The notes beneath the pieces were generated by a model. That model did not search any database, was not told the origin of the DNA, and saw only the letters and a program-made list of their open reading frames with translations. The translations under genes and the position numbers were made by a program. Source: Mumia quercus (GTDB taxonomy: Bacteria > Actinomycetota > Actinomycetes > Propionibacteriales > Nocardioidaceae). From it: 64,000 nt of DNA. Shown piece by piece: positions 1-64,000 of this stretch; position 1 is the stretch's first letter, and every line of letters begins with the position of its first letter. Where the stretch lies: the NCBI RefSeq assembly GCF_025506335.1, contig NZ_JANZYO010000002.1, forward strand, positions 420,221-484,220, given 5' to 3'.

Positions 1-34
1 CTTTAGGCGGGGGCTCCACTGACCACGCGGCTCC

Positions 35-65
35 TGACGCATCTGCAGAACACTGAGATGCGTCA
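35..65. terminator. Inverted repeat downstream of AbiTii gene
   Basis: Two perfect 10-base arms (TGACGCATCT and AGATGCGTCA) flank an 11-base loop. The element lies about 80 bases past the stop of the minus-strand AbiTii-domain gene, so it could end that transcript. There is no clear T tract, so termination is inferred from the stem alone. Confidence 0.35.
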
Positions 66-146
66 CGCCGCCGCCTGTCGGCAGCGGCAGCGTCTGAACG
101 TTCCTTGACTGCGTGTGCGCGCCACGGCACACGTCCTGAGCCAACC

Positions 147-1091
147 TCAGCCAAAAGCTCCGTTCATCGCCATCTCGATGAGTGCCGAAGCCGCTCCCTC
201 GGTCGCGGCCAGTATCGCCGTCCCACCGGCCCGGACTCCCAGTGATCGCAGCTTCCCGGCCTTCTTCACAACATCGCCGGTGTCGGGTTTCTCCTTCGCA
301 AGCGCGACCCGGAGATCAGCTACCGCCTTCAGGACCTCTTCCCGGTCCGCTTCCTTGACATCGCTCGAAGCTGCTTCTTGAACGGCGTCGAGTAGCCGCA
401 GTACATCCTCGACATTCAATCCCTCGGTCCTCGCCTCTGCCTCGGTGCCAATCGCGAAGGGGCCGCTGGCAGAGTTGATTGTGGTGTTGTAGACCGTGCT
501 GGCGCCGATGTGCTCGCTGACGGCGGTATCCACCTGAACCTTGGACGGTAGTTCTGACATCGGCGTGTCGGCCGTGAGATCCGCGATGATGTCGACCAAC
601 TGGGTGCGGATCTGGCCGACCATGCCGGCGACGACTGAGCCCGTCATCGTGTACGAAAGGCCATTGATGCTCTGGAACGGACCGAGTTTCCCGTTCCAGA
701 TCGTCTGTGCCATGGACAACCCTGGCGAACTGAAGGAAAGAGACTTCGTTCCCGCCATTTGCTCGAGTTCCTCGACGGGCTGCCTGAAGGACATGGTCTC
801 CGGGACGTACTCCCACGCCTCGCGAGGCAACTGGAATCGGCTGATCGTCTGGCCTGTCGCCCAGGTGTTGCCGCTGATCGAGTCCATCGAGATCGGCACT
901 CCAGAGACTTGCCGATACTCCGGCACCTCGTCTTCGTCGCCGTAGCCATTGAGTTCCTTACGTGCCCAGTCGCGCAACGCCACGGAACCCGTCTCAGCGC
1001 CGAGGAGCAGGCACTTCCGGAGCAGCCCGGCCAGCGGTTCGGACTCGTCGAGCATGCGTTCACGAAGCGAGCGGAGCAAAGTGTCGGTCAC
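147..1091 (-). CDS. AbiTii-domain protein, putative phage defence
   Basis: A 314-residue protein. Its first ~60 residues match the AbiTii domain pattern: a leucine-rich helix with several charged residues, then LRDWARKELNGYGDEDEVP and a YR segment near residues 40-62. AbiTii-domain proteins are known mostly from abortive-infection contexts; the reaction is not known. The middle (about 70-190) has no motif I recognise. The last 60 residues are Ala/Gly-rich and could form a packed or membrane-associated helix. It sits at the edge of an island with toxin-antitoxin and ApeA-like genes, which supports a defence role. GTG start. The domain call is fairly secure; the function is inferred. Confidence 0.75.
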   Translation of the reverse strand: MTDTLLRSLRERMLDESEPLAGLLRKCLLLGAETGSVALRDWARKELNGYGDEDEVPEYRQVSGVPISMDSISGNTWATGQTISRFQLPREAWEYVPETMSFRQPVEELEQMAGTKSLSFSSPGLSMAQTIWNGKLGPFQSINGLSYTMTGSVVAGMVGQIRTQLVDIIADLTADTPMSELPSKVQVDTAVSEHIGASTVYNTTINSASGPFAIGTEAEARTEGLNVEDVLRLLDAVQEAASSDVKEADREEVLKAVADLRVALAKEKPDTGDVVKKAGKLRSLGVRAGGTAILAATEGAASALIEMAMNGAFG

Positions 1092-1244
1092 GCGTCACAG
1101 GCTAGATCGAGTCACCGACAGTTGCGGGCTAAGTGACGAAGCGACGGCAGCACGGGGCATCATCCATCCCGTCAGCGGCGCGTGCAGCGACGGTGTGTCT
1201 TTCCGCCGCCTACCGGGCACTCCGCCGAAGCCGCTGTGCGGGGA

Positions 1245-2039
1245 CTAGCGAGACCGCAGCTCGACCTCCAGGGGCGAGTGGGCCGGAACTGGGTCCAGTT
1301 TGATCGGCCACGCGTGCAGATTGCTGGTCTCGAACACCTCGACCGGTCCCCACGCCTTCCCGTAGCGCGGCTGCCAGTCATCGGGGCGCTCGATAGTCGA
1401 TTCGCTCGCCCACCGGAACTCGGTCGCTGCGCAGCGCTTGAACTTGGGAAGTGAGTTCAACGGAGACTTCAGCGCCTGCGTGAATCCCAGCGAACCCTCA
1501 GCGCGTGCAGGCGCCACCTCGAAACAGAGTTCGCTCCACCCATCATCGGCGACTCGAGCGACCGGACGAGCTCGTAGTCGCCGAGCCCGGTTCATCTTCC
1601 ATGCACCGGTCATCTCGAAGCCCATGTGGTGGTCCAGGACGTGCCGCCGTGCCTGCTCCAGGGCCTGCACGGGCCACCCACGTGCGGCGCCGATAGCGCG
1701 CATGGACACATCGACGACCTCCAGTACAACACGCGCCCGATCCTGCGAGGAGAAGGTGGCGACCTGCGTCGGGACGTGCGCGCGCACGGTCTCCTCACCA
1801 ACAGGGGCGAGGTGGACATCGACGACGACCGACGAGGCCGTATCCGCGGGACTGACGAACATCTGAACTGCCGAACGCCGAGCCTGGATGTCGAAGCTGC
1901 CCATCGCTTCGCTGTATCGCTCTGTGACTCGGCGCGACGTGCGCGCGAACGCGTCTTCCGTTTCGTTCCCGCCGTCGCCCCAAGGCTGCCCGACCGGGCC
2001 ACCGTTTGGCCAGAACCAGACATAGTTGAGCACCGCCAT
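1245..2039 (-). CDS. Hypothetical protein
   Basis: A 264-residue soluble protein of no family I recognise. It begins MAVLNYVWFWPNGGPVGQPWGDGGNE, which gives a natural start; a longer frame upstream (to 2102) adds a low-quality stretch and is less likely. There is no signal peptide or membrane segment. It is rich in Trp and Arg, and the last third looks like mixed beta structure. It is transcribed in the same direction as the AbiTii gene, 153 bases upstream of it, so the two could share a transcript. A role in the same accessory island is only guilt by association. Confidence 0.55.
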   Translation of the reverse strand: MAVLNYVWFWPNGGPVGQPWGDGGNETEDAFARTSRRVTERYSEAMGSFDIQARRSAVQMFVSPADTASSVVVDVHLAPVGEETVRAHVPTQVATFSSQDRARVVLEVVDVSMRAIGAARGWPVQALEQARRHVLDHHMGFEMTGAWKMNRARRLRARPVARVADDGWSELCFEVAPARAEGSLGFTQALKSPLNSLPKFKRCAATEFRWASESTIERPDDWQPRYGKAWGPVEVFETSNLHAWPIKLDPVPAHSPLEVELRSR

Positions 2040-2106
2040 GGGCAGATCATGCCGCAGCGAATGCGGCGACCCGCACGGCGGCTCAGCGAGAGGCCCAGCC
2101 ATCGGC

Positions 2107-2124
2107 GTGCGTCAATGCGCCGCA
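2107..2124. repeat. Short dispersed repeat of the island
   Basis: GTGCGTCAATGCGCCGCA. Close relatives (GTGCGTCATT followed by GCGCCGCGA or CCGCCGCGA) occur at 3171-3189 and 6864-6882. Shorter GCGTCGATCCGCCGCG forms are at 3519-3534 and 3882-3897. All lie within the decayed first 7 kb and none was noticed later. They may be remnants of one mobile element or its ends. Confidence 0.45.
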
Positions 2125-2239
2125 TCCGACTCTCGTTGCGACGTTGACCAGTAGCACGGTTGCCCCGACTCAGTTGGTGATCTTCCCGTTCGTGATCATG
2201 CTGATCGTGTTGCTCGACGCGAGCAGGCGGCAGGCGACG

Positions 2240-2671
2240 TCACTTCCCAGTTGTGTAGAAGTGGGTCATTCGAGCGATAGCCTCTGCTTTCGTCATGGCG
2301 CGCACCTCGGCCTCTGGGATGTGGGCTTCCTGGGTCAACGTGCGGATCACGCCAACCGGTATTGCCTCAGCGACTGGCTGCGCCAGTCCCCGGTCCGGTG
2401 ATACCTGGTTGCTGACGCAGTCCCAGAACTCGTCAGCTGTGACTTCCAGTTGGTCCCGCAGGATGTGCGACCAGATACTTGGCCCGTAATCGGTCCGGTC
2501 GACCGGGTGGCTGATCCGTGTGTAGAGGATCCGGCCGTCCGGCAGCGGCAATTCGTAGTTGACGTGATGAGTGCCGCGCTTGCCAGTGGCGCGCTTACGC
2601 TCGGTCCAGCCCTCGGTGGTGCAGAAGGTCTCGTGATCTGTCCGCGTAGCCGGGGGTCGCTTCTCGGGCAC
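2240..2671 (-). CDS. Toxin-like protein of a type II toxin-antitoxin pair
   Basis: A 143-residue protein with a GTG start 6 bases after the stop of the upstream antitoxin-like gene, so the two form one operon. Its N-terminal half carries TDHETFCTTEGW, then an HHVNYELPLPDGRILYTRISHP segment. This pattern matches actinobacterial proteins usually named cytotoxic translational repressor of toxin-antitoxin stability system. In that family the small basic HHxxYE part may mimic a HicA-like RNA-binding fold. The acidic C-terminal half is predicted to be helical. Toxicity is inferred from gene pairing and family naming; no catalytic residue is certain. Confidence 0.65.
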   Translation of the reverse strand: MPEKRPPATRTDHETFCTTEGWTERKRATGKRGTHHVNYELPLPDGRILYTRISHPVDRTDYGPSIWSHILRDQLEVTADEFWDCVSNQVSPDRGLAQPVAEAIPVGVIRTLTQEAHIPEAEVRAMTKAEAIARMTHFYTTGK

Positions 2672-2677
2672 GGGCCG

Positions 2678-3094
2678 TCAGACGGCTAGCAGCCAGTTGC
2701 GCAGTTGATCGTCGGACGCCAGCGTGACAACTTGCACCAGTCCCCAGTTGTCCTCGTGGTTTGGGGCGAGCCGAAGCCGCTCGGTCCAAGCCTCGGCATA
2801 GTCGCGCAGGGCGTCGACCATCTCCTCGACGGCTTCCTCGATGGTGGCGCCATCCGCCGCAACCGGCACCCCGGGAAGGAAGAGGCTCCAGCCATCGCCA
2901 TCGGCGACAGCCTGGACGCCAGAGGGATGGAGACGGGTCAGGAAGTACACAAGCCGGTCGGCGTCGACCGCGGCGACTCGTCGCTCGTCGCGGGTGACCG
3001 TAGCCGGACGCCCCTCGTCGGCGGCGTCGAGTAGGTCTTTAAAGTGATCGCGCGCCTCTCGGACGCTGCCGTAGTTAACACTCGCGGTAGCCAT
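2678..3094 (-). CDS. Antitoxin-like protein, Phd/prevent-host-death type
   Basis: A 138-residue protein, first gene of the toxin-antitoxin pair. Residues 1-50 (SVREARDHFKDLLDAADEGRPATVTRDERRVAAVDA) follow the Phd/YefM antitoxin pattern: a helix ending in a turn, then a strand reading T-R-x-x-R-x-A-x-V. The second half is rich in acidic residues and may neutralise the toxin. The start at 3094 is chosen because AGGAG lies just ahead and the conserved region follows at once; an ATG at 3133 would add 13 residues overlapping the operator. Autoregulation is likely through the palindrome at 3115-3135. Confidence 0.7.
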   Translation of the reverse strand: MATASVNYGSVREARDHFKDLLDAADEGRPATVTRDERRVAAVDADRLVYFLTRLHPSGVQAVADGDGWSLFLPGVPVAADGATIEEAVEEMVDALRDYAEAWTERLRLAPNHEDNWGLVQVVTLASDDQLRNWLLAV

Positions 3095-3114
3095 TGGTGT
3101 CTCCTGCTTGAAGG

Positions 3115-3135
3115 GCGTGTACACAGCGTACACGC
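3115..3135. promoter_or_regulatory. Palindromic operator of toxin-antitoxin operon
   Basis: Perfect 8-base arms GCGTGTAC and GTACACGC around a 5-base spacer (ACAGC), 20-40 bases before the antitoxin start. Phd-type antitoxins repress their own operons by binding such palindromes near the promoter, so this is the likely autoregulatory site. The palindrome is seen directly; binding is inferred. Confidence 0.55.
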
Positions 3136-3262
3136 GCTTAGCGTCCCGCTCAACCCCACGGACGCCACAGGTGCGTCATTGCGCCGCGAAAGCGGCCACC
3201 TCGAACCACCGCGGTCCATGCGCACGGAGACGCACTCTCAATGCCGATGAGTGCGCTGCGGA

Positions 3263-3445
3263 CTACCACTCCGGGTCGGCCCGGCGGAGGGCAGAGACCT
3301 CGTCATGCACCCGCCCTAGGAGGGCCCTCACCTCTTCCCGGTCGCCGCCGATTCGAGTGTGGAACTTCTCAATGGCTGGTCCTCCGGTCAGGACCTCGCT
3401 CAGAGCGTTGTTGATCCAGACCAACTCATCTCTGGTGAAGTCCAT
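3263..3445 (-). CDS. Small conserved hypothetical protein
   Basis: A 60-residue acidic protein starting MDFTRDELVWINNALSEVLTG. It continues through a REEVRALLGRVHDEV helix and ends DPEW. Proteins of this length and pattern (DELVWLNNAL..., ...R.G.s.eEv..LL) recur in actinobacteria without known function, often near mobile or defence genes. I chose the internal ATG at 3445 because the upstream extension is Arg-rich and not protein-like. No signal peptide or membrane segment. Confidence 0.55.
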   Translation of the reverse strand: MDFTRDELVWINNALSEVLTGGPAIEKFHTRIGGDREEVRALLGRVHDEVSALRRADPEW

Positions 3446-3578
3446 GTGCTGACAGTAAAGGGGCGACGCCTCGGGACCGGGAACCGACCGGTCATGCCGC
3501 ATTCCGCGGTCGCGCGACGCGTCGATCCGCCGCGTATCGGTGAACATCGAAACGCACCCTCAGCCCGCTGAGCGGTTG

Positions 3579-3850
3579 TCAGGCAGTCTTGTCGACGCCA
3601 GCACGTGTCGACAGGAGGTGTCTGCTCATGCCCGCCGCCAGACCGACTGCAAGCCCGCCTACCGTTCCCATTCCGACGGCGAGCAGTCCGTCGCTGGCCC
3701 CATCAATGTCGGCTGCATTCAACGCCGCGAAGATGATCAGGGTCAGACCCCATAGCGGCTTCGGTGATGATGAGCGCCCAGGTGGGCGTCCGAGTCAATC
3801 GGCGCGCGGTCACGCGGGGCGTGAATACTGCGACCGGCCAGGTGACGCCC
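3579..3850 (-). pseudogene. Remnant of a small membrane protein
   Basis: This fills most of a 490-base stretch without an intact gene. One minus-strand frame gives a hydrophobic tail with residues LIIFAALNAADIDG, then a Gly/Ala-rich segment (GLLAVGMGTVGGLAVGLAAG), ending LSTRAGVDKTA and a stop at 3579. The upstream part of the same protein (RTPTWALIITEAAMG) is in another frame, so a frameshift lies near 3740. Two membrane helices are likely. No start is clear and no family is recognised. The pseudogene call fits the other decayed genes nearby, but an independent short gene is possible. Confidence 0.35.
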
Positions 3851-3935
3851 GGCGATCCCGCGATTCGTGGCGCAAATGAGCGCGTCGATCCGCCGCGATG
3901 AGGGAACGCCGTGCCGGCAACCTCAAGGAACACAC

Positions 3936-4879
3936 CTAGGTCACGAGCAGATCCTCGTTGGTCGGGACCGGGTCGTCCAGGGTGCGTGCGTACCAGAGGA
4001 TGTATCCGAGAACGGCGAACAGCCCGACGACGAACGCACCGAAGAGGATCCAGACCCAGCACATTGCAAGGTCCTCGGGCTGTACGACCAGCGCGACGAC
4101 GGGCACCACGATGCCGGCGAGCGAGTACGCAGCCAGAATAAAGACGGCAGCGCTGACCCCGCTGGGACGCCCGATGAACTCGAGCTCGTTCGTGAGGCGC
4201 CGAACCTCGGCGGAAATGAGCGTCCATCGCGCCTCGAGATCCTGTTCCTCCTTGATGGACTCGTCCAGGCGTCGCATGGCGGTGCTGTGCCCGCTGCCGC
4301 TGACGAGAGCCGACGGCCGGATCGTCGGTCCGGAGCGCCCGAACGGATTCCCGGTCTGCCGTTCGGGCAGCTCACACTCGGCGATTCGGTCCACGACCTT
4401 GTCGAAGATCTCGCGGTCTCCTCGCGTCACGGTGAGTCCGCGCTCTTCCAAGTCCGCCATCGACAGATAAGTGTCGTCTTCGGGCCTGATGAACTGTCGA
4501 GCTAGGTGGTCCGCGCCCCGCACCTTCTCAATGAGCTCATCCAGGTACGGCGCCATCTCATCCTCGGAGCTGCCCCTCGGGATGTTGTCCGCTAGCAGCA
4601 CGGCGCGCTCGACATCGCTGGCGGCGGCAACGATGTCGTCAAGAACCCAGTCTCGGAAGTCGTCCATGCTGTTTGCGAGCCGGTAGTCGTGCGCCTCCCG
4701 GTAGGCGGCCTCGACGTGGGCCAGTTCGTCGCCGCTCCGGGCCAACTGTCGGCGCACCGCTCTCGCTCGCTCGACAGAGCCACCAGCCTGCTGACGAGGA
4801 ATCCGCCGACGATGGCAACGATCGCCGCGGACGACTGAGCCAGTGTTGCCGAGAACGTCGTCGGGTCCTGCACTGTCAT
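3936..4879 (-). pseudogene. Membrane partner of the ApeA-like gene, frameshifted
   Basis: The start at 4879 is fixed by an ATGA overlap with the stop of the ApeA-like gene. This frame gives MTVQDPTTFSATLAQSSAA, a hydrophobic helix (AIVAIVGGFLVSRLVALSS), then degenerates. A second frame picks up exactly there (ERARAVRRQLARSGDELAHVE) and continues for ~270 good residues to two C-terminal membrane helices (about 245-270 and 280-305) and a stop at 3936. The frames meet at 4760-4775 in a GAGCGAGCGAGAGCGG slippage-prone run. The intact product would be about 310 residues: an N-terminal helix, a long charged helical middle (possible coiled coil) and a C-terminal membrane pair. The break is a real mutation, a sequencing error or programmed frameshifting. 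Confidence 0.65.
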
Positions 4880-6255
4880 TCCTCGGTTTCTTTAGGGGGA
4901 CGTTCGCCACGCTGCGCAGCGGCGTGCGCGATCTGCCGACCTACTTGGTCCTGCTCCAGCCGTGTTCTCGCCCTGGTCGATGAGACCCCGAGGACAGTCA
5001 TCGTCCAAGCTCGAAAGAGTTGGATGCCGATGCGGTACGCGTACAAGAGTTCTCCGGTAGGCGGGAGCGTTCGGTTGGCGTGCTTCACCGAGTTGTAGGC
5101 GTTGGCGATCTCCTCCGGCCAGTCGGAGGTGTCGAACGGAAGGTAGGTCTTCACCTGGTCACGGAGGCGGGCCAGACGGACAGCCAGCGGCTCGTCCTTG
5201 GCGGCCCGGCGGCTCACGCCGGCCTCAAGGGCCAACTTGTAGCCGAGCGCCTCGAGTCCCATCCCGAGCTGGGCAACGTGAATCTCGAGGCTGGCGCCCT
5301 CGAGCTCGAGGAGCTTGAGAATTGGTTGGAGGACGCGCGCCTCGTCCATGTGGAGTTTGAGCCACCGGCCGAGACCCGCTTGGGAGACGTCGTCGTAGTG
5401 AAAGGTGAAGTCGAAATGACGGACCTTGGTCGGTACGCCTGTCTGTCCGGTCAGGGCGGTCTCGACCGTTCGCCACTCGATCCCGTGAGTCTTCCCGTCG
5501 AGGGTGCGGAGTCCGTCGTCGCTTCGCATAGCTTCGTGGGTGACGAAGTTGAGGCGTTGCCAGGACGCCAGCCGCACGACGTCTCGGATGGCGAAGTGAC
5601 GGTTCAAGTGAACGTCCCACTCGGTCGCCGTTCGTGCGGTCGTCTGCACGAACATCCTCTCGGCGATCACGGTCTCGTCGGGATGCTCGCCTGGTCCGAA
5701 CCTGTACGACGGGCGGATCTCTAAGCGCGGATTCGTCCCGACCCGTACTGCGTTTGGAGCACGGAGCCGTAGGACTGCGGTCGCCAGCCGGCCGTCTTCG
5801 TCGAGCTCTCTATCGGTGCTGAGGCTTCTTAGGCCTACCCAGGTGCCGAGCCCTTCGACCTCAGAGCGAAGTCCGTTGAGGTGTTCGTAGGCGCTCGCGT
5901 CCTGGGCGCCAAGAACGGCGAACCGGATCGACGCGTAGCCGATGCCGACGTTGAACCCGAGATTGCTCCGGTGGCCGCTCGCACGGCATCCCACGAGCGC
6001 CACAGGACCATCTGGGTCGACAAAGGCGATTTGGGGTGGCACTTCGTAGCGGTAGCGCACTTGCTCAGGGTCGTCACCCCAGTGCGCCTGGACGAACCAC
6101 CGTTGGTGTTCAGGGTTGTACTCGCCGTTCCACGGCAATGACATGCGGATACCACCGGGCGTCCTCTCCAGTTGGACGGCAATGTGTGGTGAGTCCTCGA
6201 TGCCGTCATAGATGAATCCCAGACGGACCTGACCCTCAGCGAACTCGTTGGGCAC
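4876..6255 (-). CDS. ApeA-like protein with HEPN-type C-terminus
   Basis: A 459-residue protein with a GTG start. Residues 1-~290 match my recollection of the ApeA N-terminal domain, a beta-rich module found in anti-phage proteins (GFIYDG, SLPWNGEY, VALVGCRASG, LGAQDASAYEHLNGL). Residues ~300-430 are helical and contain ANAYNSVKHANR near residue 400, the place where HEPN domains of this group carry the R/K-x(4-6)-H RNase motif. The usual RN pair is not evident, so catalysis is uncertain. ApeA proteins act in abortive infection. It is translationally coupled to a membrane protein, suggesting a two-gene sensor/effector unit. Confidence 0.7.
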   Translation of the reverse strand: MPNEFAEGQVRLGFIYDGIEDSPHIAVQLERTPGGIRMSLPWNGEYNPEHQRWFVQAHWGDDPEQVRYRYEVPPQIAFVDPDGPVALVGCRASGHRSNLGFNVGIGYASIRFAVLGAQDASAYEHLNGLRSEVEGLGTWVGLRSLSTDRELDEDGRLATAVLRLRAPNAVRVGTNPRLEIRPSYRFGPGEHPDETVIAERMFVQTTARTATEWDVHLNRHFAIRDVVRLASWQRLNFVTHEAMRSDDGLRTLDGKTHGIEWRTVETALTGQTGVPTKVRHFDFTFHYDDVSQAGLGRWLKLHMDEARVLQPILKLLELEGASLEIHVAQLGMGLEALGYKLALEAGVSRRAAKDEPLAVRLARLRDQVKTYLPFDTSDWPEEIANAYNSVKHANRTLPPTGELLYAYRIGIQLFRAWTMTVLGVSSTRARTRLEQDQVGRQIAHAAAQRGERPPKETEE

Positions 6256-6301
6256 ACCGTCACGATTTCACGAAGACCCGACACATTGCTGCCGCCGTCG
6301 C

Positions 6302-6700
6302 TCACGGAACTACCGTGACGACATTCTCCTCGGTGTTCCCCAGATTGCCGCTCCACCCGAGTTCGCGTCCGATGCCAGAGGTCTTCATGCCACTCCACGG
6401 GAGCGCGGGGGTCGGTGGCGGCCCAGCCGTTGATCCAGACGGCGCCGGCGCGTACTTGGGCGCGGCAAGGCGGTGGGCGGCGCTGACGTTGCTGGTCCAT
6501 ATCGTCGCGCGGCCAGCCCGTACTCCGAGTCGTGCGCAAGCTGAGCTGCCTCCTCGAGGGTGTCGAAGACCATCAACGCGCCGACGGGGCCGAAGATCTC
6601 CTCGCGCGATGACGGAACCGTTGTCGACGTCGGCCAAGACTGTCGGCTCGACGTAGAAGCCCGGGCTCGCCGCGTCCTGCCGCGATCCGATCCACGCTAA
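6302..6700 (-). pseudogene. Aldehyde dehydrogenase C-terminal remnant
   Basis: Pieces of an NAD-dependent aldehyde dehydrogenase (betaine-aldehyde type) lie in three minus-strand frames, in the correct order. They are PGFYVEPTVLADVDNGSVIA, then MVFDTLEEAAQLAHDSEYGL, then TSNVSAAHRLA, then VRAGAVWINGWAATDP, then ALPWSGMKTSGIGRELG and ENVVTVVP with a stop at 6302. At least four frameshifts are needed to join them. The N-terminal two-thirds, including the catalytic Cys, is absent. This is a dead fragment, probably carried in or truncated when the neighbouring recombinase element inserted. Confidence 0.8.
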
Positions 6701-6863
6701 CGCGGATCGCCGACGCCTGACGGTGCTCACTCGCAAGGCGCTTGAGGCCCCAGCCGAAGTTGGGGGTTCAAGTGCTTCGCGGCCGCTGCACGGTGAGACG
6801 AATGAGTCTTGACCGGATTGTGCCGGGCCCCGACAGGGCACCTACCCGGATCTGCCGCGATGA

Positions 6864-6882
6864 GTGCGTCATTCCGCCGCGA
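6864..6882. repeat. Short dispersed repeat of the island
   Basis: GTGCGTCATTCCGCCGCGA. It matches 3171-3189 at all but one position and is similar to 2107-2124. It lies between the aldehyde dehydrogenase remnant and the recombinase remnant. It may be an end or target scar of a lost element. Confidence 0.45.
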
Positions 6883-6987
6883 TCGGACGCGCCTACATCG
6901 AGGCGTAGCGTCATCGAACTCGGGTGCCTCATCGCGTTGGCGGCGAGCACGACCGGGCCCAACTTCAGGTCGCCGCGGGAGAGAACC

Positions 6988-7851
6988 ATGTCCAGCACGA
7001 CCGCCCGCTCGACGACTCTGCCCCTTCAGCCCGCGACTATGAGTCCGGCCCAAGTCGCCGCAGTCTCGTTTCCTTGCCCGCTACTCCGGCGGCGCCCACA
7101 CCCTCTACTCCGCCCAGCTCCGGCGATGGTTCGCCTGGTGCGAGACCAACGGGCTCGACCCCCTGATCGGGATCGAGCGGGCCCACATCGAGCTCTACAT
7201 TCGCCAGCTCGGCGAGGTCGGCCTGGCGGACTCGTCGGTGAACACGACGATGCATGCCGTACGCGGGTACTTCAGGTTCGCCCACATCGACGGCACCATC
7301 CCTGCCGACCCGGCCGTGTACGCCCAGCTACCCAAGGCCCATCGCGACGAGTCCCGCACCCAAAGTCTCGACCGACTCGAGTTGATCCGATTCCTCCAAG
7401 TCGCCCAAACCATCACCGTCCACCACGGTGCCCTGGCCTACCTGCTCGGCATCAACGCCCTGCGGGCCTCCGAAGCCGCCGCGGTGCGGATCGAGGACTA
7501 CGCCGACACCCTCCGCGGTCACCGGGTGCTGCACCTGGTCGGCAAGGGCAACAAGCCCGCCACCATGCCGCTCGTGCTGCGACCGATGTCCGGGAGCCGA
7601 TCGACCGACGCGACGCCTACCGGATGGTGCAGCGCATCGCGAAGAGCGCCGGCATCCCGCGCCACATCAGCCCCCACTCACTGCGCCATGCCGCGATCAC
7701 CAACGCCCTCGATGCCGGCGTGCCGCTGCGAGACGCGCAGATCCTGGCCCGTCACGCCGACCCACGCACAACCGAGCACTACGACCGCGCCCGCGGCAAC
7801 CTCGACCGCCACGGCGTCCACTCCCTCACCGCCTACGTCGCCGGCGTCTGA
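6988..7851 (+). pseudogene. Tyrosine recombinase, frameshifted and internally deleted
   Basis: The start (ATG at 6988 after GGGAGAG) reads ~28 residues in frame. The core-binding domain then continues in a second frame from about 7070 (LARYSGGAHTLYSAQLRRWF), through the first catalytic Arg (INALRASEAAAVRIEDY) and the KGNKPATMPL strand Lys. Near 7590 the reading returns to the first frame: DAYRMVQRIAKSAG, HSLRHAAIT (His-x-x-Arg), ARHADPRTTEHYDRA (His and nucleophile Tyr). About 20 residues expected between the beta strands and the C-terminal box are missing, so a deletion accompanies the second shift. All five catalytic positions survive in pieces, but no intact enzyme can be made. It was probably the integrase of this island. 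Confidence 0.85.
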
Positions 7852-7914
7852 GCGCCCGTGACGCACTGCTTCGTGACCTCGCCGTTCTCAAGAGACGGGG
7901 CGCCGCGGCCCCAC

Positions 7915-8352
7915 TCACAGGATCGGTGGACGCGTCACGGGGACCACTGCGACCCATTCCTCCAAGCCGGCGAAGTCATCAGGGTTTGTCGTGTACAGCG
8001 GCAACCCGTTGGCAACCGCGATGGCGGCGATCTGGAGGTCGGCATGGCGGCGCCTCGGAGTGCGCCCAAGCGCCGGGACGGCTCCGGTCAGTTGGCCGTG
8101 GACCCGGGCTGCCGGCGCGTCGAAGGGGAGCGGTTCGAATTCGCTCTCTGCGCGTTGAAGGATCGCCATTCGCCGGCCGCGCTCGGCGCGGGCCGGAGCA
8201 TCGTCGCCCACGACGGCGTGCGGGCCCGCAGACAGCTCCGCGAGCGTCACCGCGCTGATGGCGATCTCGTCGGGAAGCTCGACTGACGACAGCCGGTCCC
8301 GCAGGATGACGATGTTCGTGTCGACGAGGCCGCTTCGACGGTCAGTCGCCAT
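7915..8352 (-). CDS. vapC: VapC-type PIN-domain toxin
   Basis: A 145-residue PIN-domain ribonuclease. The acidic active-site residues are visible: Asp11 in GLVDTNIVI, Glu39 in VTLAELSAG, Asp105 in RRHADLQIAA and Asp125/126 in TTNPDDF. VapC toxins cleave tRNA or rRNA in a Mg-dependent reaction and are held inactive by the antitoxin made from the preceding gene. The ATG at 8352 overlaps the antitoxin stop by 11 bases, so the two are translationally coupled. The gene looks intact, unlike much of the neighbouring DNA. Confidence 0.88.
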   Translation of the reverse strand: MATDRRSGLVDTNIVILRDRLSSVELPDEIAISAVTLAELSAGPHAVVGDDAPARAERGRRMAILQRAESEFEPLPFDAPAARVHGQLTGAVPALGRTPRRRHADLQIAAIAVANGLPLYTTNPDDFAGLEEWVAVVPVTRPPIL

Positions 8353-8608
8353 ATGGATCGTGGACGTCGTCGTCGATCACGGCATCAAGATCATCGCGAA
8401 ACGTCTGGGGATTGACCGCGCCGGTGCCGGCAGAGGTCAGGAACTCGCTTCGCGGAACGAACGTACGCCGACGTCGCAGCGGGATCAGTTCACCGATCTG
8501 GTGGCCGTCGCGGGTGACTGTGAAGGCTTGGCCTCGCTCGACGGAGTCCATGATTTCCTTCGAACGCAGCCGGAGATCGCGCTGGCTGATCTCGGGCTGA
8601 ACACTCAT
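8342..8608 (-). CDS. vapB: Phd/VapB-type antitoxin
   Basis: An 88-residue antitoxin starting MSVQPEISQRDLRLRSKEIM. The following VERGQAFTVTRDGHQIGELIP is the standard Phd/YefM fold signature (helix, then T-V-T-R-x-G-x-x-x-x-x-L). The acidic C-terminus (FRDDLDAVIDDDVHDPYGD) is the likely toxin-binding tail. The start at 8608 is preferred over an upstream in-frame ATG at 8680, because the extension would run over the operator-like palindrome and is not protein-like. Confidence 0.85.
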   Translation of the reverse strand: MSVQPEISQRDLRLRSKEIMDSVERGQAFTVTRDGHQIGELIPLRRRRTFVPRSEFLTSAGTGAVNPQTFRDDLDAVIDDDVHDPYGD

Positions 8609-8617
8609 GGTCACACG

Positions 8618-8634
8618 GTAGCACCGCATGCTAC
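8618..8634. promoter_or_regulatory. Operator-like palindrome before vapBC
   Basis: GTAGC and GCTAC arms around a 7-base spacer, 10 bases upstream of the antitoxin start. Its position suits autorepression of vapBC. The symmetry is seen; binding is inferred. Confidence 0.4.
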
Positions 8635-8823
8635 ACCTCGCGTGGGGAGCGACTCCGCGTGTTCCAGCCAGCCCGCCCACCAGCGGGCCAGATGCTCTAG
8701 CTGGCGGTCCTCAGTCGGGACGACCGACCTGCGTCCCTTCGCCGCGTTGGACGTCGAGAACTCCCTTCCGCTTCCCAGCTCGGCCGGCGCTCGAGTCCGC
8801 CGCTGGTGGCGCCCGACGCGAAA

Positions 8824-8848
8824 GCCAGGCATCACGCTGATGCCTGGC
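8824..8848. terminator. Hairpin terminator after DUF6326 gene
   Basis: An 11-base perfect stem (GCCAGGCATCA / TGATGCCTGGC) closed by a 3-base CGC loop, 40 bases past the minus-strand DUF6326 stop. The tight loop and long stem are typical of actinobacterial terminators, which often lack a T tract. The ~190 bases between this hairpin and the vapBC palindrome hold no gene I can see. Confidence 0.55.
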
Positions 8849-8888
8849 CTCCGTCGTACGTCCCGCCCTGACGAGACTGCTCCTGGGC

Positions 8889-9371
8889 TCACGCTTGCTC
8901 GGGGTCGCGAACCGTTCCACGGACGGTCATGGTTGTCGCCGGTGCCGTGCGGGGCCAGGTCCAGGCCAACCGGATGATGAAGGCGAGAAGAAGCAGTTCC
9001 AGGACGACGCCGAGCCCGTAGAAGTACAGCCAGAACCCGCCCGCCACGTTGAAGGCCGTGACGGGGACGTAGACCGCGGCCACGATGAGGTTCGTGATGC
9101 GGTTCGCCCGGGCGGGCAGCGTCATCGACAGCACGACCATGAAGATCGGGACGGCCATGAGGGTCAGCGCGGTGGTCGAGAAGGTCTGAGACAGGTCGAA
9201 CTCGAAGACCTTGCCGTCGAGGATGTCCTCGACGATGCCGGGCGTGAAGAAGCCAAGGATGTCCACGTACGCGTACAGGAACATGAAGCTCGTCCACGCG
9301 GCGGCGAGCTTGGCTCTCACCGGGATCGGCGGGTCGTCCCACGTGGTGGTGACGGGTTGACGTGTGCTCAT
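8889..9371 (-). CDS. DUF6326 family membrane protein
   Basis: A 160-residue integral membrane protein with four hydrophobic helices (about residues 25-45, 70-92, 98-118 and 122-145) and a soluble N-terminus (MSTRQPVTTTWDDPPIPV). FMFLYAYVDILGFFTPGIVEDIL matches the DUF6326 pattern, a family of small four-helix proteins of unknown function found in bacteria from soil. The start at 9371 is chosen because the hydrophobic core follows; the upstream in-frame ATG at 9437 gives an Arg-rich extension. It is divergent from the two-component genes that follow, with 164 bases of shared promoter region. Confidence 0.75.
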   Translation of the reverse strand: MSTRQPVTTTWDDPPIPVRAKLAAAWTSFMFLYAYVDILGFFTPGIVEDILDGKVFEFDLSQTFSTTALTLMAVPIFMVVLSMTLPARANRITNLIVAAVYVPVTAFNVAGGFWLYFYGLGVVLELLLLAFIIRLAWTWPRTAPATTMTVRGTVRDPEQA

Positions 9372-9535
9372 CGCGGGCTCCGTTTGTTGTGGTGTGGATC
9401 GGCAGGTCCACGCTCGCGGAGCCCAGCGGCGGGGCACCTCCGTCTCGGGGCCGGAGTCCCCCTGGCCGATGGCATGGTCTGGCTCTCGTCCTTTCGGCCG
9501 GTACGCCGAGGCGCGCCGATCCCTAGGCTGGGGCC

Positions 9536-10675
9536 GTGGTCACTGCCTGGCGCTCCCTCTGGCACGAGCCGCGGCCTGCAGACGCCCCACCCGTCAGTCG
9601 TCTCGACTGGCTGCTGGCGGGAGTGTTCGCGTTCGCGGCCTTGGTCGAGGGCATCGTTCGGTCGGACCTGACCTGGCGGCCCCTGGTGACGGTGCTCGCC
9701 CTCGTGTTGATTCCGGCCCTGCTCTGGCGGCGGCACCGCCCCCTGCTGGCCGCCCTGGTCGGGTGGGGCGTCGCCGGGCTGCTCTCGATCCTCCAGCTGA
9801 TTACGGACGCCGGCGACCTCGACCTCTACGCCATGATGGCCGTCCTGATCCTGCTCTACTCCCTGGTGCGCTGGGGGTCAGGACGCGAGATCGTCTGGGG
9901 GACGGCGTTCGTGACCGTCGTCGTCGCGCTGGGGATGTACGCCACCTCGGCAGGCTGGGCCGACGTCTTCGGCGGGACCGTCCTCGTGTTGCTGGTCATC
10001 GCCCTCGCGGCGGTGTTCCGCATCCGCGCGGACCTCTGGCGCCGCCAACAGCGCGAGATCCGCAACCAGGAGCGGGTGGCACTCGCGCGCGAGCTGCACG
10101 ACACAGTCGCCCACCACGTGTCGGCCATCGCGGTGCAGGCGCAGGCCGGTGGCGTGGTCGCCGGCCTGCATCCAGAGAAGGCTGCCGAGGTCCTGGCCGC
10201 GATCGAGTCTGAGGCTTCGCGCACCCTGGCGGAGATGCGATCGATGGTGCGGATGCTGCGCGAGGACGAAGCCGTCGCCTACTCTCCGCAGCGAGGTGTC
10301 GCGGACCTGCCTGCCCTAGCGCGCGCCGACGCGACACCCACCGTCGAGGTCTCGCTCGACGGTGGGTTGACCCGGCTGGCGCGGCCCGTAGACGCCGCGC
10401 TCTACCGGCTCGCGCAGGAGTCGCTGACCAACGCCGTACGGCACGCCCGGAGCGCGACCCGCGTCGGGATCGACGTACGCCGGGAAGGCGATGCCGTCAG
10501 GCTGCGTGTCAGCGACGACGGACAGATCGAGCCGGGACCGGCCCCGGAGCCCGGGTTCGGCCTGCTGGGCATGGCCGAACGCGCACAGCTCCTCGGCGGC
10601 TCGCTTTCCGCGGGTCCGGCGCCCGAAGGTGGCTGGGTGGTCGAGGCCGTGCTGCCGGTGGCGGCGCTGGCATGA
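9536..10675 (+). CDS. Sensor histidine kinase, NarL/DesK type
   Basis: A 379-residue kinase with a GTG start. Residues ~20-150 form five to six membrane helices with very short loops. A dimerisation/phosphoacceptor helix of the HisKA_3 class follows (ERVALARELHDTVAHHVSAIAVQAQAG), with His at about residue 188 as the phosphorylation site. The C-terminal HATPase domain has the N box (AQESLTNAVRHA), the G1 box (VSDDG) and GFGLLGMAERAQLLGG. With no large extracellular domain it probably senses membrane state or a membrane-soluble signal. It overlaps the response regulator gene by ATGA, so the two proteins are made together as a pair. Confidence 0.92.
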   Translation: MVTAWRSLWHEPRPADAPPVSRLDWLLAGVFAFAALVEGIVRSDLTWRPLVTVLALVLIPALLWRRHRPLLAALVGWGVAGLLSILQLITDAGDLDLYAMMAVLILLYSLVRWGSGREIVWGTAFVTVVVALGMYATSAGWADVFGGTVLVLLVIALAAVFRIRADLWRRQQREIRNQERVALARELHDTVAHHVSAIAVQAQAGGVVAGLHPEKAAEVLAAIESEASRTLAEMRSMVRMLREDEAVAYSPQRGVADLPALARADATPTVEVSLDGGLTRLARPVDAALYRLAQESLTNAVRHARSATRVGIDVRREGDAVRLRVSDDGQIEPGPAPEPGFGLLGMAERAQLLGGSLSAGPAPEGGWVVEAVLPVAALA

Positions 10676-11325
10676 GCATCCGTGTCGTCGTCGCGGACGA
10701 CCAGGACTTGGTCCGGACAGGTCTGGTCATGATCCTCGGCGCGCAACCCGGCATCGAGGTTGTCGGGGAGGCCGCCGACGGGCTCGCAGCGCTCGACCTG
10801 GCGACCCGGCTGCGACCCGACGTCCTGCTCGTCGACATCCGGATGCCCGGGCTCGACGGCGTCGAGGTGACGCGGCGCCTGGCGGGGCCGGACGTGGCGG
10901 ATCCGATGGCGGTCGTCGTGATCACCACCTTCGACCTCGACGAGTACGTCCTCGGCGCCCTGCGTGCCGGAGCCCGCGGCTTCCTCCTCAAGGACGCCGG
11001 GCCGGAGCTCCTCGTGCAAGCCATCCACGCGGCGGCGAACGGAGATGCCCTGATCGCCCCCAACGTCACCCGCCGCCTGCTGGCGACCTTCGCCGACCAG
11101 TCACCGCCAGCGCCGGTCCAACCGATAGACCCGCTCACCGAGCGCGAGGAGGAGGTGCTCGCGCTGGTGGCACGTGGTCGGACCAACGCCGAGATCGCCA
11201 CCGACCTCTTCGTCGGTCTGAGCACGGTCAAGACCCACGTCGCCTCGCTGATGACCAAACTCGGCGCCCGCAACCGCGTCGAGATCGCCATGTGGGCACA
11301 CGACACCAAGCGCGTCAGCCGCTGA
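10672..11325 (+). CDS. Response regulator, NarL/LuxR type
   Basis: A 217-residue two-domain regulator. The receiver domain has acidic pair D9/D10, phosphoacceptor Asp55 (LLVDIRMPG), a Thr at TTFD and the Lys in LLKDA. The C-terminal LuxR-type helix-turn-helix reads LTEREEEVLALVARGRTNAEIA, then LSTVKTHVASLMTKLG. It is the partner of the overlapping histidine kinase. The targets are not visible; the divergent DUF6326 membrane protein is one candidate. There is no obvious gene cargo downstream, because the cobalamin riboswitch follows. Confidence 0.93.
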   Translation: MSIRVVVADDQDLVRTGLVMILGAQPGIEVVGEAADGLAALDLATRLRPDVLLVDIRMPGLDGVEVTRRLAGPDVADPMAVVVITTFDLDEYVLGALRAGARGFLLKDAGPELLVQAIHAAANGDALIAPNVTRRLLATFADQSPPAPVQPIDPLTEREEEVLALVARGRTNAEIATDLFVGLSTVKTHVASLMTKLGARNRVEIAMWAHDTKRVSR

Positions 11326-11419
11326 GCCACTCCTGACGCCCTGCGACACGCCGACCACAAGATGTAGTGAACGACAAGCGTGTGATTTACGTATATGGTG
11401 GCTCACGCAGCTGGTTCGA

Positions 11420-11592
11420 CCCGTTATCCAGGCGGGTCGTCGCAAGAGGGAACCCGGTGTGACTCCGGGACTGCCCCGCAGCGGTAAGTGGGAACGACCC
11501 TCGTCATGAGCACTGGATCGGCCGATCCGGGAAGCGACGAGCAGTAGGTGGCACGACTGGCCGAGCCCACGAGTCCGAAGACCTGCCAGCGC
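11420..11592 (+). promoter_or_regulatory. Cobalamin (B12) riboswitch upstream of nrdA
   Basis: The conserved blocks of the cobalamin aptamer appear in order: AAGAGGGAACCCGGTG near 11441-11460, GACTCCGGGACTGCCCCGC, the core AGCGGTAAGTGGGAACGA, a CACTGG segment, CGGGAAG, and GAGCCCACGAGTCCGAAGACC near 11563-11585. It ends about 145 bases before the nrdA start. With adenosylcobalamin bound it should repress expression. Control of class Ia ribonucleotide reductase by B12 is known from Streptomyces, where a B12-dependent class II enzyme takes over when the vitamin is available. Confidence 0.93.
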
Positions 11593-11734
11593 CGTACGGC
11601 CCGACGTGCCGTACGGGTCCGCGACCTCGTGGGAAGGTCTGGGGCTCAAGGCAGGTCGCGTCCCGTACGGACCGGCCCCACCCCTCCCCCGTGGTCGCAG
11701 ACCGTCTCATCTGCGATTCACGAGGGGTGAACCG

Positions 11735-14218
11735 ATGACGATCCAGGTCATCAAACGCGACGGTACGCGCGAGCCGTACGACGGCTACGCGATCGCACGA
11801 TCGATCGAGGAGGCTGCCGCCGGCCTCGACGACGCCGTCGCACGAGCGACCCAGCTGCAGGCGGAGCTGGAGATCACGCTGTTCGACGGCATCACCAGCG
11901 AGCAGCTCGACGAGGCCGTCATCGGCGTCGCGCTGCAGAACGTCAAGGACGACCCGGCGTTCGACACGATCGCATGCCGGCTGCTGATCAAGTCGCTCTA
12001 CAAGAAGGTCTTCGGCGAGGGCGTGACGCGCGACGAGGTGTACGCGTTCCACGGTCCGGCGTTCGTCTCGTCGGTGCGACGCGGCGTGGAGCTCGGGCTG
12101 CTCGACACGCGCCTCACCGAGCTCTTCGACCTCGAGACGCTCGGGTCCGCGCTCGACCCCGACCGCGACGACCTGCTGCGCTACATCGGTGCGCAGACGA
12201 TGCGGACCCGCTACATGCTCACCGAGCCCGACGGCTCGCCGCTCGAGGTGCCGCAGTTCTTCTGGATGCGGGTCTCGATGGGCCTCGCGCTCCACGAGGA
12301 GGATCCGACGGCGGCCGCGCTCGCGTTCTACGCCAAGATGTCGCGGCTGGAGTACCTCGCCGCCGGATCGACCCTCGTCAACGCCGGCACCGCGTACGCG
12401 CAGCTCTCCAACTGCTTCGTCATGCAGATGGACGACGACATCGAGCACATCGCCAAGTCGGTGCGTGACGTCATGTGGCTCACGAAGGGCACCGGCGGCA
12501 TCGGCCTGTCGGTGACCAAGCTGCGCTCGGAGGGCTCGCCGATCCGGTCGAACAACACCCGCTCCACCGGACCGATCCCGTTCATGCACACGATCGACTC
12601 GACGCTGCGGGCGATCAGCCGCGGCGGCAAGAAGTTCGGGGCGCTGTGCTTCTACATGGAGAACTGGCACCTCGACTTCCCGGCGTTCCTCGACCTGCGC
12701 CAGAACTCCGGCGACCCCTACCGGCGCACCCGCACCGCCAACACGGCGGTGTGGATCTCCGACGAGTTCATGAAGCGCGTCGAGCGCGACGAGCCGTGGT
12801 ACCTCTTCGACCCGCTCGAGGTGGCCGACCTCGTCGAGCTCACGGGCGCCGACTTCTCGCGGCGGTACGCGGAGTACGTCGCGAAGGCCGAGCGCGGCGA
12901 GCTGCGGACGTACAAGAAGATCCGTGCGAGGGAGCAGTGGCGCGCGATCCTCGTGACGCTGCAGACCACCTCGCACCCGTGGCTGACGTGGAAGGACACG
13001 ATCAACACCCGCGCCCTCAACCACAACACCGGCACGATCCACCTCTCGAACCTGTGCACCGAGATCACCCTGCCGCAGGACCGCGACAACGTGGCCGTCT
13101 GCAACCTCGCGTCGATCAACCTCGCGCGCCACGTCACCGGCCGCCGTGAGGACGCGCGCATCGACTGGGAGCGCCTCGCCGAGTCCGTACGCCTGGCCGT
13201 GCGCCAGCTCGACAACCTCATCGACATCACGGTCTCGTCGGTGCCGGAGTCGGAGTCGTCCAACGCCCTCAACCGTGCGCTCGGGCTCGGGATCATGGGG
13301 TTCACCGACGTCGTGGAGCGGTTCGGCGTCTCGTACGAGTCGGAGACCGCGTACGCGCTCGCCGACGCGCTGACGGAGTTCGTGAGCTGGCACGCCATCG
13401 ACACGTCGGCCGACCTCGCCCGCGAGCGCGGGGCGTACCCGAACTTCGACGGCTCGCGCTGGAGCCAGGGCATGGTCCCGATCGACTCGCTCGACCTGCT
13501 CGAGGCCGACCGCGGTATCCCCGTCGAGGTCGACCGCACGACCCGCCTCGACTGGGACACCCTGCGGGCGAAGGTCGCCGGCGGGATGCGCAACTCCACC
13601 CTGATGGCCATCGCCCCGACGGCCTCGATCGGTCTGGTGGCCGGCACGACGCCCGGGCTCGACCCGCAGTTCAGCCAGATCTTCAGCCGCGCGACCAGCT
13701 CGGGGAAGTTCCTGGAGGTCAACCGCAACCTCGTCGAGGACCTGCGCGAGCGCGGGCTGTGGGAGGCGGTGCGGCACGACCTGCTCGCCGCACAGGGCGA
13801 CCTGTCGCGCGTCGATGGAGTGCCGGCCGACCTCGTCGCGACGTACAAGACGTCCTTCCAGCTGTCCCCGTACGCGTTCCTCCACGTGGCCGCACGGGCA
13901 CAGAAATGGATCGACCAGGCGATCAGCCGCAACATCTACCTCGCCGACCGGCAGGTATCGACGATGGAGGACCTCTACGCCACGGCGTGGCGGATGGGCG
14001 TGAAGACCACGTACTACCTGCACATGATGCCGCGGCACACCGCCGAGCAGAGCACCGTCAAGGTGAACAAGGCTGCGGCGCTCGCTCCGGCCGCGACCGG
14101 CGCTGCGCGGCGCGGGTTCGGCGCGGCGACCCGGCCGCCCGCGATCGAGGCGCTCCCGCTCGCCGACACCTGCCCCGTCGATCCCCAAGAGCGCCTCCAG
14201 TGCGACTCCTGCCAGTGA
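11735..14218 (+). CDS. nrdA: Class Ia ribonucleoside-diphosphate reductase, alpha subunit
   Basis: An 827-residue large subunit that reduces NDPs to dNDPs using a radical delivered by NrdB. An N-terminal ATP-cone-type region (MTIQVIKRDGTREPYDGYAI) binds the allosteric nucleotide. The catalytic barrel contains SNCFVMQMDD (first redox Cys), NLCTEITLP (radical Cys) and CNLASINLA. The MAIAPTASIG loop and paired Tyr near the C-terminus (TTYYLHM) are present, and the protein ends CDSCQ, the re-reduction Cys pair. The start is chosen for the GAGGGG site 7 bases upstream and the family N-terminus. Expression is under the B12 riboswitch. Confidence 0.96.
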   Translation: MTIQVIKRDGTREPYDGYAIARSIEEAAAGLDDAVARATQLQAELEITLFDGITSEQLDEAVIGVALQNVKDDPAFDTIACRLLIKSLYKKVFGEGVTRDEVYAFHGPAFVSSVRRGVELGLLDTRLTELFDLETLGSALDPDRDDLLRYIGAQTMRTRYMLTEPDGSPLEVPQFFWMRVSMGLALHEEDPTAAALAFYAKMSRLEYLAAGSTLVNAGTAYAQLSNCFVMQMDDDIEHIAKSVRDVMWLTKGTGGIGLSVTKLRSEGSPIRSNNTRSTGPIPFMHTIDSTLRAISRGGKKFGALCFYMENWHLDFPAFLDLRQNSGDPYRRTRTANTAVWISDEFMKRVERDEPWYLFDPLEVADLVELTGADFSRRYAEYVAKAERGELRTYKKIRAREQWRAILVTLQTTSHPWLTWKDTINTRALNHNTGTIHLSNLCTEITLPQDRDNVAVCNLASINLARHVTGRREDARIDWERLAESVRLAVRQLDNLIDITVSSVPESESSNALNRALGLGIMGFTDVVERFGVSYESETAYALADALTEFVSWHAIDTSADLARERGAYPNFDGSRWSQGMVPIDSLDLLEADRGIPVEVDRTTRLDWDTLRAKVAGGMRNSTLMAIAPTASIGLVAGTTPGLDPQFSQIFSRATSSGKFLEVNRNLVEDLRERGLWEAVRHDLLAAQGDLSRVDGVPADLVATYKTSFQLSPYAFLHVAARAQKWIDQAISRNIYLADRQVSTMEDLYATAWRMGVKTTYYLHMMPRHTAEQSTVKVNKAAALAPAATGAARRGFGAATRPPAIEALPLADTCPVDPQERLQCDSCQ

Positions 14219-14225
14219 CCCGACC

Positions 14226-14269
14226 TGGTCTCGATACGCCCTCCGCTCGCGCTCCGGGCTACTCGACCA
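14226..14269. repeat. REP-like element between nrdA and nrdB
   Basis: A 44-base element beginning TGGTCTCGATACG and ending CTACTCGACCA, the same unit found four times (two per orientation) near 48.2-48.4 kb. It lies in the 80-base nrdA-nrdB gap, 8 bases after the nrdA stop. Only one half of the palindrome is present. It would be transcribed within the nrd mRNA. Confidence 0.75.
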
Positions 14270-14298
14270 ACCACCCTTCGTACGAAAGCGAGACACCC

Positions 14299-15279
14299 AT
14301 GAGCATCCTCGGCACCGGCATCGAGGAAGGCCTCCTGCTCAAGCCCGTCACGTACCCGTGGGCGATGGAACTGTACGACCAGGCCGTCGCCAACACGTGG
14401 TTCCCCAACGAGGTCCAGCTCGGTGAGGACCTCGCCGACTTCGAGCGGATGACCGACGAGGAGCGCCACGCGCTGACGTTCCTCATGTCGTACTTCAACC
14501 CCAACGAGCTGCTCGTCAACAAGGCGCTCGCCTTCGGCGTCTACCCGTACGTCAACGCGGCCGAGTGCCACCTGTACCTCGCCAAGCAGATGTGGGAGGA
14601 GGCCAACCACTGCATGTCGTTCGAGTACGTTCTCGAGACCTTCCCGATCGACCGGGAGGCCGCCTACGCCTCCCACGTCGAGGTGCCGTCGATGGCGGCG
14701 AAGGAGGAGTTCGAGGTCCGCTACATCCGACGGATGACCGAGCAGTCCCTCGACATCACCGCGACCGAGGGCAAGCGCGACTTCGTCCGCAACCTCGTGG
14801 CGTACAACGTGATCCTCGAGGGCATCTGGTTCTACTCCGGCTTCATGGTGGCGCTGAGCTTCCGGCAGCGGAACCTGCTGCGCAACTTCGGCTCGCTGAT
14901 CGACTGGATCGTCCGCGACGAGAGCCTGCACCTGAAGTTCGGCATCAACCTGATCCTCACCGTGCTCGACGAGAACCCCGACGTCGCGACGCCGGAGTTC
15001 GCCGACGAGATCCGGCAGATGATCCTCGACGCCGTGGCGATGGAGGAGGCGTACAACCGCGACCTGCTCCCGGGCGGCATCCTCGGGCTGAACGCCGACT
15101 ACCTCAACCAGTACGTCCGGTACCTCGCGGACCGGCGGCTGGAGGAGCTCGGCTTCGAGCCCCACTACCGGGCGTCGAACCCGGCGAAGTGGATGGCGAC
15201 CGCGAACGACACCCTCCAGCTCGTCAACTTCTTCGAGTCGATCAACACCTCGTACGAGGTCAACGCGCGGGCGCACTGA
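14299..15279 (+). CDS. nrdB: Class Ia ribonucleotide reductase, beta subunit
   Basis: A 326-residue radical-generating subunit. The di-iron ligands are visible in the family order: Asp/Glu in the first helices (QLGEDLADFERM), EANHCMSFEYV for a Glu and His pair, and later GIWFYSGF and RDESLHLKFG for Glu and His. The C-terminal tail (NFFESINTSYEVNARAH) would dock on NrdA. The start ATG at 14299 gives the family N-terminus. The gene lies 80 bases after nrdA, separated by a REP-like element, and should share the riboswitch-controlled transcript. Confidence 0.95.
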   Translation: MSILGTGIEEGLLLKPVTYPWAMELYDQAVANTWFPNEVQLGEDLADFERMTDEERHALTFLMSYFNPNELLVNKALAFGVYPYVNAAECHLYLAKQMWEEANHCMSFEYVLETFPIDREAAYASHVEVPSMAAKEEFEVRYIRRMTEQSLDITATEGKRDFVRNLVAYNVILEGIWFYSGFMVALSFRQRNLLRNFGSLIDWIVRDESLHLKFGINLILTVLDENPDVATPEFADEIRQMILDAVAMEEAYNRDLLPGGILGLNADYLNQYVRYLADRRLEELGFEPHYRASNPAKWMATANDTLQLVNFFESINTSYEVNARAH

Positions 15280-15413
15280 GACGCGGCCGGCTCGCGTCCG
15301 GCGAGAGCGCGTTCCCCCGCCCAACCGATGACTGGCCAGACGTATTCGACGACACCGACGATCCCGACTGAGCGCGCCACGCCAGAACCCGGCGGATGTC
15401 TGACCCTCTCGGG

Positions 15414-15457
15414 ACGTCATACGGAAGGTTGCTCCGGCACCACCATTCGTATGACGT
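15414..15457 (+). terminator. Hairpin after nrdB
   Basis: Perfect 10-base arms ACGTCATACG and CGTATGACGT around a 24-base loop, 135 bases past the nrdB stop. It could end the nrd transcript, though the long loop makes this only moderately likely. The rest of the 289-base gap before the AraC gene holds nothing I recognise. Confidence 0.4.
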
Positions 15458-15568
15458 TCGGTGACGTCGGCGGGAACATCGTGGTCACCCTGCCTTCCTG
15501 AGCCCGCCTCGTGAACAGCGTCGGCGGAGGTCAGACCCCGCGTCAGTGCCGCGTCGTACGGTGCAGGG

Positions 15569-16297
15569 GTGGGCCGGTATCGCGAGTTCGCACCACCGAC
15601 GGGCGTGGCACCGCTCGTCGCATGCCTCTGGGAGAGTCACCCCTCGGACGGACGCGAGCAGCGGGTCGTCCCGGACGGCTGCCTCGATCTCATCTGGCGC
15701 GACGGCGAGCTTCTCGTCGTAGGTGCGGACACCGGTCCGGTGGTGTTCGCACCGACGCGTACGGACGAGCCCGTCAGCGGCATCCGACTCCGCCCGGGCG
15801 CCGCGGGAGCGGTGCTCGGCATCCCCGCCTCGGAGGTGCTCGACGCGCGGGTGCCGGTGTCGTCCGTGTGGCCGACCAGGGCCGCCGCCCTCAGCGACGC
15901 GCTCGCTGCCGCGGACCCGGCCGACCGCCTCGGTCTGTTGATGCGGTCCGTCGCGCAGCGGCAGGCGGCACGCGACGATCTCGTTGCTGCTGCGGCGCAC
16001 AGGTTCGCCCGGTCTTCCGCGCCGGTCGCTGCGGTGGCCGCCGATCTTGGGGTCAGCGAGCGCCAGCTGCACCGCCGTACGGTCGCCGCGATCGGCCACG
16101 GGCCGAAGGTGCTCGCGCGCGTCGCACGCCTGCGGCGCCTCATCGCCCTGTCCTCACGCCCGACCCCGCTGCCGCTTGCGGAGCGCGCCGCTGCGGCCGG
16201 CTACGCGAGCCAGTCGCACATGTCCGACGACGTACGCCGACTCACCGGCCTGGCGCCCGTCCGATTCCTGGAAGACGCGCGGTTGACCGCCGCCTAA
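15569..16297 (+). CDS. AraC-family transcriptional regulator
   Basis: A 242-residue regulator with a GTG start. The N-terminal half (YREFAPPTGVAPLVACLWES, then VVPDGCLDLIW) matches the DUF6597-type sensor domain found in actinobacterial AraC proteins. The C-terminal half carries the double helix-turn-helix (VAAVAADLGVSERQLHRRTV, then LAERAAAAGYASQSHMSDDVRRLTGLAPVRFL). It lies 10 bases before the prenyltransferase-fold gene, so the two are probably co-transcribed. The ligand is unknown. Confidence 0.88.
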   Translation: MGRYREFAPPTGVAPLVACLWESHPSDGREQRVVPDGCLDLIWRDGELLVVGADTGPVVFAPTRTDEPVSGIRLRPGAAGAVLGIPASEVLDARVPVSSVWPTRAAALSDALAAADPADRLGLLMRSVAQRQAARDDLVAAAAHRFARSSAPVAAVAADLGVSERQLHRRTVAAIGHGPKVLARVARLRRLIALSSRPTPLPLAERAAAAGYASQSHMSDDVRRLTGLAPVRFLEDARLTAA

Positions 16298-16307
16298 CGT
16301 GTGCCGC

Positions 16308-17177
16308 ATGTCCATCGACCTCGACGCCGCACGCCGCTTCCTGTACGACGACGCACGCCTGCTGGAACGGCACCTCGCCTCCACGATCCTCGACGGCGCT
16401 CCCCCGGAGCCGGTCCTGCGGGCGCTGCGCGCGTACCGCAATGCCGACGGCGGGTGGGGCCATGCCCTCGAACCCGACCTACGAGGTCCCGACAGCCAGG
16501 TCTCCGCCGCGATGTCCGCGCTGGACGTGCTCGCGCAGATCGGCGCGAGCGGCGATCCGCTCGTCACGGAGACCGCCGACTGGCTCCAGTCGGTGTCGCT
16601 GCCCGACGGGAGCGTGCCGCACGTCCTCCCTTCGGCGTCGGCGTACCCCCGAGCCCCGTGGATGGAGCCGAACGACTCCGGCTTCCTCACCTACCGCATC
16701 ACCGCGCACCTGTGGCGCCTCGGCACCGACCACTCGTGGCTCGCCCCGGCGACGCAGTGGTGCTGGCAGCAGATCGAGACCCGCGAGCTCACCGGGTACG
16801 AGGCCTTCTTCGCCCTCACCTTCCTCGACGCCGTGCCGGAGCCGAGACGCGTGGGCAAAGCCCTCGACCGGTTCCGAGCGCTCCTCCGCGCGGACGGCAG
16901 CATCCCGGTCCCTGGCGGGGTCGACGGTGAGAAGATCACCGCCCTCCAGCTCTCACCGACGCCCGACGCGCCCAGTCGTGCGCTGTTCTCCGACGACCTG
17001 ATCGAGGCCGGGCTCGACGCCCTGGCGGCCGAGCAGCGCGAGGACGGCGGCTGGGACTTCGACTTCCTGCACTGGTCACCGGGACAGAGCGTGGAGTGGC
17101 GCGGCATCGTCACCCTCGCCGCGCTGGAGACACTCCGGACGCACGGCCGCCTCGGTCAGGAAGCCGTGCAGCGGTAG
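16308..17177 (+). CDS. Prenyltransferase/squalene-oxidase-repeat protein
   Basis: A 289-residue protein built of alpha-alpha barrel repeats: ALRAYRNADGGWGHALEPDL, SVSLPDGSVPHVLP, LRADGSIPVPGG and LAAEQREDGGWDFDF all carry the QxDGGW-like turn of the terpene cyclase/prenyltransferase fold. The catalytic DxDD of squalene-hopene cyclases is not seen, and it is half their length, so cyclase activity is not claimed. Such small proteins are common in actinobacteria and remain uncharacterised. ATG at 16308 is used; the shared context is the AraC gene just upstream. Confidence 0.7.
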   Translation: MSIDLDAARRFLYDDARLLERHLASTILDGAPPEPVLRALRAYRNADGGWGHALEPDLRGPDSQVSAAMSALDVLAQIGASGDPLVTETADWLQSVSLPDGSVPHVLPSASAYPRAPWMEPNDSGFLTYRITAHLWRLGTDHSWLAPATQWCWQQIETRELTGYEAFFALTFLDAVPEPRRVGKALDRFRALLRADGSIPVPGGVDGEKITALQLSPTPDAPSRALFSDDLIEAGLDALAAEQREDGGWDFDFLHWSPGQSVEWRGIVTLAALETLRTHGRLGQEAVQR

Positions 17178-17182
17178 CGGAC

Positions 17183-18454
17183 TCACGCCGTCCGGCGGAG
17201 GGTCACCTCCGCGTCGACCTCCGACCGCCACTCCACGTACGCGCGAAGCTCGTCAGGCAATGCACCGATCACGTCGAACCGGTCGCTGTTCCACCGCTCT
17301 CGCCTGCGAAGCCCGTCAGCGCCCAGAATCGCCAGCGCCGTACGGGGATAGTCCGCGCAACGCTCCGCCAACCGGTCGCAGACGAACTGTTCGAGGGTAA
17401 CGAGCGTGCCTCTCGACACGGCAGACTCCGACCGCGTCGGCCGGTAACCGCGGTGGACGACGCGGTTGCGCAGGCCCGCCACGTCCACGTACCACCTGCG
17501 GAGGGGCCCGTCGTCCGCGAGCGACCAGGTACCTCCCAGCCGCGGGTGGTACGCGGACCGGATCCGCTTCGCGAGGGGCGTGGAGAGGATCTGCGCGGCG
17601 GTGGCGACGTCGCTGATGCCCTCGCGGCGCTGCTCCTCCCACACCAGCATGCCCAGCACGCCGTCTAGCAACACCTCGGCGGCGATCGCCGACTGGATGA
17701 CGCTTTCGGCGTACATCCCGTCGCGCTCGTGGGCGATTGCGGACTCGAGCCTGCGCTCGGCGTAGAGCGTGAACGGGCTCCCGATCAGCAGGCGCTCCAG
17801 CTGTTGAAGGCACGCCTCCAGGGACTCCGGGGTCAACGGGTCCGGGGCGGGGGTGGTGACATTGGTGTGGTCGAGCAGGACGAGTCCCGTCGAGCCGAGG
17901 AACTCCGGCGGCGCGAGCTTTCGCCAGCGGTACGGCACGACCGGCACGACACGCTCGTACGTGAGCTCGGAGATCGGCGTCTGACCCACCAGCCGGTAGG
18001 CCCGGACCACGTCGAAGAGCGTGCGCAGACACCGGGTGAGCACGTCGTCGAGAGCGCGCTCCTCAGCGACATCGTCCGGTGACTCGACGAAGGTCACCGC
18101 CTCGACGACCGTGCGGTAGTCCTCCTCGGCGGGTGGGCCGGCAGGCGAGTGAACCGCGGCCGGCTCGCCGGTGAGATGTTCGAGGACGGCAAACGCACGC
18201 CTGATCAGCTCGCGGTCCTCGTCCGTCCCCTCCTGGCGTAGCTGCCAGATCTTCAGTGAGACAATCTGGTGGGCTTCGGTCCCGGCCGGGACCCGCTCCG
18301 ACCGAGGATCGTCCTCTACCTGGAGGGCGGTCGGTCGGAGGACACCGATCCGCTCGTCGAGCTCACGGGTGAAGGTCGCCCCGTGAGGGAGCGGCAGGGG
18401 GTCGCGCAGGGCGATGACGAACACCGCGAGCCTCGGCCAGTCGTCCGCCACCAT
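17183..18454 (-). CDS. Unknown protein with C-terminal HEPN-like motif
   Basis: A 423-residue protein. The N-terminal ~230 residues are of no family I recognise. The C-terminal half is helical: YAESVIQSAIAAEVLLDGVLGMLVWEE, then VDVAGLRNRVVHRGYRP. The RNxxxH motif is the RNase signature of HEPN domains, and the preceding long helix with Glu fits that fold. It is the second gene of a minus-strand pair with a single-helix membrane protein, 16 bases apart. That layout resembles HEPN-based defence or stress modules, but nothing here proves it. ATG at 18454 is preferred over an upstream start that would overlap the neighbour by 89 bases. Confidence 0.6.
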   Translation of the reverse strand: MVADDWPRLAVFVIALRDPLPLPHGATFTRELDERIGVLRPTALQVEDDPRSERVPAGTEAHQIVSLKIWQLRQEGTDEDRELIRRAFAVLEHLTGEPAAVHSPAGPPAEEDYRTVVEAVTFVESPDDVAEERALDDVLTRCLRTLFDVVRAYRLVGQTPISELTYERVVPVVPYRWRKLAPPEFLGSTGLVLLDHTNVTTPAPDPLTPESLEACLQQLERLLIGSPFTLYAERRLESAIAHERDGMYAESVIQSAIAAEVLLDGVLGMLVWEEQRREGISDVATAAQILSTPLAKRIRSAYHPRLGGTWSLADDGPLRRWYVDVAGLRNRVVHRGYRPTRSESAVSRGTLVTLEQFVCDRLAERCADYPRTALAILGADGLRRRERWNSDRFDVIGALPDELRAYVEWRSEVDAEVTLRRTA

Positions 18455-18470
18455 CGTCGGCCCTCTCTGA

Positions 18471-18986
18471 TCAGAACCGGGTGCCGCCCGCGTTGCTGGC
18501 CGCATCCCAGTCGAGGGGTTCGAGACCTGTCTCCACGCGTGCAGCGTCGACGAAGGCACGACGCAGCTCCCAGTAGCGCTCGCGCCACGTACGCCACCCC
18601 GCGGCCGAGACGTCCTGCCCGAGCGCGACCTTCTGACGGCGCAGGTGGTTCCATAGGGCTGCCCCGCTGGCGGCGACCGAGTCCCCGGCGACGAAGCGCA
18701 GCTCCTCCAGACACACTTGGGTCTCGCCCGTCGGCAGGTTGCGGACCGTGCGCGCGACCTCGTCCGCGTCAGCCTCTCCCGCGCGGAGCGCGCGCTGTGC
18801 GGCTGCCATCGCGTCGTAGAGGCGGTGCACGGACGCCACCCATTGGAGGTACGCGCGACGTCGGACGTCGGTTAGTCGCTCGGCCGACTCACGCGCGTAC
18901 GCCTGCCGCTGGGCGATCATGTTGCCTCCCCATCCGGCGAGCACACCAGCAAGCGCACCGATGACGCCTATCCACGCACTGCTCAT
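18471..18986 (-). CDS. Membrane-anchored helical protein paired with HEPN-like gene
   Basis: A 171-residue protein with one N-terminal membrane helix (WIGVIGALAGVLAGWGGNMIA) followed by ~145 charged, helical residues (QRQAYARESAERLTDVRRRAYLQWVASVHRLYDAM...). The form is that of a membrane-tethered coiled coil facing the cytoplasm. Similar proteins occur widely in actinobacteria without known function. It precedes the HEPN-like gene by 16 bases, so a functional pair is likely. DUF1838 lies 48 bases upstream in the same direction and may share the transcript. Confidence 0.65.
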   Translation of the reverse strand: MSSAWIGVIGALAGVLAGWGGNMIAQRQAYARESAERLTDVRRRAYLQWVASVHRLYDAMAAAQRALRAGEADADEVARTVRNLPTGETQVCLEELRFVAGDSVAASGAALWNHLRRQKVALGQDVSAAGWRTWRERYWELRRAFVDAARVETGLEPLDWDAASNAGGTRF

Positions 18987-19034
18987 GTCCGCATTGTCCG
19001 AACATGAGCGGCTCAGCTGTCGCGGCTTTGCCTG

Positions 19035-19970
19035 TCACGCTTCCTGCGGGACGGCGCGCGCGTACGCCTCCCACGACGACAAGATCGGCCCGGAGACGTC
19101 CCAGCCCTCCGGCGCCTCAAAGTACTCGGGGTGGTGCTTCTCGGTGTACGCGCGGATCTTCGGAGGCACGTCGTCGAGCCCGCGGATCGTCTTGCGGCTG
19201 TGGAGGCGGCCGGTCATGACGCCGCCCTCGAGGCCCGAGCCACCCATCCGCATCCACGGCCAGAACGGCGAGACCCGCGAGAAGCCGGCGCGGAAGTGCG
19301 CCGAGGCGAGATCGCGGTCTTCGAGCTCGCGCTTGGAGGTGTAGATGACGAAGTGCTCCGACGGGTTGATCGTGTGACCGGTCGACGACTTCGGCCAGCC
19401 CAGCGGCGTGACGGGGTTGGGGTACTCGTGGGCGTAGTCCCACTCCAGGAGCACCTCGTCCCCGTACACCGCCCACGGCAGCAGGAACGGCAAGGACCCG
19501 TCGGCCGCCGCCTCGACGTTCTCGTTCATCGCGATGCCGTGCTCCTCGGCGTCGCCGACGAACAGCCGCGGCATCTGGAGGGTGAGCTCGCCACCGATCT
19601 TGTCGTTGAGGAACGGGAAGACCTCCACGGTCTCTCCCGTGAACGGGTTGTCCCACGTCTCGATGACGTCGCCCGTACGGAGGTCGTAGAAGAACCCCGT
19701 CTCCTTGCCGCGCATCTGGAGGCGTTCGTCGGAGCCCTCGCCGACGAACCGGACCTTCGTGATCCCCGTGCCGGCGTACCCGAACAACGGCTGCAGCCGC
19801 GACGTCCCGATCGAGGCGTACATCGTCCCGTGGAACGTCGAGATCAGCGGGTTCTCTCCGAACGTGCCCCAGGTCTTGCCGAACGCGTACAGGTTGTCGC
19901 GCGGCGAGCCGGCGAGGTCGAGCGGTACGGGGTCGGTCACGGGGGTCCCTTCGTCGGCGCCGCCATTCAT
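19035..19970 (-). CDS. DUF1838 family protein
   Basis: A 311-residue soluble protein matching DUF1838 (YTEKHHPEYF, GWPKSSTGHTINPSEHFVIYTS, FWPWMRMG). Related proteins are found in proteobacteria and actinobacteria near steroid or aromatic-compound genes; no reaction is established. No signal peptide is visible on this copy. The start is uncertain: ATG at 19970 gives a short Gly-rich lead, and GTG at 19940 (VTDPVPLDLAGSPRDNLYAF) is equally possible. It is divergent from the ECF sigma factor gene, with 133 bases between. Confidence 0.8.
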   Translation of the reverse strand: MNGGADEGTPVTDPVPLDLAGSPRDNLYAFGKTWGTFGENPLISTFHGTMYASIGTSRLQPLFGYAGTGITKVRFVGEGSDERLQMRGKETGFFYDLRTGDVIETWDNPFTGETVEVFPFLNDKIGGELTLQMPRLFVGDAEEHGIAMNENVEAAADGSLPFLLPWAVYGDEVLLEWDYAHEYPNPVTPLGWPKSSTGHTINPSEHFVIYTSKRELEDRDLASAHFRAGFSRVSPFWPWMRMGGSGLEGGVMTGRLHSRKTIRGLDDVPPKIRAYTEKHHPEYFEAPEGWDVSGPILSSWEAYARAVPQEA

Positions 19971-20103
19971 CGGCGGTGGTCCACGGACGCTAGCACCGAG
20001 CGCTCGCCGGGTGATCACTGATTGCCCGACATCCCGAGTGATGAGTCATCGCCCCTCGCTCCGTCACACGTACGACAGGACACGAGTGACGGAAGGATGG
20101 CTC

Positions 20104-21111
20104 ATGACGACGAACACGTGGGCAGAGGAGGTCGACGTGAGCGACCTGGGCACGCTCGACGAAGAGGGCTTCGCCGGCCTCGCGGAACGCCACCGCCGCG
20201 AGCTGCACGTGCACTGCTACCGGATGCTCGGGTCGTTCCAGGACGCCGAGGACACCGTGCAGGAGACCTTCCTGCGGGCGTGGCGGCGCCGCGAGACCTT
20301 CGAGGGGCGGTCGACGTTCCGCGCGTGGCTCTACCGGATCGCCACCAACGCCTGCCTCGACCTGCTGGCGAAGCGTCGCCCGGAGCCGGCGAGCGGCGGA
20401 GAGGTGCTCTGGTTGCAGCCGTACCCCGACCGGATGCTCGACGAGCTGTCCGCCGATGCCGCCGACGAGCCCGAGGCCGCCACCGTCTCCCGCGAGACGA
20501 TCGAGCTGGCCTACCTCGTCGCCGTGCAGCACCTCGCTCCCCGCCCTCGCGCGGTGCTGGTCCTGCGGGACGTGCTCGGATGGCCGGCGAAGGACGTGGC
20601 GGAGTTCCTCGGCGACTCGGTCAACTCCGTCAACAGCGCGCTCCAGCGCGCCCGTGCCGGACTGCGCGCACACCTGCCGAGCGAGCGTCAGGACTGGACG
20701 GGCGACGAGGAGGACGTGGCGACGCGCGACCTCGTACGCCGCTTCACCGAGGCGAGCGTCGCGGTGGACATCGAGGCGCTCACCACGCTGCTGCGCGACG
20801 ACGTCCGCTGCTCGATGCCCCCGACACCCGGCCTGCAGATCGGTCGCGACAACGTGGTCGCCGACTGGCGGGAGGACGGCTTCGCGGAGATGACCGGCCT
20901 GCGCGCGGTCCCCACCGCGGCGAACCGACAGCCGGCGATCGCCTTCTACCACTGGCGGGAGTCGGAGGGCGCCTACCTACCGCTCACTCTCGACGTCCTC
21001 CGTATCACCGGCGGCGCGATCACCGAGATCACCACGTTCCACGCCGACCAGTTCGCGCGCTTCGGACTGCCTGAGTCGCTTCCGGCGACGGGCGACGGAG
21101 GGGCCTCGTGA
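20104..21111 (+). CDS. ECF sigma factor with SnoaL-like C-terminal domain
   Basis: A 335-residue sigma-70 family factor of the long, SigG-like ECF type. Region 2 reads LAERHRRELHVHCYRMLGSFQDAEDTVQETFLRAWRR, then TFRAWLYRIATNACLD. Region 4 reads LPPRPRAVLVLRDVLGW-like followed by VNSVNSALQRARAGL. The last ~130 residues (VRRFTEASVAVDIEAL, then ITTFHADQFARFGLP) form an NTF2/SnoaL-like domain, which in this group replaces a separate anti-sigma factor. ATG at 20104 has GGAAGG 7 bases upstream. The gene overlaps the next by GTGA. Confidence 0.9.
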   Translation: MTTNTWAEEVDVSDLGTLDEEGFAGLAERHRRELHVHCYRMLGSFQDAEDTVQETFLRAWRRRETFEGRSTFRAWLYRIATNACLDLLAKRRPEPASGGEVLWLQPYPDRMLDELSADAADEPEAATVSRETIELAYLVAVQHLAPRPRAVLVLRDVLGWPAKDVAEFLGDSVNSVNSALQRARAGLRAHLPSERQDWTGDEEDVATRDLVRRFTEASVAVDIEALTTLLRDDVRCSMPPTPGLQIGRDNVVADWREDGFAEMTGLRAVPTAANRQPAIAFYHWRESEGAYLPLTLDVLRITGGAITEITTFHADQFARFGLPESLPATGDGGAS

Positions 21112-21518
21112 AGCGGGTGCTGGTCCGCGGCGTCCTCGCCGCGCTCCTCGCGGTCGTGGTCACGACGCTCGTCGGGGCGCTCGCTCGTGCCCTCGGGGTC
21201 GACTTCGAGGTAGCCGACGGCGAGCCGATCCCCTTGGGCGGCATCTCCGTGGTGACGGGGTACTTCTCGTGCGTCGGCGTCGTCCTCGCGACCGCGCTGC
21301 ACCGGTGGAGCGCCCGTCCCGCCCGACGCTTCGTCCAGACGACCGTGACGCTGACGGCGGTCTCGTTGGTCCCTCCCCTGCTGGCCTCGGCCGACCTCGC
21401 CACGGCCGTGACGCTCGTCGTCCTGCATCTCGTCGCCGCGGCGGTGGTGATCCCGGTCCTGGCGCGCAGCCTCGACCGCGCGCCAGGACCGGTGCCGGAG
21501 CCCGTCAGCCCGAGATGA
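21108..21518 (+). CDS. DUF6069 family membrane protein
   Basis: A 136-residue protein with four membrane helices (about 5-27, 45-65, 75-97 and 99-120), matching DUF6069, which often follows sigma-factor genes in actinobacteria. Its GTG start overlaps the sigma-factor stop (GTGA), so expression is coupled. It may act as a membrane-linked modulator of the sigma factor, but that is inference from position. It ends 14 bases inside the convergent metallopeptidase-like gene. Confidence 0.75.
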   Translation: MKRVLVRGVLAALLAVVVTTLVGALARALGVDFEVADGEPIPLGGISVVTGYFSCVGVVLATALHRWSARPARRFVQTTVTLTAVSLVPPLLASADLATAVTLVVLHLVAAAVVIPVLARSLDRAPGPVPEPVSPR

Positions 21519-22608
21519 TCCCCGGCAGCGCCTCCTCGAAGAGCGTCACGAAGGTCTCAGCCGGGAGCACGTAGCTCTTCGGCTGGGCGGCCGCCGCGAG
21601 GTCGGCCCCCCAGTCGGCGGCGCGCTCGCGCTGCAGCGGCGTCCCGTGGTGGCCCGGGCTGGCGAAGCTGCAGTCTCCGACGGTGTAGAAGCTCAGCAGG
21701 GTCTCGGTGACACGCTTCTTGTTGAGCGCGAGGCCCTTCTTGTGGACGCCGTAGTACGAGGCCATGGCGTCGGCCATCAGCTCCGTACGGCGGGTCGCCG
21801 CGGCCGGGTCCGAGGGACCGGTGTCGAAGACGCCGAGCTCGAACTGGAGGTGGTGGGCGAACTCGTGCGCCATGATCACGCGCGGCCCGACGTCACCGAG
21901 CCCGAAGGAGTCGTACGCCGCGAGGATCCCGTCGCCGAACACCAGCTTGTCGGGCAGCGCCGAAAGCACCGGATCGGTCTCGTCCTCGCCGCTGAACGCG
22001 TACGCGTTGAGCGTCCAGAGCGGGTTGTCGGAGAAGTCGCCCTGTGTCTGCATGAAGTCGGCGACGGTCTGCGCCTCGAGCTGGATCTCGGCGGGCGTCA
22101 TCGGGTCGATCTCTCCCGCCGCGACCATCGCGGTCAGCGTGGCGGCGATGCGGTCGGCGTCGAGCAGGACGTCGCCGTGCATGGCCATGAGCTGGATGTC
22201 GTCGGACTCGATGTCCCAGAACCGCTGGAGGTCGCGGAAGGTGTTCTGGAGCTGGCGGGCGTGCGACTCGAGCGCGTAGTCGGGGTCGCCGGTGGTCCCG
22301 AAGAACAGCGCGTCGTAGGTCGGCACGTCCAGCAGCGTGTCGAAGTGCGCGAGCAGGAAGTTCAGCTGCTCGTTCGTCATGTCGGCGATCAGGCTGTCGA
22401 CGTAGTCGTTGAGCAGGGTGCTGGCGCACTCGCTCGGCTCGACGGCCTGGAGAACCGCCGCCTTGGCGGGGATCTCGACCAGGTCACCTTGGGCTGAGGT
22501 TGTCGCCGGCCTGGGCGTCGCGGTCGCGGTGGCGACCGGGTTGACCAGACCGAGGGCCAGGAGAGTCGTGGCGCCGAGCGTCACGAGCAGACGGGTGGAT
22601 CTGTTCAC
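21505..22608 (-). CDS. Secreted zinc-metallopeptidase-like protein
   Basis: A 367-residue exported protein. GTG at 22608 follows AAGGAG. Residues 1-30 are a Sec signal peptide (basic NRSTR, then LLVTLGATTLLALGLVNPVATATA). The mature part is helical with a zincin-type motif, VIMAHEFAHHLQFELG, giving HExxH with a downstream acidic candidate in RRTELMADAMASYYG. This order (HExxH, then ~30 residues, then ExxxDA) resembles neutral zinc metallopeptidases. The substrate is unknown. One Cys near the mature N-terminus and one near the C-terminus could form a disulphide. Confidence 0.75.
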   Translation of the reverse strand: MNRSTRLLVTLGATTLLALGLVNPVATATATPRPATTSAQGDLVEIPAKAAVLQAVEPSECASTLLNDYVDSLIADMTNEQLNFLLAHFDTLLDVPTYDALFFGTTGDPDYALESHARQLQNTFRDLQRFWDIESDDIQLMAMHGDVLLDADRIAATLTAMVAAGEIDPMTPAEIQLEAQTVADFMQTQGDFSDNPLWTLNAYAFSGEDETDPVLSALPDKLVFGDGILAAYDSFGLGDVGPRVIMAHEFAHHLQFELGVFDTGPSDPAAATRRTELMADAMASYYGVHKKGLALNKKRVTETLLSFYTVGDCSFASPGHHGTPLQRERAADWGADLAAAAQPKSYVLPAETFVTLFEEALPGIISG

Positions 22609-22702
22609 GCGTGTCTCCTTGATCGAGGACCTGGACTGGGTGTGGTCCAGATCACGTTTCCCGTCAAAATAAGCCGGTCGGCGGCGGTTGGCGAGAGGTC
22701 GA

Positions 22703-23164
22703 TCAGGTCGGGCGGGACACCTTCCGCATGTGCACGCGCCGGTACGGGTCGTCGTCGGCACCGCACGTGACCTCGAAGCCGTACCGTCGGTAGAACGCGA
22801 GGTTCTCGACCATCGTCTCGTGCGTGTAGAGGCGCACCTCGTCGTAGCCGCGAACCGCCGCCTGCGACTCGGCCCAGGCCAGGAGCTCACTGCCCAGCCC
22901 GAGGCCCTGCTGCCCCGGGGCGACCGCGAGGTTCTCGACCAGGAGGTGGTCGCCCCCACCCCGGAGGACCACGACCGCCACGATCTCGTCGCCCGAGCGG
23001 ACGACGTGGACGTCCCCGTCCGCGATGGCACGCGCGTAGTCGGCGTTCATCGGCCCGGGCTCCCCGCCCATCCGCGGGACGTACGGCGCGTACGCGTCCC
23101 GCACCAGCGCGCGTACGGCCGTCGCGTCGGCGGGCTCCGCCAGGACGGGCTCCTGCTCACCCAT
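22703..23164 (-). CDS. GNAT family N-acetyltransferase
   Basis: A 153-residue acetyltransferase. The acetyl-CoA loop is LLVENLAVAPGQQGLGLGSELLAWAES (Q/R-x-x-G-x-G/A type), and the C-terminal ENLAFYRRYGFEV is the usual second GNAT signature. The acceptor is unknown. ATG at 23164 follows GGAGGAG and overlaps the stop of the upstream gene by 8 bases, so the two are co-translated. Confidence 0.88.
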   Translation of the reverse strand: MGEQEPVLAEPADATAVRALVRDAYAPYVPRMGGEPGPMNADYARAIADGDVHVVRSGDEIVAVVVLRGGGDHLLVENLAVAPGQQGLGLGSELLAWAESQAAVRGYDEVRLYTHETMVENLAFYRRYGFEVTCGADDDPYRRVHMRKVSRPT

Positions 23165-23552
23165 CGGCTCCTCCTTGCAGGCCTCTCGCGACGGCTTCGG
23201 CCAGGTCTCGTGGGGTTCTGTTGAAGGCGATCGCGGCCCCGGGGGCGAGCCGTCTGACCAGGTTGACGACCCACTCGAAGAGCCCCAGCCGGTCCTCGTC
23301 CCTGCGGATGCCGCCCCCGATGACGACGCAGGCCCACGCCCGCGCGACGAGCGACCGGCGCACGTGCGCCTCGATGTCCTCACTGCCGTCGAGCGCGACC
23401 AGGCAGCTCTCCGCGTCGTATCCGCGCTCAGCGAGCTCCGCCATACCGGCCTCGATCGCCTCGGCCACCGGTGTCGGGTCCCACGGCCCCGGCACGCGGA
23501 AGGGGTCGAGGCCGACGACCAGGACGGGACGGTTCGCGACGGACTCCCTCAC
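23157..23552 (-). CDS. Hypothetical protein, Rossmann-like
   Basis: A 131-residue protein with a GTG start (VRESVANRPVLVVGLDPFRVPGP). It alternates strands and helices: a hydrophobic strand VLVVGLDP, a helix VAEAIEAGMAELAERGYDAE, a strand SCLVALDGS, and a strand ACVVIGGGIRRDEDRLGLFEWVV. It looks like a small Rossmann-type fold, possibly nucleotide-binding, but no catalytic signature is clear. It is the first gene of a two-gene unit with the GNAT enzyme. Confidence 0.6.
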   Translation of the reverse strand: MRESVANRPVLVVGLDPFRVPGPWDPTPVAEAIEAGMAELAERGYDAESCLVALDGSEDIEAHVRRSLVARAWACVVIGGGIRRDEDRLGLFEWVVNLVRRLAPGAAIAFNRTPRDLAEAVARGLQGGADG

Positions 23553-23590
23553 ACCGCCACGATAGGGCCGCGGGGCGGCCGTGGAGATAT

Positions 23591-23604
23591 ACAAGAAACC
23601 TTGT
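23591..23604. promoter_or_regulatory. Operator-like palindrome before ArsR-type gene
   Basis: ACAAG and CTTGT arms around AAAC, 33-46 bases before the start of the winged-helix regulator. It is in the position expected for the core promoter, so binding would block transcription. Autoregulation of the regulator-MFS operon is inferred. Confidence 0.45.
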
Positions 23605-23636
23605 GGATTGCCGCGCACGCTCTTAGCGTCCCTCGC

Positions 23637-24188
23637 ATGACCAGCATCGAGACGCTCCGTGCCGTGATGCACCCGACCCGGCGCCGCATGATCGAGTACC
23701 TCTACCTCCACGGGCCCTGCCAGGTCGGCACCCTCGCGGACGCCCTCGACCAGCAGGTCGGGAGCATCAGCCACCACCTCCGGATGCTGGAGCGGGTCGA
23801 CGTCGTGGCCCAGGCTCCCGAGCTGGCCACCGACGGGCGTACGAGCTGGTGGCGGCTGGTCCAGAGCTCGATCTCGTGGTCGGTGGACGACTTCAACGAC
23901 AGCCCTGCCGCCCGCGCGGAGGCGAAGGCCGCTGAGCGGCTGAACATCGAGCACCAGCTCGCCAAGCTCGCCTCGTGGAAGCGGGCGTCCGAGGGTGCCG
24001 GCGAGGAGTGGCGGCGCGCCGCGTTCAACAGCGGGTTGGTCGCCTCGGCCACGGCCGAGGAGCTGGACGCGCTCCACCAAGCCCTCGTACGGACCTGGCG
24101 GCAGTGGCGCGACGACCTCGACCTCGACGACGGCCAGGAGCGCGAGCCGGTCTTCGTCTTCGTCCACGGGTTCCCCAGCGCGCCATGA
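23637..24188 (+). CDS. ArsR-type winged-helix regulator
   Basis: A 183-residue regulator. Residues 1-75 form a winged helix (ETLRAVMHPTRRRMIEYLYLHGPCQVGTLADAL, recognition helix QQVGSISHHLRMLERVDVV). The remaining ~100 residues are helical and may bind a ligand or dimerise. There is no metal-binding CxC, so it is not a metal sensor of the classic kind. It overlaps the MFS gene by 4 bases (ATGA), so it probably controls that efflux pump. Confidence 0.87.
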   Translation: MTSIETLRAVMHPTRRRMIEYLYLHGPCQVGTLADALDQQVGSISHHLRMLERVDVVAQAPELATDGRTSWWRLVQSSISWSVDDFNDSPAARAEAKAAERLNIEHQLAKLASWKRASEGAGEEWRRAAFNSGLVASATAEELDALHQALVRTWRQWRDDLDLDDGQEREPVFVFVHGFPSAP

Positions 24189-25375
24189 CCGAGACGGTGA
24201 CGGCGCCGCGTTTCAGCCGGGACCGCATGGTCCACGGCTGGCTCGTGGTGAAAGGCGTCTCCGATGCCGGCGACGCCGCGTGGACCATCGCCCTGGCATG
24301 GACGGCCGTGCAGCTGGCCAGCCCCGCCGTCGCCGGCCTGGTCGTCGCGGCCGGGACGCTGCCGCGTGCCGCCGTCCTCCTCGTCGGCGGGGCGGTCGCC
24401 GACCGGTTCCCTGTACGCCGGGTGCTGGCGGGCACGACCGTGGCCCGCGTCCTGGTCCTCCTCGTCACCCTCGCGATCGCCGTCACGGCGGGCGAGTCCG
24501 TGGCCCTGCTCGCGGGGGCGGCGATCGCCTTCGGGCTCTGCGACGCGCTCTTCGAACCCGCTGCCGTCACCCTCGGCCGACAGCTCGTCCGCGAGGACGA
24601 CCTGTCCCCGTACGCGGGGGCGAGCCAGACCGCCACCCGTCTCGGGACCATGGCAGGGGCTGCGGTCGGCGGCGGGCTCGTCGCCGTCGCAGGGCTGGCG
24701 GCCAGCGCGGCGCTCAACGCTCTGACGTATCTCGGCGTGCTGGCATACCTGGCTCTCGCCCTGCGGGTGCGCTTCCCTCTGCCCCGGCGTGGACCGGCTC
24801 CGATGGGACGAGCGATCGCCGAGGGGTTCGGCCACCTGAGAGCCTTCCCCGCGACGCGGATCCTCGTGGTCACGCTGTCCGGGCTCAACCTCGCGGTAGG
24901 ACCGGCACTGGCCCTCGGTCTGCCGTTGCGCGTCCGCGACACCGACTGGGGCGCGGGGACCCTCGGCCTGCTCCAGGCACTGGTCGGCGCCGGAGCACTC
25001 GGCGGCGGTGCAGTCCTCATCCGCTGGCGTCCTCGTCGTCCTGCAGCGCTGGGCTTCACACTGCTCGTCCTCCAGGGGCTCGCGATCGCTGCGCTCGGGG
25101 CTCCCGGGATCCCTGCAGCGGCGGCCGCGTGCCTGACCATCGGCGTCACCGCCGGTGCGGCGTCGGCACTCCTCTCCGCCGTCTTCGTCCGCACCGTGGC
25201 CCCGGAGTTCCTCGGGCGCCTCGGATCGATCCAGCGACTCGGCGACGACTGCCTGATGCCGGCGGCGATGGCCGGCTTCGGCGCGGTGGCCGCCGGCGCC
25301 TCGCTCGCCACCGCGTTCGGGCTCTTCGGCGGGCTGATGTCGGCGTTCATGATCGCGGCCCGCCGGAGGGCGTGA
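24185..25375 (+). CDS. MFS efflux transporter
   Basis: A 396-residue permease with 11-12 membrane helices. The loop between helices 2 and 3 reads GGAVADRFPVRRVLAG, the MFS motif A. It belongs to the group of drug-export-like MFS proteins (ENTS/MFS_3 type) common in actinobacteria. The start overlaps the ArsR-type stop (ATGA). The substrate is unknown; control by the adjoining regulator suggests induction by its ligand. Confidence 0.88.
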   Translation: MTETVTAPRFSRDRMVHGWLVVKGVSDAGDAAWTIALAWTAVQLASPAVAGLVVAAGTLPRAAVLLVGGAVADRFPVRRVLAGTTVARVLVLLVTLAIAVTAGESVALLAGAAIAFGLCDALFEPAAVTLGRQLVREDDLSPYAGASQTATRLGTMAGAAVGGGLVAVAGLAASAALNALTYLGVLAYLALALRVRFPLPRRGPAPMGRAIAEGFGHLRAFPATRILVVTLSGLNLAVGPALALGLPLRVRDTDWGAGTLGLLQALVGAGALGGGAVLIRWRPRRPAALGFTLLVLQGLAIAALGAPGIPAAAAACLTIGVTAGAASALLSAVFVRTVAPEFLGRLGSIQRLGDDCLMPAAMAGFGAVAAGASLATAFGLFGGLMSAFMIAARRRA

Positions 25376-25387
25376 CGCCCGCCGGTG

Positions 25388-26362
25388 TCAACGCGCGACG
25401 CGCAGCATGTCCGCACCGAGCTGTGTCAGGGTGTGGAGCACGCTCTCGCGGTCGCGCCGGCTGCTGATCAGTCCCGCCTCACGCAACGTGCGGGTGTGAT
25501 AGCTGACCGTTCCGGCCGACACCCCGACCCTCCGGGCGAGCTCGGTGGTTGTGGCACCCACCGCACACTCTGCGAGGACGGTGGCACGGCTGCCCCCGAG
25601 CAGAGCCTCCAGCGCCCCTGGCGAGACGGCCGCCGCGTGGTCGGCGACCGTGCGGTCGAACGGGTACACCAGCACCTGAGCGAGGGTGGGGTCCGCGTAC
25701 GTCACCGGCTGCTGCCAGCAGAAGTACGACGGCACGAGGCGCAGGCCGCGACCGTCGAGATGGAGGTCGCGGTCGTCGGCGTGGTCGAGGACGCTGAGCA
25801 CGCGTGAGCTCCATCGGAACCCGGGACCGAGCCCTGCCAGCATCCCGTCGACCCCTCCGTCGAGCAGGTGCCGCGTCCGCACCGCCCGCTCGCTCGCGAG
25901 CTGGTCGTGCATCTGCTCTGCGACCGGGGAGATCACCGTGTCGTGGTACGCGCGGAGTGCCTTGGTCAGCGCGTGACGCTCCTTGTGGCGGGCCAACCCA
26001 CGCAGCCGCCCGCCGTGGCGTCGCGGCTCGAGCCTGCCGATCTCTTGGGCCGCGCGTCCCTCCGGCACGGCCAGGATCGCCTCCAGGCCGGCTTCGAGCC
26101 CGTCCTGCGCCTCGTACGGGGTCAGGAAGTCCGGGAAGTAGAGAGCCCGAGGGAACAACGGCAGCAGGATGCCCCGGACGGCACGGCCGAGTGCACTGTG
26201 GCGCAACGTGTGGACGGCCTGGTCGTGCCAGCGGCCGTGTGCCCAGCGCCCTTCGCGGGTCTGGAAGCGGTGAAGGCTCGACGCGATCTCCCACATCGGG
26301 TCGGGGGCGGCGGCGAGCCGGGTGCGGGCAAGGTCGAGCTCGGTGAAATGGATGCGGAGCAC
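25388..26362 (-). CDS. DUF5937 family winged-helix regulator
   Basis: A 324-residue protein with a GTG start. The N-terminal ~240 residues match the DUF5937 pattern (IHFTELDLARTRLAAAPDPMWEI, PSYFCWQQPVTYADP), a likely ligand or regulatory domain. The C-terminal ~75 residues are an ArsR-type winged helix (AVGATTTELARRVGVSAGTVSYHTRTLREAGLI). Its stop lies 12 bases from the convergent MFS stop. Downstream targets are unknown. Confidence 0.82.
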   Translation of the reverse strand: MLRIHFTELDLARTRLAAAPDPMWEIASSLHRFQTREGRWAHGRWHDQAVHTLRHSALGRAVRGILLPLFPRALYFPDFLTPYEAQDGLEAGLEAILAVPEGRAAQEIGRLEPRRHGGRLRGLARHKERHALTKALRAYHDTVISPVAEQMHDQLASERAVRTRHLLDGGVDGMLAGLGPGFRWSSRVLSVLDHADDRDLHLDGRGLRLVPSYFCWQQPVTYADPTLAQVLVYPFDRTVADHAAAVSPGALEALLGGSRATVLAECAVGATTTELARRVGVSAGTVSYHTRTLREAGLISSRRDRESVLHTLTQLGADMLRVAR

Positions 26363-26501
26363 TGGATCCCCCTGTCCAGAAACCCTCGCAGGCTTTCAGA
26401 CCCGCGGGTGCATGGCGTGGCGACTTTCATGCGGCCGCCGAGATCACCAGGGAGGTCAGCCTCTCGCATCGTGACACGGCGGCGTTCGTTGGCACAGCGA
26501 T

Positions 26502-27095
26502 TTACGGTCCCGCGCGGTGCAGGGTCGGCTTGTAGACGAGCTCCTGGGTGCGGCCGTCGAGCGTGCGGCTCTCGAGCAGCTCGAGGTCGAAGTCGTCGGC
26601 ACCGGCGAAGATCGACTGCGCCCCCGTCTTGCCGGTCAGGACCGGGAAGACCGTGACCTGCACGCGGTCGACGAGACCTGCGGCCATGAGCGCACGGTTC
26701 ATCGACAGGCTCCCGTGGGAGCGGATCGGGAGGTCGGACTCCTCCTTGAGCCGGCGTACGACGTCGACGGCGTCGCCGCCCGCGACCGAGGCGTCGGGCC
26801 AGTCGAGCGGCCCGTCGAGGGTGCTCGAGACGACGGTCGTCGGCAGGTGCCTCATCCGGGTGACCCACGGGTCGAGCACCTCGGGCTGGGCTTCGCTCAT
26901 CGCGAGGAGCTGGACGAACTCGCGGTAGGTGTTCGCGCCGAGGACCAGCCGCTGGTCGCCGTCGTACTGGGCGAGGCGGTGCTCCAGCAGCTCGGGCCCC
27001 TGCTTCCCCCAGTAGCCGCCCCAGTCACCACCCTCCCCGTACGAGCCGAAGCCGTCGAGGCTCGAGAACACGTCGAAGGTGTACGTCGCGGTCAT
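26502..27095 (-). CDS. Dihydrofolate-reductase-fold protein (RibD C-terminal type)
   Basis: A 197-residue protein of the DHFR/RibD-C fold. Signatures include TFDVFSSLDGFGS at the start, LVLGANTYREF, TTVVSST, SHGSLSMNRALMAAGLVDRVQVTVFPVLTG and DFDLELLESRTL. These proteins probably reduce an unknown substrate with NADPH; true DHFR activity is not expected. The start ATG at 27095 follows GAGGAG. A close relative is encoded at 36708-37289, about three-quarters identical by eye. Confidence 0.88.
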   Translation of the reverse strand: MTATYTFDVFSSLDGFGSYGEGGDWGGYWGKQGPELLEHRLAQYDGDQRLVLGANTYREFVQLLAMSEAQPEVLDPWVTRMRHLPTTVVSSTLDGPLDWPDASVAGGDAVDVVRRLKEESDLPIRSHGSLSMNRALMAAGLVDRVQVTVFPVLTGKTGAQSIFAGADDFDLELLESRTLDGRTQELVYKPTLHRAGP

Positions 27096-27186
27096 GCGGA
27101 GCTCCTCACGTCGGTCATGGGTCCAGGGCAGACCGGGCATCGCGGCAGAACTCATCGCGTCAGTCCTCCGTGCGAGCATCGGCCGC

Positions 27187-27687
27187 ATGTTCGACGAGCG
27201 ACGACTCCCGACCCGCACCCCTGCGTCCCGCGCCTTCGCCGAACGCGTCCAGGTCGTGATGGAGCTGACCTCGCGACTCAACGTCCTCCCCCAAAGCGAC
27301 GTGGAGAGCCGCAACGCGCTGCTGAGCGAGATCTTCGGCAGGCCGCTGCCGGACTCGGTGACGATCTACCCGCCGTTCTTCTCCGACTACGGCCTCGGCG
27401 CGACGTTCGGGGAGCGAGTCTTCATCAACCAGGGCTGCACGTTCCTCGACCTCGGCGGCATCACGCTCGGCGACCGCGTGATGATCGGTCCGAACGTCAC
27501 CCTGAGCACCGGCGGTCACCCGGTCGAGGTCGCGGAGCGGTTCGACTCCCTCACGCACGCCCCGATCGTCGTCGAGGACGACGTGTGGATCGGCGCTGCC
27601 GCGACCGTCACACCCGGGGTCACCATCGGCCACGGCTCCGTCGCCCGCCGCAGCCTCACCTCACCGGCTGACGCAGGATCGTCCTGA
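27187..27687 (+). CDS. Hexapeptide-repeat sugar O-acetyltransferase, C-terminus truncated
   Basis: A 166-residue protein of the maltose/galactoside O-acetyltransferase (LbH) family. The hexapeptide turns are clear: YGLGATFGERVFINQGCTFLD, ITLGDRVMIGPNVTLST and IVVEDDVWIGAAATVTPGVTIGHGSV. The catalytic His is in STGGHPV. Then ARRSLTSPADAGSS replaces the expected final strand, loop and C-terminal helix (AAGAVVTRDVP...VPARV). The last ~25-30 residues are therefore lost, probably by deletion or a frame change where it meets the convergent GyrI-like gene. It overlaps that gene by 32 bases. Activity is doubtful. Confidence 0.7.
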   Translation: MFDERRLPTRTPASRAFAERVQVVMELTSRLNVLPQSDVESRNALLSEIFGRPLPDSVTIYPPFFSDYGLGATFGERVFINQGCTFLDLGGITLGDRVMIGPNVTLSTGGHPVEVAERFDSLTHAPIVVEDDVWIGAAATVTPGVTIGHGSVARRSLTSPADAGSS

Positions 27688-28267
27688 GCTTGGCGGGCTC
27701 GGTCTTGCGCGCGTCGGAGAGGTAGATCTCGTGGTGCGGTCCGCTCGGCTCGAGCCCCTCTGCAGGGAGGAACTCGTCATGGAGGCGGCTCAGCGTCGGA
27801 CCCTCGTCGTCGTAGGGGCCACGGTGCAGGATCTGGACGCTGCGCCCCTCGTCGTACGGCGCGAAGCGGACGAGGTCGAGGGCGGGCAGAGCCTTCTTCG
27901 CCCGCGCCGTGGCGAGCGCGTCGTCCACGAGGTCGGCTGTGATCCAGTCCGGCTGGGCGATCATCATCGTCCAGTCCCACGCGCTCTTCTCGCGGGTCCG
28001 GAACACCTCCCAGTCGTCGGCCGACCACAGCCCCTCCAGCGGCGCCACGGTGTGGACCTTCTCCAGGCGAGTCTTCGCGAGCGCGCGCACGGCGTACGAC
28101 GAGGTGTAGAGCGCCTCGACCGCCTCCTTGTACGCCGGTGAGGTGTTGGGGTCGCCGTGTCCGTCGACCATGAGGAACCGCATCTCGGGGACCTCGACGA
28201 TGGTGAAGGCGCCCGCTCTCGGCGCGTAGAGGTCCTTGCGCTCCTTCTTGATGTCGTAGCTCTGCAC
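27656..28267 (-). CDS. GyrI-like small-molecule-binding protein
   Basis: A 203-residue protein with a GTG start. The whole length matches the GyrI-like/SOUL-type ligand-binding domain (IVEVPEMRFLMVDGHGDPN, WTMMIAQPDWIT, ILHRGPYDDEGPT, HHEIYLSDARKT). Stand-alone members of this group hydrolyse or bind small drugs. There is no DNA-binding domain. It is the last gene of a minus-strand unit with the MBL hydrolase, 9 bases downstream of it. Confidence 0.87.
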   Translation of the reverse strand: MQSYDIKKERKDLYAPRAGAFTIVEVPEMRFLMVDGHGDPNTSPAYKEAVEALYTSSYAVRALAKTRLEKVHTVAPLEGLWSADDWEVFRTREKSAWDWTMMIAQPDWITADLVDDALATARAKKALPALDLVRFAPYDEGRSVQILHRGPYDDEGPTLSRLHDEFLPAEGLEPSGPHHEIYLSDARKTEPAKLRTILRQPVR

Positions 28268-28276
28268 GCGACGGCC

Positions 28277-29113
28277 TCAGCCGGCTCGTCCGCCAGGCAG
28301 GATCCCGGTCTCGTCGTCGTGGTCACCGCGCACCCATGCGATGTGACGGGCAGCGGAGTGCTCGAGCACGGCCTTGGCGTCAGCGTCGATGAGGTTGCCG
28401 AAGTTGCCGACGATCCGGTCGAACGCGAAGCCGGAGAGCCGGTCCGCGATCGCCTGCACGACAGCGGCCGACAGCGGGATCTTGTTGGGGTAGCTCCGCA
28501 TGAACCCCAGCGACCGGCGATCGGGGTTCGGGAACACCGTGTCCCCGCTGAGCAGCAGGCCGCGACCGGTCTCGTCTGCGGACCAGAGCGCCACTGCCGC
28601 GCCGACGAAGTGCCCGCCGACGCGGTGCAGGCTCAGCCCTGGGGCGAGCTCGTGGTCGTCCTCCCAGAGCTGGACGCGCTCCGTACGACGGCCGAGCCAC
28701 TCCGCGTCCGATGCGCACACCAGCACCGGAGCGTCGAGCGCCTCGCCCCACGCCGCCTGCACGCCGTACATGTGCGGATGGCTCGCGGCCACCGCGAGGA
28801 CCGGCCCGCGCGCGAGGACCTGCGTGGCTGTCTCGTCGTCGACGTAACCCGGCGGGTCCCAGAGCAGCGACCCGTGCTCCGTCGTCACGACCTGCGCCGT
28901 CTGGCCGATCCCGACGGTCGGCTTCGTGGTGATCTCTGCGCGCCCTGGCTCCCGCTCGGTCCACACCAGCCTCTGGCCCGCCGCCCGCAGGTCGTCGAGC
29001 GTCGTCCAGTGCTGCCCGTCGGCCGGCACCCACTGGCGCTCGTCGGCGCAGATCGGGCACACGTCGGGCGTCGGCTCGTCGTACTCGACCCCGCACGTCG
29101 CACAGATTCTCAT
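28277..29113 (-). CDS. MBL-fold hydrolase with rubredoxin-like zinc ribbon
   Basis: A 278-residue protein. Residues 1-30 form a zinc ribbon (MRICATCGVEYDE, then DVCPICADERQWV: CxxC...CxxC). The rest is a metallo-beta-lactamase fold, with AASHPHMYG in the place of the HxHxDH metal motif, then GGHFVGAAVALW, LLLSGDTVFP and VRGDHDDE. The first motif is unusual (HPHMY) but ligands seem preserved. Such proteins may be hydrolases of unknown substrate. ATG at 29113 is the family start; longer forms are Arg-rich. Confidence 0.85.
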   Translation of the reverse strand: MRICATCGVEYDEPTPDVCPICADERQWVPADGQHWTTLDDLRAAGQRLVWTEREPGRAEITTKPTVGIGQTAQVVTTEHGSLLWDPPGYVDDETATQVLARGPVLAVAASHPHMYGVQAAWGEALDAPVLVCASDAEWLGRRTERVQLWEDDHELAPGLSLHRVGGHFVGAAVALWSADETGRGLLLSGDTVFPNPDRRSLGFMRSYPNKIPLSAAVVQAIADRLSGFAFDRIVGNFGNLIDADAKAVLEHSAARHIAWVRGDHDDETGILPGGRAG

Positions 29114-29269
29114 GGCTCCCCCTCGTCGCTGAGACGTCGCTCGACGCGCAACACCGTACGGCATCAGGCGGTCTCAGCAGCCCCACTTCGCACGTTGACC
29201 TCAACTGCGCTTGAACTCCTAGCGTGGGCGAAGTCAGCCGACGACGGACCAGGGATGGAGCGAATCTCG

Positions 29270-30106
29270 ATGATTCTCGTGACGGGAGCGACCGGCAAGG
29301 TAGGGCGTCGACTTGTTGAACGGCTCGCAGGCGACGGCCACAAGGTACGTGCGATGTCGCGCTCGGTGAACCGCGCCGACCTCCCGGCCGGGGTCGACGC
29401 CCTCGCGGGCGACCTGCTCGACCTCGATGCTCTCGGGGATGCCGCCGACGGTGCCCGAGCGACGTTCCTCCTGTGGCCGTTCTCGGAGCCCGAGCACGCA
29501 GCGCGCCTGGCGCCAGGCGTCGTGGCCACCATCGCTGCCCGCTCACCACGTGTCGTCCACCTGTCCGCGCAGGCCGCCGAGCGCAGTCCAGACTCGTTCT
29601 GGGCGATCGTCGAGCGCGAGGTCGAGGCACGTGCCCAGGAGTGGACGCAACTGCGTCCGGTCGGGTTCGCGGCCAACACGGCGATGTGGGCGGACCAGAT
29701 CAGGGCCGGTGACGTGGTGCGTTGGCCGTTCGGCGAGGCGAGACGCCCGCTCGTCGACGAGCGCGACATCGCCGCCGTCGCTGCGCTCGCGCTCACCCGC
29801 GACGGCCACGCTGGTCACCGTTACGTGCTCACAGGACCTGAGCTCCTCCGCCAGGACGAGCAGGTCGAGCTGATCGGCCAGGCGCTGGGCCGGACGGTGC
29901 GCTGGGAGGAGATGACACGTGACGAGGCTCGCGCGCTCCTGCGCACTGCCCTGGGCGGATTCTCGTCTCCCGACACCGTGCTCGACGCGTGGGAGTCGTT
30001 CATCGAGCACCCCGAGCCGGTGACGACCACCGTCGCCGACGTCACGGGCACGTCACCGAGACGCTTCGCGACGTGGGCGCGCGACCGGGTCGACCTGTTC
30101 CGGTGA
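29270..30106 (+). CDS. NmrA-type NAD(P)-binding protein
   Basis: A 278-residue atypical short-chain dehydrogenase/NmrA protein. The nucleotide loop is MILVTGATGKVGRRLVERLAGDG, with the second-strand SRS that suits NADP. There is no YxxxK, as usual for NmrA-like sensors and quinone reductases. The start at 29270 has GGAG 9 bases upstream; an ATG at 29255 would add five residues. It is divergent from the MBL gene, with ~156 bases of shared promoter region, and its end overlaps the convergent response regulator by 54 bases. Confidence 0.87.
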   Translation: MILVTGATGKVGRRLVERLAGDGHKVRAMSRSVNRADLPAGVDALAGDLLDLDALGDAADGARATFLLWPFSEPEHAARLAPGVVATIAARSPRVVHLSAQAAERSPDSFWAIVEREVEARAQEWTQLRPVGFAANTAMWADQIRAGDVVRWPFGEARRPLVDERDIAAVAALALTRDGHAGHRYVLTGPELLRQDEQVELIGQALGRTVRWEEMTRDEARALLRTALGGFSSPDTVLDAWESFIEHPEPVTTTVADVTGTSPRRFATWARDRVDLFR

Positions 30107-30754
30107 ACCGCCGGGCACGACGAGGCCGCACTCGTAGGCGCGGATCACCGCCTGGGCGCGGGTCTCAAGACCGAGCTTGGCGAAGATGCGGTTGACGTGC
30201 GTCTTCACGGTCGGCACGGAGACCACCAGGGCCTCGGCGATCTGAGCGTTGGACAGGCCCTGCGCGATCAGCCGCAGCACCTCCCGCTCCCGATCGGTCA
30301 GCCGTCGTACGAGTCCGGCGTCCTGACCGGGGAGCGGTCGGCTGACGTACTGCTCGATCAGGCGCCGCGTCACCGACGGCGACAGCAGCGACTCCCCTGC
30401 CGCGACCAGCTCGACCCCGTGCACGATCCGGTCGACGGGCAGGCTCTTCAGCAGGAAGCCGGCTGCTCCGGCGCGCAGGGCGCGGTAGACGAGCTCGTCG
30501 ATGTCGTACGTCGTGACGACGAGGACTCGGGTGGGCGAGCCTGCGGCGACGATGGCCTCCGTGGCGGCGATGCCGTCGACCCCGGGCATGCGTACGTCCA
30601 TCAGGGCGACGTCCGGCTGGAGGCGGCGGACCTGCGTGATCGCCTCACGCCCGTCGGCGGCCTCGCCGACGACCTCGACCCCGCGCGACTCGAGCATGAC
30701 CTTGAGGCCGACCCGGATCATCTCCTGGTCGTCGGCGATCACGACGCTGGTCAT
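30053..30754 (-). CDS. Response regulator, NarL/LuxR type
   Basis: A 233-residue regulator. The receiver has D8/D9, phosphoacceptor Asp53 (ALMDVRMPG), VVTTYD and LLKSLP. The LuxR helix-turn-helix is LTDREREVLRLIAQGLSNAQIAEAL, then VPTVKTHVNRIFAKLG. It follows its histidine kinase by 10 bases in one operon. The ~20-residue tail past the HTH is basic and Pro-rich. Confidence 0.93.
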   Translation of the reverse strand: MTSVVIADDQEMIRVGLKVMLESRGVEVVGEAADGREAITQVRRLQPDVALMDVRMPGVDGIAATEAIVAAGSPTRVLVVTTYDIDELVYRALRAGAAGFLLKSLPVDRIVHGVELVAAGESLLSPSVTRRLIEQYVSRPLPGQDAGLVRRLTDREREVLRLIAQGLSNAQIAEALVVSVPTVKTHVNRIFAKLGLETRAQAVIRAYECGLVVPGGSPEQVDPVARPRREASR

Positions 30755-30764
30755 GGGCGCTCCC

Positions 30765-31889
30765 TCACTCCGTCGGCAGCGGCAGGCGGGCGTGGAGACG
30801 GTAGCCGCCTTCTTCGGTGGGCCCGGCGTCCAGGGCGCCGCCGAAGACGGCGACGCGCTCGCGCATGCCGACCAGTCCTCGCCCGGACGGCGGCGGGCCA
30901 GCCGCGCTCCCCGCAGCGTTCTGCAGATCGACCTCGATGCCGTCGGCTCTGCGGTGGAGCGTGACGACCGTACGACTGCCTGGGGCGTGCTTCAGCGCGT
31001 TCGTGAGCCCTTCCTGCACGATGCGGAAGACGGAGAGGTCGACTCCGGCCGGCAGACCGTCCGTCGACCCCTCGACAACGAGCGTCACGTCGAGACCGGC
31101 CGACCTGAACACCTCCACGAGCCCAGGCAGGTCTGCGGCCGCCGGCTGAGGGTCGAGCTCCGAGCCCCCGTCCTCGCGCAGGAGCCGGAGGAGGCGGCCG
31201 GTCTCGTCGAGCGCCGCGCGACCCGCGCTCTGGATCTCTGCCACGGCACGCTCCGCGGCGTCGGGATCACGGCGGAGGAGGTCCGACGCGGCGCCCGCCT
31301 GGACGACCATGACACTGATCGAGTGGGCGATGATGTCGTGCATCTCGCGCGCGATCCTCCGCCTCTCGTCGGCCACGAGCCGCTCCCCCAGCTGGCGCTG
31401 CTCGAGCACGAGCTGTCGGCTCTGACGCGCCAGTTCCTCACCGCGCCGCGCGTGCTCCCCCATCAGGCGTCCGGCCAACCATGGCCCCGCGGTCAGGAGG
31501 AGGACCCACAGGACGTCCTGCGCGCGCGGGAGGTCCACACGCTCGCTGAGGGGGACCATGAGGTTCACCAGGACCAGCCCGACGACGCCGTCGAACCGGG
31601 CGGCGTAGCGGCCGAGGGCGAAGCAGGCCGTGAAGATCATCGCCAGCGGCGCGACGAGCTGGTCCTCGGGCACGCCGAGCCGGGTCTGGAGCACGAGCAG
31701 GAAGCACGCGCCGACCGAGGTGACGACAGGCCACCGACGCCGCCCGCACAGGAGCGCACCCGCGGCGACGCTGACCGCCATGGCGACGGGCACGTTCACG
31801 TCGGACACGGCCGCTTCGGCGAAGCCGGCGAGCGTCAGCACGGCAGGCAGCGCGACGTCGCCGCGCGTCAGGGTCGTTCGCCCCTCCAT
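30765..31889 (-). CDS. Sensor histidine kinase, DesK/NarL type
   Basis: A 374-residue kinase. The first ~140 residues hold about five membrane helices. A linker coiled coil (ARRGEELARQSRQLVLEQRQLGERLVADE) leads into the HisKA_3 box RRRIAREMHDIIAHSISVMVVQAGAA, with His184 the likely phosphate acceptor. The HATPase domain has VQEGLTNALKHA and SGRGLVGMRERVAVFGGAL. It is the first gene of the operon with the response regulator at 30053-30754. It is divergent from the membrane protein at 32024, which might be a target. Confidence 0.92.
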   Translation of the reverse strand: MEGRTTLTRGDVALPAVLTLAGFAEAAVSDVNVPVAMAVSVAAGALLCGRRRWPVVTSVGACFLLVLQTRLGVPEDQLVAPLAMIFTACFALGRYAARFDGVVGLVLVNLMVPLSERVDLPRAQDVLWVLLLTAGPWLAGRLMGEHARRGEELARQSRQLVLEQRQLGERLVADERRRIAREMHDIIAHSISVMVVQAGAASDLLRRDPDAAERAVAEIQSAGRAALDETGRLLRLLREDGGSELDPQPAAADLPGLVEVFRSAGLDVTLVVEGSTDGLPAGVDLSVFRIVQEGLTNALKHAPGSRTVVTLHRRADGIEVDLQNAAGSAAGPPPSGRGLVGMRERVAVFGGALDAGPTEEGGYRLHARLPLPTE

Positions 31890-32023
31890 GGGGCCACGCT
31901 ACGTCCGATCGGTGGTCCGCGGAGTCAACCCGAGGGTTGACCGGGTGCCACCGTCGAGCCGATCCGGAGGGGTCGGCGCCCTCCCTAGCGTCGGGGGTCC
32001 GATCCGCTGACAGGAGGCGTCCC

Positions 32024-32674
32024 ATGACCCGCACAGCAACGCGAAACGCCGGCTTCGCCTGCGTCGTCCTCGCCGCCGCGAGCGTGGTGATCGCCCCGCT
32101 CAACGCCTTGGCGCGCATGCGCACCGAGGACGGGCGCGCCGACTTCGAGAACCCTCTCGCGCACTGGTGGGCGGCGCCTGCGAGCGACGCCGCCGGTGGT
32201 CTGCTCGACTGGGGACCGCCCGACACCGTGTACGAGACGTACGGCAAGTTCTACGTCGTCGCCGTGCTCGCGGTGCTCGCGTGCGCACTGGCGGTCCGCA
32301 GCAGGAGACCCGCCACCGTACGAGGGTCGGAACGGTGGGGGTGGCGGGTCACCCTCGCCTCGTACGTCCTGCTCGCGTGCGCGATCTTCTTCACGTACTG
32401 GGTCGCCAACGTGGATCTCGTGCACCTCGCCGTCACCATGCCCGCACTCCTCCTCAACGCCGTCGGGCAGACGATGCTCGGGATCGGCCTGCTCCGCAGC
32501 GGCTTCCGGCCGCGCCTCACCGGCTGGGTGCTCGCGCTGTCCTTCCCGCTCTCGCAGGTGCTGGTGATGGTGTCCACGCAGGCGCTCGGTGTCTGGCCGA
32601 TGCTCCTCGCGTGGGGCGTCGCGGGGTGGTCGCTAGTAGCCGAGCCCGTGCCCGAACGGGAACAGCTCGCCTGA
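32024..32674 (+). CDS. Multi-pass membrane protein, unknown
   Basis: A 216-residue protein with five to six membrane helices (about 9-30, 75-93, 105-126, 132-155, 163-180 and 185-205). A perfect AGGAGG site precedes the ATG. A soluble loop follows helix 1 (MRTEDGRADFENPLAHWWAAPASDAAGG). I do not recognise the family. It is divergent from the sensor-kinase operon, with 134 bases between. Its end overlaps the convergent GH3 gene by 42 bases. Confidence 0.7.
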   Translation: MTRTATRNAGFACVVLAAASVVIAPLNALARMRTEDGRADFENPLAHWWAAPASDAAGGLLDWGPPDTVYETYGKFYVVAVLAVLACALAVRSRRPATVRGSERWGWRVTLASYVLLACAIFFTYWVANVDLVHLAVTMPALLLNAVGQTMLGIGLLRSGFRPRLTGWVLALSFPLSQVLVMVSTQALGVWPMLLAWGVAGWSLVAEPVPEREQLA

Positions 32675-34495
32675 GCCGTCCGCGCGCGGGATCGAGACCG
32701 GCAGGCGTCCGGACGGGTTCACCTCGCCGTACATCACCCGCACCAGCGACTCCATCTGGTGGACGGTGTACCCGTACGTGTCGAGCACCGTCGGCGCCTC
32801 CGGGAACGAGGCCACGTCGTACGGGTTGCGCACGGCCGCGACCACGACCGGCTTGCCCGTCGCGATCAGTGCGCGGACCAGGGCGGTCTGCGCCACGGCG
32901 GCCGCGGTCGGCCCGCCGGTGTCCGGGTTCAACGCGTACGCGTTGTTGGTCGACACCACGACGACGTCGGAGCTCTGAGCAGCGGTGACGGCGTTGGCGA
33001 TCGCCGCAGCCGACGGCGTCGTCCCCGACTCCAGCACGCGGGTCGTGGCCCCTCGGGAGCCGAACGCGTTGGCGATCGCCTGCGTCGTGGCCACGCCCCA
33101 TCCGGCGACGAGCACCCGGCGCGGACCGGACGCCAGCGGCAGGACCCCGTCCTCGTTCTTCACCAGCGTCGTCGTCCGGTCGGTGATCGCCTGGGCGTCA
33201 GCGACGTGCTCGGGTGCCCCCATCGTCGCCACCGCGTGCGCCGGGTCCACGAACGGATCGCGGAAGATGCCCTGGCGGTGCTTGTGCAGCAGGATCCGGT
33301 AGACCGACTCGTCGAGCCGCTTCTTGCTGATCTCGCCGCTGCGGACGGCGTCGAGCACGGCGTTGTACGCGGTGTCCATCTGCGGCGGCACCAGCAGCTG
33401 GTCCGCACCGGCGAGGAAGGCGCGCACGGGGGCGACGTCCGGCGGGTAGGTCGACGTCGCGCCCTGCATGTCGAGCGCGTCGGTGACGATGATCCCGTCG
33501 AACCCGAGCTCGTCGCGGAGCAGCCCGGTGAGGATCTTGTGCGACATCGTGGCCGGGACGCCCGGATCGATCGCCGGGAGCACCACGTGCGCCGTCATGA
33601 TCGTGTCGATACCGGCGTCGATCGCCGCGCGGAACGGCGGCAGGTCGATCGCCTCGAGCTCCTCCCTGTCGTGCGTCACCTCCGGGAGGCCGAAGTGGCT
33701 GTCCTTGCCGGTGTCGCCGTGCCCGGGGAAGTGCTTCGCGACCGCCGAGACCCCACCCGCGTGGTAGCCGCGGACCTGGGCGCTGACGAGCTCGGAGACC
33801 AACGCGGGGTCGGACCCGATCGACCGGATCCCGATGACCGGGTTGGCCGGGTTCACGTTGACGTCGGCCACCGGCGCGTAGTCCTGGGTGACTCCGACGG
33901 CGTCGAGCTCGGTGCCGATGACCTCGGCCGAACGCTCGGCGTCGGCCGCCGAGCGGCCGGCGCCGAGCGCCATGTTGCCCGGCATCTGGGTGGCCGGCGG
34001 TCCGAAACGGGCGACGAGCGCGCCGCCCTCCTGGTCGACGGAGATCTGCAGCGGGATCCGCTGGGGCTGCGCGAGCGCCGCCTCCTGGAGCCCGTTCGAG
34101 AGGGTCGCTACCTGGGCGGGGTCGCCGATGTTGTCGTCGTTGTTGCGGGTCGTGTAGTAGATGACCCCACCAGGGCGGTACTTCGCGACCGCCTGCGCCG
34201 GCGTGTCGACGCCGTACATCCGCCGGTTGATCGCCTTGGCGGCGTCGCTCGGGTTGTTGGCGTCGCGGCCGGCCACCTCGATCACGAAGAGCTGGCCGAC
34301 CTTCTCCTCCACCGACATGTGGCGCAGCTGCGAGATCACCTTGCCGCGGTAGGGAGCGTCGCCGGAGTGTCCGGGGCTGTCGTCGGACGCAGCCGGTGAA
34401 CCGGCTGCGGCGACCAGCACCGCGGCCAGTCCGATGATCAACGGCCGGAGCAGTGTCCGAGCGTCGCGGGCGAGGGTTGCTGACCGACCGAACAT
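32633..34495 (-). CDS. Secreted GH3 beta-N-acetylhexosaminidase
   Basis: A 620-residue glycoside hydrolase of family 3. The N-terminus has a basic region then a hydrophobic helix (LIIGLAAVLVAAAGSPAAS), an export signal. The NagZ-type catalytic loop KHFPGHGDTGKDSH carries the His/Asp acid-base pair and GIIVTDALDMQG carries the nucleophile Asp. The C-terminal GH3 domain (VLVAGWG..., VVVVSTNN) is present, making it longer than cytosolic NagZ. It probably releases N-acetylglucosamine from peptidoglycan or chitin fragments outside the cell. Confidence 0.92.
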   Translation of the reverse strand: MFGRSATLARDARTLLRPLIIGLAAVLVAAAGSPAASDDSPGHSGDAPYRGKVISQLRHMSVEEKVGQLFVIEVAGRDANNPSDAAKAINRRMYGVDTPAQAVAKYRPGGVIYYTTRNNDDNIGDPAQVATLSNGLQEAALAQPQRIPLQISVDQEGGALVARFGPPATQMPGNMALGAGRSAADAERSAEVIGTELDAVGVTQDYAPVADVNVNPANPVIGIRSIGSDPALVSELVSAQVRGYHAGGVSAVAKHFPGHGDTGKDSHFGLPEVTHDREELEAIDLPPFRAAIDAGIDTIMTAHVVLPAIDPGVPATMSHKILTGLLRDELGFDGIIVTDALDMQGATSTYPPDVAPVRAFLAGADQLLVPPQMDTAYNAVLDAVRSGEISKKRLDESVYRILLHKHRQGIFRDPFVDPAHAVATMGAPEHVADAQAITDRTTTLVKNEDGVLPLASGPRRVLVAGWGVATTQAIANAFGSRGATTRVLESGTTPSAAAIANAVTAAQSSDVVVVSTNNAYALNPDTGGPTAAAVAQTALVRALIATGKPVVVAAVRNPYDVASFPEAPTVLDTYGYTVHQMESLVRVMYGEVNPSGRLPVSIPRADGSGELFPFGHGLGY

Positions 34496-34598
34496 GAGCG
34501 CCTCCGGAGGCCCGTCGCGTGACGTGGGTCACACGACTGTAGCGCCTGGGCGCTCAGAATGCACTGCCCCCGCTTCCCCCACTTACGTTCCGGATCCC

Positions 34599-35240
34599 TC
34601 ACCGCCGGGCGCGCGTCGCCAACGCCCGCCCGGCAGCCCGCGCTGACTCCTCCGCCTCCTTCTTCATCAGCGCCGCCGGCTCCTGGAACGCGTCGAGCGC
34701 AGGGTTGACTCCGACGAGAGTGAACTCGCGCTCGACCACCGTCAGGTCCGCCTGCCAGACGTCCGCGAGGATCCTCCGGAGATAGTCGAGGTTGTGGTCC
34801 CAGCCGTGCTTCGGCGTGCCCGGCCCGTAGGCCCCGCCACGCGTGGTGACGAGGACCGTCGGCGTGCCCTCGAGCAACGGCTCGCCCTGCTGGCCGCCTG
34901 CGAGCGCCAGGTCGATCCACGCCTTCACGTGCTGGGACACGCCCCAGTTGTAGAGAGGCAGCGCCAGCACCGCGAGCTCGGCACCACGGAGCTCCTCGGC
35001 CAGCTCGCCGGCGAGGGCGACGGCAGCGCGCTGCGCGGGCGTACGGTCGTCGACTGCCGTGGCTCCGGCGCTGATCGCGGTCGGCCACGCCTCGGCGGGG
35101 AGCGGGTCGGCGGCGAGGTGGCGCGACACCACAGGCACGTCCGGACGGACGGCGGTGAGCTCGGACATGACCAGGTCGGCGAGCGCGGTGCTCGCCGACC
35201 ACGGGCCTTGGATGCTGGAGTCGACACGGAGGACAGTCAT
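34599..35240 (-). CDS. FMN-dependent NADH-azoreductase-type flavoprotein
   Basis: A 213-residue flavodoxin-fold quinone/azo reductase. The family start is MTVLRVDSSIQGPWSASTALAD (phosphate-binding loop with Ser residues), followed by LALPLYNWGVSQHVKAWIDL and VTTRGGAYGPGTPKHGWDH. It reduces quinones or azo compounds with NADH and FMN. It is divergent from a MarR regulator across two near-identical palindromes. This layout is typical of MarR-controlled quinone stress genes. Confidence 0.9.
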   Translation of the reverse strand: MTVLRVDSSIQGPWSASTALADLVMSELTAVRPDVPVVSRHLAADPLPAEAWPTAISAGATAVDDRTPAQRAAVALAGELAEELRGAELAVLALPLYNWGVSQHVKAWIDLALAGGQQGEPLLEGTPTVLVTTRGGAYGPGTPKHGWDHNLDYLRRILADVWQADLTVVEREFTLVGVNPALDAFQEPAALMKKEAEESARAAGRALATRARR

Positions 35241-35273
35241 GGGCGCTCCTCGGAGATAGGGTTCGCGAGATGG

Positions 35274-35289
35274 ACTTGAATGTTCAAGT
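35274..35289. promoter_or_regulatory. MarR operator, site 1
   Basis: ACTTGAA and TTCAAGT, perfect 7-base arms around TG, 33 bases before the azoreductase start. The same TTGAATGTTCAAG core recurs at 35310-35322. The paired sites between divergent genes point to a shared MarR operator. Confidence 0.7.
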
Positions 35290-35309
35290 GAGACGGTAGA
35301 GCACCTGAG

Positions 35310-35322
35310 TTGAATGTTCAAG
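35310..35322. promoter_or_regulatory. MarR operator, site 2
   Basis: TTGAA and TTCAA arms around TG, 19-31 bases before the marR start. Centres of the two sites are about 34 bases apart, roughly three helical turns, so two dimers could bind one face of the DNA. Confidence 0.68.
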
Positions 35323-35340
35323 TCGGGGTAGGATCGTCCC

Positions 35341-35850
35341 ATGGCCGAGCACACAGACGACACCGACGTCCCCTGGCTCACCCCGTCCGAGCTCAAGGAC
35401 TGGGTCTCGGTGGTGGCACTGTGCAGCACGCTGCCGTCCGCGCTGGACGCGCAGCTCAAGCGCGACGCAGGACTCAACCTCTTCGAGTACCACATCCTCG
35501 TCCACCTCGACGCCTCGCCGAACGGGATGGTCTCGATGAGCGACCTGGCACTCCTCGCCCAGGGGTCCCTCTCCCGGCTGTCGCACGCGGTAGGACGGCT
35601 CGAGCGTGACGGCCTGGTCCGGCGCGGCGCCTGCAACGAAGTCGGCCGACGCATGGGGGCGGTCCTCACCGATGCCGGACGCGCGCGGCTGGAGGCTGCG
35701 GCCCCCGGTCATGTCCGCGAAGTCCGCAGGAGGGTCGTCGACGTCTTGGACCCGGCTCAGCTCCAGGCGCTGGGTCAGGCGGCACGCGCGGTCGTCGCCG
35801 CGACGTCACCCGAGGCCGCCGAGGTCATCGAGCGGGCCCCGGACCGCTGA
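35341..35850 (+). CDS. MarR-family transcriptional regulator
   Basis: A 169-residue regulator with the MarR winged helix: LNLFEYHILVHLDASPNGMVSMSDLALLAQGSLSRLSHAVGRLERDGLVRR, then the wing RRMGAVLTDAGR. One Cys in the wing region (GACNEVGRR) and one in the N-terminal helix (VALCSTLPS) are candidates for redox or quinone sensing, which would fit the divergent azoreductase, but this is inference. ATG at 35341 lies just past the operator. Confidence 0.92.
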   Translation: MAEHTDDTDVPWLTPSELKDWVSVVALCSTLPSALDAQLKRDAGLNLFEYHILVHLDASPNGMVSMSDLALLAQGSLSRLSHAVGRLERDGLVRRGACNEVGRRMGAVLTDAGRARLEAAAPGHVREVRRRVVDVLDPAQLQALGQAARAVVAATSPEAAEVIERAPDR

Positions 35851-35869
35851 CGCTCGCCGCCGGGCGCCG

Positions 35870-36550
35870 TCAGGACGGCAGCTTGCGGGTGTCGACGAGC
35901 AGTCGGGCGACGGCACGCAGCTTGAGGTTGTGCAGCTGGGAGTAGCGCCGCAGCAGCTCGAACGCGCGGGACTCGTCGAGCTGGTACCGCTCCATCAGGA
36001 TCCCCTGGGCCTGCCCGATCAGCTTGCGCGCGTCGAGGGCGATCTGCAGGTTCTCCTCGCGCTCGGCACGGTGCAGCGCGATCGCCGCGTGCCGGGCGAA
36101 GAGGTGCGCGAACGCGGCGTCGTCCTCGTCGAAGTCGCGCGGGGTCTTCGAGTAGAGGGACACCACGGCGATCCGACGGGACCGCGGCGCCAGGCTCACG
36201 CAGAGCATGCTCGCCACGCCCATCTCCGAGACCGCCTGCGTCCACTGGGGCCACCGCCGCTCATCGCGCAGGTTCCCCGTGCGGAGGGTCTGGTCCCACT
36301 CGTCGCTTCGAGCAGGTCCCTCGCCGAGGGCGACCTGCAGCTCGTCGGCCTTCGTGATGAGATCGTCCGTCGCTGCCACCGTGTCGAGCCGACCCCCGCC
36401 GCGGAGCATCGTCACGCCGCCATAGTCCATCTCGACGGTCTCGCAGAGGTACCGGACGATCTGGTCCGCCGTCTGCTCCGACGACTCTGCCGCATGAAGA
36501 TCTTCCACCAAGTCGACGATCTCGTGGTGATCGAGTGCCTCGTCGGTCAC
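35870..36550 (-). CDS. GAF-ANTAR regulator
   Basis: A 226-residue protein. An N-terminal GAF sensor (about 15-165; ALGEGPARSDEWDQTLRTGN, SLAPRSRRIAVVSLYS) is joined to a C-terminal ANTAR three-helix RNA-binding domain (ARKLIGQAQGILMERYQLDESRAFELLRRYSQLHNLKLRAVARLLV). ANTAR domains bind paired hairpins in mRNA leaders and prevent termination. Both possible starts are GTG (36550 and 36568). It is one of three GAF-ANTAR genes in this window. Confidence 0.9.
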   Translation of the reverse strand: MTDEALDHHEIVDLVEDLHAAESSEQTADQIVRYLCETVEMDYGGVTMLRGGGRLDTVAATDDLITKADELQVALGEGPARSDEWDQTLRTGNLRDERRWPQWTQAVSEMGVASMLCVSLAPRSRRIAVVSLYSKTPRDFDEDDAAFAHLFARHAAIALHRAEREENLQIALDARKLIGQAQGILMERYQLDESRAFELLRRYSQLHNLKLRAVARLLVDTRKLPS

Positions 36551-36707
36551 GTTCGCACCCCCGCGCACCGGATGACGTTCACGATCACGTGAATCGTACG
36601 CGCGAACGGCTCACCAGTCATCTCGGGCACGAAGGGTGCCACCGATGAGTTTCGTCGTGGGGTCGGTCCTCCCTTCGTACGCAGTCCACTGCACCCTGGG
36701 AGCCCAC

Positions 36708-37289
36708 ATGGCCGCGACCTACACGTTCGACGTCGTCTCCACTCTCGACGGCTTCGGCTCGTACGGAGAGGGCGGCGACTGGGGCGGCTACTGGGGCAAG
36801 CACGGCCCCGAGTTCCTCGCGCACCGGCTCGCCCAGTACGAGCAGGAGCAACGGCTGGTCCTCGGGGCCCGCACCTACCGGGAGTTCGTCGAGATGCTCG
36901 GACCGTCTCCCGAAGCACTGAAGGGCGACCCGATCAACGCGCGGATGATGAGCCTCCCGACGACCGTCGTGTCGAGCACGCTCGACGGCCCGCTCGAATG
37001 GCCGCACGCGACGCTCGCCAGCGGCGACGCCGTCGACGTCGTGGCTCGTCTCAAGCAGGAGTCGGACGTGCCGCTGCGCTCCCACGGCAGCCTCTCGATG
37101 AACCACGCGCTGATGGCCTCGGGACTCGTGGACCGCGTGCAGGTCACCGTCTTCCCCGTTCTCACCGGGAGGACGGGGACGGACCCGGTCTTCGCCGGCG
37201 CCGACGACTTCGACCTGGAGCTGCTCGAGAGCCGCACGCTCGACGGCGGCACCGTGGAGCTCGTCTACCGGCCGTCGCTGCACGGGTAG
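36708..37289 (+). CDS. Dihydrofolate-reductase-fold protein, paralog
   Basis: A 193-residue DHFR/RibD-C fold protein, sharing GEGGDWGGYWGK, RTYREFVEML, TTVVSSTLDGPLEWP and SHGSLSMNHALMASGLVDRVQVTVFPVLTG with the protein at 26502-27095. The two differ mostly in a short loop after the YREF helix. It probably reduces an unknown substrate with NADPH. ATG at 36708 follows GGGAG. It ends at a bidirectional terminator. Confidence 0.87.
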   Translation: MAATYTFDVVSTLDGFGSYGEGGDWGGYWGKHGPEFLAHRLAQYEQEQRLVLGARTYREFVEMLGPSPEALKGDPINARMMSLPTTVVSSTLDGPLEWPHATLASGDAVDVVARLKQESDVPLRSHGSLSMNHALMASGLVDRVQVTVFPVLTGRTGTDPVFAGADDFDLELLESRTLDGGTVELVYRPSLHG

Positions 37290-37306
37290 CGGGCTGGCCC
37301 GTCGGA

Positions 37307-37345
37307 CGCACCGGGGGTGCGGTGCGCGGTCGCACCCCCGGTGCG
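37307..37345. terminator. Bidirectional terminator
   Basis: Perfect 15-base arms (CGCACCGGGGGTGCG and CGCACCCCCGGTGCG) around a 9-base loop, exactly between the convergent DHFR-fold and 97-residue protein genes. It should stop transcription from both sides. Confidence 0.8.
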
Positions 37346-37351
37346 ACGTGC

Positions 37352-37645
37352 TCAGGCCCCGGTCTTGGTCACGCCGAACATCAGCACGCGACGATCGATG
37401 TCGTAGAAGACGGTGCCCGTGTTCGTCAGGACGTCCTGCAGGACGTCGGCGTCTTCCGTGCTGACAGTGAGCACCTCCTCCCACGCGCCTTCGTCGAGCA
37501 CCAGCTGCAGCGTCCAGAGACCGTCCTGGCCACCGCCCTCGGCGGCCCAGCTGAACTGGTAGTGGGTGACCTGACGCACCCGCAGGCTGTCGTCGGTCAC
37601 GCGGGTGCCGCCGCCGCTGTTGGCTGCCTTCTTCCTAGGGGGCAT
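37352..37645 (-). CDS. Small hypothetical protein
   Basis: A 97-residue soluble protein (MPPRKKAANSGGGTRVTDDS, then beta-rich VTHYQFSWAAEGGG, LWTLQLVLDEGAWEEVLTVSTEDADVLQDVL, VFYDIDRRVLMFGV). GAGGAGAAGG precedes the start. The basic N-terminal tail could bind nucleic acid. I do not recognise the family. Confidence 0.6.
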   Translation of the reverse strand: MPPRKKAANSGGGTRVTDDSLRVRQVTHYQFSWAAEGGGQDGLWTLQLVLDEGAWEEVLTVSTEDADVLQDVLTNTGTVFYDIDRRVLMFGVTKTGA

Positions 37646-37785
37646 CGCCTTCTCCTCGTCGTCCTGCGCCACGTGCCTGGTGCACCGCGACTCCAGGTGC
37701 GTGTGGTACCCCGACAGACGAGACATACGCGGGCAATTCGGCAAGTGGCCTGTAGGCCCGGCGAGCACGCCAGTACGCTCGCCCC

Positions 37786-38502
37786 ATGGCAGGAGGGCGA
37801 GAGTCCGACGGCGGGTTCGCCGAGCTGGCGCGCTCGCTTCGCGACCAGGCCGACGAGTCCGACACCCTGGACCAGGCCCTCAAGCTCACGGTCGAGACCA
37901 TCGACGGCTGCGACGAGGCTGCGGTGAGCCTCGTCGGGAGAGGCGGCCAGGTCGAGACCCCGCACTCCACCGGGCCGCGAGCGGCGCAGGCCGACCGTCT
38001 GCAGTACACCCTCGGCGAGGGGCCGTGCCTGGACACCATCCGCGACCACGAGACGACGCTCGTGCGCGACCTCGCGACCGACCGGCGGTGGACGAGGTGG
38101 AGCCAGCAGGTCCATCGAGACCTCGGGTTCGGCAGCATCTACTGCTTCCAGCTGTTCACCGCCGCCGACGACTACGGTGCCCTCAACCTCTACTCGGACA
38201 GGGTGGACGCCTTCGACGACAACGACGACGCCGTCGGCTACGCGATGGCCGCCCACATCGCAGTCGCGCTCGCTGCCTCGCGCAAGATCGAGCAGCTCGG
38301 ACGCTCGGTGCAGACACGCACGGTGATCGGTCAGGCGATGGGAATCGTGATGGAACGCTACGGCCTCGACCCGGTGCGCAGCTTCCAGACCCTCCAACGC
38401 GTCTCCAGCGTCACGAACAGGAAGCTCCTCGCGGTGGCCCAGCACGTCGTCGCCACCCGAGAGATCCCCTCCCTGGGCGCCGGCGGGAACCCGGCGGCCT
38501 GA
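37786..38502 (+). CDS. GAF-ANTAR regulator
   Basis: A 238-residue protein. The GAF domain spans ~25-165 (VSLVGRGGQVET, YTLGEGPCLDTIRDHETTLVRDLATDRRW, GALNLYSDRVDAFDDND), then the ANTAR RNA-binding domain (TVIGQAMGIVMERYGLDPVRSFQTLQRVSSVTNRKLLAVAQHVV). The GEGPCLD motif with Cys is typical of GAF sensors in this group. It probably acts as an anti-terminator on a distant leader RNA; no target hairpin is obvious nearby. It is divergent from the 97-residue protein. Confidence 0.9.
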   Translation: MAGGRESDGGFAELARSLRDQADESDTLDQALKLTVETIDGCDEAAVSLVGRGGQVETPHSTGPRAAQADRLQYTLGEGPCLDTIRDHETTLVRDLATDRRWTRWSQQVHRDLGFGSIYCFQLFTAADDYGALNLYSDRVDAFDDNDDAVGYAMAAHIAVALAASRKIEQLGRSVQTRTVIGQAMGIVMERYGLDPVRSFQTLQRVSSVTNRKLLAVAQHVVATREIPSLGAGGNPAA

Positions 38503-38648
38503 CCGCCGAGGGCACGCCCCCGGGGGGCGGCCCGGGCGTCCGCTGTTTTCGAGCCGCCCGGGCCTGGTGCTTGCCCGTTGGCGCCGCCGGCCAAGCATTG
38601 ACCGTCCGGTGCCCAGCGAGGACGCCGCCCACACGGGCAGATGTGCAG

Positions 38649-38683
38649 TCGGCGGGAGCGGACCTGTCATCCGCTCCCGCCGA
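38649..38683. terminator. Hairpin terminator
   Basis: Perfect 14-base arms (TCGGCGGGAGCGGA and TCCGCTCCCGCCGA) with a 7-base loop, 14 bases past the stop of the minus-strand secreted protein. It also lies on the far side of the GAF-ANTAR gene, so it may serve both. The rest of the 194-base gap is GC-rich and empty. Confidence 0.75.
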
Positions 38684-38696
38684 CGGTCGTACGCGC

Positions 38697-39269
38697 TCAG
38701 AACCTCCCGAGCGGACGAGGCGTGGCGTACCCGAAGGTGTCGCCGGCGCTGAACGCGTTCACGCCGAACGTCGCGTTGAGCGCACCCGCAGCCGTCCCGG
38801 TGAGCTGGAGCTTCACCAGGCCGAGCCCCGGGCGGTCGGTCAGGCGGATCTTGAACAGGTCAACCCGTCCGGCGTTGCCGACCGCCGAACCGGTGACCTT
38901 GCCGCTGACCCGCAGCCGGCCGAGATCGATGTTGAACCTGCGGAGCGTGATGTTGGCAGAGCCGGCGGAGAGGCTGATGCCCCCGCTGTGCTTGATGCGG
39001 AGCTTGCCGACCGAGTAGCCCGTGATCGGGAAGCGGGCCGCGAGCGTGCCCTTGTAGGCGAACGCCTTGGCTCCACCCACCGCTGCGGGGGTGATGCCGG
39101 CGCTGCCGATGAGGTCGTACACGGCAGGCGCGACGACGACCTGGGTGTAGCCGACCCGTCGCTTCTGCTCCTGCGCCTGCGCCTGTGCGGGGGATCCCAC
39201 CCCGGTGGCGACCAGTCCGACGACCGCGGCGAACGCCGCGAGAATCCTGATGAACGCACGCTTGGACAT
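38697..39269 (-). CDS. Secreted beta-rich protein, unknown
   Basis: A 190-residue protein with a clear Sec signal (MSKRAFIRILAAFAAVVGLV, then AQA sites near 28-32). The mature part is beta-rich with evenly spaced Gly/Thr/Val (VVVAPAVYDLIGSAGITPAAVGGAKAFAYKGTLAARFPITGYS, IKHSGGISLSAGSANITLRRFNIDLG). The pattern resembles HtaA-like or similar cell-envelope modules, but I cannot confirm a family. There is no sortase motif. GAGGAAG precedes ATG at 39269. The 227 bases upstream hold no gene. Confidence 0.6.
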   Translation of the reverse strand: MSKRAFIRILAAFAAVVGLVATGVGSPAQAQAQEQKRRVGYTQVVVAPAVYDLIGSAGITPAAVGGAKAFAYKGTLAARFPITGYSVGKLRIKHSGGISLSAGSANITLRRFNIDLGRLRVSGKVTGSAVGNAGRVDLFKIRLTDRPGLGLVKLQLTGTAAGALNATFGVNAFSAGDTFGYATPRPLGRF

Positions 39270-39496
39270 GCGGTCACTTCCTCCCTGTCGATGGCGGCCA
39301 GGTTCCTGGCCCACCCTTCCTTCGGTCCGTGGACCCTTAGGGACCGCGTGATTCGGAGGTCGCGACCTCATCGCGCCTCCTCCTCAGCGGTCAGGACGCG
39401 TCCCCTCAGCGTGCAGGCCTGCTGGCCGAGGTCGGGAAGCTCCATGCGAGTGCTTCGGAACCCGTACGGCGACGGATTGCTCCGAATTTCGAGAAG

Positions 39497-40432
39497 TTAG
39501 ACGGGCTCCAGGCTCGTCACCGCGTACGCCGTCGCGGAGGTCTCCGCGCCCGCTCCGCACGTCAGCAGCGCGGGCGGCTGCGCGCTCGCCTCGACCTGCG
39601 CCGTGAGGCGCAGCACCTGGCCGTCGCGGCGGACCTCCACCTCGCACGCCCAGGTCTCGTCCGCCACGGGGTGGCCTGCGACGAATCGGACCGCCTCGGG
39701 CGGCAGCGGGCCGTACCGCTCGTAGACGGCGATGACGGCGGCCTGCCCGTAGGGCGGTGCAGAGGCGACGCCGCGCAGGTGCTCGGGCACGACGGCCCCG
39801 CCGAGATGGCTGCCGACCACGTCGACCGCGTTCTCAGCGTCGAGGTTGCCGTACGTGGTCCCTCCCGGCAGCACGACGACGTTGGCGGCGAACCGGTCGC
39901 CGCCAAGGTGGGAACACTCCCACGTCTCTTCGGGCCATCGTGCGGCCAGCGCGGCGGCGACCGGACGCCCGCGCACAGCGCAGCAGACGTCGTGCCTGCC
40001 GTGGGTGCACACGAGCAGCGTCGTACGAGGTGGGCCGACCGTGTCCGACAGCGGCTCGCCGACCACCGCCGCGGCCTCGCGCAGGTCGAGGCTGTCGCGC
40101 CAGGTCCCCCACACCTGACCGCACGCGGGGTCGTCGTCGATGACCGCCCACCGCCGCACGGCTCCCACCGTCTGACGACCGGGACGCCGGATCATGAGCA
40201 GCCGCGCCTGCGCGGAGCGGGCAGCCTTCGCGAGGGCGCCGAGCACGTCGGGGGCGATCGCGTCGGAGGCGAAGGCGTTGAACGGCCATGGGCCGGGGTG
40301 CTCGATGAGCAACCACCGTCGCGCGGGCGTCGCCGTCGCGACCAACGGGTCACCGCGGCGGCGTGCTGCCGTCGCGCACCGGAACGGCTCCGCGCTCGCA
40401 CCTGCGGGAGGCGTCACCCGCTCAGTCGGCAC
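39497..40432 (-). CDS. Sucrase/ferredoxin-like protein
   Basis: A 311-residue Suc_Fer-like protein. The C-terminal half has the family pattern CTHGRHDVCCAVRGRPVAAAL, WECSHLGGDRFAANVVVLPGG and YGQAAVIAVYERYG; the Cys/His residues suit a thioredoxin-like 2Fe-2S ferredoxin domain. The N-terminal half (FRCATAARRRGDPLVATATPARRWLLIEHPGPW) is also typical. In this locus it could pass electrons to the JmjC oxygenase gene it overlaps, though JmjC enzymes usually need only 2-oxoglutarate, so that is speculative. The start is GTG at 40432 (or 40447). Confidence 0.82.
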   Translation of the reverse strand: MPTERVTPPAGASAEPFRCATAARRRGDPLVATATPARRWLLIEHPGPWPFNAFASDAIAPDVLGALAKAARSAQARLLMIRRPGRQTVGAVRRWAVIDDDPACGQVWGTWRDSLDLREAAAVVGEPLSDTVGPPRTTLLVCTHGRHDVCCAVRGRPVAAALAARWPEETWECSHLGGDRFAANVVVLPGGTTYGNLDAENAVDVVGSHLGGAVVPEHLRGVASAPPYGQAAVIAVYERYGPLPPEAVRFVAGHPVADETWACEVEVRRDGQVLRLTAQVEASAQPPALLTCGAGAETSATAYAVTSLEPV

Positions 40433-41696
40433 GGACCACGACCGCACGCGCGAGCAAGCGACGCGCCAGGTCGTCCCCGAGCCTCGCGGCCGCGCACTCC
40501 CCGTGGTCGAGGAGCTCCCGCACGGCGGCGACGTCGGCTGACCCGAGCGCCACGGTGCCGACGCGGCTCACGAGGCGCGCGCCCCGTTCTCCGTCGGCGT
40601 CTTCCAGGACGGGCTGCAGGTGGTCACGCAGCAGGAGGCGGTCGTCGGCCGCAAGCTCTTGCGCTGCGCGAAGCTGCCGTACGGGGCCGACGGGGGCAGG
40701 ACGCCCCGCTGCTCGCGACGCGGCGGCGAGCCGTTCGGCCACGAGGCTCTCGTCGACGCGCTCCAACGCGGCGGCGAGACGCTCGCGTACGAGGGAGACG
40801 TCGCCGCGGACGTCGTCAACGCTCCCCACATCGAGGCCCGCGGCCAGGGAGGTCCGAACCTCGGGGTCGTCGGCGAGCGCCGACAGGACGGCCGCGACGA
40901 CCTCGTTGGCGACCGCGTGCCGCGTCCAGGCGTGGACACCAAGGGTCAGATGGGTGCTCACGTCGCCGAGGGCGGTGGCCGCGTGCAGGTAGCCGCGCGG
41001 CAGGTAGAGACAGTCACCGGGCCGCAGCACCGTACGGATCAGCGGCGGCTCCTCGGCCCGGAGCCTCACCGCCTCTCGGTGGAGCGTCCACGGCTGGTCG
41101 CGCAGCGGCGACTCGAGGACGGGCCGGTGGATGCGCCACTCCTTCTCGCCGCTGACCTGCAGGACGAACACGTCGTGGACGTCGTAGTGGTCGTCGAACC
41201 CCTGGGACTGCGGCGGCGTGACGTACGCGTTGGCCTGCACGGGGTGCCCGAGCTCGCCGGCCAGGTCGGCGACGAAGCGTACGAGCGGCGGCCACGTCCG
41301 GTGGAGTCCCTGAAGGACGAGCGTGGCCCCGTCGGCGAAGAGCGCGCTGAGCCGCGAGTCGTCCGCCTGGTCACCGATGCCCGCTCCGACGCCGGCGCCC
41401 GCGGTGAAGTCGCGGTTCGGCAACGTCGTCCCGTCCCGGGCGACGCGAAGGAACGGAGTCCGTAGGCCGTTCTCGGACAGCAGGGAGTCGACGGCCGCTT
41501 CGTCGAACAGCTCCTCGAACCGGCCGTCTCGCTCCTCGGCCGTGACCAGCAGCGGCTCGCGTCCCCAGGCGACCTCGGCGAACGTCTCGGCCGAGCAGCC
41601 CAGGAGGCGTTCCAGCGGCCGTCGTGCGTCAGCGTCCCGGCGGTGACCGGGGCGCCCCTCGCTGAGGGACGCCCCGCTCGGGTGAACCGTCGTCAT
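40422..41696 (-). CDS. JmjC/ROXA-type Fe(II) oxygenase
   Basis: A 424-residue cupin-fold oxygenase of the bacterial ribosomal-oxygenase type (YcfD/RoxA, relatives of NO66 and MINA53). The double-stranded beta-helix has the iron ligands H170 and D172 (DDHYDVHDVFVLQVSG) and H238 (LPRGYLHAATAL), with a Thr/Lys-rich strand for 2-oxoglutarate. The C-terminal ~150 residues are helical, as in ROX proteins. Known relatives hydroxylate Arg or His in ribosomal proteins. Here the start overlaps the stop of a repeat-peptide gene by ATGA, so that peptide is the obvious candidate substrate, perhaps at its single His per repeat or at Asp. Confidence 0.85.
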   Translation of the reverse strand: MTTVHPSGASLSEGRPGHRRDADARRPLERLLGCSAETFAEVAWGREPLLVTAEERDGRFEELFDEAAVDSLLSENGLRTPFLRVARDGTTLPNRDFTAGAGVGAGIGDQADDSRLSALFADGATLVLQGLHRTWPPLVRFVADLAGELGHPVQANAYVTPPQSQGFDDHYDVHDVFVLQVSGEKEWRIHRPVLESPLRDQPWTLHREAVRLRAEEPPLIRTVLRPGDCLYLPRGYLHAATALGDVSTHLTLGVHAWTRHAVANEVVAAVLSALADDPEVRTSLAAGLDVGSVDDVRGDVSLVRERLAAALERVDESLVAERLAAASRAAGRPAPVGPVRQLRAAQELAADDRLLLRDHLQPVLEDADGERGARLVSRVGTVALGSADVAAVRELLDHGECAAARLGDDLARRLLARAVVVRAD

Positions 41697-41932
41697 GCGC
41701 CGCCGTCGGCCCCGCCGTCGGCACCGCTGTCGGCGCCACCGTCAGCACCACCGTCGTGGACACCGGGGACACCCTCGGCACCCCCGTCCGCGGGACCCTC
41801 GGCGCCGCCGTCGGCACCGCCGTCGGCACCGCTGTCGGCACCGCCGTCAGCACCACCGTCGTGCACGCCGGGGACGCCCTCGGCACCCCCGTCCGCGGGA
41901 CCTTCCGTGGACTCGGGATCGAACTCGCTCAT
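41693..41932 (-). CDS. Two-repeat Asp/Gly/Ala-rich peptide, candidate precursor
   Basis: A 79-residue peptide: head MSEFDPEST (9 residues), then two identical 35-residue units with no linker, ending in the second unit. Each unit starts EGPADGGAEGVPGVHD and then runs through D-G-G-A repeats with one D-S-G-A variant. Each unit has one His and no Cys, Lys, Arg or aromatic residue. It is strongly acidic and unlikely to fold. The gene has an excellent AAGGAG site and an ATGA overlap with the JmjC oxygenase gene. I suggest it is a precursor modified by that enzyme. The alternative is a low-complexity acidic protein, perhaps calcium-binding. Confidence 0.78.
   Translation of the reverse strand: MSEFDPESTEGPADGGAEGVPGVHDGGADGGADSGADGGADGGAEGPADGGAEGVPGVHDGGADGGADSGADGGADGGA
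41696..41905 (-). repeat. Tandem 105-bp coding repeat, two copies
   Basis: Two head-to-tail 105-base units (41696-41800 and 41801-41905), each coding for one 35-residue peptide unit. They differ at eight bases, every one a third codon position on the coding strand, and every one silent. The encoded peptides are therefore identical. Confidence 0.9.
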
Positions 41933-42059
41933 GGTGATCTCCTTCCGCCCGCGCCACCAGGCGCGCTCGATTGATGTGGGCTCGCTGCGGACAGGTCGCC
42001 CGAAGCTCCATCCTCAGGTGACATTCCCCGGAGCCGCACGTCGAAACCCCTCGTGCACC

Positions 42060-43085
42060 TCAGAGGGTGAGGAGCACCTTCGTGGCGAGCCTCTGGTCCA
42101 TCGCTCGATACCCCTCGGCCGCCTCCTCCAACGGAAGCGTCAAGTCGAACACCCGACCGGGATCGATCGTCCGGTCTTCGATCAGCGAGAGCAGCTCCGG
42201 AAGGAAACGCCGCACGGGGGCGGGGCCGCCGTGCAGGTGCACGCTGCTGAAGAACAACGGAAGCCCCTCCAGCTCGACACCGTGCGAGACGCCGACATAT
42301 CCGACGTAGCCACCCGGTCGCGTCGCTCGGATGGCCTGCCACATCGACTCCTGCGTGCCGACTGCTTCCACGACCCCGTGAGCGCCGTACCCGCCGGTGA
42401 GTGCCACGACCCTCGCCGCGCCGTCGTCCCCGCGCTCCTCGACGACGTCGGTAGCGCCGAACTCGCGCGCCAGCGCCTGCCGCGCGGGGTGGCGGCTGAA
42501 CGCGACGACGCGTTCTGCCCCGAGCTGGCGCGCGGCGAGAACCGCCGAGAGACCGACGGCACCGTCTCCGACGACGGCGATCGTCTTGCCCGGACCGGAC
42601 GCTGCAGCAACCGCTGCGTACCAGCCTGTCCCGAGGACGTCGGAGGCGGCGAGCAGCGAGGGGACGAGGTCGGCGCTCGGCGGCCCGGCGGAGGCGACGA
42701 GGGTGCCGTCGGCCCACGGGATGCGGGCCCGCTCCGCCTGGGTTCCGATCGCCCCCATCATCACCTGGTGGACGCACCGAGACTGATAACCCGCACGGCA
42801 GATCTCGCAGGTGTTGTCGGACGCGACGAAGGAGCCGACGACGAACGCGCCGACGTCGACGCCTCGCACGTCCGGGCCGACCTCTTCGACCACGCCCACG
42901 TACTCGTGACCCATCGGCGCCGGCGTCGCCGCCAGCGACTCGAGCCCGCGGTACGGCCACAGGTCCGAGCCGCAGATGCACGTCGCGGTGACACGGATGA
43001 CGGCGTCGGTCGGCGCGACGATCGTCGGGTCCTCGCGCTCCTCGGTACGCACGTCACCGGCGCCGTACATCATGACTCCGCGCAT
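42060..43085 (-). CDS. Zinc-dependent alcohol dehydrogenase (MDR family)
   Basis: A 341-residue medium-chain dehydrogenase. Catalytic-zinc ligands are visible as C (TCICGSDLW), H-E (PMGHEYVG) and a structural Cys cluster (DNTCEICRAGYQSRCVHQ, one Cys short of the usual four). The NAD(P)-binding loop is TIAVVGDGAVGLSAVLAARQLGAERVVAF. It oxidises an unknown alcohol. ATG at 43085 follows AAGGAG; a longer start (43115) is less likely. It lies 127 bases upstream of the repeat-peptide gene on the same strand, and whether it belongs to that operon is open. Confidence 0.88.
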   Translation of the reverse strand: MRGVMMYGAGDVRTEEREDPTIVAPTDAVIRVTATCICGSDLWPYRGLESLAATPAPMGHEYVGVVEEVGPDVRGVDVGAFVVGSFVASDNTCEICRAGYQSRCVHQVMMGAIGTQAERARIPWADGTLVASAGPPSADLVPSLLAASDVLGTGWYAAVAAASGPGKTIAVVGDGAVGLSAVLAARQLGAERVVAFSRHPARQALAREFGATDVVEERGDDGAARVVALTGGYGAHGVVEAVGTQESMWQAIRATRPGGYVGYVGVSHGVELEGLPLFFSSVHLHGGPAPVRRFLPELLSLIEDRTIDPGRVFDLTLPLEEAAEGYRAMDQRLATKVLLTL

Positions 43086-43193
43086 CGGCGATCTCCTTCG
43101 GCTCGTGCTCGTCACCCGCCGGGGCCAGATCGTCCTTCTAGTCTCCCTGGGGTCGCGGCCACGCGCTCGCCCACCGACGTCGAGGTCTGAGGA

Positions 43194-45395
43194 TCAGTCG
43201 AGGTAGCGCCGCGCGACGACGTCCTGCTGGTCCGCCGGGCGGCCGCGCTGCATGGTCCAGGCGAGGCGGACGAGCAGCCCGTGCGACCACACCAACGGTG
43301 TCGCCGCACGGGTGCCCTCGCCCTCCTCGCAGCAGGGGCGACCGGTCGGGGGCCGACCGTCCCAGACCTGCTCGGAGATCATGTCGCCGGCGTTCGCGGA
43401 CGCGGCGATGGCCGAGAGGTACGTCGAGGCGTCGCGGCCCGTGGCGACCTCGTGCTCGCCACGCTCACCGGTCAGGAGAGGCCAGGCACGACCGAGCGTG
43501 GTGAACGTGCCCGGGTCGGTGATCGTCCACTGCCCGCCGTCGCGCGTCTCGCCGTACCCGTCGAAGCTGAACCGGCGCCAGAACGGGCCGTTCGGCGTCT
43601 GCACCTTCAGCTCGCGGTCGACGACGGCGAGCGACGAGGCGACCACCGGGTCGTCGGCAGGCAGGATCCCCCACCGCGTGAGCGCGAGGAAGCTGGGGTC
43701 CACCACGCGCCGCTGGTCGATCTGCGGCGGGCCGCCGTCACCCATCGCGTACGGGGACGCCGTGTTCGGGAGGCCGTTCTTGGTGAGCCTGAGGAAGTAC
43801 GGCCGGTCGGAGAGCGGACCGTTGGTGGTGACCGTCCAGCCCTTCACCCCAGCGGCCCACCGGTCCGCCAGCTGCTCCCAGCGCCGCGCCGACGCCACGT
43901 CCCCGTTCTTGCGGGCGAGGTCGGCGGCGCAGACGAGCCCGGCGATCTGGGCGGCGATGGAGTTCGGGGAGTAGCCGGACTGGTTCTCCCAACGCTCCTG
44001 CGGCGAGTACGGCGCAGCACGGCCCGTCTCCTCGTCGCGGAACCGCTCCAAGAAGGTCGCCGCGCGCCGTACGCCGCGGTAGGTGGCACGGTCGGTCTTG
44101 CCCGTCAGGCGGGCGAGCACGATCGGGAGTGCCACCTCGTCGAGCTGCAGCTCCGACCACACCGGCTCTCCCCGTACGTCGGAGTTCTGCGGGAAGGAGC
44201 CGTCGGGCCTCTGCTGGACGGTGAAGAGCCAGTCGACGATGCGACGTGCGGCGGCCTTGTCCCCCATCGCCCACATCGCGCTGCCGAACTCGTACGAGTC
44301 ACGCGACCAGACCAGGTGGTAGGCGCCGGACGGCGACGACAGGTCCGGGACCTCGTCGCCCCACACCCACGGCGCGGAGGGCGACGCCACGACGGCGCCA
44401 GGATTCTGCTTGTCCTCTGCGGCCGCGAGCACGAGGGCCGACGCGAGGTACTCGCGACGGACCGGCGCCGCACTCCTGGGCATCGGCTTCAACCCCGCCA
44501 GGTAGCGGTGCCACCCCCGGTCGTATCGGCGCTCGACAGTGGACCACGGCGTCCGCGCGCTGGCCGCAGCGGTCGCTCGCGCCTGCGCCGGCCGCCCACC
44601 GAAACCGAGCGTGAGCGTCGCGCGCTGGCGACCTGGCCGGCCGTCGACGCGGCTCACGCGTGCGGTCTGGACGACGTTGCCCGGACCTGCGGAGCGGTGG
44701 CGTCGATCGAGCCGGTGGTCCGCGCGCAGGTCGCGCCACCCGTCGCTGGCCGTGCCGGCGTACCCGTTGCTCGTCGCACCGAGCCGCGGGCGGGCGCGCA
44801 GGGCGGTGGCGACCTCACCGTCGGAGGCCACGAGCGTCCGGCCGACCGTACGGGCGCGGTCGTCCATCCCGTCGTTGTTCAGCGCGGGGTCGTGGCGGAC
44901 GAACAGCCGGTACCGGCCCCCGTCGAGCGAGCGGAGGCGGACACGGACGACGAGGGCGTCGCGTCGGGGGTCGGTGACGACGTGCTTGACGACCCGGTAG
45001 CGGCCCGGCCGACCGGTCACCTGAGAGAAGCGCAGGCTTCGCCGGTCCGGACGGCTGACGACCGGCCTCATGTCCGACTCGCGATCAGTGAACGTCGCGC
45101 CGTCGGTGACGACGAGCTCGAGGCTGCGCACGCTCGGCGTCGACAGGTCGGGGTAGAAGACCTCGCTCACCCGTCCTCGCTGCAGCGTGAACCACACGTT
45201 GCTCCGACGCGTCCGCGCCGTACCGAATCCGGTCTTGTCGGCCTCGGTCCAGGTGCTCTTCACCCCCGGTCCGTCGGGCGCGGGGTCGGTCGGCGCGGCC
45301 GTGCTCGGCGGCGCCGCGAGCAACGAGCCGCCGAGGGCGAGAGCGGCCGTGGCCGCCAGCACGGGACGGCGCAGATCCAGGTGACGTCGGGACAT
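43194..45395 (-). CDS. Secreted GH15 glucoamylase-type protein
   Basis: A 733-residue glycoside hydrolase of family 15. The signal peptide has a basic start (MSRRHLDLRRP), a hydrophobic core and an AAP cleavage region near residue 28-34. An N-terminal beta-sandwich (~45-290) precedes the alpha/alpha-barrel catalytic domain (YHLVWSRDSYEFGSAMWAMGD, QLDEVALPIVLARLTG, YSPQERWENQSGYSPNSIAAQIAGLVCAADLA, then SEQVWDG). It should release glucose from the non-reducing ends of starch-like glucans outside the cell. GGAGG precedes the start; it is divergent from a GAF-ANTAR gene. Confidence 0.92.
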   Translation of the reverse strand: MSRRHLDLRRPVLAATAALALGGSLLAAPPSTAAPTDPAPDGPGVKSTWTEADKTGFGTARTRRSNVWFTLQRGRVSEVFYPDLSTPSVRSLELVVTDGATFTDRESDMRPVVSRPDRRSLRFSQVTGRPGRYRVVKHVVTDPRRDALVVRVRLRSLDGGRYRLFVRHDPALNNDGMDDRARTVGRTLVASDGEVATALRARPRLGATSNGYAGTASDGWRDLRADHRLDRRHRSAGPGNVVQTARVSRVDGRPGRQRATLTLGFGGRPAQARATAAASARTPWSTVERRYDRGWHRYLAGLKPMPRSAAPVRREYLASALVLAAAEDKQNPGAVVASPSAPWVWGDEVPDLSSPSGAYHLVWSRDSYEFGSAMWAMGDKAAARRIVDWLFTVQQRPDGSFPQNSDVRGEPVWSELQLDEVALPIVLARLTGKTDRATYRGVRRAATFLERFRDEETGRAAPYSPQERWENQSGYSPNSIAAQIAGLVCAADLARKNGDVASARRWEQLADRWAAGVKGWTVTTNGPLSDRPYFLRLTKNGLPNTASPYAMGDGGPPQIDQRRVVDPSFLALTRWGILPADDPVVASSLAVVDRELKVQTPNGPFWRRFSFDGYGETRDGGQWTITDPGTFTTLGRAWPLLTGERGEHEVATGRDASTYLSAIAASANAGDMISEQVWDGRPPTGRPCCEEGEGTRAATPLVWSHGLLVRLAWTMQRGRPADQQDVVARRYLD

Positions 45396-45486
45396 GGGAG
45401 ACCTCCGAAAGACGCTCCCCGGAGGGGTTCCCCAAGGGCTTCTTGCATAAACCGAGAACGTGGTTCGGCGGGTGTACTGTCAGGCA

Positions 45487-46200
45487 ATGAGCTCAGGGTC
45501 ACTTGAGGTCGCCCAGGCGTTGACCGACGCCGCGCGGGCGATCCACCAGCCACGTTCTCTGGAGGCGACGCTCGACGCCATCATCGAGTCGGCGCGCCAG
45601 ACCGTGCCGGGTTTCGACCACGTCGGCATCTCCGTCATCCACCGCGACGGCCGCATCGAGACTCTCGCGGGGACCGACCAGATCGTGTGGGAGCTGGACA
45701 CCCTTCAGTACGACCTGGGTCAGGGGCCCTGCGTCGACGCGATCCGTGAGTCCTCGATCGTGGCGGTCGAGGACGCCGCGAACGATCCCCGCTGGCCCGA
45801 CTACATGCCGGCGGCGGCGCAGGTCGGCCTCCGCGCGCAGCTCGGGGTCCGGCTCTTCGACGAAGACGAGACGCTCGGTGGCCTCAACCTCTACTCGGTC
45901 AACTCCGACGCCATCGCCGAGGGCGCGGTCGAGCTCGCCGCTCTGTTCGCCTCGCACGCCACCATCGCTCTCGGACGCGCACGACAGGAGGAGCACCTCA
46001 ACGACGCCCTGGTGACGCGCAAGGTGATCGGGCAGGCCATCGGCATCGTCAGCGAGCGCTACAAGATCTCGGAGGACCAGGCGTTCCACTTCCTGGTGAG
46101 AGCCTCCTCGACCAGCAACATCAAGCTCCGCGACGTCGCTCAGGAGCTCGTCGACACCACCAACCAGCAGTACGAGCAGGACCGGGACTCGCGCGAGTGA
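45487..46200 (+). CDS. GAF-ANTAR regulator
   Basis: A 237-residue protein, third of the kind in the window. The GAF domain holds YDLGQGPCVDAIRESSIVAVEDAANDPRW and GGLNLYSVNSDAIAEGAVEL. The ANTAR domain is TRKVIGQAIGIVSERYKISEDQAFHFLVRASSTSNIKLRDVAQELV. Its stop overlaps the GTG of the alpha/beta hydrolase gene (GTGA), so both come from one message. It is divergent from the glucoamylase gene, 91 bases away. Confidence 0.9.
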   Translation: MSSGSLEVAQALTDAARAIHQPRSLEATLDAIIESARQTVPGFDHVGISVIHRDGRIETLAGTDQIVWELDTLQYDLGQGPCVDAIRESSIVAVEDAANDPRWPDYMPAAAQVGLRAQLGVRLFDEDETLGGLNLYSVNSDAIAEGAVELAALFASHATIALGRARQEEHLNDALVTRKVIGQAIGIVSERYKISEDQAFHFLVRASSTSNIKLRDVAQELVDTTNQQYEQDRDSRE

Positions 46201-47069
46201 CCTCGATGTTCGACGGCTTCACGGTCGAGGACGTCCCCGTGGAGGGCGCGACGGTGCACGTCCGCCACGGAGGGGCCGGGCCCGCGGTGCTCCTCCTGCA
46301 CGGCCACCCCCGTACGGGTGCGACGTGGCACCGCGTCGCGCCCCGGCTGGTGGAGGCGGGCTTCTCCGTGGCGTGCCCGGACCTGCGCGGCTACGGCCAG
46401 TCCGTCGGTCCGCCACCCACCGACGACCACAGCGCGCACAGCAAGCGCGCCGTCGCCGGTGATTTGGCAGCGCTCATGACGACGCTCGGCCACGAACGCT
46501 TCCATCTCGTCGGTCATGACCGCGGCAGCCTCGTCGCGCTGCGCCTCGCCCTGGATCACCCCGAGCGCGTCGCGCGGCTCGCGCTCCTCGACTGCCTCCC
46601 TGTCACCGAGCACCTCGACCGGGCGGACGCCCGGTTCGCCACGCAGTGGTGGCACTGGTTCTTCTTCGCCCAGCCCGACATCCCGGAGCGGGTCATCAAC
46701 GCCGACCCCGACCGCTGGTACGCCGGCGACCCCGCCACGATGGGCGCGGCCAACTACGCCGAGTGGCGGCGAGCGATGCGCAACCCCGACGTCGTCCGCG
46801 CGATGCTCGAGGACTACCGCGCCGGGCTCACGATCGACCGTGAGCACGAGGAGGCCGACCGGGCCGCCGGTCGCCTTCTGCCGATGCCCTTGCTGGTCCT
46901 GTGGTCGTTGCGCGACGACCTCGAGGAGCTCTACGGCGACCCGGTGCCGATCTGGCGGAAGTGGGCCGACGACGTCCGCGGCGGCGGGATCGACTCAGGG
47001 CACCACATGGCCGAGGAGGCACCCGCCGCGCTCGCCGACGCGCTGGTCGGGTTCTTCGCCACGCGGTGA
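46197..47069 (+). CDS. Alpha/beta hydrolase, haloacetate-dehalogenase-like
   Basis: A 290-residue hydrolase. The oxyanion loop is LLLHGHPRTGATWHRVAP; the nucleophile elbow is VGHDRGSLVALRLALDHP with Asp in place of Ser; the catalytic His is in SGHHMAEEAP. Asp nucleophile and HPRT match fluoroacetate/haloacetate dehalogenases and epoxide hydrolases. The second Arg of the dehalogenase DRGxR motif is replaced (DRGSL), so carboxylate binding may differ and the substrate is open. It is translationally coupled to the GAF-ANTAR gene. Confidence 0.88.
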   Translation: MTSMFDGFTVEDVPVEGATVHVRHGGAGPAVLLLHGHPRTGATWHRVAPRLVEAGFSVACPDLRGYGQSVGPPPTDDHSAHSKRAVAGDLAALMTTLGHERFHLVGHDRGSLVALRLALDHPERVARLALLDCLPVTEHLDRADARFATQWWHWFFFAQPDIPERVINADPDRWYAGDPATMGAANYAEWRRAMRNPDVVRAMLEDYRAGLTIDREHEEADRAAGRLLPMPLLVLWSLRDDLEELYGDPVPIWRKWADDVRGGGIDSGHHMAEEAPAALADALVGFFATR

Positions 47070-47082
47070 CCGCCGGGCGCGC

Positions 47083-47922
47083 TCACCGCGCGAGCCACGT
47101 CGCGACGAGCTGGCGGAAGGCCGGCCCGTCGTCCACCCACGGGAAGTGGCCCGCGCCCTCCTGCACGACGAGCTCGGCGCGCGGGAACAGGTCGACGACC
47201 CGCGTCATCGCGCCGACCGGGTTGCCGACGTCCACGCTCCCGGCGAGGACGAGCACGGGGACGTCGAGCGTCGCGAGCGCGGCGCGCGTGGCCGGAGGGT
47301 CGAATGCGCCGTCGGCACCGAAGTGCTCAGCCGCCTCCGCGTTGCGCGACGCGTCCGTTGACGCGTCGTACGCGGCGACGTCGGCGTCCCAGCGTCCGTA
47401 CGTGAGCGGCGTGATCGCCGCCCAGTCGGACGGCGTCGGCTCGCCCGCCTGGATCCGCGCGAGCGCGGCGGCCGCGTCGGCGTACCACGGCTCGCCCGCA
47501 CGCGTGCGCGCCACGGCAGACCGCTCCTCGTCGCTGATCTCGACACCCACCGCCCGCGGGCTCGGGGTGACGAGGACGACCCGTTCGAGACGTTCGGGAT
47601 ACCGCTCCGCGTACCGTACGGCGACGTTCGCGCCGGCCGAGTGTGCGAGCAGGGTGAGCCGCTCGAGACCCAGGTGCGCGCGCAGCGCCTCGACGTCGTC
47701 CACGACGCGGTCGCACCGGTACGTCGCCGGATCGGCCGGCTTCTCGGACGCCCCGCTCCCCCGGTGGTCGAGGAGCACCAGCTCCGCGTCTTCGCTCAGG
47801 CCGCCGAGGTCACCGAGGTAGTCGGCCGGGAGCATCGGGCCGCCGGGGATGCAGACCACCGGGTGACCCGTGCCCGTACGCCGATAAGCGAGGCGCGTGC
47901 CGTCGGGGGCGAGAAAGTCCAC
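47083..47922 (-). CDS. Alpha/beta hydrolase, proline-iminopeptidase-like
   Basis: A 279-residue hydrolase with a GTG start. The oxyanion region is VVCIPGGPMLPADYLGDL, followed by LVLLDHRGSGASEKP; the nucleophile is Ser in TLLAHSAGANVAV; the acid Asp lies in LVLAGSVDVGNPV; the His is in EGAGHFPWVDD. The GGPMLP and DHRGSG motifs are typical of proline iminopeptidases and related esterases. It ends 13 bases from the convergent dehalogenase-like gene. Confidence 0.88.
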   Translation of the reverse strand: MDFLAPDGTRLAYRRTGTGHPVVCIPGGPMLPADYLGDLGGLSEDAELVLLDHRGSGASEKPADPATYRCDRVVDDVEALRAHLGLERLTLLAHSAGANVAVRYAERYPERLERVVLVTPSPRAVGVEISDEERSAVARTRAGEPWYADAAAALARIQAGEPTPSDWAAITPLTYGRWDADVAAYDASTDASRNAEAAEHFGADGAFDPPATRAALATLDVPVLVLAGSVDVGNPVGAMTRVVDLFPRAELVVQEGAGHFPWVDDGPAFRQLVATWLAR

Positions 47923-47925
47923 ACG

Positions 47926-48093
47926 TCAGCCTATCGGCTCCCAGCCCGCGATCCCGGCGGCGACGACACCGGCCAGTCCGACCGCACCCGCCGCGACCAC
48001 CCTCGACGTCATGCGCCGCGTCCGTCGGCTCCGCTCCTCGTACGTAGCTGCCGCTTCCTCGACCGACACCGCCGCGTCGCTCTTGTTTCGCAT
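47926..48093 (-). CDS. Small single-helix membrane protein
   Basis: A 55-residue peptide: acidic/basic N-terminus (MRNKSDAAVSVEEAAATYEERSRRTRRMTSR), then one hydrophobic helix (VVAAGAVGLAGVVAAGIAG). It ends 3 bases before the start of the alpha/beta hydrolase gene, so coupling supports it being real. Basic residues ahead of the helix suggest the N-terminus stays inside. No family is recognised. Confidence 0.45.
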   Translation of the reverse strand: MRNKSDAAVSVEEAAATYEERSRRTRRMTSRVVAAGAVGLAGVVAAGIAGWEPIG

Positions 48094-48152
48094 CTCGTCA
48101 CCCTCCCGGATCAAGGTGCCGGACGGGTACCCAGATCCCGCCGCCGCATGCC

Positions 48153-48371
48153 GCTACTCGACCACCGGAACCTGGCTGGTCGAGTAGGGCGGAGCGCCAG
48201 CGGAGCCCGTATCGAGACCACGCCGGTCTCGATACGCCCTCGCCCAGCGGCTCGGACTACTCGACCACCCAACCGTCCGCTGGTCGAGTAGGGCGGAGCG
48301 CCAGCGGAGCCCGTATCGAGACCACGCGGGTCTCGATACGCCCTCGCCCAGCGGCTCGGGCTACTCGACCA
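48153..48371. repeat. Tandem REP-like palindromic array
   Basis: Two ~104-base copies, each made of TGGTCGAGTAGGGCGGAGCG...TATCGAGACCA (48177-48220 and 48281-48324) followed by the near-inverted GGTCTCGATACGCC...CTACTCGACCA (48225-48267 and 48329-48371). A further CTACTCGACCA lies at 48153. Each copy can form a long cruciform or RNA hairpin. A single arm also lies between nrdA and nrdB. Such elements are known in several actinobacteria as intergenic repeats; a role in ending transcription of the flanking TetR gene is possible. Confidence 0.85.
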
Positions 48372-48392
48372 ACCACAGGACCGCGGCTCGGC

Positions 48393-49007
48393 CTACTGGG
48401 GTGGATCGACGACTGACGGGATGGTCTGGCGTACGAGAGAGACGAGGGCGCCACGCAGGAGCGCCTCGGTCTGGTCACGGGTGACCTCGCCGTCGGTCAG
48501 CCAGCGGCGGGCGACGACGGTGGCGAACGCGGAGTAGCCGTGCAGCGCGACCCTCACCGCAGGCTGCCGGCGTACGGCGTGCAGCCCGGCGATCTCGCAG
48601 ATCTGGTCGGACATGCTCTCGACGTACCCGCTCAACAGCCGCTCGATCTCCTCGTCACGGGACGTCCCGAGGAAGCTCGACGCCGCGAGCCAGGTCTGGC
48701 GGCTGCGCGAGACCATCCGGACCCACTCGTGCACGCTCTGCGCGATCCGGTCCTCGGCGGTCGCCCCCTCCACGAAGGCGGGCATGGGCAGCCGCGGGGT
48801 ATCCAGCATCCGCTCGATCACGGCGAGGTAGAGCTCGCGCTTCGTCGGGAAGTAGTGGTTGAGCAGTCCGCGGCTGACCCCGCAGGCGCGGGCGATCTCC
48901 GTCGTCGACACGTCGTCGTACGGGCGCTCGGCGAACACATGGCTCGCCGCGCTCACGATCTGCTCGCGGCGCACGTCGGGCGGGAGACGGCGACGCGGGG
49001 AGGACAT
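48393..49007 (-). CDS. TetR-family regulator of the lcp cluster
   Basis: A 204-residue regulator. The TetR helix-turn-helix is RREQIVSAASHVFAERPYDDVSTTEIARACGVSRGLLNHYFPTKRELYLAVI; the rest is the helical ligand domain. It is divergent from the latex-clearing-protein gene across 161 bases. Rubber-degrading Gordonia and Streptomyces have a TetR-type LcpR in the same place, repressing lcp until rubber products appear, so this is probably the same regulator. ATG at 49007 has GGGGAGG upstream. Confidence 0.85.
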   Translation of the reverse strand: MSSPRRRLPPDVRREQIVSAASHVFAERPYDDVSTTEIARACGVSRGLLNHYFPTKRELYLAVIERMLDTPRLPMPAFVEGATAEDRIAQSVHEWVRMVSRSRQTWLAASSFLGTSRDEEIERLLSGYVESMSDQICEIAGLHAVRRQPAVRVALHGYSAFATVVARRWLTDGEVTRDQTEALLRGALVSLVRQTIPSVVDPPQ

Positions 49008-49088
49008 GTCGTCATCTTGCCGCAGTGACGGCGTCCACCACGGCAACATTCCGAGAACCGCGGCATCTACTGGCCGAGAGCAAGTGTT

Positions 49089-49107
49089 TATTGTCACCTT
49101 GCCAATA
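49089..49107. promoter_or_regulatory. Candidate TetR/LcpR operator
   Basis: TATTG and CAATA arms around a 9-base spacer, about midway between the divergent TetR and lcp starts. It is AT-rich against a GC-rich background. Binding by the TetR protein is inferred from position and symmetry. Confidence 0.42.
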
Positions 49108-49168
49108 CCGTCCTATCATGCGACGAAAGCCGCCGGCCACGGTGCGCGACTCGACGGGGAGTGACGAC

Positions 49169-50395
49169 ATGGCAGAACTCAGCAGGCGAAAACTCTTACG
49201 GGCAAGCGGCGCTCTGGGCGCCTTCGGTGTCGTCGCCGCCGCGACACCGGCCAAGGCCGCATGGACGTGGGCGTCCACCGGCTCGATCGCGGGTACGGGC
49301 ACGGGCCGGGACCCGCGCTACGTGTGGGACGACCTGGCGGACCCGGTGCTCGCCAGCCTCCTCGACCGTGGGGGCGTGCCCGCGGTCAACGACGCGCTGC
49401 GACCGTGGGCCACCAACGGGCAGGCGACCCCGAGCGGACTGCCGACCGACGTACGGTCTCTCGTCGAGCAGGCACGGCGACTCCCCGCGTGGGCGGACAT
49501 GGGCAAGCTCGACCTGGCCTTCCGCTTCACCCAGAAGCGCGGCCTCTACCTGGGTGTCCTGTACGGGATGAACAGCGGCATGATGAGCGCGGCCATCCCC
49601 CGCGAAGCGCGTGCGGTCTACTACTCGCAGGGCGGCGCCGACCTGCGGGACCGGATCGCGAAGACCGCGAAGCTCGGGTACGACATCGGCGAGAAGGACG
49701 CGTACCGCCCGACCGGTCAGATGATCCCGACCTGCGTCAAGACCCGCCTGACGCACGCGGCGGTCCGACACCTCCTCCCCCAGTCGCCGCACTGGGTGGC
49801 GAGCGCCGACGAGGACATCCCGATCAGCCAGTTCGACATCATGGTGACCTGGCACAGTCTCGCGTCGTCGGTCTGGCAGAAGCTCATGGAGTGGGAGATC
49901 CGCATCCCACGCGACGAGGCCGAGGCCTACCTGCACCTCTGGCAGGTCACCGCCCACATGCTCGGCGTGCTCGACGAGTACATCCCGGCGACCTGGGACG
50001 AGGCTCTCGCCCAGCGCGAGCAGGTGCTCGTCCCGCTCCTCGGACCAACTCCCGAGGGCGTGAAGCTCGCCGAGATGCTCGTCCGGCTCGGCGAGCGCAT
50101 CGATGGCACGCTGATCACGCGCCCCGCGTTCGAGTCGGTCACCCGCTACATGCTCGGAGACCAAGTGACCGACTGGCTCGGCATCGACCGGAACCCCGTC
50201 CTCGACGCGGCCGTACGTACGGCCTGGATCCCGTTCGTCCGCTTCCGCGAGGCAGGTCTGCCGCTCGCGCTCGCTCCGCAGATCTACTGGATGTTCGACG
50301 AGCTGCTGCGCAAGTTCGCGCTGTTCTACCTCGAGCCCGGCCAGAAGATCAACATCGAGATCCCGACCGCCAACAACCCGAACTACCCCAGCTGA
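49169..50395 (+). CDS. lcp: Latex-clearing protein (rubber oxygenase), DUF2236/MpaB family
   Basis: A 408-residue haem b dioxygenase that cleaves poly(cis-1,4-isoprene) into oligo-isoprenoids with aldehyde and ketone ends. The N-terminus is a Tat signal (SRRKLLRASGALGAFGVVAA, cleavage near AKA30). The residues I recall as essential in Streptomyces K30 Lcp (E148, R164, K167, T168, H198) all appear here with a constant offset of two: E146, R162, K165, T166 and H196, the last being the haem ligand in TRLTHAAVRHLLPQ. Length matches. GGGGAG precedes the start at 49169. It is followed by oxiA-oxiB as in K30. Confidence 0.92.
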   Translation: MAELSRRKLLRASGALGAFGVVAAATPAKAAWTWASTGSIAGTGTGRDPRYVWDDLADPVLASLLDRGGVPAVNDALRPWATNGQATPSGLPTDVRSLVEQARRLPAWADMGKLDLAFRFTQKRGLYLGVLYGMNSGMMSAAIPREARAVYYSQGGADLRDRIAKTAKLGYDIGEKDAYRPTGQMIPTCVKTRLTHAAVRHLLPQSPHWVASADEDIPISQFDIMVTWHSLASSVWQKLMEWEIRIPRDEAEAYLHLWQVTAHMLGVLDEYIPATWDEALAQREQVLVPLLGPTPEGVKLAEMLVRLGERIDGTLITRPAFESVTRYMLGDQVTDWLGIDRNPVLDAAVRTAWIPFVRFREAGLPLALAPQIYWMFDELLRKFALFYLEPGQKINIEIPTANNPNYPS

Positions 50396-50411
50396 CCGAC
50401 GGCCGGGGGAC

Positions 50412-50445
50412 GGAGCAGGTCCGCGCCACGGCGCGGGCCTGCTCC
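50412..50445 (+). promoter_or_regulatory. Hairpin between lcp and oxiA
   Basis: Two 16-base arms (GGAGCAGGTCCGCGCC and GGCGCGGGCCTGCTCC) with a 2-base gap and one G-U type mismatch. It lies 17 bases after the lcp stop and 16 before the oxiA start, with no T tract. It may stabilise the lcp end of the mRNA or partly stop transcription, making more Lcp than OxiAB. Confidence 0.6.
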
Positions 50446-50461
50446 ACGTCCAGGAGGACCC

Positions 50462-52753
50462 ATGAGCGATCTCGAGCGCGACCCGTCCCCAGACGGCATC
50501 GGCCGGCGGCGGTTCCTCGGCTACGTGATGGCGGCACCCACGCTGGCGACCGCGGCGAAGCTCAGCGTCGCGCCCAGCGCCCACGGCGCTGTCACTCCCC
50601 AACCCACCGACTTCCTCGACCTCAACGACATGATGACCGTCGCCGCCCTCCCGACGTCGCACCTCATCACCGTCCAGGTGCACACCGACGGCACCGTCTC
50701 GTTCGCGCTGCCCCGCGCCGAGGTCGGCCAGGGCATCACGACCTCGTCGGCCATGCTGATCGCCGAGGAGCTCGACGTCCCGTTGGAGCGGGTCAGGGTC
50801 ACCCTGGCCGACGCCCGCCCCGAGCTGGTCTTCAACCAGCTCACCGGAGGCTCCAACACCACCATCGCGACGTACACCCCGATCAGGGTCGCGGCGGCGA
50901 TCGCCCGCCTGCGGTTGCTGGCGGCCGCCGCCTCCGAGCTTGGCGTACGCGCGTCCGACCTCACCCTGCGCGACGGGATCGTGCGCGCGCCGGGGCACGA
51001 CGGTCTCGACATCGGCCGGCTGGCGACGGCGGCGGCCAGCACCCGTACGGAGGAGGTCCGGGTCGGCCTGAAGCCGCGGCAGGACTTCGCCGTGATCGGC
51101 ACCGCGCGCAACAGGGTCGACGCCCTCGCGGCGGTGACGGGACGCAAGGTGTTCGCCATGGACCTTCAGGTCCCCGACGCGCTCCCGACGATGGTCTGCC
51201 GCGCCCCCACCCTCAACGGCACCGTACGGTCGGTGGCCAACCTTGCCCAGGTTGCCGCGATGCCGGGCGTGACGGACGTCGTGCCGGTCTCGACCGGCGT
51301 CGCCGTGCGGGCGCGGACGTTCGGCCAGTGCATCGACGCGGTCCGCGCGCTGGAGGTGTCCTGGCGGCCCGGGAGCGCGGAGGGCAAGTCCGACGAGAGC
51401 GTGATCGCGGACCTTCGGCGCGCCGAGCTGCCGATCGGTGCGCTGCCGCTCACCCCGACCGTCGACGAGCGCTTCACGTTCCACTTCCGCAGCAACAGCG
51501 CGCTCGAGACCAACTGCGCCGTCGCCGACGTCCGTGGAGGCCGAGCCGAGATCTGGTCGTCCCTGAAGTCCCCGATCGTGGCGCGCCAGAAGATCGCCGC
51601 ACGGCTCGGCCTCCCGCTGCACGCGGTGACCGTGCACGTGACCGAGGGCGGAGGGTCGTTCGGACGGCGGCTCTTCTTCGACGCCGCGCTGGAGGCGGCC
51701 GAGATCTCGCAGAAGATGGGCAAGCCGGTCAAGCTCATGTGGCACCGGGCCGACGACTCGCGCCAGGGCCGCACCCACCCGATGGCTCTCTCCCGGGTGC
51801 GCGCGAGCTACCTCGGCAGCTCGGTGCTCCGCTTCACGCAGGTGCACACCAGCGTCGCGACGGACCTCGGCCACGGCCTCGGGGAGATCATCACCGCGAT
51901 GGCGGCGAGCCTACCCGTGGGCGACAGCGCGTTCTCCCAGGTGTTCTTCCAGCTCTCGCAGACCATGCCGTACGAGTTCGGCGTGAGCAACCGGCTGCTG
52001 AACGAGACCGACAAGAGCTTCAACACCGGCAGCATGCGCAACGTCTACTCCCCCGACATGACGTGCGCGCGTGAGCTCGTGGTCGACAAGCTGGCGGCCC
52101 GGATGCACAAGGACCCGTACCAGCTGCGGCGGGCCTCGCTGCGCACCGACCGCGCGCGGGCCGTGCTCGACAAGGTCGCCGAGGTCGGGAGCTGGGGGCG
52201 TCGGCTTCCCGCGGGAGTGGCCCAGGGGATCGCGTTCCACGACGAGTACCGCGCCGTGAGCGCCGTGCTGGTGGAGCTCGACTGCCGTCCCGAGACGGTC
52301 GGACGCCAGATCCGCGACGCGGTCACCGGCCCGCGGGTCACGAAGGCGGTCGTCGCGGTCGACGTCGGGCTCCCCGTCAACCCCCGCGGGCTCGAGGCGC
52401 AGATGATGGGCTGCCTGATGGACGGGATCGCGCTGGCGCTGACCTCTAGCCTGCATCTGCGCGACGGGCACTTCCTCGAGGCGAGCTGGGACAACTACTT
52501 CTACACCCGCCAGTGGAACACGCCCCCAGACCTCCAGATCATCGTCATGCCGCCGACCAGCGACGAGCCCGGCGGCGCCGGCGAGCTGGGGGTCGCCGCG
52601 TCGATGGCGGCCGTCGCCTGCGCCTACGCGCGGGCGACCGGGACGATGCCGACCACGTTCCCGATCAACCACGGCACGCTCTCGTTCGAACCCAAACCCG
52701 CCGTCCCGCCGATCCCCCAGTCCCCCACCGACGGCCTGGACCACGTCCGCTGA
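50462..52753 (+). CDS. oxiA: Molybdenum hydroxylase large subunit (aldehyde oxidase)
   Basis: A 763-residue xanthine-dehydrogenase-family molybdopterin-binding subunit. The start is a Tat signal (GRRRFLGYVMAAPTLATAAK). The molybdenum domain has VGQGITTSSAMLIAEELDVP, GGSFGRRLFFD and near the C-terminus GGAGELGVAAS, which supplies the catalytic Glu. The arrangement lcp-oxiA-oxiB is that described for Streptomyces K30, where OxiA/OxiB oxidise the aldehydes released from rubber. A Tat signal on the catalytic subunit means the co-factor-loaded complex is exported folded. CAGGAGG precedes ATG. Confidence 0.92.
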   Translation: MSDLERDPSPDGIGRRRFLGYVMAAPTLATAAKLSVAPSAHGAVTPQPTDFLDLNDMMTVAALPTSHLITVQVHTDGTVSFALPRAEVGQGITTSSAMLIAEELDVPLERVRVTLADARPELVFNQLTGGSNTTIATYTPIRVAAAIARLRLLAAAASELGVRASDLTLRDGIVRAPGHDGLDIGRLATAAASTRTEEVRVGLKPRQDFAVIGTARNRVDALAAVTGRKVFAMDLQVPDALPTMVCRAPTLNGTVRSVANLAQVAAMPGVTDVVPVSTGVAVRARTFGQCIDAVRALEVSWRPGSAEGKSDESVIADLRRAELPIGALPLTPTVDERFTFHFRSNSALETNCAVADVRGGRAEIWSSLKSPIVARQKIAARLGLPLHAVTVHVTEGGGSFGRRLFFDAALEAAEISQKMGKPVKLMWHRADDSRQGRTHPMALSRVRASYLGSSVLRFTQVHTSVATDLGHGLGEIITAMAASLPVGDSAFSQVFFQLSQTMPYEFGVSNRLLNETDKSFNTGSMRNVYSPDMTCARELVVDKLAARMHKDPYQLRRASLRTDRARAVLDKVAEVGSWGRRLPAGVAQGIAFHDEYRAVSAVLVELDCRPETVGRQIRDAVTGPRVTKAVVAVDVGLPVNPRGLEAQMMGCLMDGIALALTSSLHLRDGHFLEASWDNYFYTRQWNTPPDLQIIVMPPTSDEPGGAGELGVAASMAAVACAYARATGTMPTTFPINHGTLSFEPKPAVPPIPQSPTDGLDHVR

Positions 52754-52768
52754 CAGAGGAGATCACCC

Positions 52769-53245
52769 GTGCCCGAGCACACCTTCAGGCTCAACGGCCA
52801 CCAGGTCAGCGTCGACGTCGAGGACGACGTCCGGCTGCTGTGGGTCCTGCGCGACGTCCTGGGCGTCACCGGACCGAAGTACGGCTGCGGCATCAACGTC
52901 TGCAAAGCCTGCACCAGCCACCTGAACGGCACGGCGTTCAACCCGTGCGCCGTCCCGGTCAAGGACCTCGGTCCGAACGACGAGGTCACCACGATCGAGG
53001 GCCTGCCTGCGACGGTCGGTCGTGCCCTGCACCCGATGCAGGAGGCCTGGCTCGAGGCGGACGTCGCCCAGTGCGGCTACTGCCAGCCCGGCCAGATCAT
53101 GGCGGCCGTCGCGCTCGTACGACGGGTCGCGGCGGAAGGGCGGGAGATCACCGACGACGACCTCGACACGATCCGCAACATCTGCCGCTGCGGCACGTAC
53201 CCACGGATCCGGCAGGCGATCCGCGCCGCCTCGGCGCAGATGTGA
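52769..53245 (+). CDS. oxiB: Molybdenum hydroxylase 2Fe-2S subunit
   Basis: A 158-residue two-cluster iron-sulfur subunit. The plant-type cluster is CGINVCKAC...C (residues ~40-62); the second is CGYCQPG...CRCG (residues ~100-145). It passes electrons from the molybdenum site of OxiA. It has a GTG start with AGAGGAG, 15 bases after oxiA. It has no Tat signal of its own and would be exported with OxiA. The C-terminal helix domain is complete. Confidence 0.92.
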   Translation: MPEHTFRLNGHQVSVDVEDDVRLLWVLRDVLGVTGPKYGCGINVCKACTSHLNGTAFNPCAVPVKDLGPNDEVTTIEGLPATVGRALHPMQEAWLEADVAQCGYCQPGQIMAAVALVRRVAAEGREITDDDLDTIRNICRCGTYPRIRQAIRAASAQM

Positions 53246-53260
53246 GCCTCGCGCAAAGCC

Positions 53261-53303
53261 GTGGGCGGGACGTCAGATCCCCCGACCCCGACGTCCCGCC
53301 CAC
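53261..53303. terminator. Terminator after oxiB
   Basis: Perfect 14-base arms (GTGGGCGGGACGTC and GACGTCCCGCCCAC) around a 15-base loop, 16 bases past the oxiB stop. It ends the rubber operon and separates it from the convergent LuxR gene. Confidence 0.78.
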
Positions 53304-53418
53304 CCCCGAGGCCGCTCACCCGACCGCAATGTCGCGGTGAGCAGCAGGCCCCTCGGTCTCCATTAGGACCGAGGTCACACGGAGGCGTTACACAGATCGG
53401 ACGTTTTCACCCGCGCCT

Positions 53419-56064
53419 TCACCCTGGCCCGCCGGCGGCGTCCCCCGCGGGCGGGAGCATGCCGCGGACGGCCGCGCTCTGGACCGCCTCCTCGCGGGAG
53501 CGCACACCCAGCTTCCGGTAGAGGCTGCGCGTCTGGGTCTTGACGGTGTTGACCGACACGTAGAGCGTCCGTGCGATCTCTTCGAGCGAGCGGTCGGTCG
53601 CCAGCGCCGCGAGGACGACCTCCTCGCGCGGCGTCAGCTCCACGAACTCGACCTGCCGAGGCAGGACGTCACCGATGCCGGACGCGTCGAGCACGTCGAT
53701 GACCCGTCCCATCGCAGGCACGACGTCCGCGGCCTCGACCAGCAGGTCTCGCGGGACGAGCGCGAACGGTCGGTAGACGCCGCTGTCGGCGAGTGTCAGC
53801 AGCCGGGTGAGCTCGGGAACGGCGACCGCCGTACGGCCGTCGGCGAGCAGGGCGGCAGCGTACGTCAGCTTGAGGTCGGCGCGGACGCGCCGGCTGCAGC
53901 TCTCGTCCCACCGTCGCCCGCCGGCGACCCGCTGCGCGGCCGCGTGGTCGCCGATCGCCAGTGCGAGGCGCGCACGCGCGAGGTCGACGAGCGGCTGCTC
54001 GGACGTCACCGTCGCCAGCAGCGCGCCCGCGCGCGACGTCGCCCGCAGCGAGAGGAGGAGGTCGACCTCGAGAGAGACCAGCAGCGCCTCGGCGAACGAC
54101 CCCGGCTCGAGCCCGTGCGCACGTCGGGCACGCTCGGCCGAGAGCTGGTGCAGCACCCCAATCCTGTCGCCCCACAGAAGCTCGGTCTGAGCACGGGCGA
54201 AGAGATCGTAGAACCACAGGTCCGACGGCGGTGTCGCAGAGCGGCTCTCGCGCTCCAGGGCCTCGTAGGCACCGCACCGGTCGAGGCGTTCTGCTGCCAG
54301 GAGTGCCTGCGCGGTGTGGGCCAGCCGGCTCCCGAGGAGCTCGGTGCCGGGCGACTCGCACGCCTCGGCCCCGTGCTGGGCGATCCACTCGTCACCCGCC
54401 GCGAAGTCTCCTTCGACGGCGAAGGTCAGGCCGAGGACCGCACTGATCCCGGTACGTGCACCGGGGACGACGCACTCCGCCGACGTCTCGTACGCCGACA
54501 GCAGGGAGTCAGACGCCTTTTGGGTCTCCCCCGCCAGGAGGTGGACGACACCGGCCTCTTTGAACACGGGGCAGAGCAGGTCGTCGACCTCGTCGGGGTG
54601 CGCGGTACGGGCGGCCGTGGCGATCGAGGTGAGGCGCAACGCGACCTCGCGCGCCTGCGCCGGATCGCCCTTGAGGCGTAAGGAGAGAAGCGCGAGCAGC
54701 CCGTCGTCCAACGCGGTCCGCGCGTCGGTCGACCGGCCGATCAGCTCGAGCTCCGTACGGCCGAGAACCTCGCGTGTGCCCTGACTGCCGGCGGGCGCAC
54801 CCAGCAGCGAGACCGAGAGCTCCTTGATCGTCCGCAGCTTGCGCCGGCGAGCGAGGTCGGCGGCGGGCAGGGACTCGAAGAACGCCTCGAGCGCTTGGTG
54901 GTGGCCTGCGAGAAGGGCGAGCCAGCCGTCCTCGACGGCCGCGGCAGCACGACCGAGGTCACCGCCCGCCAGCGCGTGGGTCAGCGCGCGGGCGTGGTCG
55001 CCGCGCTCGAGGAACCAGCCGGCCAGGTCCTTCTCGAGCGTCCGGCGCGCGTGGGGCATCTCGGTGGCGAACAGCGACAGCATGGCCGACCGGACGAGCC
55101 GGGGCCACGCGTACGACCGTCGCGTGCCGACCGGCGTCGGCATCAGCAGCCCGTGAGACACGAGGCAGTCGATCACCGAGCGCGGGTTGACGCCTCCGTT
55201 GACGAACCGGGCCACGTCGTCGTCGAACTGCTCGAGGACGGTGAACCGGAAGACCCGTTCGCTGATGCCCACGGGGGCGAGCGCGCTGAGGACCTGGTTG
55301 CGCACCCAGTCGTGCGCGTGCTCCCTCACGACCTCGTCGACCGGCTGGGTCCACGGTGAGGGCTCGTGCGCGAGAGCGTCACCGATCGCCCACAGGATCG
55401 CCGGCCACCCGCCGGTCTCGCGGTGCAGGTCGTCGAGCTGCTGCCGGTCGAGCACCAGTCCGAACGACTCGAACAACGCCTGCGTCTCGTCCCGGGTGAG
55501 GAGGAGGTCGCGTACGCCGATGACGTCCGACTCGACGCCCTGGAGTCGGCAGGCCTCACGCAACCGCATGTCGTCACGGGCGCACACCACGACCCGCAGG
55601 TTCGGGCAGCTGCGCAGCAGCTCGGCGATGCCCCGGTCGGCCTCGGAGTCGCGGATCTGCTCGTACCGCTCGACGACGACCACGAGCGGCGCCTGCCACG
55701 CCTGGACCGCGTGGCGGATCGCCCGCCGCGACGTACCGCCGTCCCCGAAGGGCGTGACGACGCCCGCGACCGCCAGTGCCCGCCCGATCTCCTCCCAGAG
55801 ACGGGTGGCGGAGTGCACCTCCTCGTCCAGCGTCACCCACGCTGCGTCGAGGTCCTCGGGGATGCAGGCGAACCACTGGGCGACGAGCGTGCTCTTCCCG
55901 ATGCCGACAGGGCCACGGACGACCACGAGCGGGACCGCCGACGCGAGGCGCTCCGAGAGCCGGGGACGCCGCGCCAACGGTCGAGGCAGGCGCGGGACCG
56001 CGTACCTGTAGCCACCCTTCGTGGCAGCCACACCTCGTCCCCCACGGACCGCTTCTACGCTCAT
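53419..56064 (-). CDS. Large MalT/LuxR-type ATP-dependent regulator
   Basis: An 881-residue LuxR regulator of the MalT/LAL type. The Walker A is VVVRGPVGIGKSTLVAQWF (residues ~47-65), Walker B is APLVVVVERYEQI, the middle ~450 residues are TPR-like helical repeats, and the C-terminal LuxR helix-turn-helix is LTPREEVVLAALATDRSLEEIARTLYVSVNTVKTQTRSLYRKLGV. These proteins bind a ligand, oligomerise with ATP and activate a nearby operon. Candidates are the convergent rubber operon or the amide-hydrolase/gad operon just upstream on the same strand. GGGGGAG precedes ATG. Confidence 0.92.
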   Translation of the reverse strand: MSVEAVRGGRGVAATKGGYRYAVPRLPRPLARRPRLSERLASAVPLVVVRGPVGIGKSTLVAQWFACIPEDLDAAWVTLDEEVHSATRLWEEIGRALAVAGVVTPFGDGGTSRRAIRHAVQAWQAPLVVVVERYEQIRDSEADRGIAELLRSCPNLRVVVCARDDMRLREACRLQGVESDVIGVRDLLLTRDETQALFESFGLVLDRQQLDDLHRETGGWPAILWAIGDALAHEPSPWTQPVDEVVREHAHDWVRNQVLSALAPVGISERVFRFTVLEQFDDDVARFVNGGVNPRSVIDCLVSHGLLMPTPVGTRRSYAWPRLVRSAMLSLFATEMPHARRTLEKDLAGWFLERGDHARALTHALAGGDLGRAAAAVEDGWLALLAGHHQALEAFFESLPAADLARRRKLRTIKELSVSLLGAPAGSQGTREVLGRTELELIGRSTDARTALDDGLLALLSLRLKGDPAQAREVALRLTSIATAARTAHPDEVDDLLCPVFKEAGVVHLLAGETQKASDSLLSAYETSAECVVPGARTGISAVLGLTFAVEGDFAAGDEWIAQHGAEACESPGTELLGSRLAHTAQALLAAERLDRCGAYEALERESRSATPPSDLWFYDLFARAQTELLWGDRIGVLHQLSAERARRAHGLEPGSFAEALLVSLEVDLLLSLRATSRAGALLATVTSEQPLVDLARARLALAIGDHAAAQRVAGGRRWDESCSRRVRADLKLTYAAALLADGRTAVAVPELTRLLTLADSGVYRPFALVPRDLLVEAADVVPAMGRVIDVLDASGIGDVLPRQVEFVELTPREEVVLAALATDRSLEEIARTLYVSVNTVKTQTRSLYRKLGVRSREEAVQSAAVRGMLPPAGDAAGGPG

Positions 56065-56214
56065 CTTCTCCCCCGAGACTGCTCACGTGCGGTGTCTTGG
56101 CGACGCACCGCATTTGCTCACATCCTGAATTATCGCGAGAACCACCGCACCCGCCGCCTGAGACCCTGCCTCCCGACAGCAGGGGCACCGCACGGACGGG
56201 CGCGGTGGACGCCC

Positions 56215-57231
56215 TCAGGCCTTCGCGCCGGCCTTCGCCGCCTCGACCATCGACAGGGTCAGGAAGGTGAGCGTGCCCTCCTCGAACTTGTCGCTCACGT
56301 TGCCCGCGATGCCGCCCTCCAGCGCCAGTTTGCTCAAGAGGTCCAGCTTGGTCGTGGGCGAGCCTTCGCTGAAGTCGAGGTCGTCGAGGTCCACCCACAC
56401 GATGTTCGGCCGCGTCGTCGACTCGAAGACGTACCGCTTGTTGGTCAGGTCGGCGACGACCTGCCAGATCGTCTGCGACGCTTCGGGCTTGCCGGGGTCC
56501 GGCTCCCTGAACGGCTGCGCCGCGTTGCGGATGACGCTGAACATCGCGGCGATCGCGTCGACCTGCGACGCGGGCTGCTCGAGCCTGCCCACGTAGTAGA
56601 GCGCACGGGCGAAGCGGTCCGTCGCCAGCGTGGAGCCGGGCAGGGGCTTGTCGCCCCCGAGCCCCTGCCACTGCTCGACCAGCTGGAGCTGCTGGTCGAA
56701 GGGCGGCGAGTTCGTCATGACGAGGTACTCGCGGCCGTGGTGGATGTGGGCCTTGCCGTCGAGGTACTCGATGATGGCCGAGTCCCCGGTCGCGTCGTCC
56801 AGCGCGAGGTGGATCGCCGGGACCTCCCCGCTCGACGGGTCCGTCAGCTGGACGACCTGCGCGTCGTTCTCCTCGATCCACGCGACGGCTTCTGCCACCG
56901 TCGCGTAGTTGTCGAGGAAATACTGGAGCCACACCGCCTGGCTCAGCGCGGGGCGCGACTCGTCACGCGGCTCGTACGTGGACTCGGCGAGCCACAGGAT
57001 GTGGCCGGAGAGCCCTGCCTCGTTGATCCCGTCGACCGAGATCAGGTCGAACGCCGTCGCGACGACGCTCCCGTACTTCGCCGTCCAGGACAGCTCGCCC
57101 TTCACACCGTCGTCGCGCGCGACGCCTCGGGGAAGTTTCCAGAGGTTGGTCCCGAGGTCGCGGTGGTAGTCCATGTTGCGGCCGACGACGACAGATCCTG
57201 CAGCGTCCGGCCAGATCACTCGCGTGCACAT
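56215..57231 (-). CDS. Linear-amide C-N hydrolase (choloylglycine hydrolase family)
   Basis: A 338-residue Ntn hydrolase of the penicillin V acylase/conjugated-bile-acid hydrolase family. Met is removed to expose Cys2 (MCTRVIWPDAAGSVVVGRNMDYHRDLGTNLW), the nucleophile; Arg and Asp of the active site are in RNMDY. Members cut linear amides, including penicillin V, bile conjugates and N-acyl-homoserine lactones. No signal peptide is seen, so it probably works inside. It is the last gene of the five-gene minus-strand operon. Confidence 0.88.
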   Translation of the reverse strand: MCTRVIWPDAAGSVVVGRNMDYHRDLGTNLWKLPRGVARDDGVKGELSWTAKYGSVVATAFDLISVDGINEAGLSGHILWLAESTYEPRDESRPALSQAVWLQYFLDNYATVAEAVAWIEENDAQVVQLTDPSSGEVPAIHLALDDATGDSAIIEYLDGKAHIHHGREYLVMTNSPPFDQQLQLVEQWQGLGGDKPLPGSTLATDRFARALYYVGRLEQPASQVDAIAAMFSVIRNAAQPFREPDPGKPEASQTIWQVVADLTNKRYVFESTTRPNIVWVDLDDLDFSEGSPTTKLDLLSKLALEGGIAGNVSDKFEEGTLTFLTLSMVEAAKAGAKA

Positions 57232-57268
57232 ATCTTCTCGCTTTCACGTGGTGGTGGTTGCCAAGAAT

Positions 57269-57943
57269 TCAGGAATGCGCCACTCGACCCCTCTCACGCC
57301 CCGGAAGGACGATCAACGAGGCAAGGAAGAAGCACACCGCTCCGACCAATGTGCCGATATTTGCCACGTCATTGTTCAGAGAATCCCCACCGGGCCCGAT
57401 ATAGGCGCCGACGGCCGAGATCCCGAAGGCGACGCACCCGGCGAGGTTGATCTGCGTCGACCACCACTGCCGGTCGCGCGGGTTCCAGGCGTCCTTGATG
57501 TGGTTGTAGGCGACGATCGCGAGGACGCCGCTCACGAGGAAGGCGACGGACCCTCCTGCGTCGGGCGACCAGACGAAGTGCTTCTGCGAGGCGACCGTCT
57601 TGGCGTCCAGCGCAGCCGTGGTGCTCACGTTGAAGAGCAGGGTCCCCAACGACTGCGTCGCCGCGGCGAGCCACTCCGCCCGCACCATCGTCCCCCGCCC
57701 GTACGGGACCCGCACCGTGACCGCTCCGCTCAGGAGCAGCTGGGCCAGCCCCGCCGCGGTGAAGAACCACGCACCGACGAAGTAGCACAGGTTCGAGGTG
57801 GACGCCGGCGCCCAGTCCCCCAGCGCGAGCGCCGACCCGAGCGCGAAGAGCGCCGAGCCGATCATGAACCCCACGCACTGCTTCGACAGCGTCGGAGTCA
57901 GCGCCGCGCGCTGCAGCGGGGCGCTCCCTACGACGTCGCTCAT
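57269..57943 (-). CDS. Multi-pass membrane protein, YrhK-like
   Basis: A 224-residue protein with six membrane helices in three pairs (about 20-42, 50-73, 90-110, 128-146, 165-185 and 192-212). SKQCVGFMIGSALFALGSALAL, FVGAWFFTAAGLAQLLL and NDVANIGTLVGAVCFFLASLIVL suggest the YrhK-type helix pairs (N-x-x-x-x-x-G-x-x-x-F). A transport or sensing role cannot be stated. It lies between the glutamate decarboxylase and the amide hydrolase genes with gaps of 27 and 37 bases. Confidence 0.68.
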   Translation of the reverse strand: MSDVVGSAPLQRAALTPTLSKQCVGFMIGSALFALGSALALGDWAPASTSNLCYFVGAWFFTAAGLAQLLLSGAVTVRVPYGRGTMVRAEWLAAATQSLGTLLFNVSTTAALDAKTVASQKHFVWSPDAGGSVAFLVSGVLAIVAYNHIKDAWNPRDRQWWSTQINLAGCVAFGISAVGAYIGPGGDSLNNDVANIGTLVGAVCFFLASLIVLPGRERGRVAHS

Positions 57944-57970
57944 GGCTCTGCTCCGCGTGGACTGTGCACG

Positions 57971-59377
57971 TCAGTGGTGGAAGTGCGCACCGGCGACCTC
58001 GCGAGGCAGGGGCGACTTCAGGTTGTCGAGGTAGGCAACCTCGCCCTCGAGGTCGCGCAGCAGCGCGTTGGCCAGGTCGTGGCTGAGTCCCGCGCGTACG
58101 ACGATGCGCTGGACGGTGATGTCGGCGAGGTTGTCCGCGAGCGGGTACGCCGGCACGAGCCAGCCCTTCATCCGCAACCGGTCCGACAAGTCGTACAAGG
58201 TCCAGTTGGCGGTGTGGTCGGGCTTCAGGCGCCAGGCGAAGACCGGGATGGTGTCGCCCTTGCTCACCAGCGTGAACGGGCCGATCTTCTCGATGGCGGC
58301 CGCGAGGTACTGCGCCACGTCGAGCGAGCTCTGCTGCACCTCGCGGTAGCCGTCGCGGCCCAGCCTCAAGAACATGTAGTACTGCAGGAGCACCTGCGCG
58401 CCGGGGCGCGAGAAGTTGAGCGCCAGCGTGGGCATGTCGCCGCCGAGGTAGCTGCAGTGGAACACCATGCTCTCCGGCAGCGCGTCGGTGTCGCGCCACA
58501 CGATCCACCCGACACCGGGGTAGACCAGTCCGTACTTGTGGCCCGAGGTGTTGATCGAGACGACGCGCTCGACGCGGAAGTCCCACTCGAGCTCGGGCTG
58601 GCAGAACGGGGCCACCATCGCGCCGGAGGCACCGTCGACGTGGATCTTGACGTCGAGGCCCGTGCTGGCCTGGATCTCGTCGAGCTTCTTCGCGATCTCG
58701 GCGATGGGCTCGTACATCCCCGTGTAGGTCTGGCCCATGATCCCGACGACGCCGATCGTGTTCTCGTCGACGTACTTCTCGAGGTCGTGGCCGTCGAGGA
58801 CCAGGTGCTCCTCCGAGACGGGAACCCACCGCGGCTCGACCTCGAAGTAGTTGCAGAACTTCTCCCAGCAGACCTGCACACCGGTCGACAGGACGAGGTT
58901 CGGCGACTCGACGGACTTGCCTTCCTCGCGCCGCTTCGTCTGCCAGCGCCGCTTGAGCGCCAGGCCGCCCAGCATGCAGGCCTCCGAGGAGCCGATCGTG
59001 GAGGTCCCGATCGTGGCGGCGCTGTCCGGGGCGTGCCAGAGGTCGGCGAGGATCCGCCAGCAGCGCTCCTCGATCGCCGCGGTCTGCGGGTACTCGTCCT
59101 TGTCGATCATGTTCTTGTCGGCGGTCTCGCTGTAGAGGCGCTTGGCCTCGTCGTCCATCCAGGTGGAGACGAAGGTCGCGAGGTTCAGCCGGGCGTTGCC
59201 GTCGAGCATCGCCTCGTCGTGGACGATCTGGTACGCCGTCTCCGGGAGGCTCGCACGATCCGGCATCTCGAACTTCGGCATCTCCGTGGCCTCACCCGGG
59301 CGGATGAAGACGGGGTTGATGACGAGCGACTCCCCGATGTTGGTGGTCTGGCGGGCGTTGGTGTGTCTGACGGACAT
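57971..59377 (-). CDS. gadB: Glutamate decarboxylase
   Basis: A 468-residue PLP-dependent group II decarboxylase. Signatures include IGTSTIGSSEACMLGGLALKRRWQ, VHVDGAS-type PLP Asp (IHVDGASGAMVAPF) and the PLP Lys in TSGHKYGLVYPGVGW. The C-terminal end (EVAGAHFHH) has the His that gates the active site at rising pH in acid-resistance GADs. It turns glutamate into GABA with use of a proton. There is no glutamate/GABA antiporter next to it; instead a YhgE-type membrane protein precedes it. ATG at 59377. Confidence 0.94.
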   Translation of the reverse strand: MSVRHTNARQTTNIGESLVINPVFIRPGEATEMPKFEMPDRASLPETAYQIVHDEAMLDGNARLNLATFVSTWMDDEAKRLYSETADKNMIDKDEYPQTAAIEERCWRILADLWHAPDSAATIGTSTIGSSEACMLGGLALKRRWQTKRREEGKSVESPNLVLSTGVQVCWEKFCNYFEVEPRWVPVSEEHLVLDGHDLEKYVDENTIGVVGIMGQTYTGMYEPIAEIAKKLDEIQASTGLDVKIHVDGASGAMVAPFCQPELEWDFRVERVVSINTSGHKYGLVYPGVGWIVWRDTDALPESMVFHCSYLGGDMPTLALNFSRPGAQVLLQYYMFLRLGRDGYREVQQSSLDVAQYLAAAIEKIGPFTLVSKGDTIPVFAWRLKPDHTANWTLYDLSDRLRMKGWLVPAYPLADNLADITVQRIVVRAGLSHDLANALLRDLEGEVAYLDNLKSPLPREVAGAHFHH

Positions 59378-59439
59378 GGTCGTCCTCTCTCGGTGACGAG
59401 TGGGTGTACGCGACCCGCGGCGTGCGGGCCGACGGATTG

Positions 59440-61398
59440 CTAGACCTCGATCGGGGGGTAGAGGCGGTCCATGTTGTATTGCCGGTTGCGTCGAGCGGCC
59501 CAGGTCGAGATCGCGAGGAACGCGACGGTGAGCCCGAGCACGACGGTGATCGAGACCCACAGCCGGCTGTCGATGCCGCCCACGGTCAGCTGTCTCAGGC
59601 CGGTCACCGTGTAGGTCATCGGGTCGACGACGTGGATGTACTGGAACGGCTTCGTGGTCGTCGGGACCGGGTAGACGCCGCCGGCCGAGACAAGCTGGAC
59701 CATCAGGAAGGCGAGCGTGACCACGCGGCCGACCGCAGCTCCGAAGAGCGCGTTGAACATCTGGATCATGGCCATGAACATCGCCACGATCAGCAGCATG
59801 AAGCCGAGCGTCCCCCAGGGATGTGTCGGTCTCAGCCCGACCGCGAAGACGACGACGCTGTAGAGGATCGCGGCCTGCAGCATGCCGATCGCGTACGTCG
59901 GCGCGTACGAGGCGAGCACGACCCGGAACGAGCCCAGACCCTGGACGAGCGGCCGCGGCTGCAGCGGTGTGAAGAGCATCCACGCGATGATCCCGCCGAC
60001 GAACAGCGCCAGGCCGAAGAAGAACGGCGCGAATCCCGTCCCGAAGGTGGGCGCCTTGTGGAGGTAGTCCTCCTTGAGCTGGACGGGTTTCGCGAGCGCC
60101 TTGGCAAGGTCGGTGCGCTGACCCTCCGTCCAGGTCGGGATCATGCGGACGCCCTGCTCCAGTCCGCTCGCGAGCTGGGCGGACCCGCTCGCGGCCGTCT
60201 TGCTGCCAGTGGCGAGCTCGTCGGCACCGGAGCTCAGCTTGACCAGTCCGGAGCTCAGCTCGTCGGCCCCGCTGCGCAGCTCGCCGACGTCGGTCCTGGC
60301 GGTCTTGATCTGGCTCACGACCTCGCCGCTCTCCAGCACGCGCAACGCCCCGCTCAGCCTGCTCTGAGGGTTGCCGAGCTCGGAGTCGAGGAGGCGCGCG
60401 TCGCCGCGGATCGCCGTCAGCTGGTCGTTGGCGCGAGGACCGAGTCCCTGCGTGGCCAGCGCCTTGTCGACCGGCGCGAGCGCGTCCGCCAGCCGGCGCT
60501 GAGCAGGGTCGCCGCTCGCGCGGAGCTCGGCGACGACCGAGTCGAGGCGCTTGCTCGCGACAGCCTGCGCGGCCGTGACCTCGTCGAGGACCTTCACCAC
60601 GTCCTCGGTCGTGTCGCGCAGGTGGCTGGCCGTCGCCCGGACCTCGGCGCCGGTGATGCCGGACTTGTCGATCTCGGCGAGCAGCACCCCGGTGACCGAG
60701 TCGACCTTCTGGTCGAGCTCGTCGACACCTGCGGCGAGCTTGGCCGAGCCGTCCTCGGCCGTGACCATCTTCGTGGCCAGCTCCTGCGCGCCGGAGCTCA
60801 GCTTCTGCAGGCCGGTGTCGAGCTTCGTCGCACCGCTGGACGCCTCTTTGACCTTCGGCACCAGGTCGTTGGTGACCTCGTTCAGAGCGATCTCGAACGT
60901 CTTGACGCCGACCTGGGCGGAGATCTCGTTGACCGCCTGCTGCGCCGCGTCCTGGCCGATGATCGTCGCGAGGTAGTTGTTGACGTCGTTGTAGGTGAAG
61001 ATCAGGTCGGCGGAGCGGGGCTTGCTCCCCGCCGGCGAGGCGACGGCCTCGCTGAAGTCCTTGGGGAGCGTGACGGAGAAGTAGTACGTGCCGTCCGAGA
61101 CACCTTCGGCAGCCTCCCGCGGGGACACCAGGTGGAGGTCGAGCTGCTTGGAGGCGAGCAGCCCCTCGGCCACCTGCTTGCCGGCGTCGAGCTCCTCTCC
61201 CTGCACCACTGCGCCCTTGTCCTCGTTGACGAGGGCGACCGGGATCTTGTCGGCGGCGGCGAACGGGTTCCAGAACGCCCACAGGTAGAGGGCGCCGTAC
61301 AGCAGCGGCATCAAGACGATGACGACCAGCGCGAGACGCGGCATGCGGCCGCGGTAGTAGCGCTTGAGGTCGCTACCGGGCGAGAAGACGGCGAACAT
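59440..61398 (-). CDS. YhgE/Pip family membrane protein
   Basis: A 652-residue protein. One N-terminal membrane helix (LALVVIVLMPLLYGALYLWAFWNPF) is followed by ~420 residues outside the membrane, largely coiled coil (GATKLDTGLQKLSSGAQELATKM..., SGADELSSGLVKLSSGADELATG), then five or six membrane helices of the ABC-2 type. The layout matches YhgE/Pip proteins (phage-infection protein in lactococci; partners of ESX-like export elsewhere). The start overlaps the upstream ABC-like stop by one base (TGATG form). It may act as the channel of that pair. Confidence 0.92.
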   Translation of the reverse strand: MFAVFSPGSDLKRYYRGRMPRLALVVIVLMPLLYGALYLWAFWNPFAAADKIPVALVNEDKGAVVQGEELDAGKQVAEGLLASKQLDLHLVSPREAAEGVSDGTYYFSVTLPKDFSEAVASPAGSKPRSADLIFTYNDVNNYLATIIGQDAAQQAVNEISAQVGVKTFEIALNEVTNDLVPKVKEASSGATKLDTGLQKLSSGAQELATKMVTAEDGSAKLAAGVDELDQKVDSVTGVLLAEIDKSGITGAEVRATASHLRDTTEDVVKVLDEVTAAQAVASKRLDSVVAELRASGDPAQRRLADALAPVDKALATQGLGPRANDQLTAIRGDARLLDSELGNPQSRLSGALRVLESGEVVSQIKTARTDVGELRSGADELSSGLVKLSSGADELATGSKTAASGSAQLASGLEQGVRMIPTWTEGQRTDLAKALAKPVQLKEDYLHKAPTFGTGFAPFFFGLALFVGGIIAWMLFTPLQPRPLVQGLGSFRVVLASYAPTYAIGMLQAAILYSVVVFAVGLRPTHPWGTLGFMLLIVAMFMAMIQMFNALFGAAVGRVVTLAFLMVQLVSAGGVYPVPTTTKPFQYIHVVDPMTYTVTGLRQLTVGGIDSRLWVSITVVLGLTVAFLAISTWAARRNRQYNMDRLYPPIEV

Positions 61399-62174
61399 CA
61401 GCTCAGGGCCTCCAGCTCGAGGTCCGTGAAGTCGTCGTCGATGAGGTTCGGCACCTCGATGACGTCGTGGAGGCGCTGGTCGCCGTACCCGCCGTTGATG
61501 TCTGCCGTGACGACGGTCTGCCCGTTGCCGAGTGCGATCAGCCGGTCGAGGAGCTTGTACGTGGCGCGCACGCTGGAGAGCTTGTCCACGCCCCCGACGA
61601 CGAGCAGCGGAGGTCTGTGCGTGTTGGCGACGGCGATCCGCAGCAGCGCGGCGGTCAGCTCAGGCAGCTCTTCCACGTACGCCTCGAGCGGCGGCAGCGT
61701 CAGGTCCCCGAAGACAGGGCGGCAGATGCGTTCGAGGTCCTCCTGGCGCGACTGCCTGACCCACCGGTACCAGGGCGCCTCCCAGCGGATCTGCTCGGTG
61801 ATGATGTCGCGGACGCGGATCGCCTGCGCGATGCCGTCGACCTCGTCCACGTCGGCCAGAGCAGCTCTCGCGAAGAGGTCACGGGCGTCGTTGATGCGCC
61901 CGAACGCCTTGAGGAACCCCGTCGTCGGCTTCATCCGGCCGGCGAGGGTGAGCAGCAGCGCGACGCGCCCCCGCCCTCCGGGGCCGACGAGGACGGTGAG
62001 TCCACCCTGGCGGATCGCCAGGTCCGTCGGGCCGTAGATCCGTCCCCACGACGCATCGACCCCGATCGACGTCGCCTCCAGCAGCGGCGGCTCGGCATCG
62101 CCGTCCGCGTACGCCGGACCTCCCCACGTCATCTCGCTGGAGTCCCATTCGGTGCCTCCGGTTGACACGGTCAC
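61398..62174 (-). CDS. ABC ATPase-like protein with degenerate nucleotide motifs
   Basis: A 258-residue protein placed like the ATPase subunit of an ABC-2 exporter. The Walker A is VLVGPGGRGRVALLL: the Lys is Arg70 and the next Ser/Thr is Val71. No LSGGQ signature is visible (VEELPELTAALLRIAVAN stands there), and the Walker B is PPLLVVGGVD with no Glu after it. ATP hydrolysis is therefore doubtful. It overlaps yhgE by one base, so the two form a unit. GTG at 62174 follows GAGGGGG. Confidence 0.8.
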   Translation of the reverse strand: MTVSTGGTEWDSSEMTWGGPAYADGDAEPPLLEATSIGVDASWGRIYGPTDLAIRQGGLTVLVGPGGRGRVALLLTLAGRMKPTTGFLKAFGRINDARDLFARAALADVDEVDGIAQAIRVRDIITEQIRWEAPWYRWVRQSRQEDLERICRPVFGDLTLPPLEAYVEELPELTAALLRIAVANTHRPPLLVVGGVDKLSSVRATYKLLDRLIALGNGQTVVTADINGGYGDQRLHDVIEVPNLIDDDFTDLELEALS

Positions 62175-62747
62175 GCTTTCCCCCTCGTTCAGCCGACAGA
62201 AGACGGACGGTGTCCGTATCAGGTGTCGTGCGCTGACGAATTCGCGTGAAATGCCGAGCGAGCCGAGCTGGTGTGCCGACCGATGCGTTTGCGGGCGTCG
62301 TTCTTCACCGTGCGTCCCCGTTCTGGTCCTGCCGTGCGGGTTTGCCGGAAGACCATTTCTCCCGGGCATTCTCGAAAGCCTCGGGACGCGCCGAAGAGCG
62401 GAGTGACGCCTACCCGAGATTGGCGGAATCAAACTTCTTGGCGGTCACTTTAGGGGAGCATTCACGAAAGCGCAGAAGTGACGTGAAAATGTCGCCGCCG
62501 CGAGGTCACCCCCACGGTCGGGCGGACGACGGGGCGTGGCATGCGGCCGACGGGCGGACCCGGGCAGGGCCGCCGCCCTCCCACCCACGGCTCGGCGGGG
62601 TCCGGGCCGGGTAGCAGCAGCGCCGGGATCCGGACGCCCTGTCTCAAAAATGGTCTCGATTCGGTCGAAACGCTTGACAACCCGACATTAATAATAGTGC
62701 ACTACTAAAAACCGGGCGACAGCCCGCCGAAGCAGGAGTGCACACAC
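62175..62747. other. Divergent intergenic region, no gene seen
   Basis: 573 bases between the divergent ABC-like operon and the polyamine importer, without a convincing gene. Part (62400-62500) is AT-richer than its surroundings (TTTAGGGGAGCATTCACGAAAG), as expected for promoters. The right end carries TTGACA at 62674-62679 and a palindrome at 62695-62704. No terminator or riboswitch is evident. Confidence 0.6.
62695..62704. promoter_or_regulatory. GntR-like palindrome before the importer
   Basis: TAGTGCACTA, a perfect 10-base palindrome in an AT-rich stretch, 43-52 bases before the first importer gene and just after a TTGACA element (62674-62679). The N-GT-nn-AC-N core resembles GntR/FadR-type operators. 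It is in the place of the -10 region, so binding would repress. No GntR gene is in this window. Confidence 0.4.
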
Positions 62748-63797
62748 GTGACGATGAAGACATCCCGCGGAGTCCGGGCGATCACCACGATCGCCGCGAC
62801 CATGCTCCCGCTGGCGCTGCTCAGCGCCTGCGGCAGCGACGAGGCCGACGGCACGACGACCCTGACGGTCGCCAGCTACGGCGGCCCGTACCAGGAGGCC
62901 CAGGCCCAGGCGTTCTTCGAGCCGTACATGAAGGCGAACCCGGACGTGAAGATCGTCCAGGACGGTCCGTCCGACAACGCCAAGCTGCGTGCGATGGTCG
63001 AGGCCGGCAAGCCCCAGTGGGACGTCGTGCTCCTCGCCAACGACTTCGGCAACGAGAGCCAGGGCGAGTGGCTGGAGGAGATCGACTACGACGTGGTCGA
63101 CAAGGACGCGCTCCTCGACGGGTACGCCGACAAGTACCGCGCCGGCGCCGACGTCGAGGGCACCGTGCTCGCCTACCGCGAGGACAAGCTCGCCACGGCC
63201 CCGTCGTCGTGGGCGGACTTCTTCGACACCAAGGCGTTCCCGGGCAAGCGGGCGGTCAACAAGTTCGCCGCCGGCGGCATCCTCGAGGCGGCGCTGCTCG
63301 CCGACGGTGTCCCGCAGGCCGATCTCTACCCGCTCGACGTCGACCGCGCGCTCAAGAAGATCGACACCATCAAGGACAGCATCGTCTGGTGGGACACCGC
63401 CGCACAGAGCCAGCAGCTGCTCGAGTCGGGCGAGGTCTCGATGGGTCTCGTCTGGGTCGGACGCGCCGCCGACGCCGGCAAGTCGAGCCCGGTCAAGATC
63501 GACTGGAACACCTGGCTGAGCCAGGACGCGTACTGGATGGTCCCCAAGGGCTCCCCCAACGCCGAGGAGGCGATGAAGCTCATCGCCTTCATGGTGACCA
63601 AGGATCCGCAGGTCGAGTTCAGCCAGCTCATCGACTACGGACCGGTCAACCGCGAGGCCGCTGAGGACGAGTCCGTCCGCGCCAACCCGAACCGTCCGAG
63701 CAACCACCTCGACACGCAGGTCCCGATGGACGACGAGTGGTGGGCCGAGAACCTCGAGGGCGTCATGGAGAAGTTCAACGCCTGGGTCCTCGCGTGA
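62748..63797 (+). CDS. Spermidine/putrescine-type ABC substrate-binding protein
   Basis: A 349-residue lipoprotein of the PotD/PotF group. The N-terminus has a basic start and LPLALLSACGSDE, a lipobox with Cys near residue 30. The mature part has the periplasmic-binding fold of polyamine importers (LTVASYGGPYQEAQAQAFF, PQWDVVLLANDFG, SWADFFDTKAFPGKRAV, GLVWVGRAADAG). It delivers a polyamine or related cation to the permease encoded next. GTG at 62748 (or ATG at 62754). It overlaps the permease gene by GTGA. Confidence 0.9.
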   Translation: MTMKTSRGVRAITTIAATMLPLALLSACGSDEADGTTTLTVASYGGPYQEAQAQAFFEPYMKANPDVKIVQDGPSDNAKLRAMVEAGKPQWDVVLLANDFGNESQGEWLEEIDYDVVDKDALLDGYADKYRAGADVEGTVLAYREDKLATAPSSWADFFDTKAFPGKRAVNKFAAGGILEAALLADGVPQADLYPLDVDRALKKIDTIKDSIVWWDTAAQSQQLLESGEVSMGLVWVGRAADAGKSSPVKIDWNTWLSQDAYWMVPKGSPNAEEAMKLIAFMVTKDPQVEFSQLIDYGPVNREAAEDESVRANPNRPSNHLDTQVPMDDEWWAENLEGVMEKFNAWVLA

Positions 63798-64000
63798 CGG
63801 TCGGCACGGTGCCCGCCCCTCGCCGCCGCGGCCTTCTCGGCCTCGGCGGCGGGGGGTGGGCCCTCGTCCTCCCCCTGGTCCTCTTCCTCGCCGTCTTCTT
63901 CCTGTACCCGCTGGTGCAGATGGCGCGTGAGAGCGCCGCCGGCGGCTTCGCGGCGTACGAGTCGATCCTGACGTCGCCGGTCTACCGCAAGGTCTTCGGC
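63794..64000 (+). CDS. ABC permease, partial at window end
   Basis: The first 69 residues of a permease, cut by the window end. GTG at 63794 overlaps the binding-protein stop (GTGA). After a basic, Gly-rich lead (TVGTVPAPRRRGLLGLGGGG) comes a membrane helix (WALVLPLVLFLAVFFLYPLV), then QMARESAAGGFAAYESIL, the usual start of PotB-type permeases. With the upstream lipoprotein it forms a polyamine-type importer operon. Confidence 0.85.
   Translation, partial: MTVGTVPAPRRRGLLGLGGGGWALVLPLVLFLAVFFLYPLVQMARESAAGGFAAYESILTSPVYRKVFG

Follow-up and report, generated by a model that had tools for sequence, protein, structure and literature searches.

A tandem-repeat peptide linked to a JmjC oxygenase in actinobacteria as a candidate peptide-modification system

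In nearly all members examined of an actinobacterial subfamily of JmjC oxygenases, the enzyme gene is preceded by a gene encoding an acidic tandem-repeat peptide, and the repeat is coding sequence. The recurring combination of peptide and oxygenase, usually joined by a ferredoxin-like gene, strongly suggests a peptide-modification system that has not been described. For most bacterial NO66-like JmjC oxygenases we know of no natural substrate. Because in this subfamily a peptide stands beside the enzyme almost without exception, the question of its substrate can be tested directly. Should the peptide prove to be modified, a compact peptide system of two to three genes would be present across many genera; its enzyme would then hydroxylate multiple sites in a defined repeat substrate. 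Such a system is easily overlooked, since its peptides are of low complexity and those tested matched neither NCBIfam (six peptides) nor Pfam (five).

The locus lies in a 64,000-nucleotide stretch of the Mumia quercus genome (the window), with all three genes on the minus strand. The first gene (41693..41932), encoding the proposed precursor and substrate, has no match in a Pfam search. Its translation confirms the composition given in the initial annotation: 79 residues made up of a nine-residue head, MSEFDPEST (41906..41932), and two 35-residue units, the first being EGPADGGAEGVPGVHDGGADGGADSGADGGADGGA (41801..41905) and the second identical to it in protein sequence (41696..41800). A Shine-Dalgarno-like AAGGAG (41939..41944) is located 6 nt ahead of the ATG. 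The gene overlaps that had been noted are likewise borne out by the coordinates. The ATGA at 41693-41696 is common to the peptide stop and the start of the gene for the Fe(II)/2OG oxygenase (40422..41696; 424 aa; JmjC_2, PF08007). This gene in turn shares 26 nt with a GTG-started Suc_Fer-like gene (39497..40447; 316 aa; PF06999), whose product is of the thioredoxin-like ferredoxin type. A scan of 39300-42200 revealed neither a sigma-70 promoter nor a terminator.

Within the host's family, the JmjC gene has a repeat peptide in front of it at all 29 loci of close homologues (window included) and at all 43 loci read out of 126 with weaker homologues. The same arrangement is seen at 41 of 56 scorable loci of a phylum sample and at 76 of 78 scorable named loci, a set labelled with 35 names at genus or higher rank. 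Genera with these genes include Streptomyces, Arthrobacter, Nocardioides and Brevibacterium, along with many others. The rule defining a repeat ORF, like the leader pattern considered below, was drafted after many peptides had been inspected. By this same rule, an acidic repeat ORF stands at the start of only one of 1,393 other ORFs, although these controls were collected mechanically and will often not be real genes. The repeats also track the enzyme at the genome level. Clustered [HQ]DGGADG motifs occur in 28 of the 29 genomes with close homologues versus none of the remaining 265 of the host's family. TDGDATDT is found in 34 of 155 JmjC-positive and in 0 of 139 JmjC-negative genomes of that family, with 46 of its 47 matches lying at the JmjC locus.

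The strict coupling proposed at the outset thus holds throughout nearly all subfamily loci, but not at eight distant homologues or at L200, L073 and L184. Fifteen of the 56 phylum-sample loci fail the rule, three others at contig edges (L102, L112 and L124) having been left out of the scoring. The eight distant homologues (L120, L122, L123 and L125-L129; 29-37% identity) lack an acidic repeat ORF, and peptide coupling is therefore a trait of the subfamily. Acidic repeat or near-repeat ORFs that fall below the threshold can be recognized by eye at L091, L098, L100, L106, L108 and L121. L073, a close homologue (46% identity), is accompanied by an acidic ORF with no clear repeats. The failures of the named set, from which L150 (contig edge, with DGGADGGS and then a stop visible) and L210 (N-masked) had been left out, are L200 and L184. 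L200, from Piscicoccus, has the enzyme and no acidic repeat ORF, while L184 retains only a short in-frame remnant (ADGHAGPGGDGGADGPAE) on a contig that starts 307 nt upstream of the match. A JmjC gene with no repeat peptide, the refuting observation named in the initial annotation, is seen in the eight distant homologues and, inside the subfamily, at L200 and L073. L200, L073 and L184 all count against the module proposed here.

Could the ORF be no more than a leader for translation, or a side effect of GC-rich repeats, with no functional peptide? Its low complexity, its GC-richness and its overlap with the next gene would fit such an origin; however, the way the repeats diverge does not. Tandem Repeats Finder (TRF) detects a 105-nt unit with 94% matches in the window gene. 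A base-by-base comparison places the differences between the two units at 8 of 105 sites, all of them third codon positions and all synonymous. Across loci, codons differing between consecutive units are synonymous in 1,091 cases versus 211 non-synonymous ones. This excess, together with the control ORF count, rules out a chance or non-coding repeat. Also at odds with a mere leader or by-product are the presence of the peptide at 76 of the 78 named loci and the Shine-Dalgarno-like sequence ahead of 174 of the 189 chosen starts, even though the script that picked the starts preferred an ATG after such a sequence, so that both this count and peptide lengths depend on the choice. We consider the chance that no functional peptide is made to be close to negligible. 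Because of overlap between the samples, in which the pairs L019/L136, L020/L153 and L013/L141 have identical JmjC genes, the 189 peptides include at least three doubles. Linkage is kept while repeat number varies, as the initial annotation had envisaged: close relatives differ in peptide length, the peptides of 43 of 58 close enzyme pairs being unequally long.

The window enzyme matches PF08007 at 5e-26 (91 bits, cut-off 22). H170 and D172 (codons of H170-x-D172 at 41181..41189) and H238 (40983..40985), which we take to be the Fe ligands from their role in the JmjC family, are intact as originally claimed. An alignment of 31 sequences (window included) shows them unchanged throughout, as does a set of 44, and K185, presumably the 2OG-binding lysine, is equally invariant in both. 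The AlphaFold2 (AF2) model (pLDDT 92) contains the double-stranded beta-helix fold, and its best Foldseek match is NO66 (E 9e-23). NO66 and MINA53 share the fold and the HxD...H triad with the window enzyme and are, in both sequence and fold, the solved structures closest to it, but NO66 is only 23-24% identical to it in the fold alignment. The label 'ROXA-type' is apt for the fold, but none of the present observations ties the enzyme to ribosomal proteins. NO66 has a C-terminal winged helix, and we know of no repeat-peptide partner for either NO66 or MINA53. In the window enzyme, AF2 predicts strands at residues 353-385 followed by helices at 386-416, with block-mean pLDDT values of 90 to 98 in this C-terminal region. 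The resulting winged-helix-like domain (residues 353-422; 40431..40640) is possibly RRE-like and thus a candidate for leader binding.

Since its fold and sequence are nearest to the ribosomal oxygenases NO66, MINA53 and YcfD, the enzyme might, like them, modify another protein, for example a ribosomal one, with the peptide acting as its partner (an acidic chaperone, inhibitor or adaptor). The extreme acidity of the peptides, whose net charge ranges from -9 to -44, could serve to mimic nucleic acid or to fill a basic cleft, and overlapping frames are compatible with co-assembly. However, tandem repeats in variable copy number fit better with many sites per chain, and at least four core types accompany the enzyme family. 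Moreover, the gene is present (E <= 1e-20) in only 155 of the 294 genomes of the host's family, which would be odd for a ribosome-modifying enzyme. A partner role therefore appears unlikely to us. The simplest explanation of the coupling is that the repeat peptide is a dedicated substrate of the JmjC enzyme, which we regard as quite probable.

The identity of the target residue is less clear-cut. Histidine had been put forward initially, beside Asp, and it is the residue hydroxylated by the closest solved relatives. According to the available part of PMC9994133, NO66 and MINA53 (RIOX1/2) act on His of Rpl8 and Rpl27a, and the narrow His specificity of these nearest characterized enzymes counts against Asp. 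His is also the most common residue preceding DGGADG (206 of 432, followed by Ala with 112 and Gln with 85), so that an NO66-like hydroxylase might target the His of VHDGGADG, with His-free peptides being degenerate or modified elsewhere. However, 80 of the 189 peptides, 53 of them among the 72 of type II, have no His at all while the catalytic residues of the enzymes are unchanged, and in relatives' repeats Gln stands at the His position. His as a universal target is thereby ruled out, and an enzyme directed at His in the manner of NO66 is quite improbable. Asp, by comparison, is common to all: each of the 189 peptides has at least two past residue 25. We would give Asp about an even chance of being the oxidized residue.

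Peptide type follows the enzyme tree. Mapped onto it, type changes seven times, compared to a shuffled mean of 70.9, with the states of ten rows set by hand (L094 among them as 'not counted'). Type II is the rest class of everything that is not DGGA-type. Of its 72 peptides, 65 carry a leader-like motif, against a mean of 0.33 after shuffling; the class therefore also includes L094 and L118, which have the motif although their cores differ. Among type I peptides the motif occurs in 13 of 117; its absence from the other 104, the window peptide included, speaks against the module. The tree also bears on the idea that the unmodified peptide is a metal or cation buffer, merely co-regulated with the JmjC and Suc_Fer genes in the same iron or oxygen response. 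Asp-rich repeats in 189 of 189 peptides and neighbours that are ferredoxin-like and Fe(II)-dependent would suit a buffer. Yet co-regulation alone requires neither that peptide type follow the enzyme tree nor that the two array patterns tested be missing, as clusters, from enzyme-free genomes of the host's family. We regard such a buffer as very improbable.

The Suc_Fer gene lies 3' of the JmjC gene at 26 of 26 close and 43 of 43 weaker host-family loci and at 66 of 78 named loci. Its absence from 12 named loci, including 10 where the peptide is present, counts against the module. The window protein matches PF06999 at 2e-20. C147, C155, C156 and H180 are invariant among 23 sequences, and C178 is conserved in at least 90% of them; the protein probably carries a [2Fe-2S] cluster. 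Its predicted structure weakly resembles the thioredoxin-like [2Fe-2S] ferredoxins of Azotobacter (FeSI) and Aquifex (E 2e-3 to 1e-2, TM by target 0.69-0.70), but has an extra C-terminal domain. The redox role proposed for it below is plausible, at slightly less than even odds.

From these observations we infer a reaction, a target residue and a function. We moderately favour a compact module of RiPP-like type: the JmjC enzyme would oxidize its substrate, the peptide with which it is translationally coupled. The enzyme may grip the peptide near the N-terminus, probably through basic residues (R207 and R413, for example) and its C-terminal domain, which is winged-helix and RRE-like, and would oxidize at least one residue per repeat, the likeliest site being the beta carbon of Asp. 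In most, not all, lineages Suc_Fer might keep the iron centre reduced or supply electrons. The product would be a polyanion rich in beta-hydroxy-Asp and, as a guess, a Ca2+ or Fe3+ binding peptide; metal binding is rather doubtful. The listed clusters of recurring ORFs at 80 loci, flanks of up to 6 kb included, contained no conserved peptidase, transporter or exporter, and a wider conserved cluster with an exporter or protease was discarded on these grounds. For this reason the product is probably intracellular, although the difference from many RiPP clusters counts against the module. Tentatively, and with more doubt than confidence, we envisage a widespread new class of ribosomal peptides with at least four core types, in which an NO66-like JmjC enzyme and a ferredoxin-type partner would introduce beta-hydroxyaspartate in many repeats, yielding tunable intracellular metal-binding polyanions with a capacity set by repeat number.

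Our literature searches found no description of the repeat peptides of JmjC loci. Several known systems are related in part, as judged from the portions of the sources available. BipG and PbsQ (PMC12707348, PMC12257519), hydroxylases of JmjC or cupin type that serve biphenomycin-type RiPPs, also act on a ribosomal peptide; by description they differ in their ornithine target and in belonging to multi-enzyme clusters that also encode MNIO, rSAM and protease. Bregman et al. 2025 (PMC12710340) reported fish and algal JmjC-RRE proteins that belong, like the window enzyme, to PF08007 and whose closest bacterial homologues (~30% identity) occur in RiPP-like genomic contexts. No precursor, repeat or Suc_Fer partner is mentioned in the available passage; their set possibly overlaps with the present subfamily. 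SmaO/SmaX, the Asp beta-hydroxylase and aminomalonate-forming pair of a graspetide (via PMC13097080), resembles our proposal in the oxidized Asp of a ribosomal peptide, a likeness by description only, but the modification is at the peptide N-terminus. The large precursor of corallotide (CorA/CorC; PMC13097080) contains a motif repeated five times, and a 2OG oxygenase hydroxylates every copy; there, however, a graspetide synthetase acts first, the oxygenase belongs to PF13640 and the target is Lys.

Upstream of the peptide gene, four group alignments showed group-specific conservation only, with no shared regulator box and no known box recognized. In viral contigs, 12 stretches matched the search pattern and none encodes a JmjC relative. 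From their position, we take most recurring minus-strand ORF clusters for antisense shadows of the Suc_Fer and JmjC genes. An ABC ATPase cluster spans eight labels, but its members occur on either strand and their positions are scattered. Because its leader-like stretch SLEPDEIEVI fails the leader pattern, we treat as a lead only a 48-residue Asp-rich ORF on a S. clavuligerus plasmid, located ~90 nt upstream of a JmjC homologue with 35.5% identity across 60% of the query.

The three genes of the locus overlap consecutively on the minus strand of the window: the repeat peptide (79 residues, 41693-41932) overlaps the JmjC_2 protein (424 residues, 40422-41696), which in turn overlaps the Suc_Fer-like protein (316 residues, 39497-40447). 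The ATG of the peptide is preceded, 6 nt ahead, by AAGGAG. The initial annotation had described two identical 35-residue units in this peptide and its overlap with the JmjC gene, and both descriptions hold: the units have the same protein sequence, and the 105-nt stretches encoding them differ at 8 sites, all synonymous and all in third codon positions. The peptide has no match in Pfam or NCBIfam, and a search of the window's own genome gave one match for the JmjC protein.

Judged by the tests applied to its sequence and fold, the JmjC protein is an intact 2OG oxygenase. The iron ligands H170, D172 and H238, claimed at the outset to be intact, are indeed invariant in 31 diverse members and in 44 of a closer set, as is the 2OG-binding K185. 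The structure closest to the AF2 model (44 sequences, pLDDT 92) is human NO66 (E 9e-23, TM 0.66 by query), followed by MINA53, YcfD and YxbC. Residues 353-422, modeled as strands and then helices, form a winged-helix-like region that is a candidate for the peptide-binding part. When every second peptide-linked enzyme is aligned, position R207 is basic in 95% of them and R413 in 92%; among the distant homologues aligning at these positions, the residue is basic in 0/6 and 0/7, respectively.

The gene that travels most strictly with this enzyme is the repeat peptide. JmjC homologues (E ≤ 1e-20) occur in 155 of 294 genomes of the host family, 29 of them close (E ≤ 4e-99, counting the window's own genome) and 126 weaker. 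A peptide was scored when an acidic, low-complexity ORF with repeated tripeptides ended between −150 and +160 nt from the JmjC start; this rule was drawn up after inspection of many peptides, its thresholds were not blind, and the control was scored by the same rule. Upstream ORFs were read in all 29 close genomes and in 43 of the 126 weaker ones, and every locus has a peptide (29/29 and 43/43). In the phylum sample, with a homologue in 57 of 396 genomes and 59 loci read, the peptide is present at 41 of 56 scorable loci. From the named collection, in which at least 561 relatives were confirmed, the best 80 (35 genus or higher-rank labels) were used, and 76 of their 78 scorable loci have it. 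For the control, the rule was applied to the other mechanically delimited ORFs (250 aa or longer) flanking these 80 loci, and 1 of 1,393 satisfied it. The initial annotation had held that JmjC genes lacking a repeat peptide would speak against its proposal. Such genes do exist, including eight distant homologues, also devoid of Suc_Fer, and a subfamily enzyme of Piscicoccus intestinalis (locus L200, about 5932) without recognisable repeat peptide or Suc_Fer; none was found among the close and weaker loci read. At the start of the L200 gene there is a DVDHRDVDHRDVDNRD stretch in another frame.

The converse linkage, that is, confinement of repeat patterns to enzyme-bearing genomes, holds for both patterns examined. 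Sequence coding for [HQ]DGGADG forms clusters (two or more copies on the same strand in a stretch of about 300 nt) in 28 of the 29 genomes with a close homologue; G293, the one left, carries a single match, located at its array. None of the 265 other family genomes has such a cluster, their matches being isolated and dispersed. Sequence coding for TDGDATDT is found in 34 of the 155 genomes that have a homologue and in none of the 139 that lack one. Comparison by eye places 46 of its 47 matches no more than about 300 nt from a JmjC match; the last one sits on a separate contig of G166, for which 6% contamination is listed.

The 189 peptides extracted fall into two types. Type I (n = 117) has DGGA repeats, often EGPADGGA-x-PGV[QH]DGGADGGA, with 0 to 8 GPADGG-type units per peptide (mode 3). 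Type II (n = 72) comprises all remaining peptides, mostly GDADGTDGDATDTTDGD-like, and contains at least two further cores: ADGTDQGVxGGTYGPRD (locus L094) and PTEDDENLDAPGEHSQDTGDE (L118), both upstream of JmjC, which represent third and fourth core-repeat types sharing the leader-like motif seen in most of type II. This motif, centred on LxDEDIxT, is carried by 65 of the 72 peptides of type II (0.33 on average after shuffling) and by just 13 of 117 of type I; the window peptide is without it. The check proposed initially, whether linkage is conserved while repeat number varies, came out in favor of the proposal, since peptide length differs in 43 of the 58 pairs whose enzymes are 85% or more identical (three pairs are one genome entered twice). 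Consecutive EG[PTV]ADGG units with a similarity of 70% or more, a condition that favors synonymous changes, differ in 1,091 synonymous and 211 non-synonymous codons. Although most single-base changes are non-synonymous, synonymous ones prevail, and we read this excess as pointing to selection on the peptide protein. When mapped onto a FastTree phylogeny of 211 enzymes, peptide type changes 7 times (shuffled mean 70.9; 0/200 as low). Because near copies inflate such clustering and several long branches are uncertain, we count this as support only.

Suc_Fer is a common but not obligatory partner. Counting loci where 300 nt or more of sequence is available, it lies directly downstream of JmjC in 26/26 close, 43/43 weaker and 42/58 phylum loci, and in 66/78 named loci (best 80 of at least 561 relatives). 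It is not obligatory because peptide-bearing loci without it exist, for example in Terrabacter, Humibacillus and Terracoccus. The Suc_Fer model weakly resembles thioredoxin-like [2Fe-2S] ferredoxins (E 2e-3), from which it differs by an extra C-terminal part.

Given an intact 2OG oxygenase and a repeat peptide as its strictest companion, the most economical reading is that the two are enzyme and substrate. The main rival explanation makes the peptide a partner of the enzyme instead. Were the peptide the substrate, the enzyme would most likely oxidise its Asp by β-hydroxylation. We favor Asp because it is the residue that every peptide contains and repeats (at least two beyond residue 25 in 189/189). 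Gly and Ala come close to this (two or more beyond residue 25 in 187 and 188 of 189, respectively), so the choice of Asp is an inference from chemistry. Two or more Asp-Gly steps occur in 184 of the 189, His in 109, Lys in 20, an aromatic residue in 20 and Cys in 1; net charge ranges from −9 to −44. β-Hydroxyaspartate siderophores are known metal-binding compounds, and from these and the peptide composition we would guess that the product might bind metal. FIH, another JmjC enzyme, can oxidise Asp and His besides Asn (PMC9994133).

JmjC enzymes are already known as RiPP tailors. Bacterial JmjC PF08007 homologues are reported from RiPP-like contexts (PMC12710340), and hydroxylases of the JmjC or cupin kind are described for biphenomycin RiPPs (PMC12707348, PMC12257519). 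A minimal module of peptide, JmjC and Suc_Fer genes in which the peptide consists of acidic tandem repeats is, to the extent of our searches, undescribed. A term search of the main text of PMC7470986 gave no cupin, Jmj or oxygenase, and six motif strings from these peptides had no match in the literature searched, in which coverage of subscription papers is thin.

At L123, a distant JmjC locus, a short ORF, MSDIQKNAPETASEEPGLEIEDEELEALSGGLEVI, ends about 543 nt before the estimated JmjC start and resembles a double-Gly type RiPP leader, which suggests that distant relatives of this JmjC protein may function in other RiPP clusters. On an S. clavuligerus plasmid, a 48-aa protein annotated as hypothetical (L213, 3850-3996) is encoded upstream of a cupin/JmjC protein of 35% identity; it is rich in Asp and contains a leader-like LEPDEIEVI. 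On a Pseudanabaena galeata plasmid (L214) a LanM lanthipeptide synthetase gene lies about 2.8 kb from a JmjC homologue. Nocardioides and Arthrobacter-group loci have group-specific conserved blocks before the peptide start codon, e.g. CTATACAC and TTCGATTCTCGGGAGGAAGC, possibly promoter or 5′ UTR elements. Elsewhere in the window, two GAF-ANTAR regulators (35870-36568 and 37786-38502) lie on opposite strands about 1.2 kb apart, and a two-copy 104-nt repeat at 48154-48375 carries GGTCTCGATACG in inverted pairs; with a further site at 14227 and 5 matches in the window against 0.01 expected, this looks like a dispersed palindromic element.
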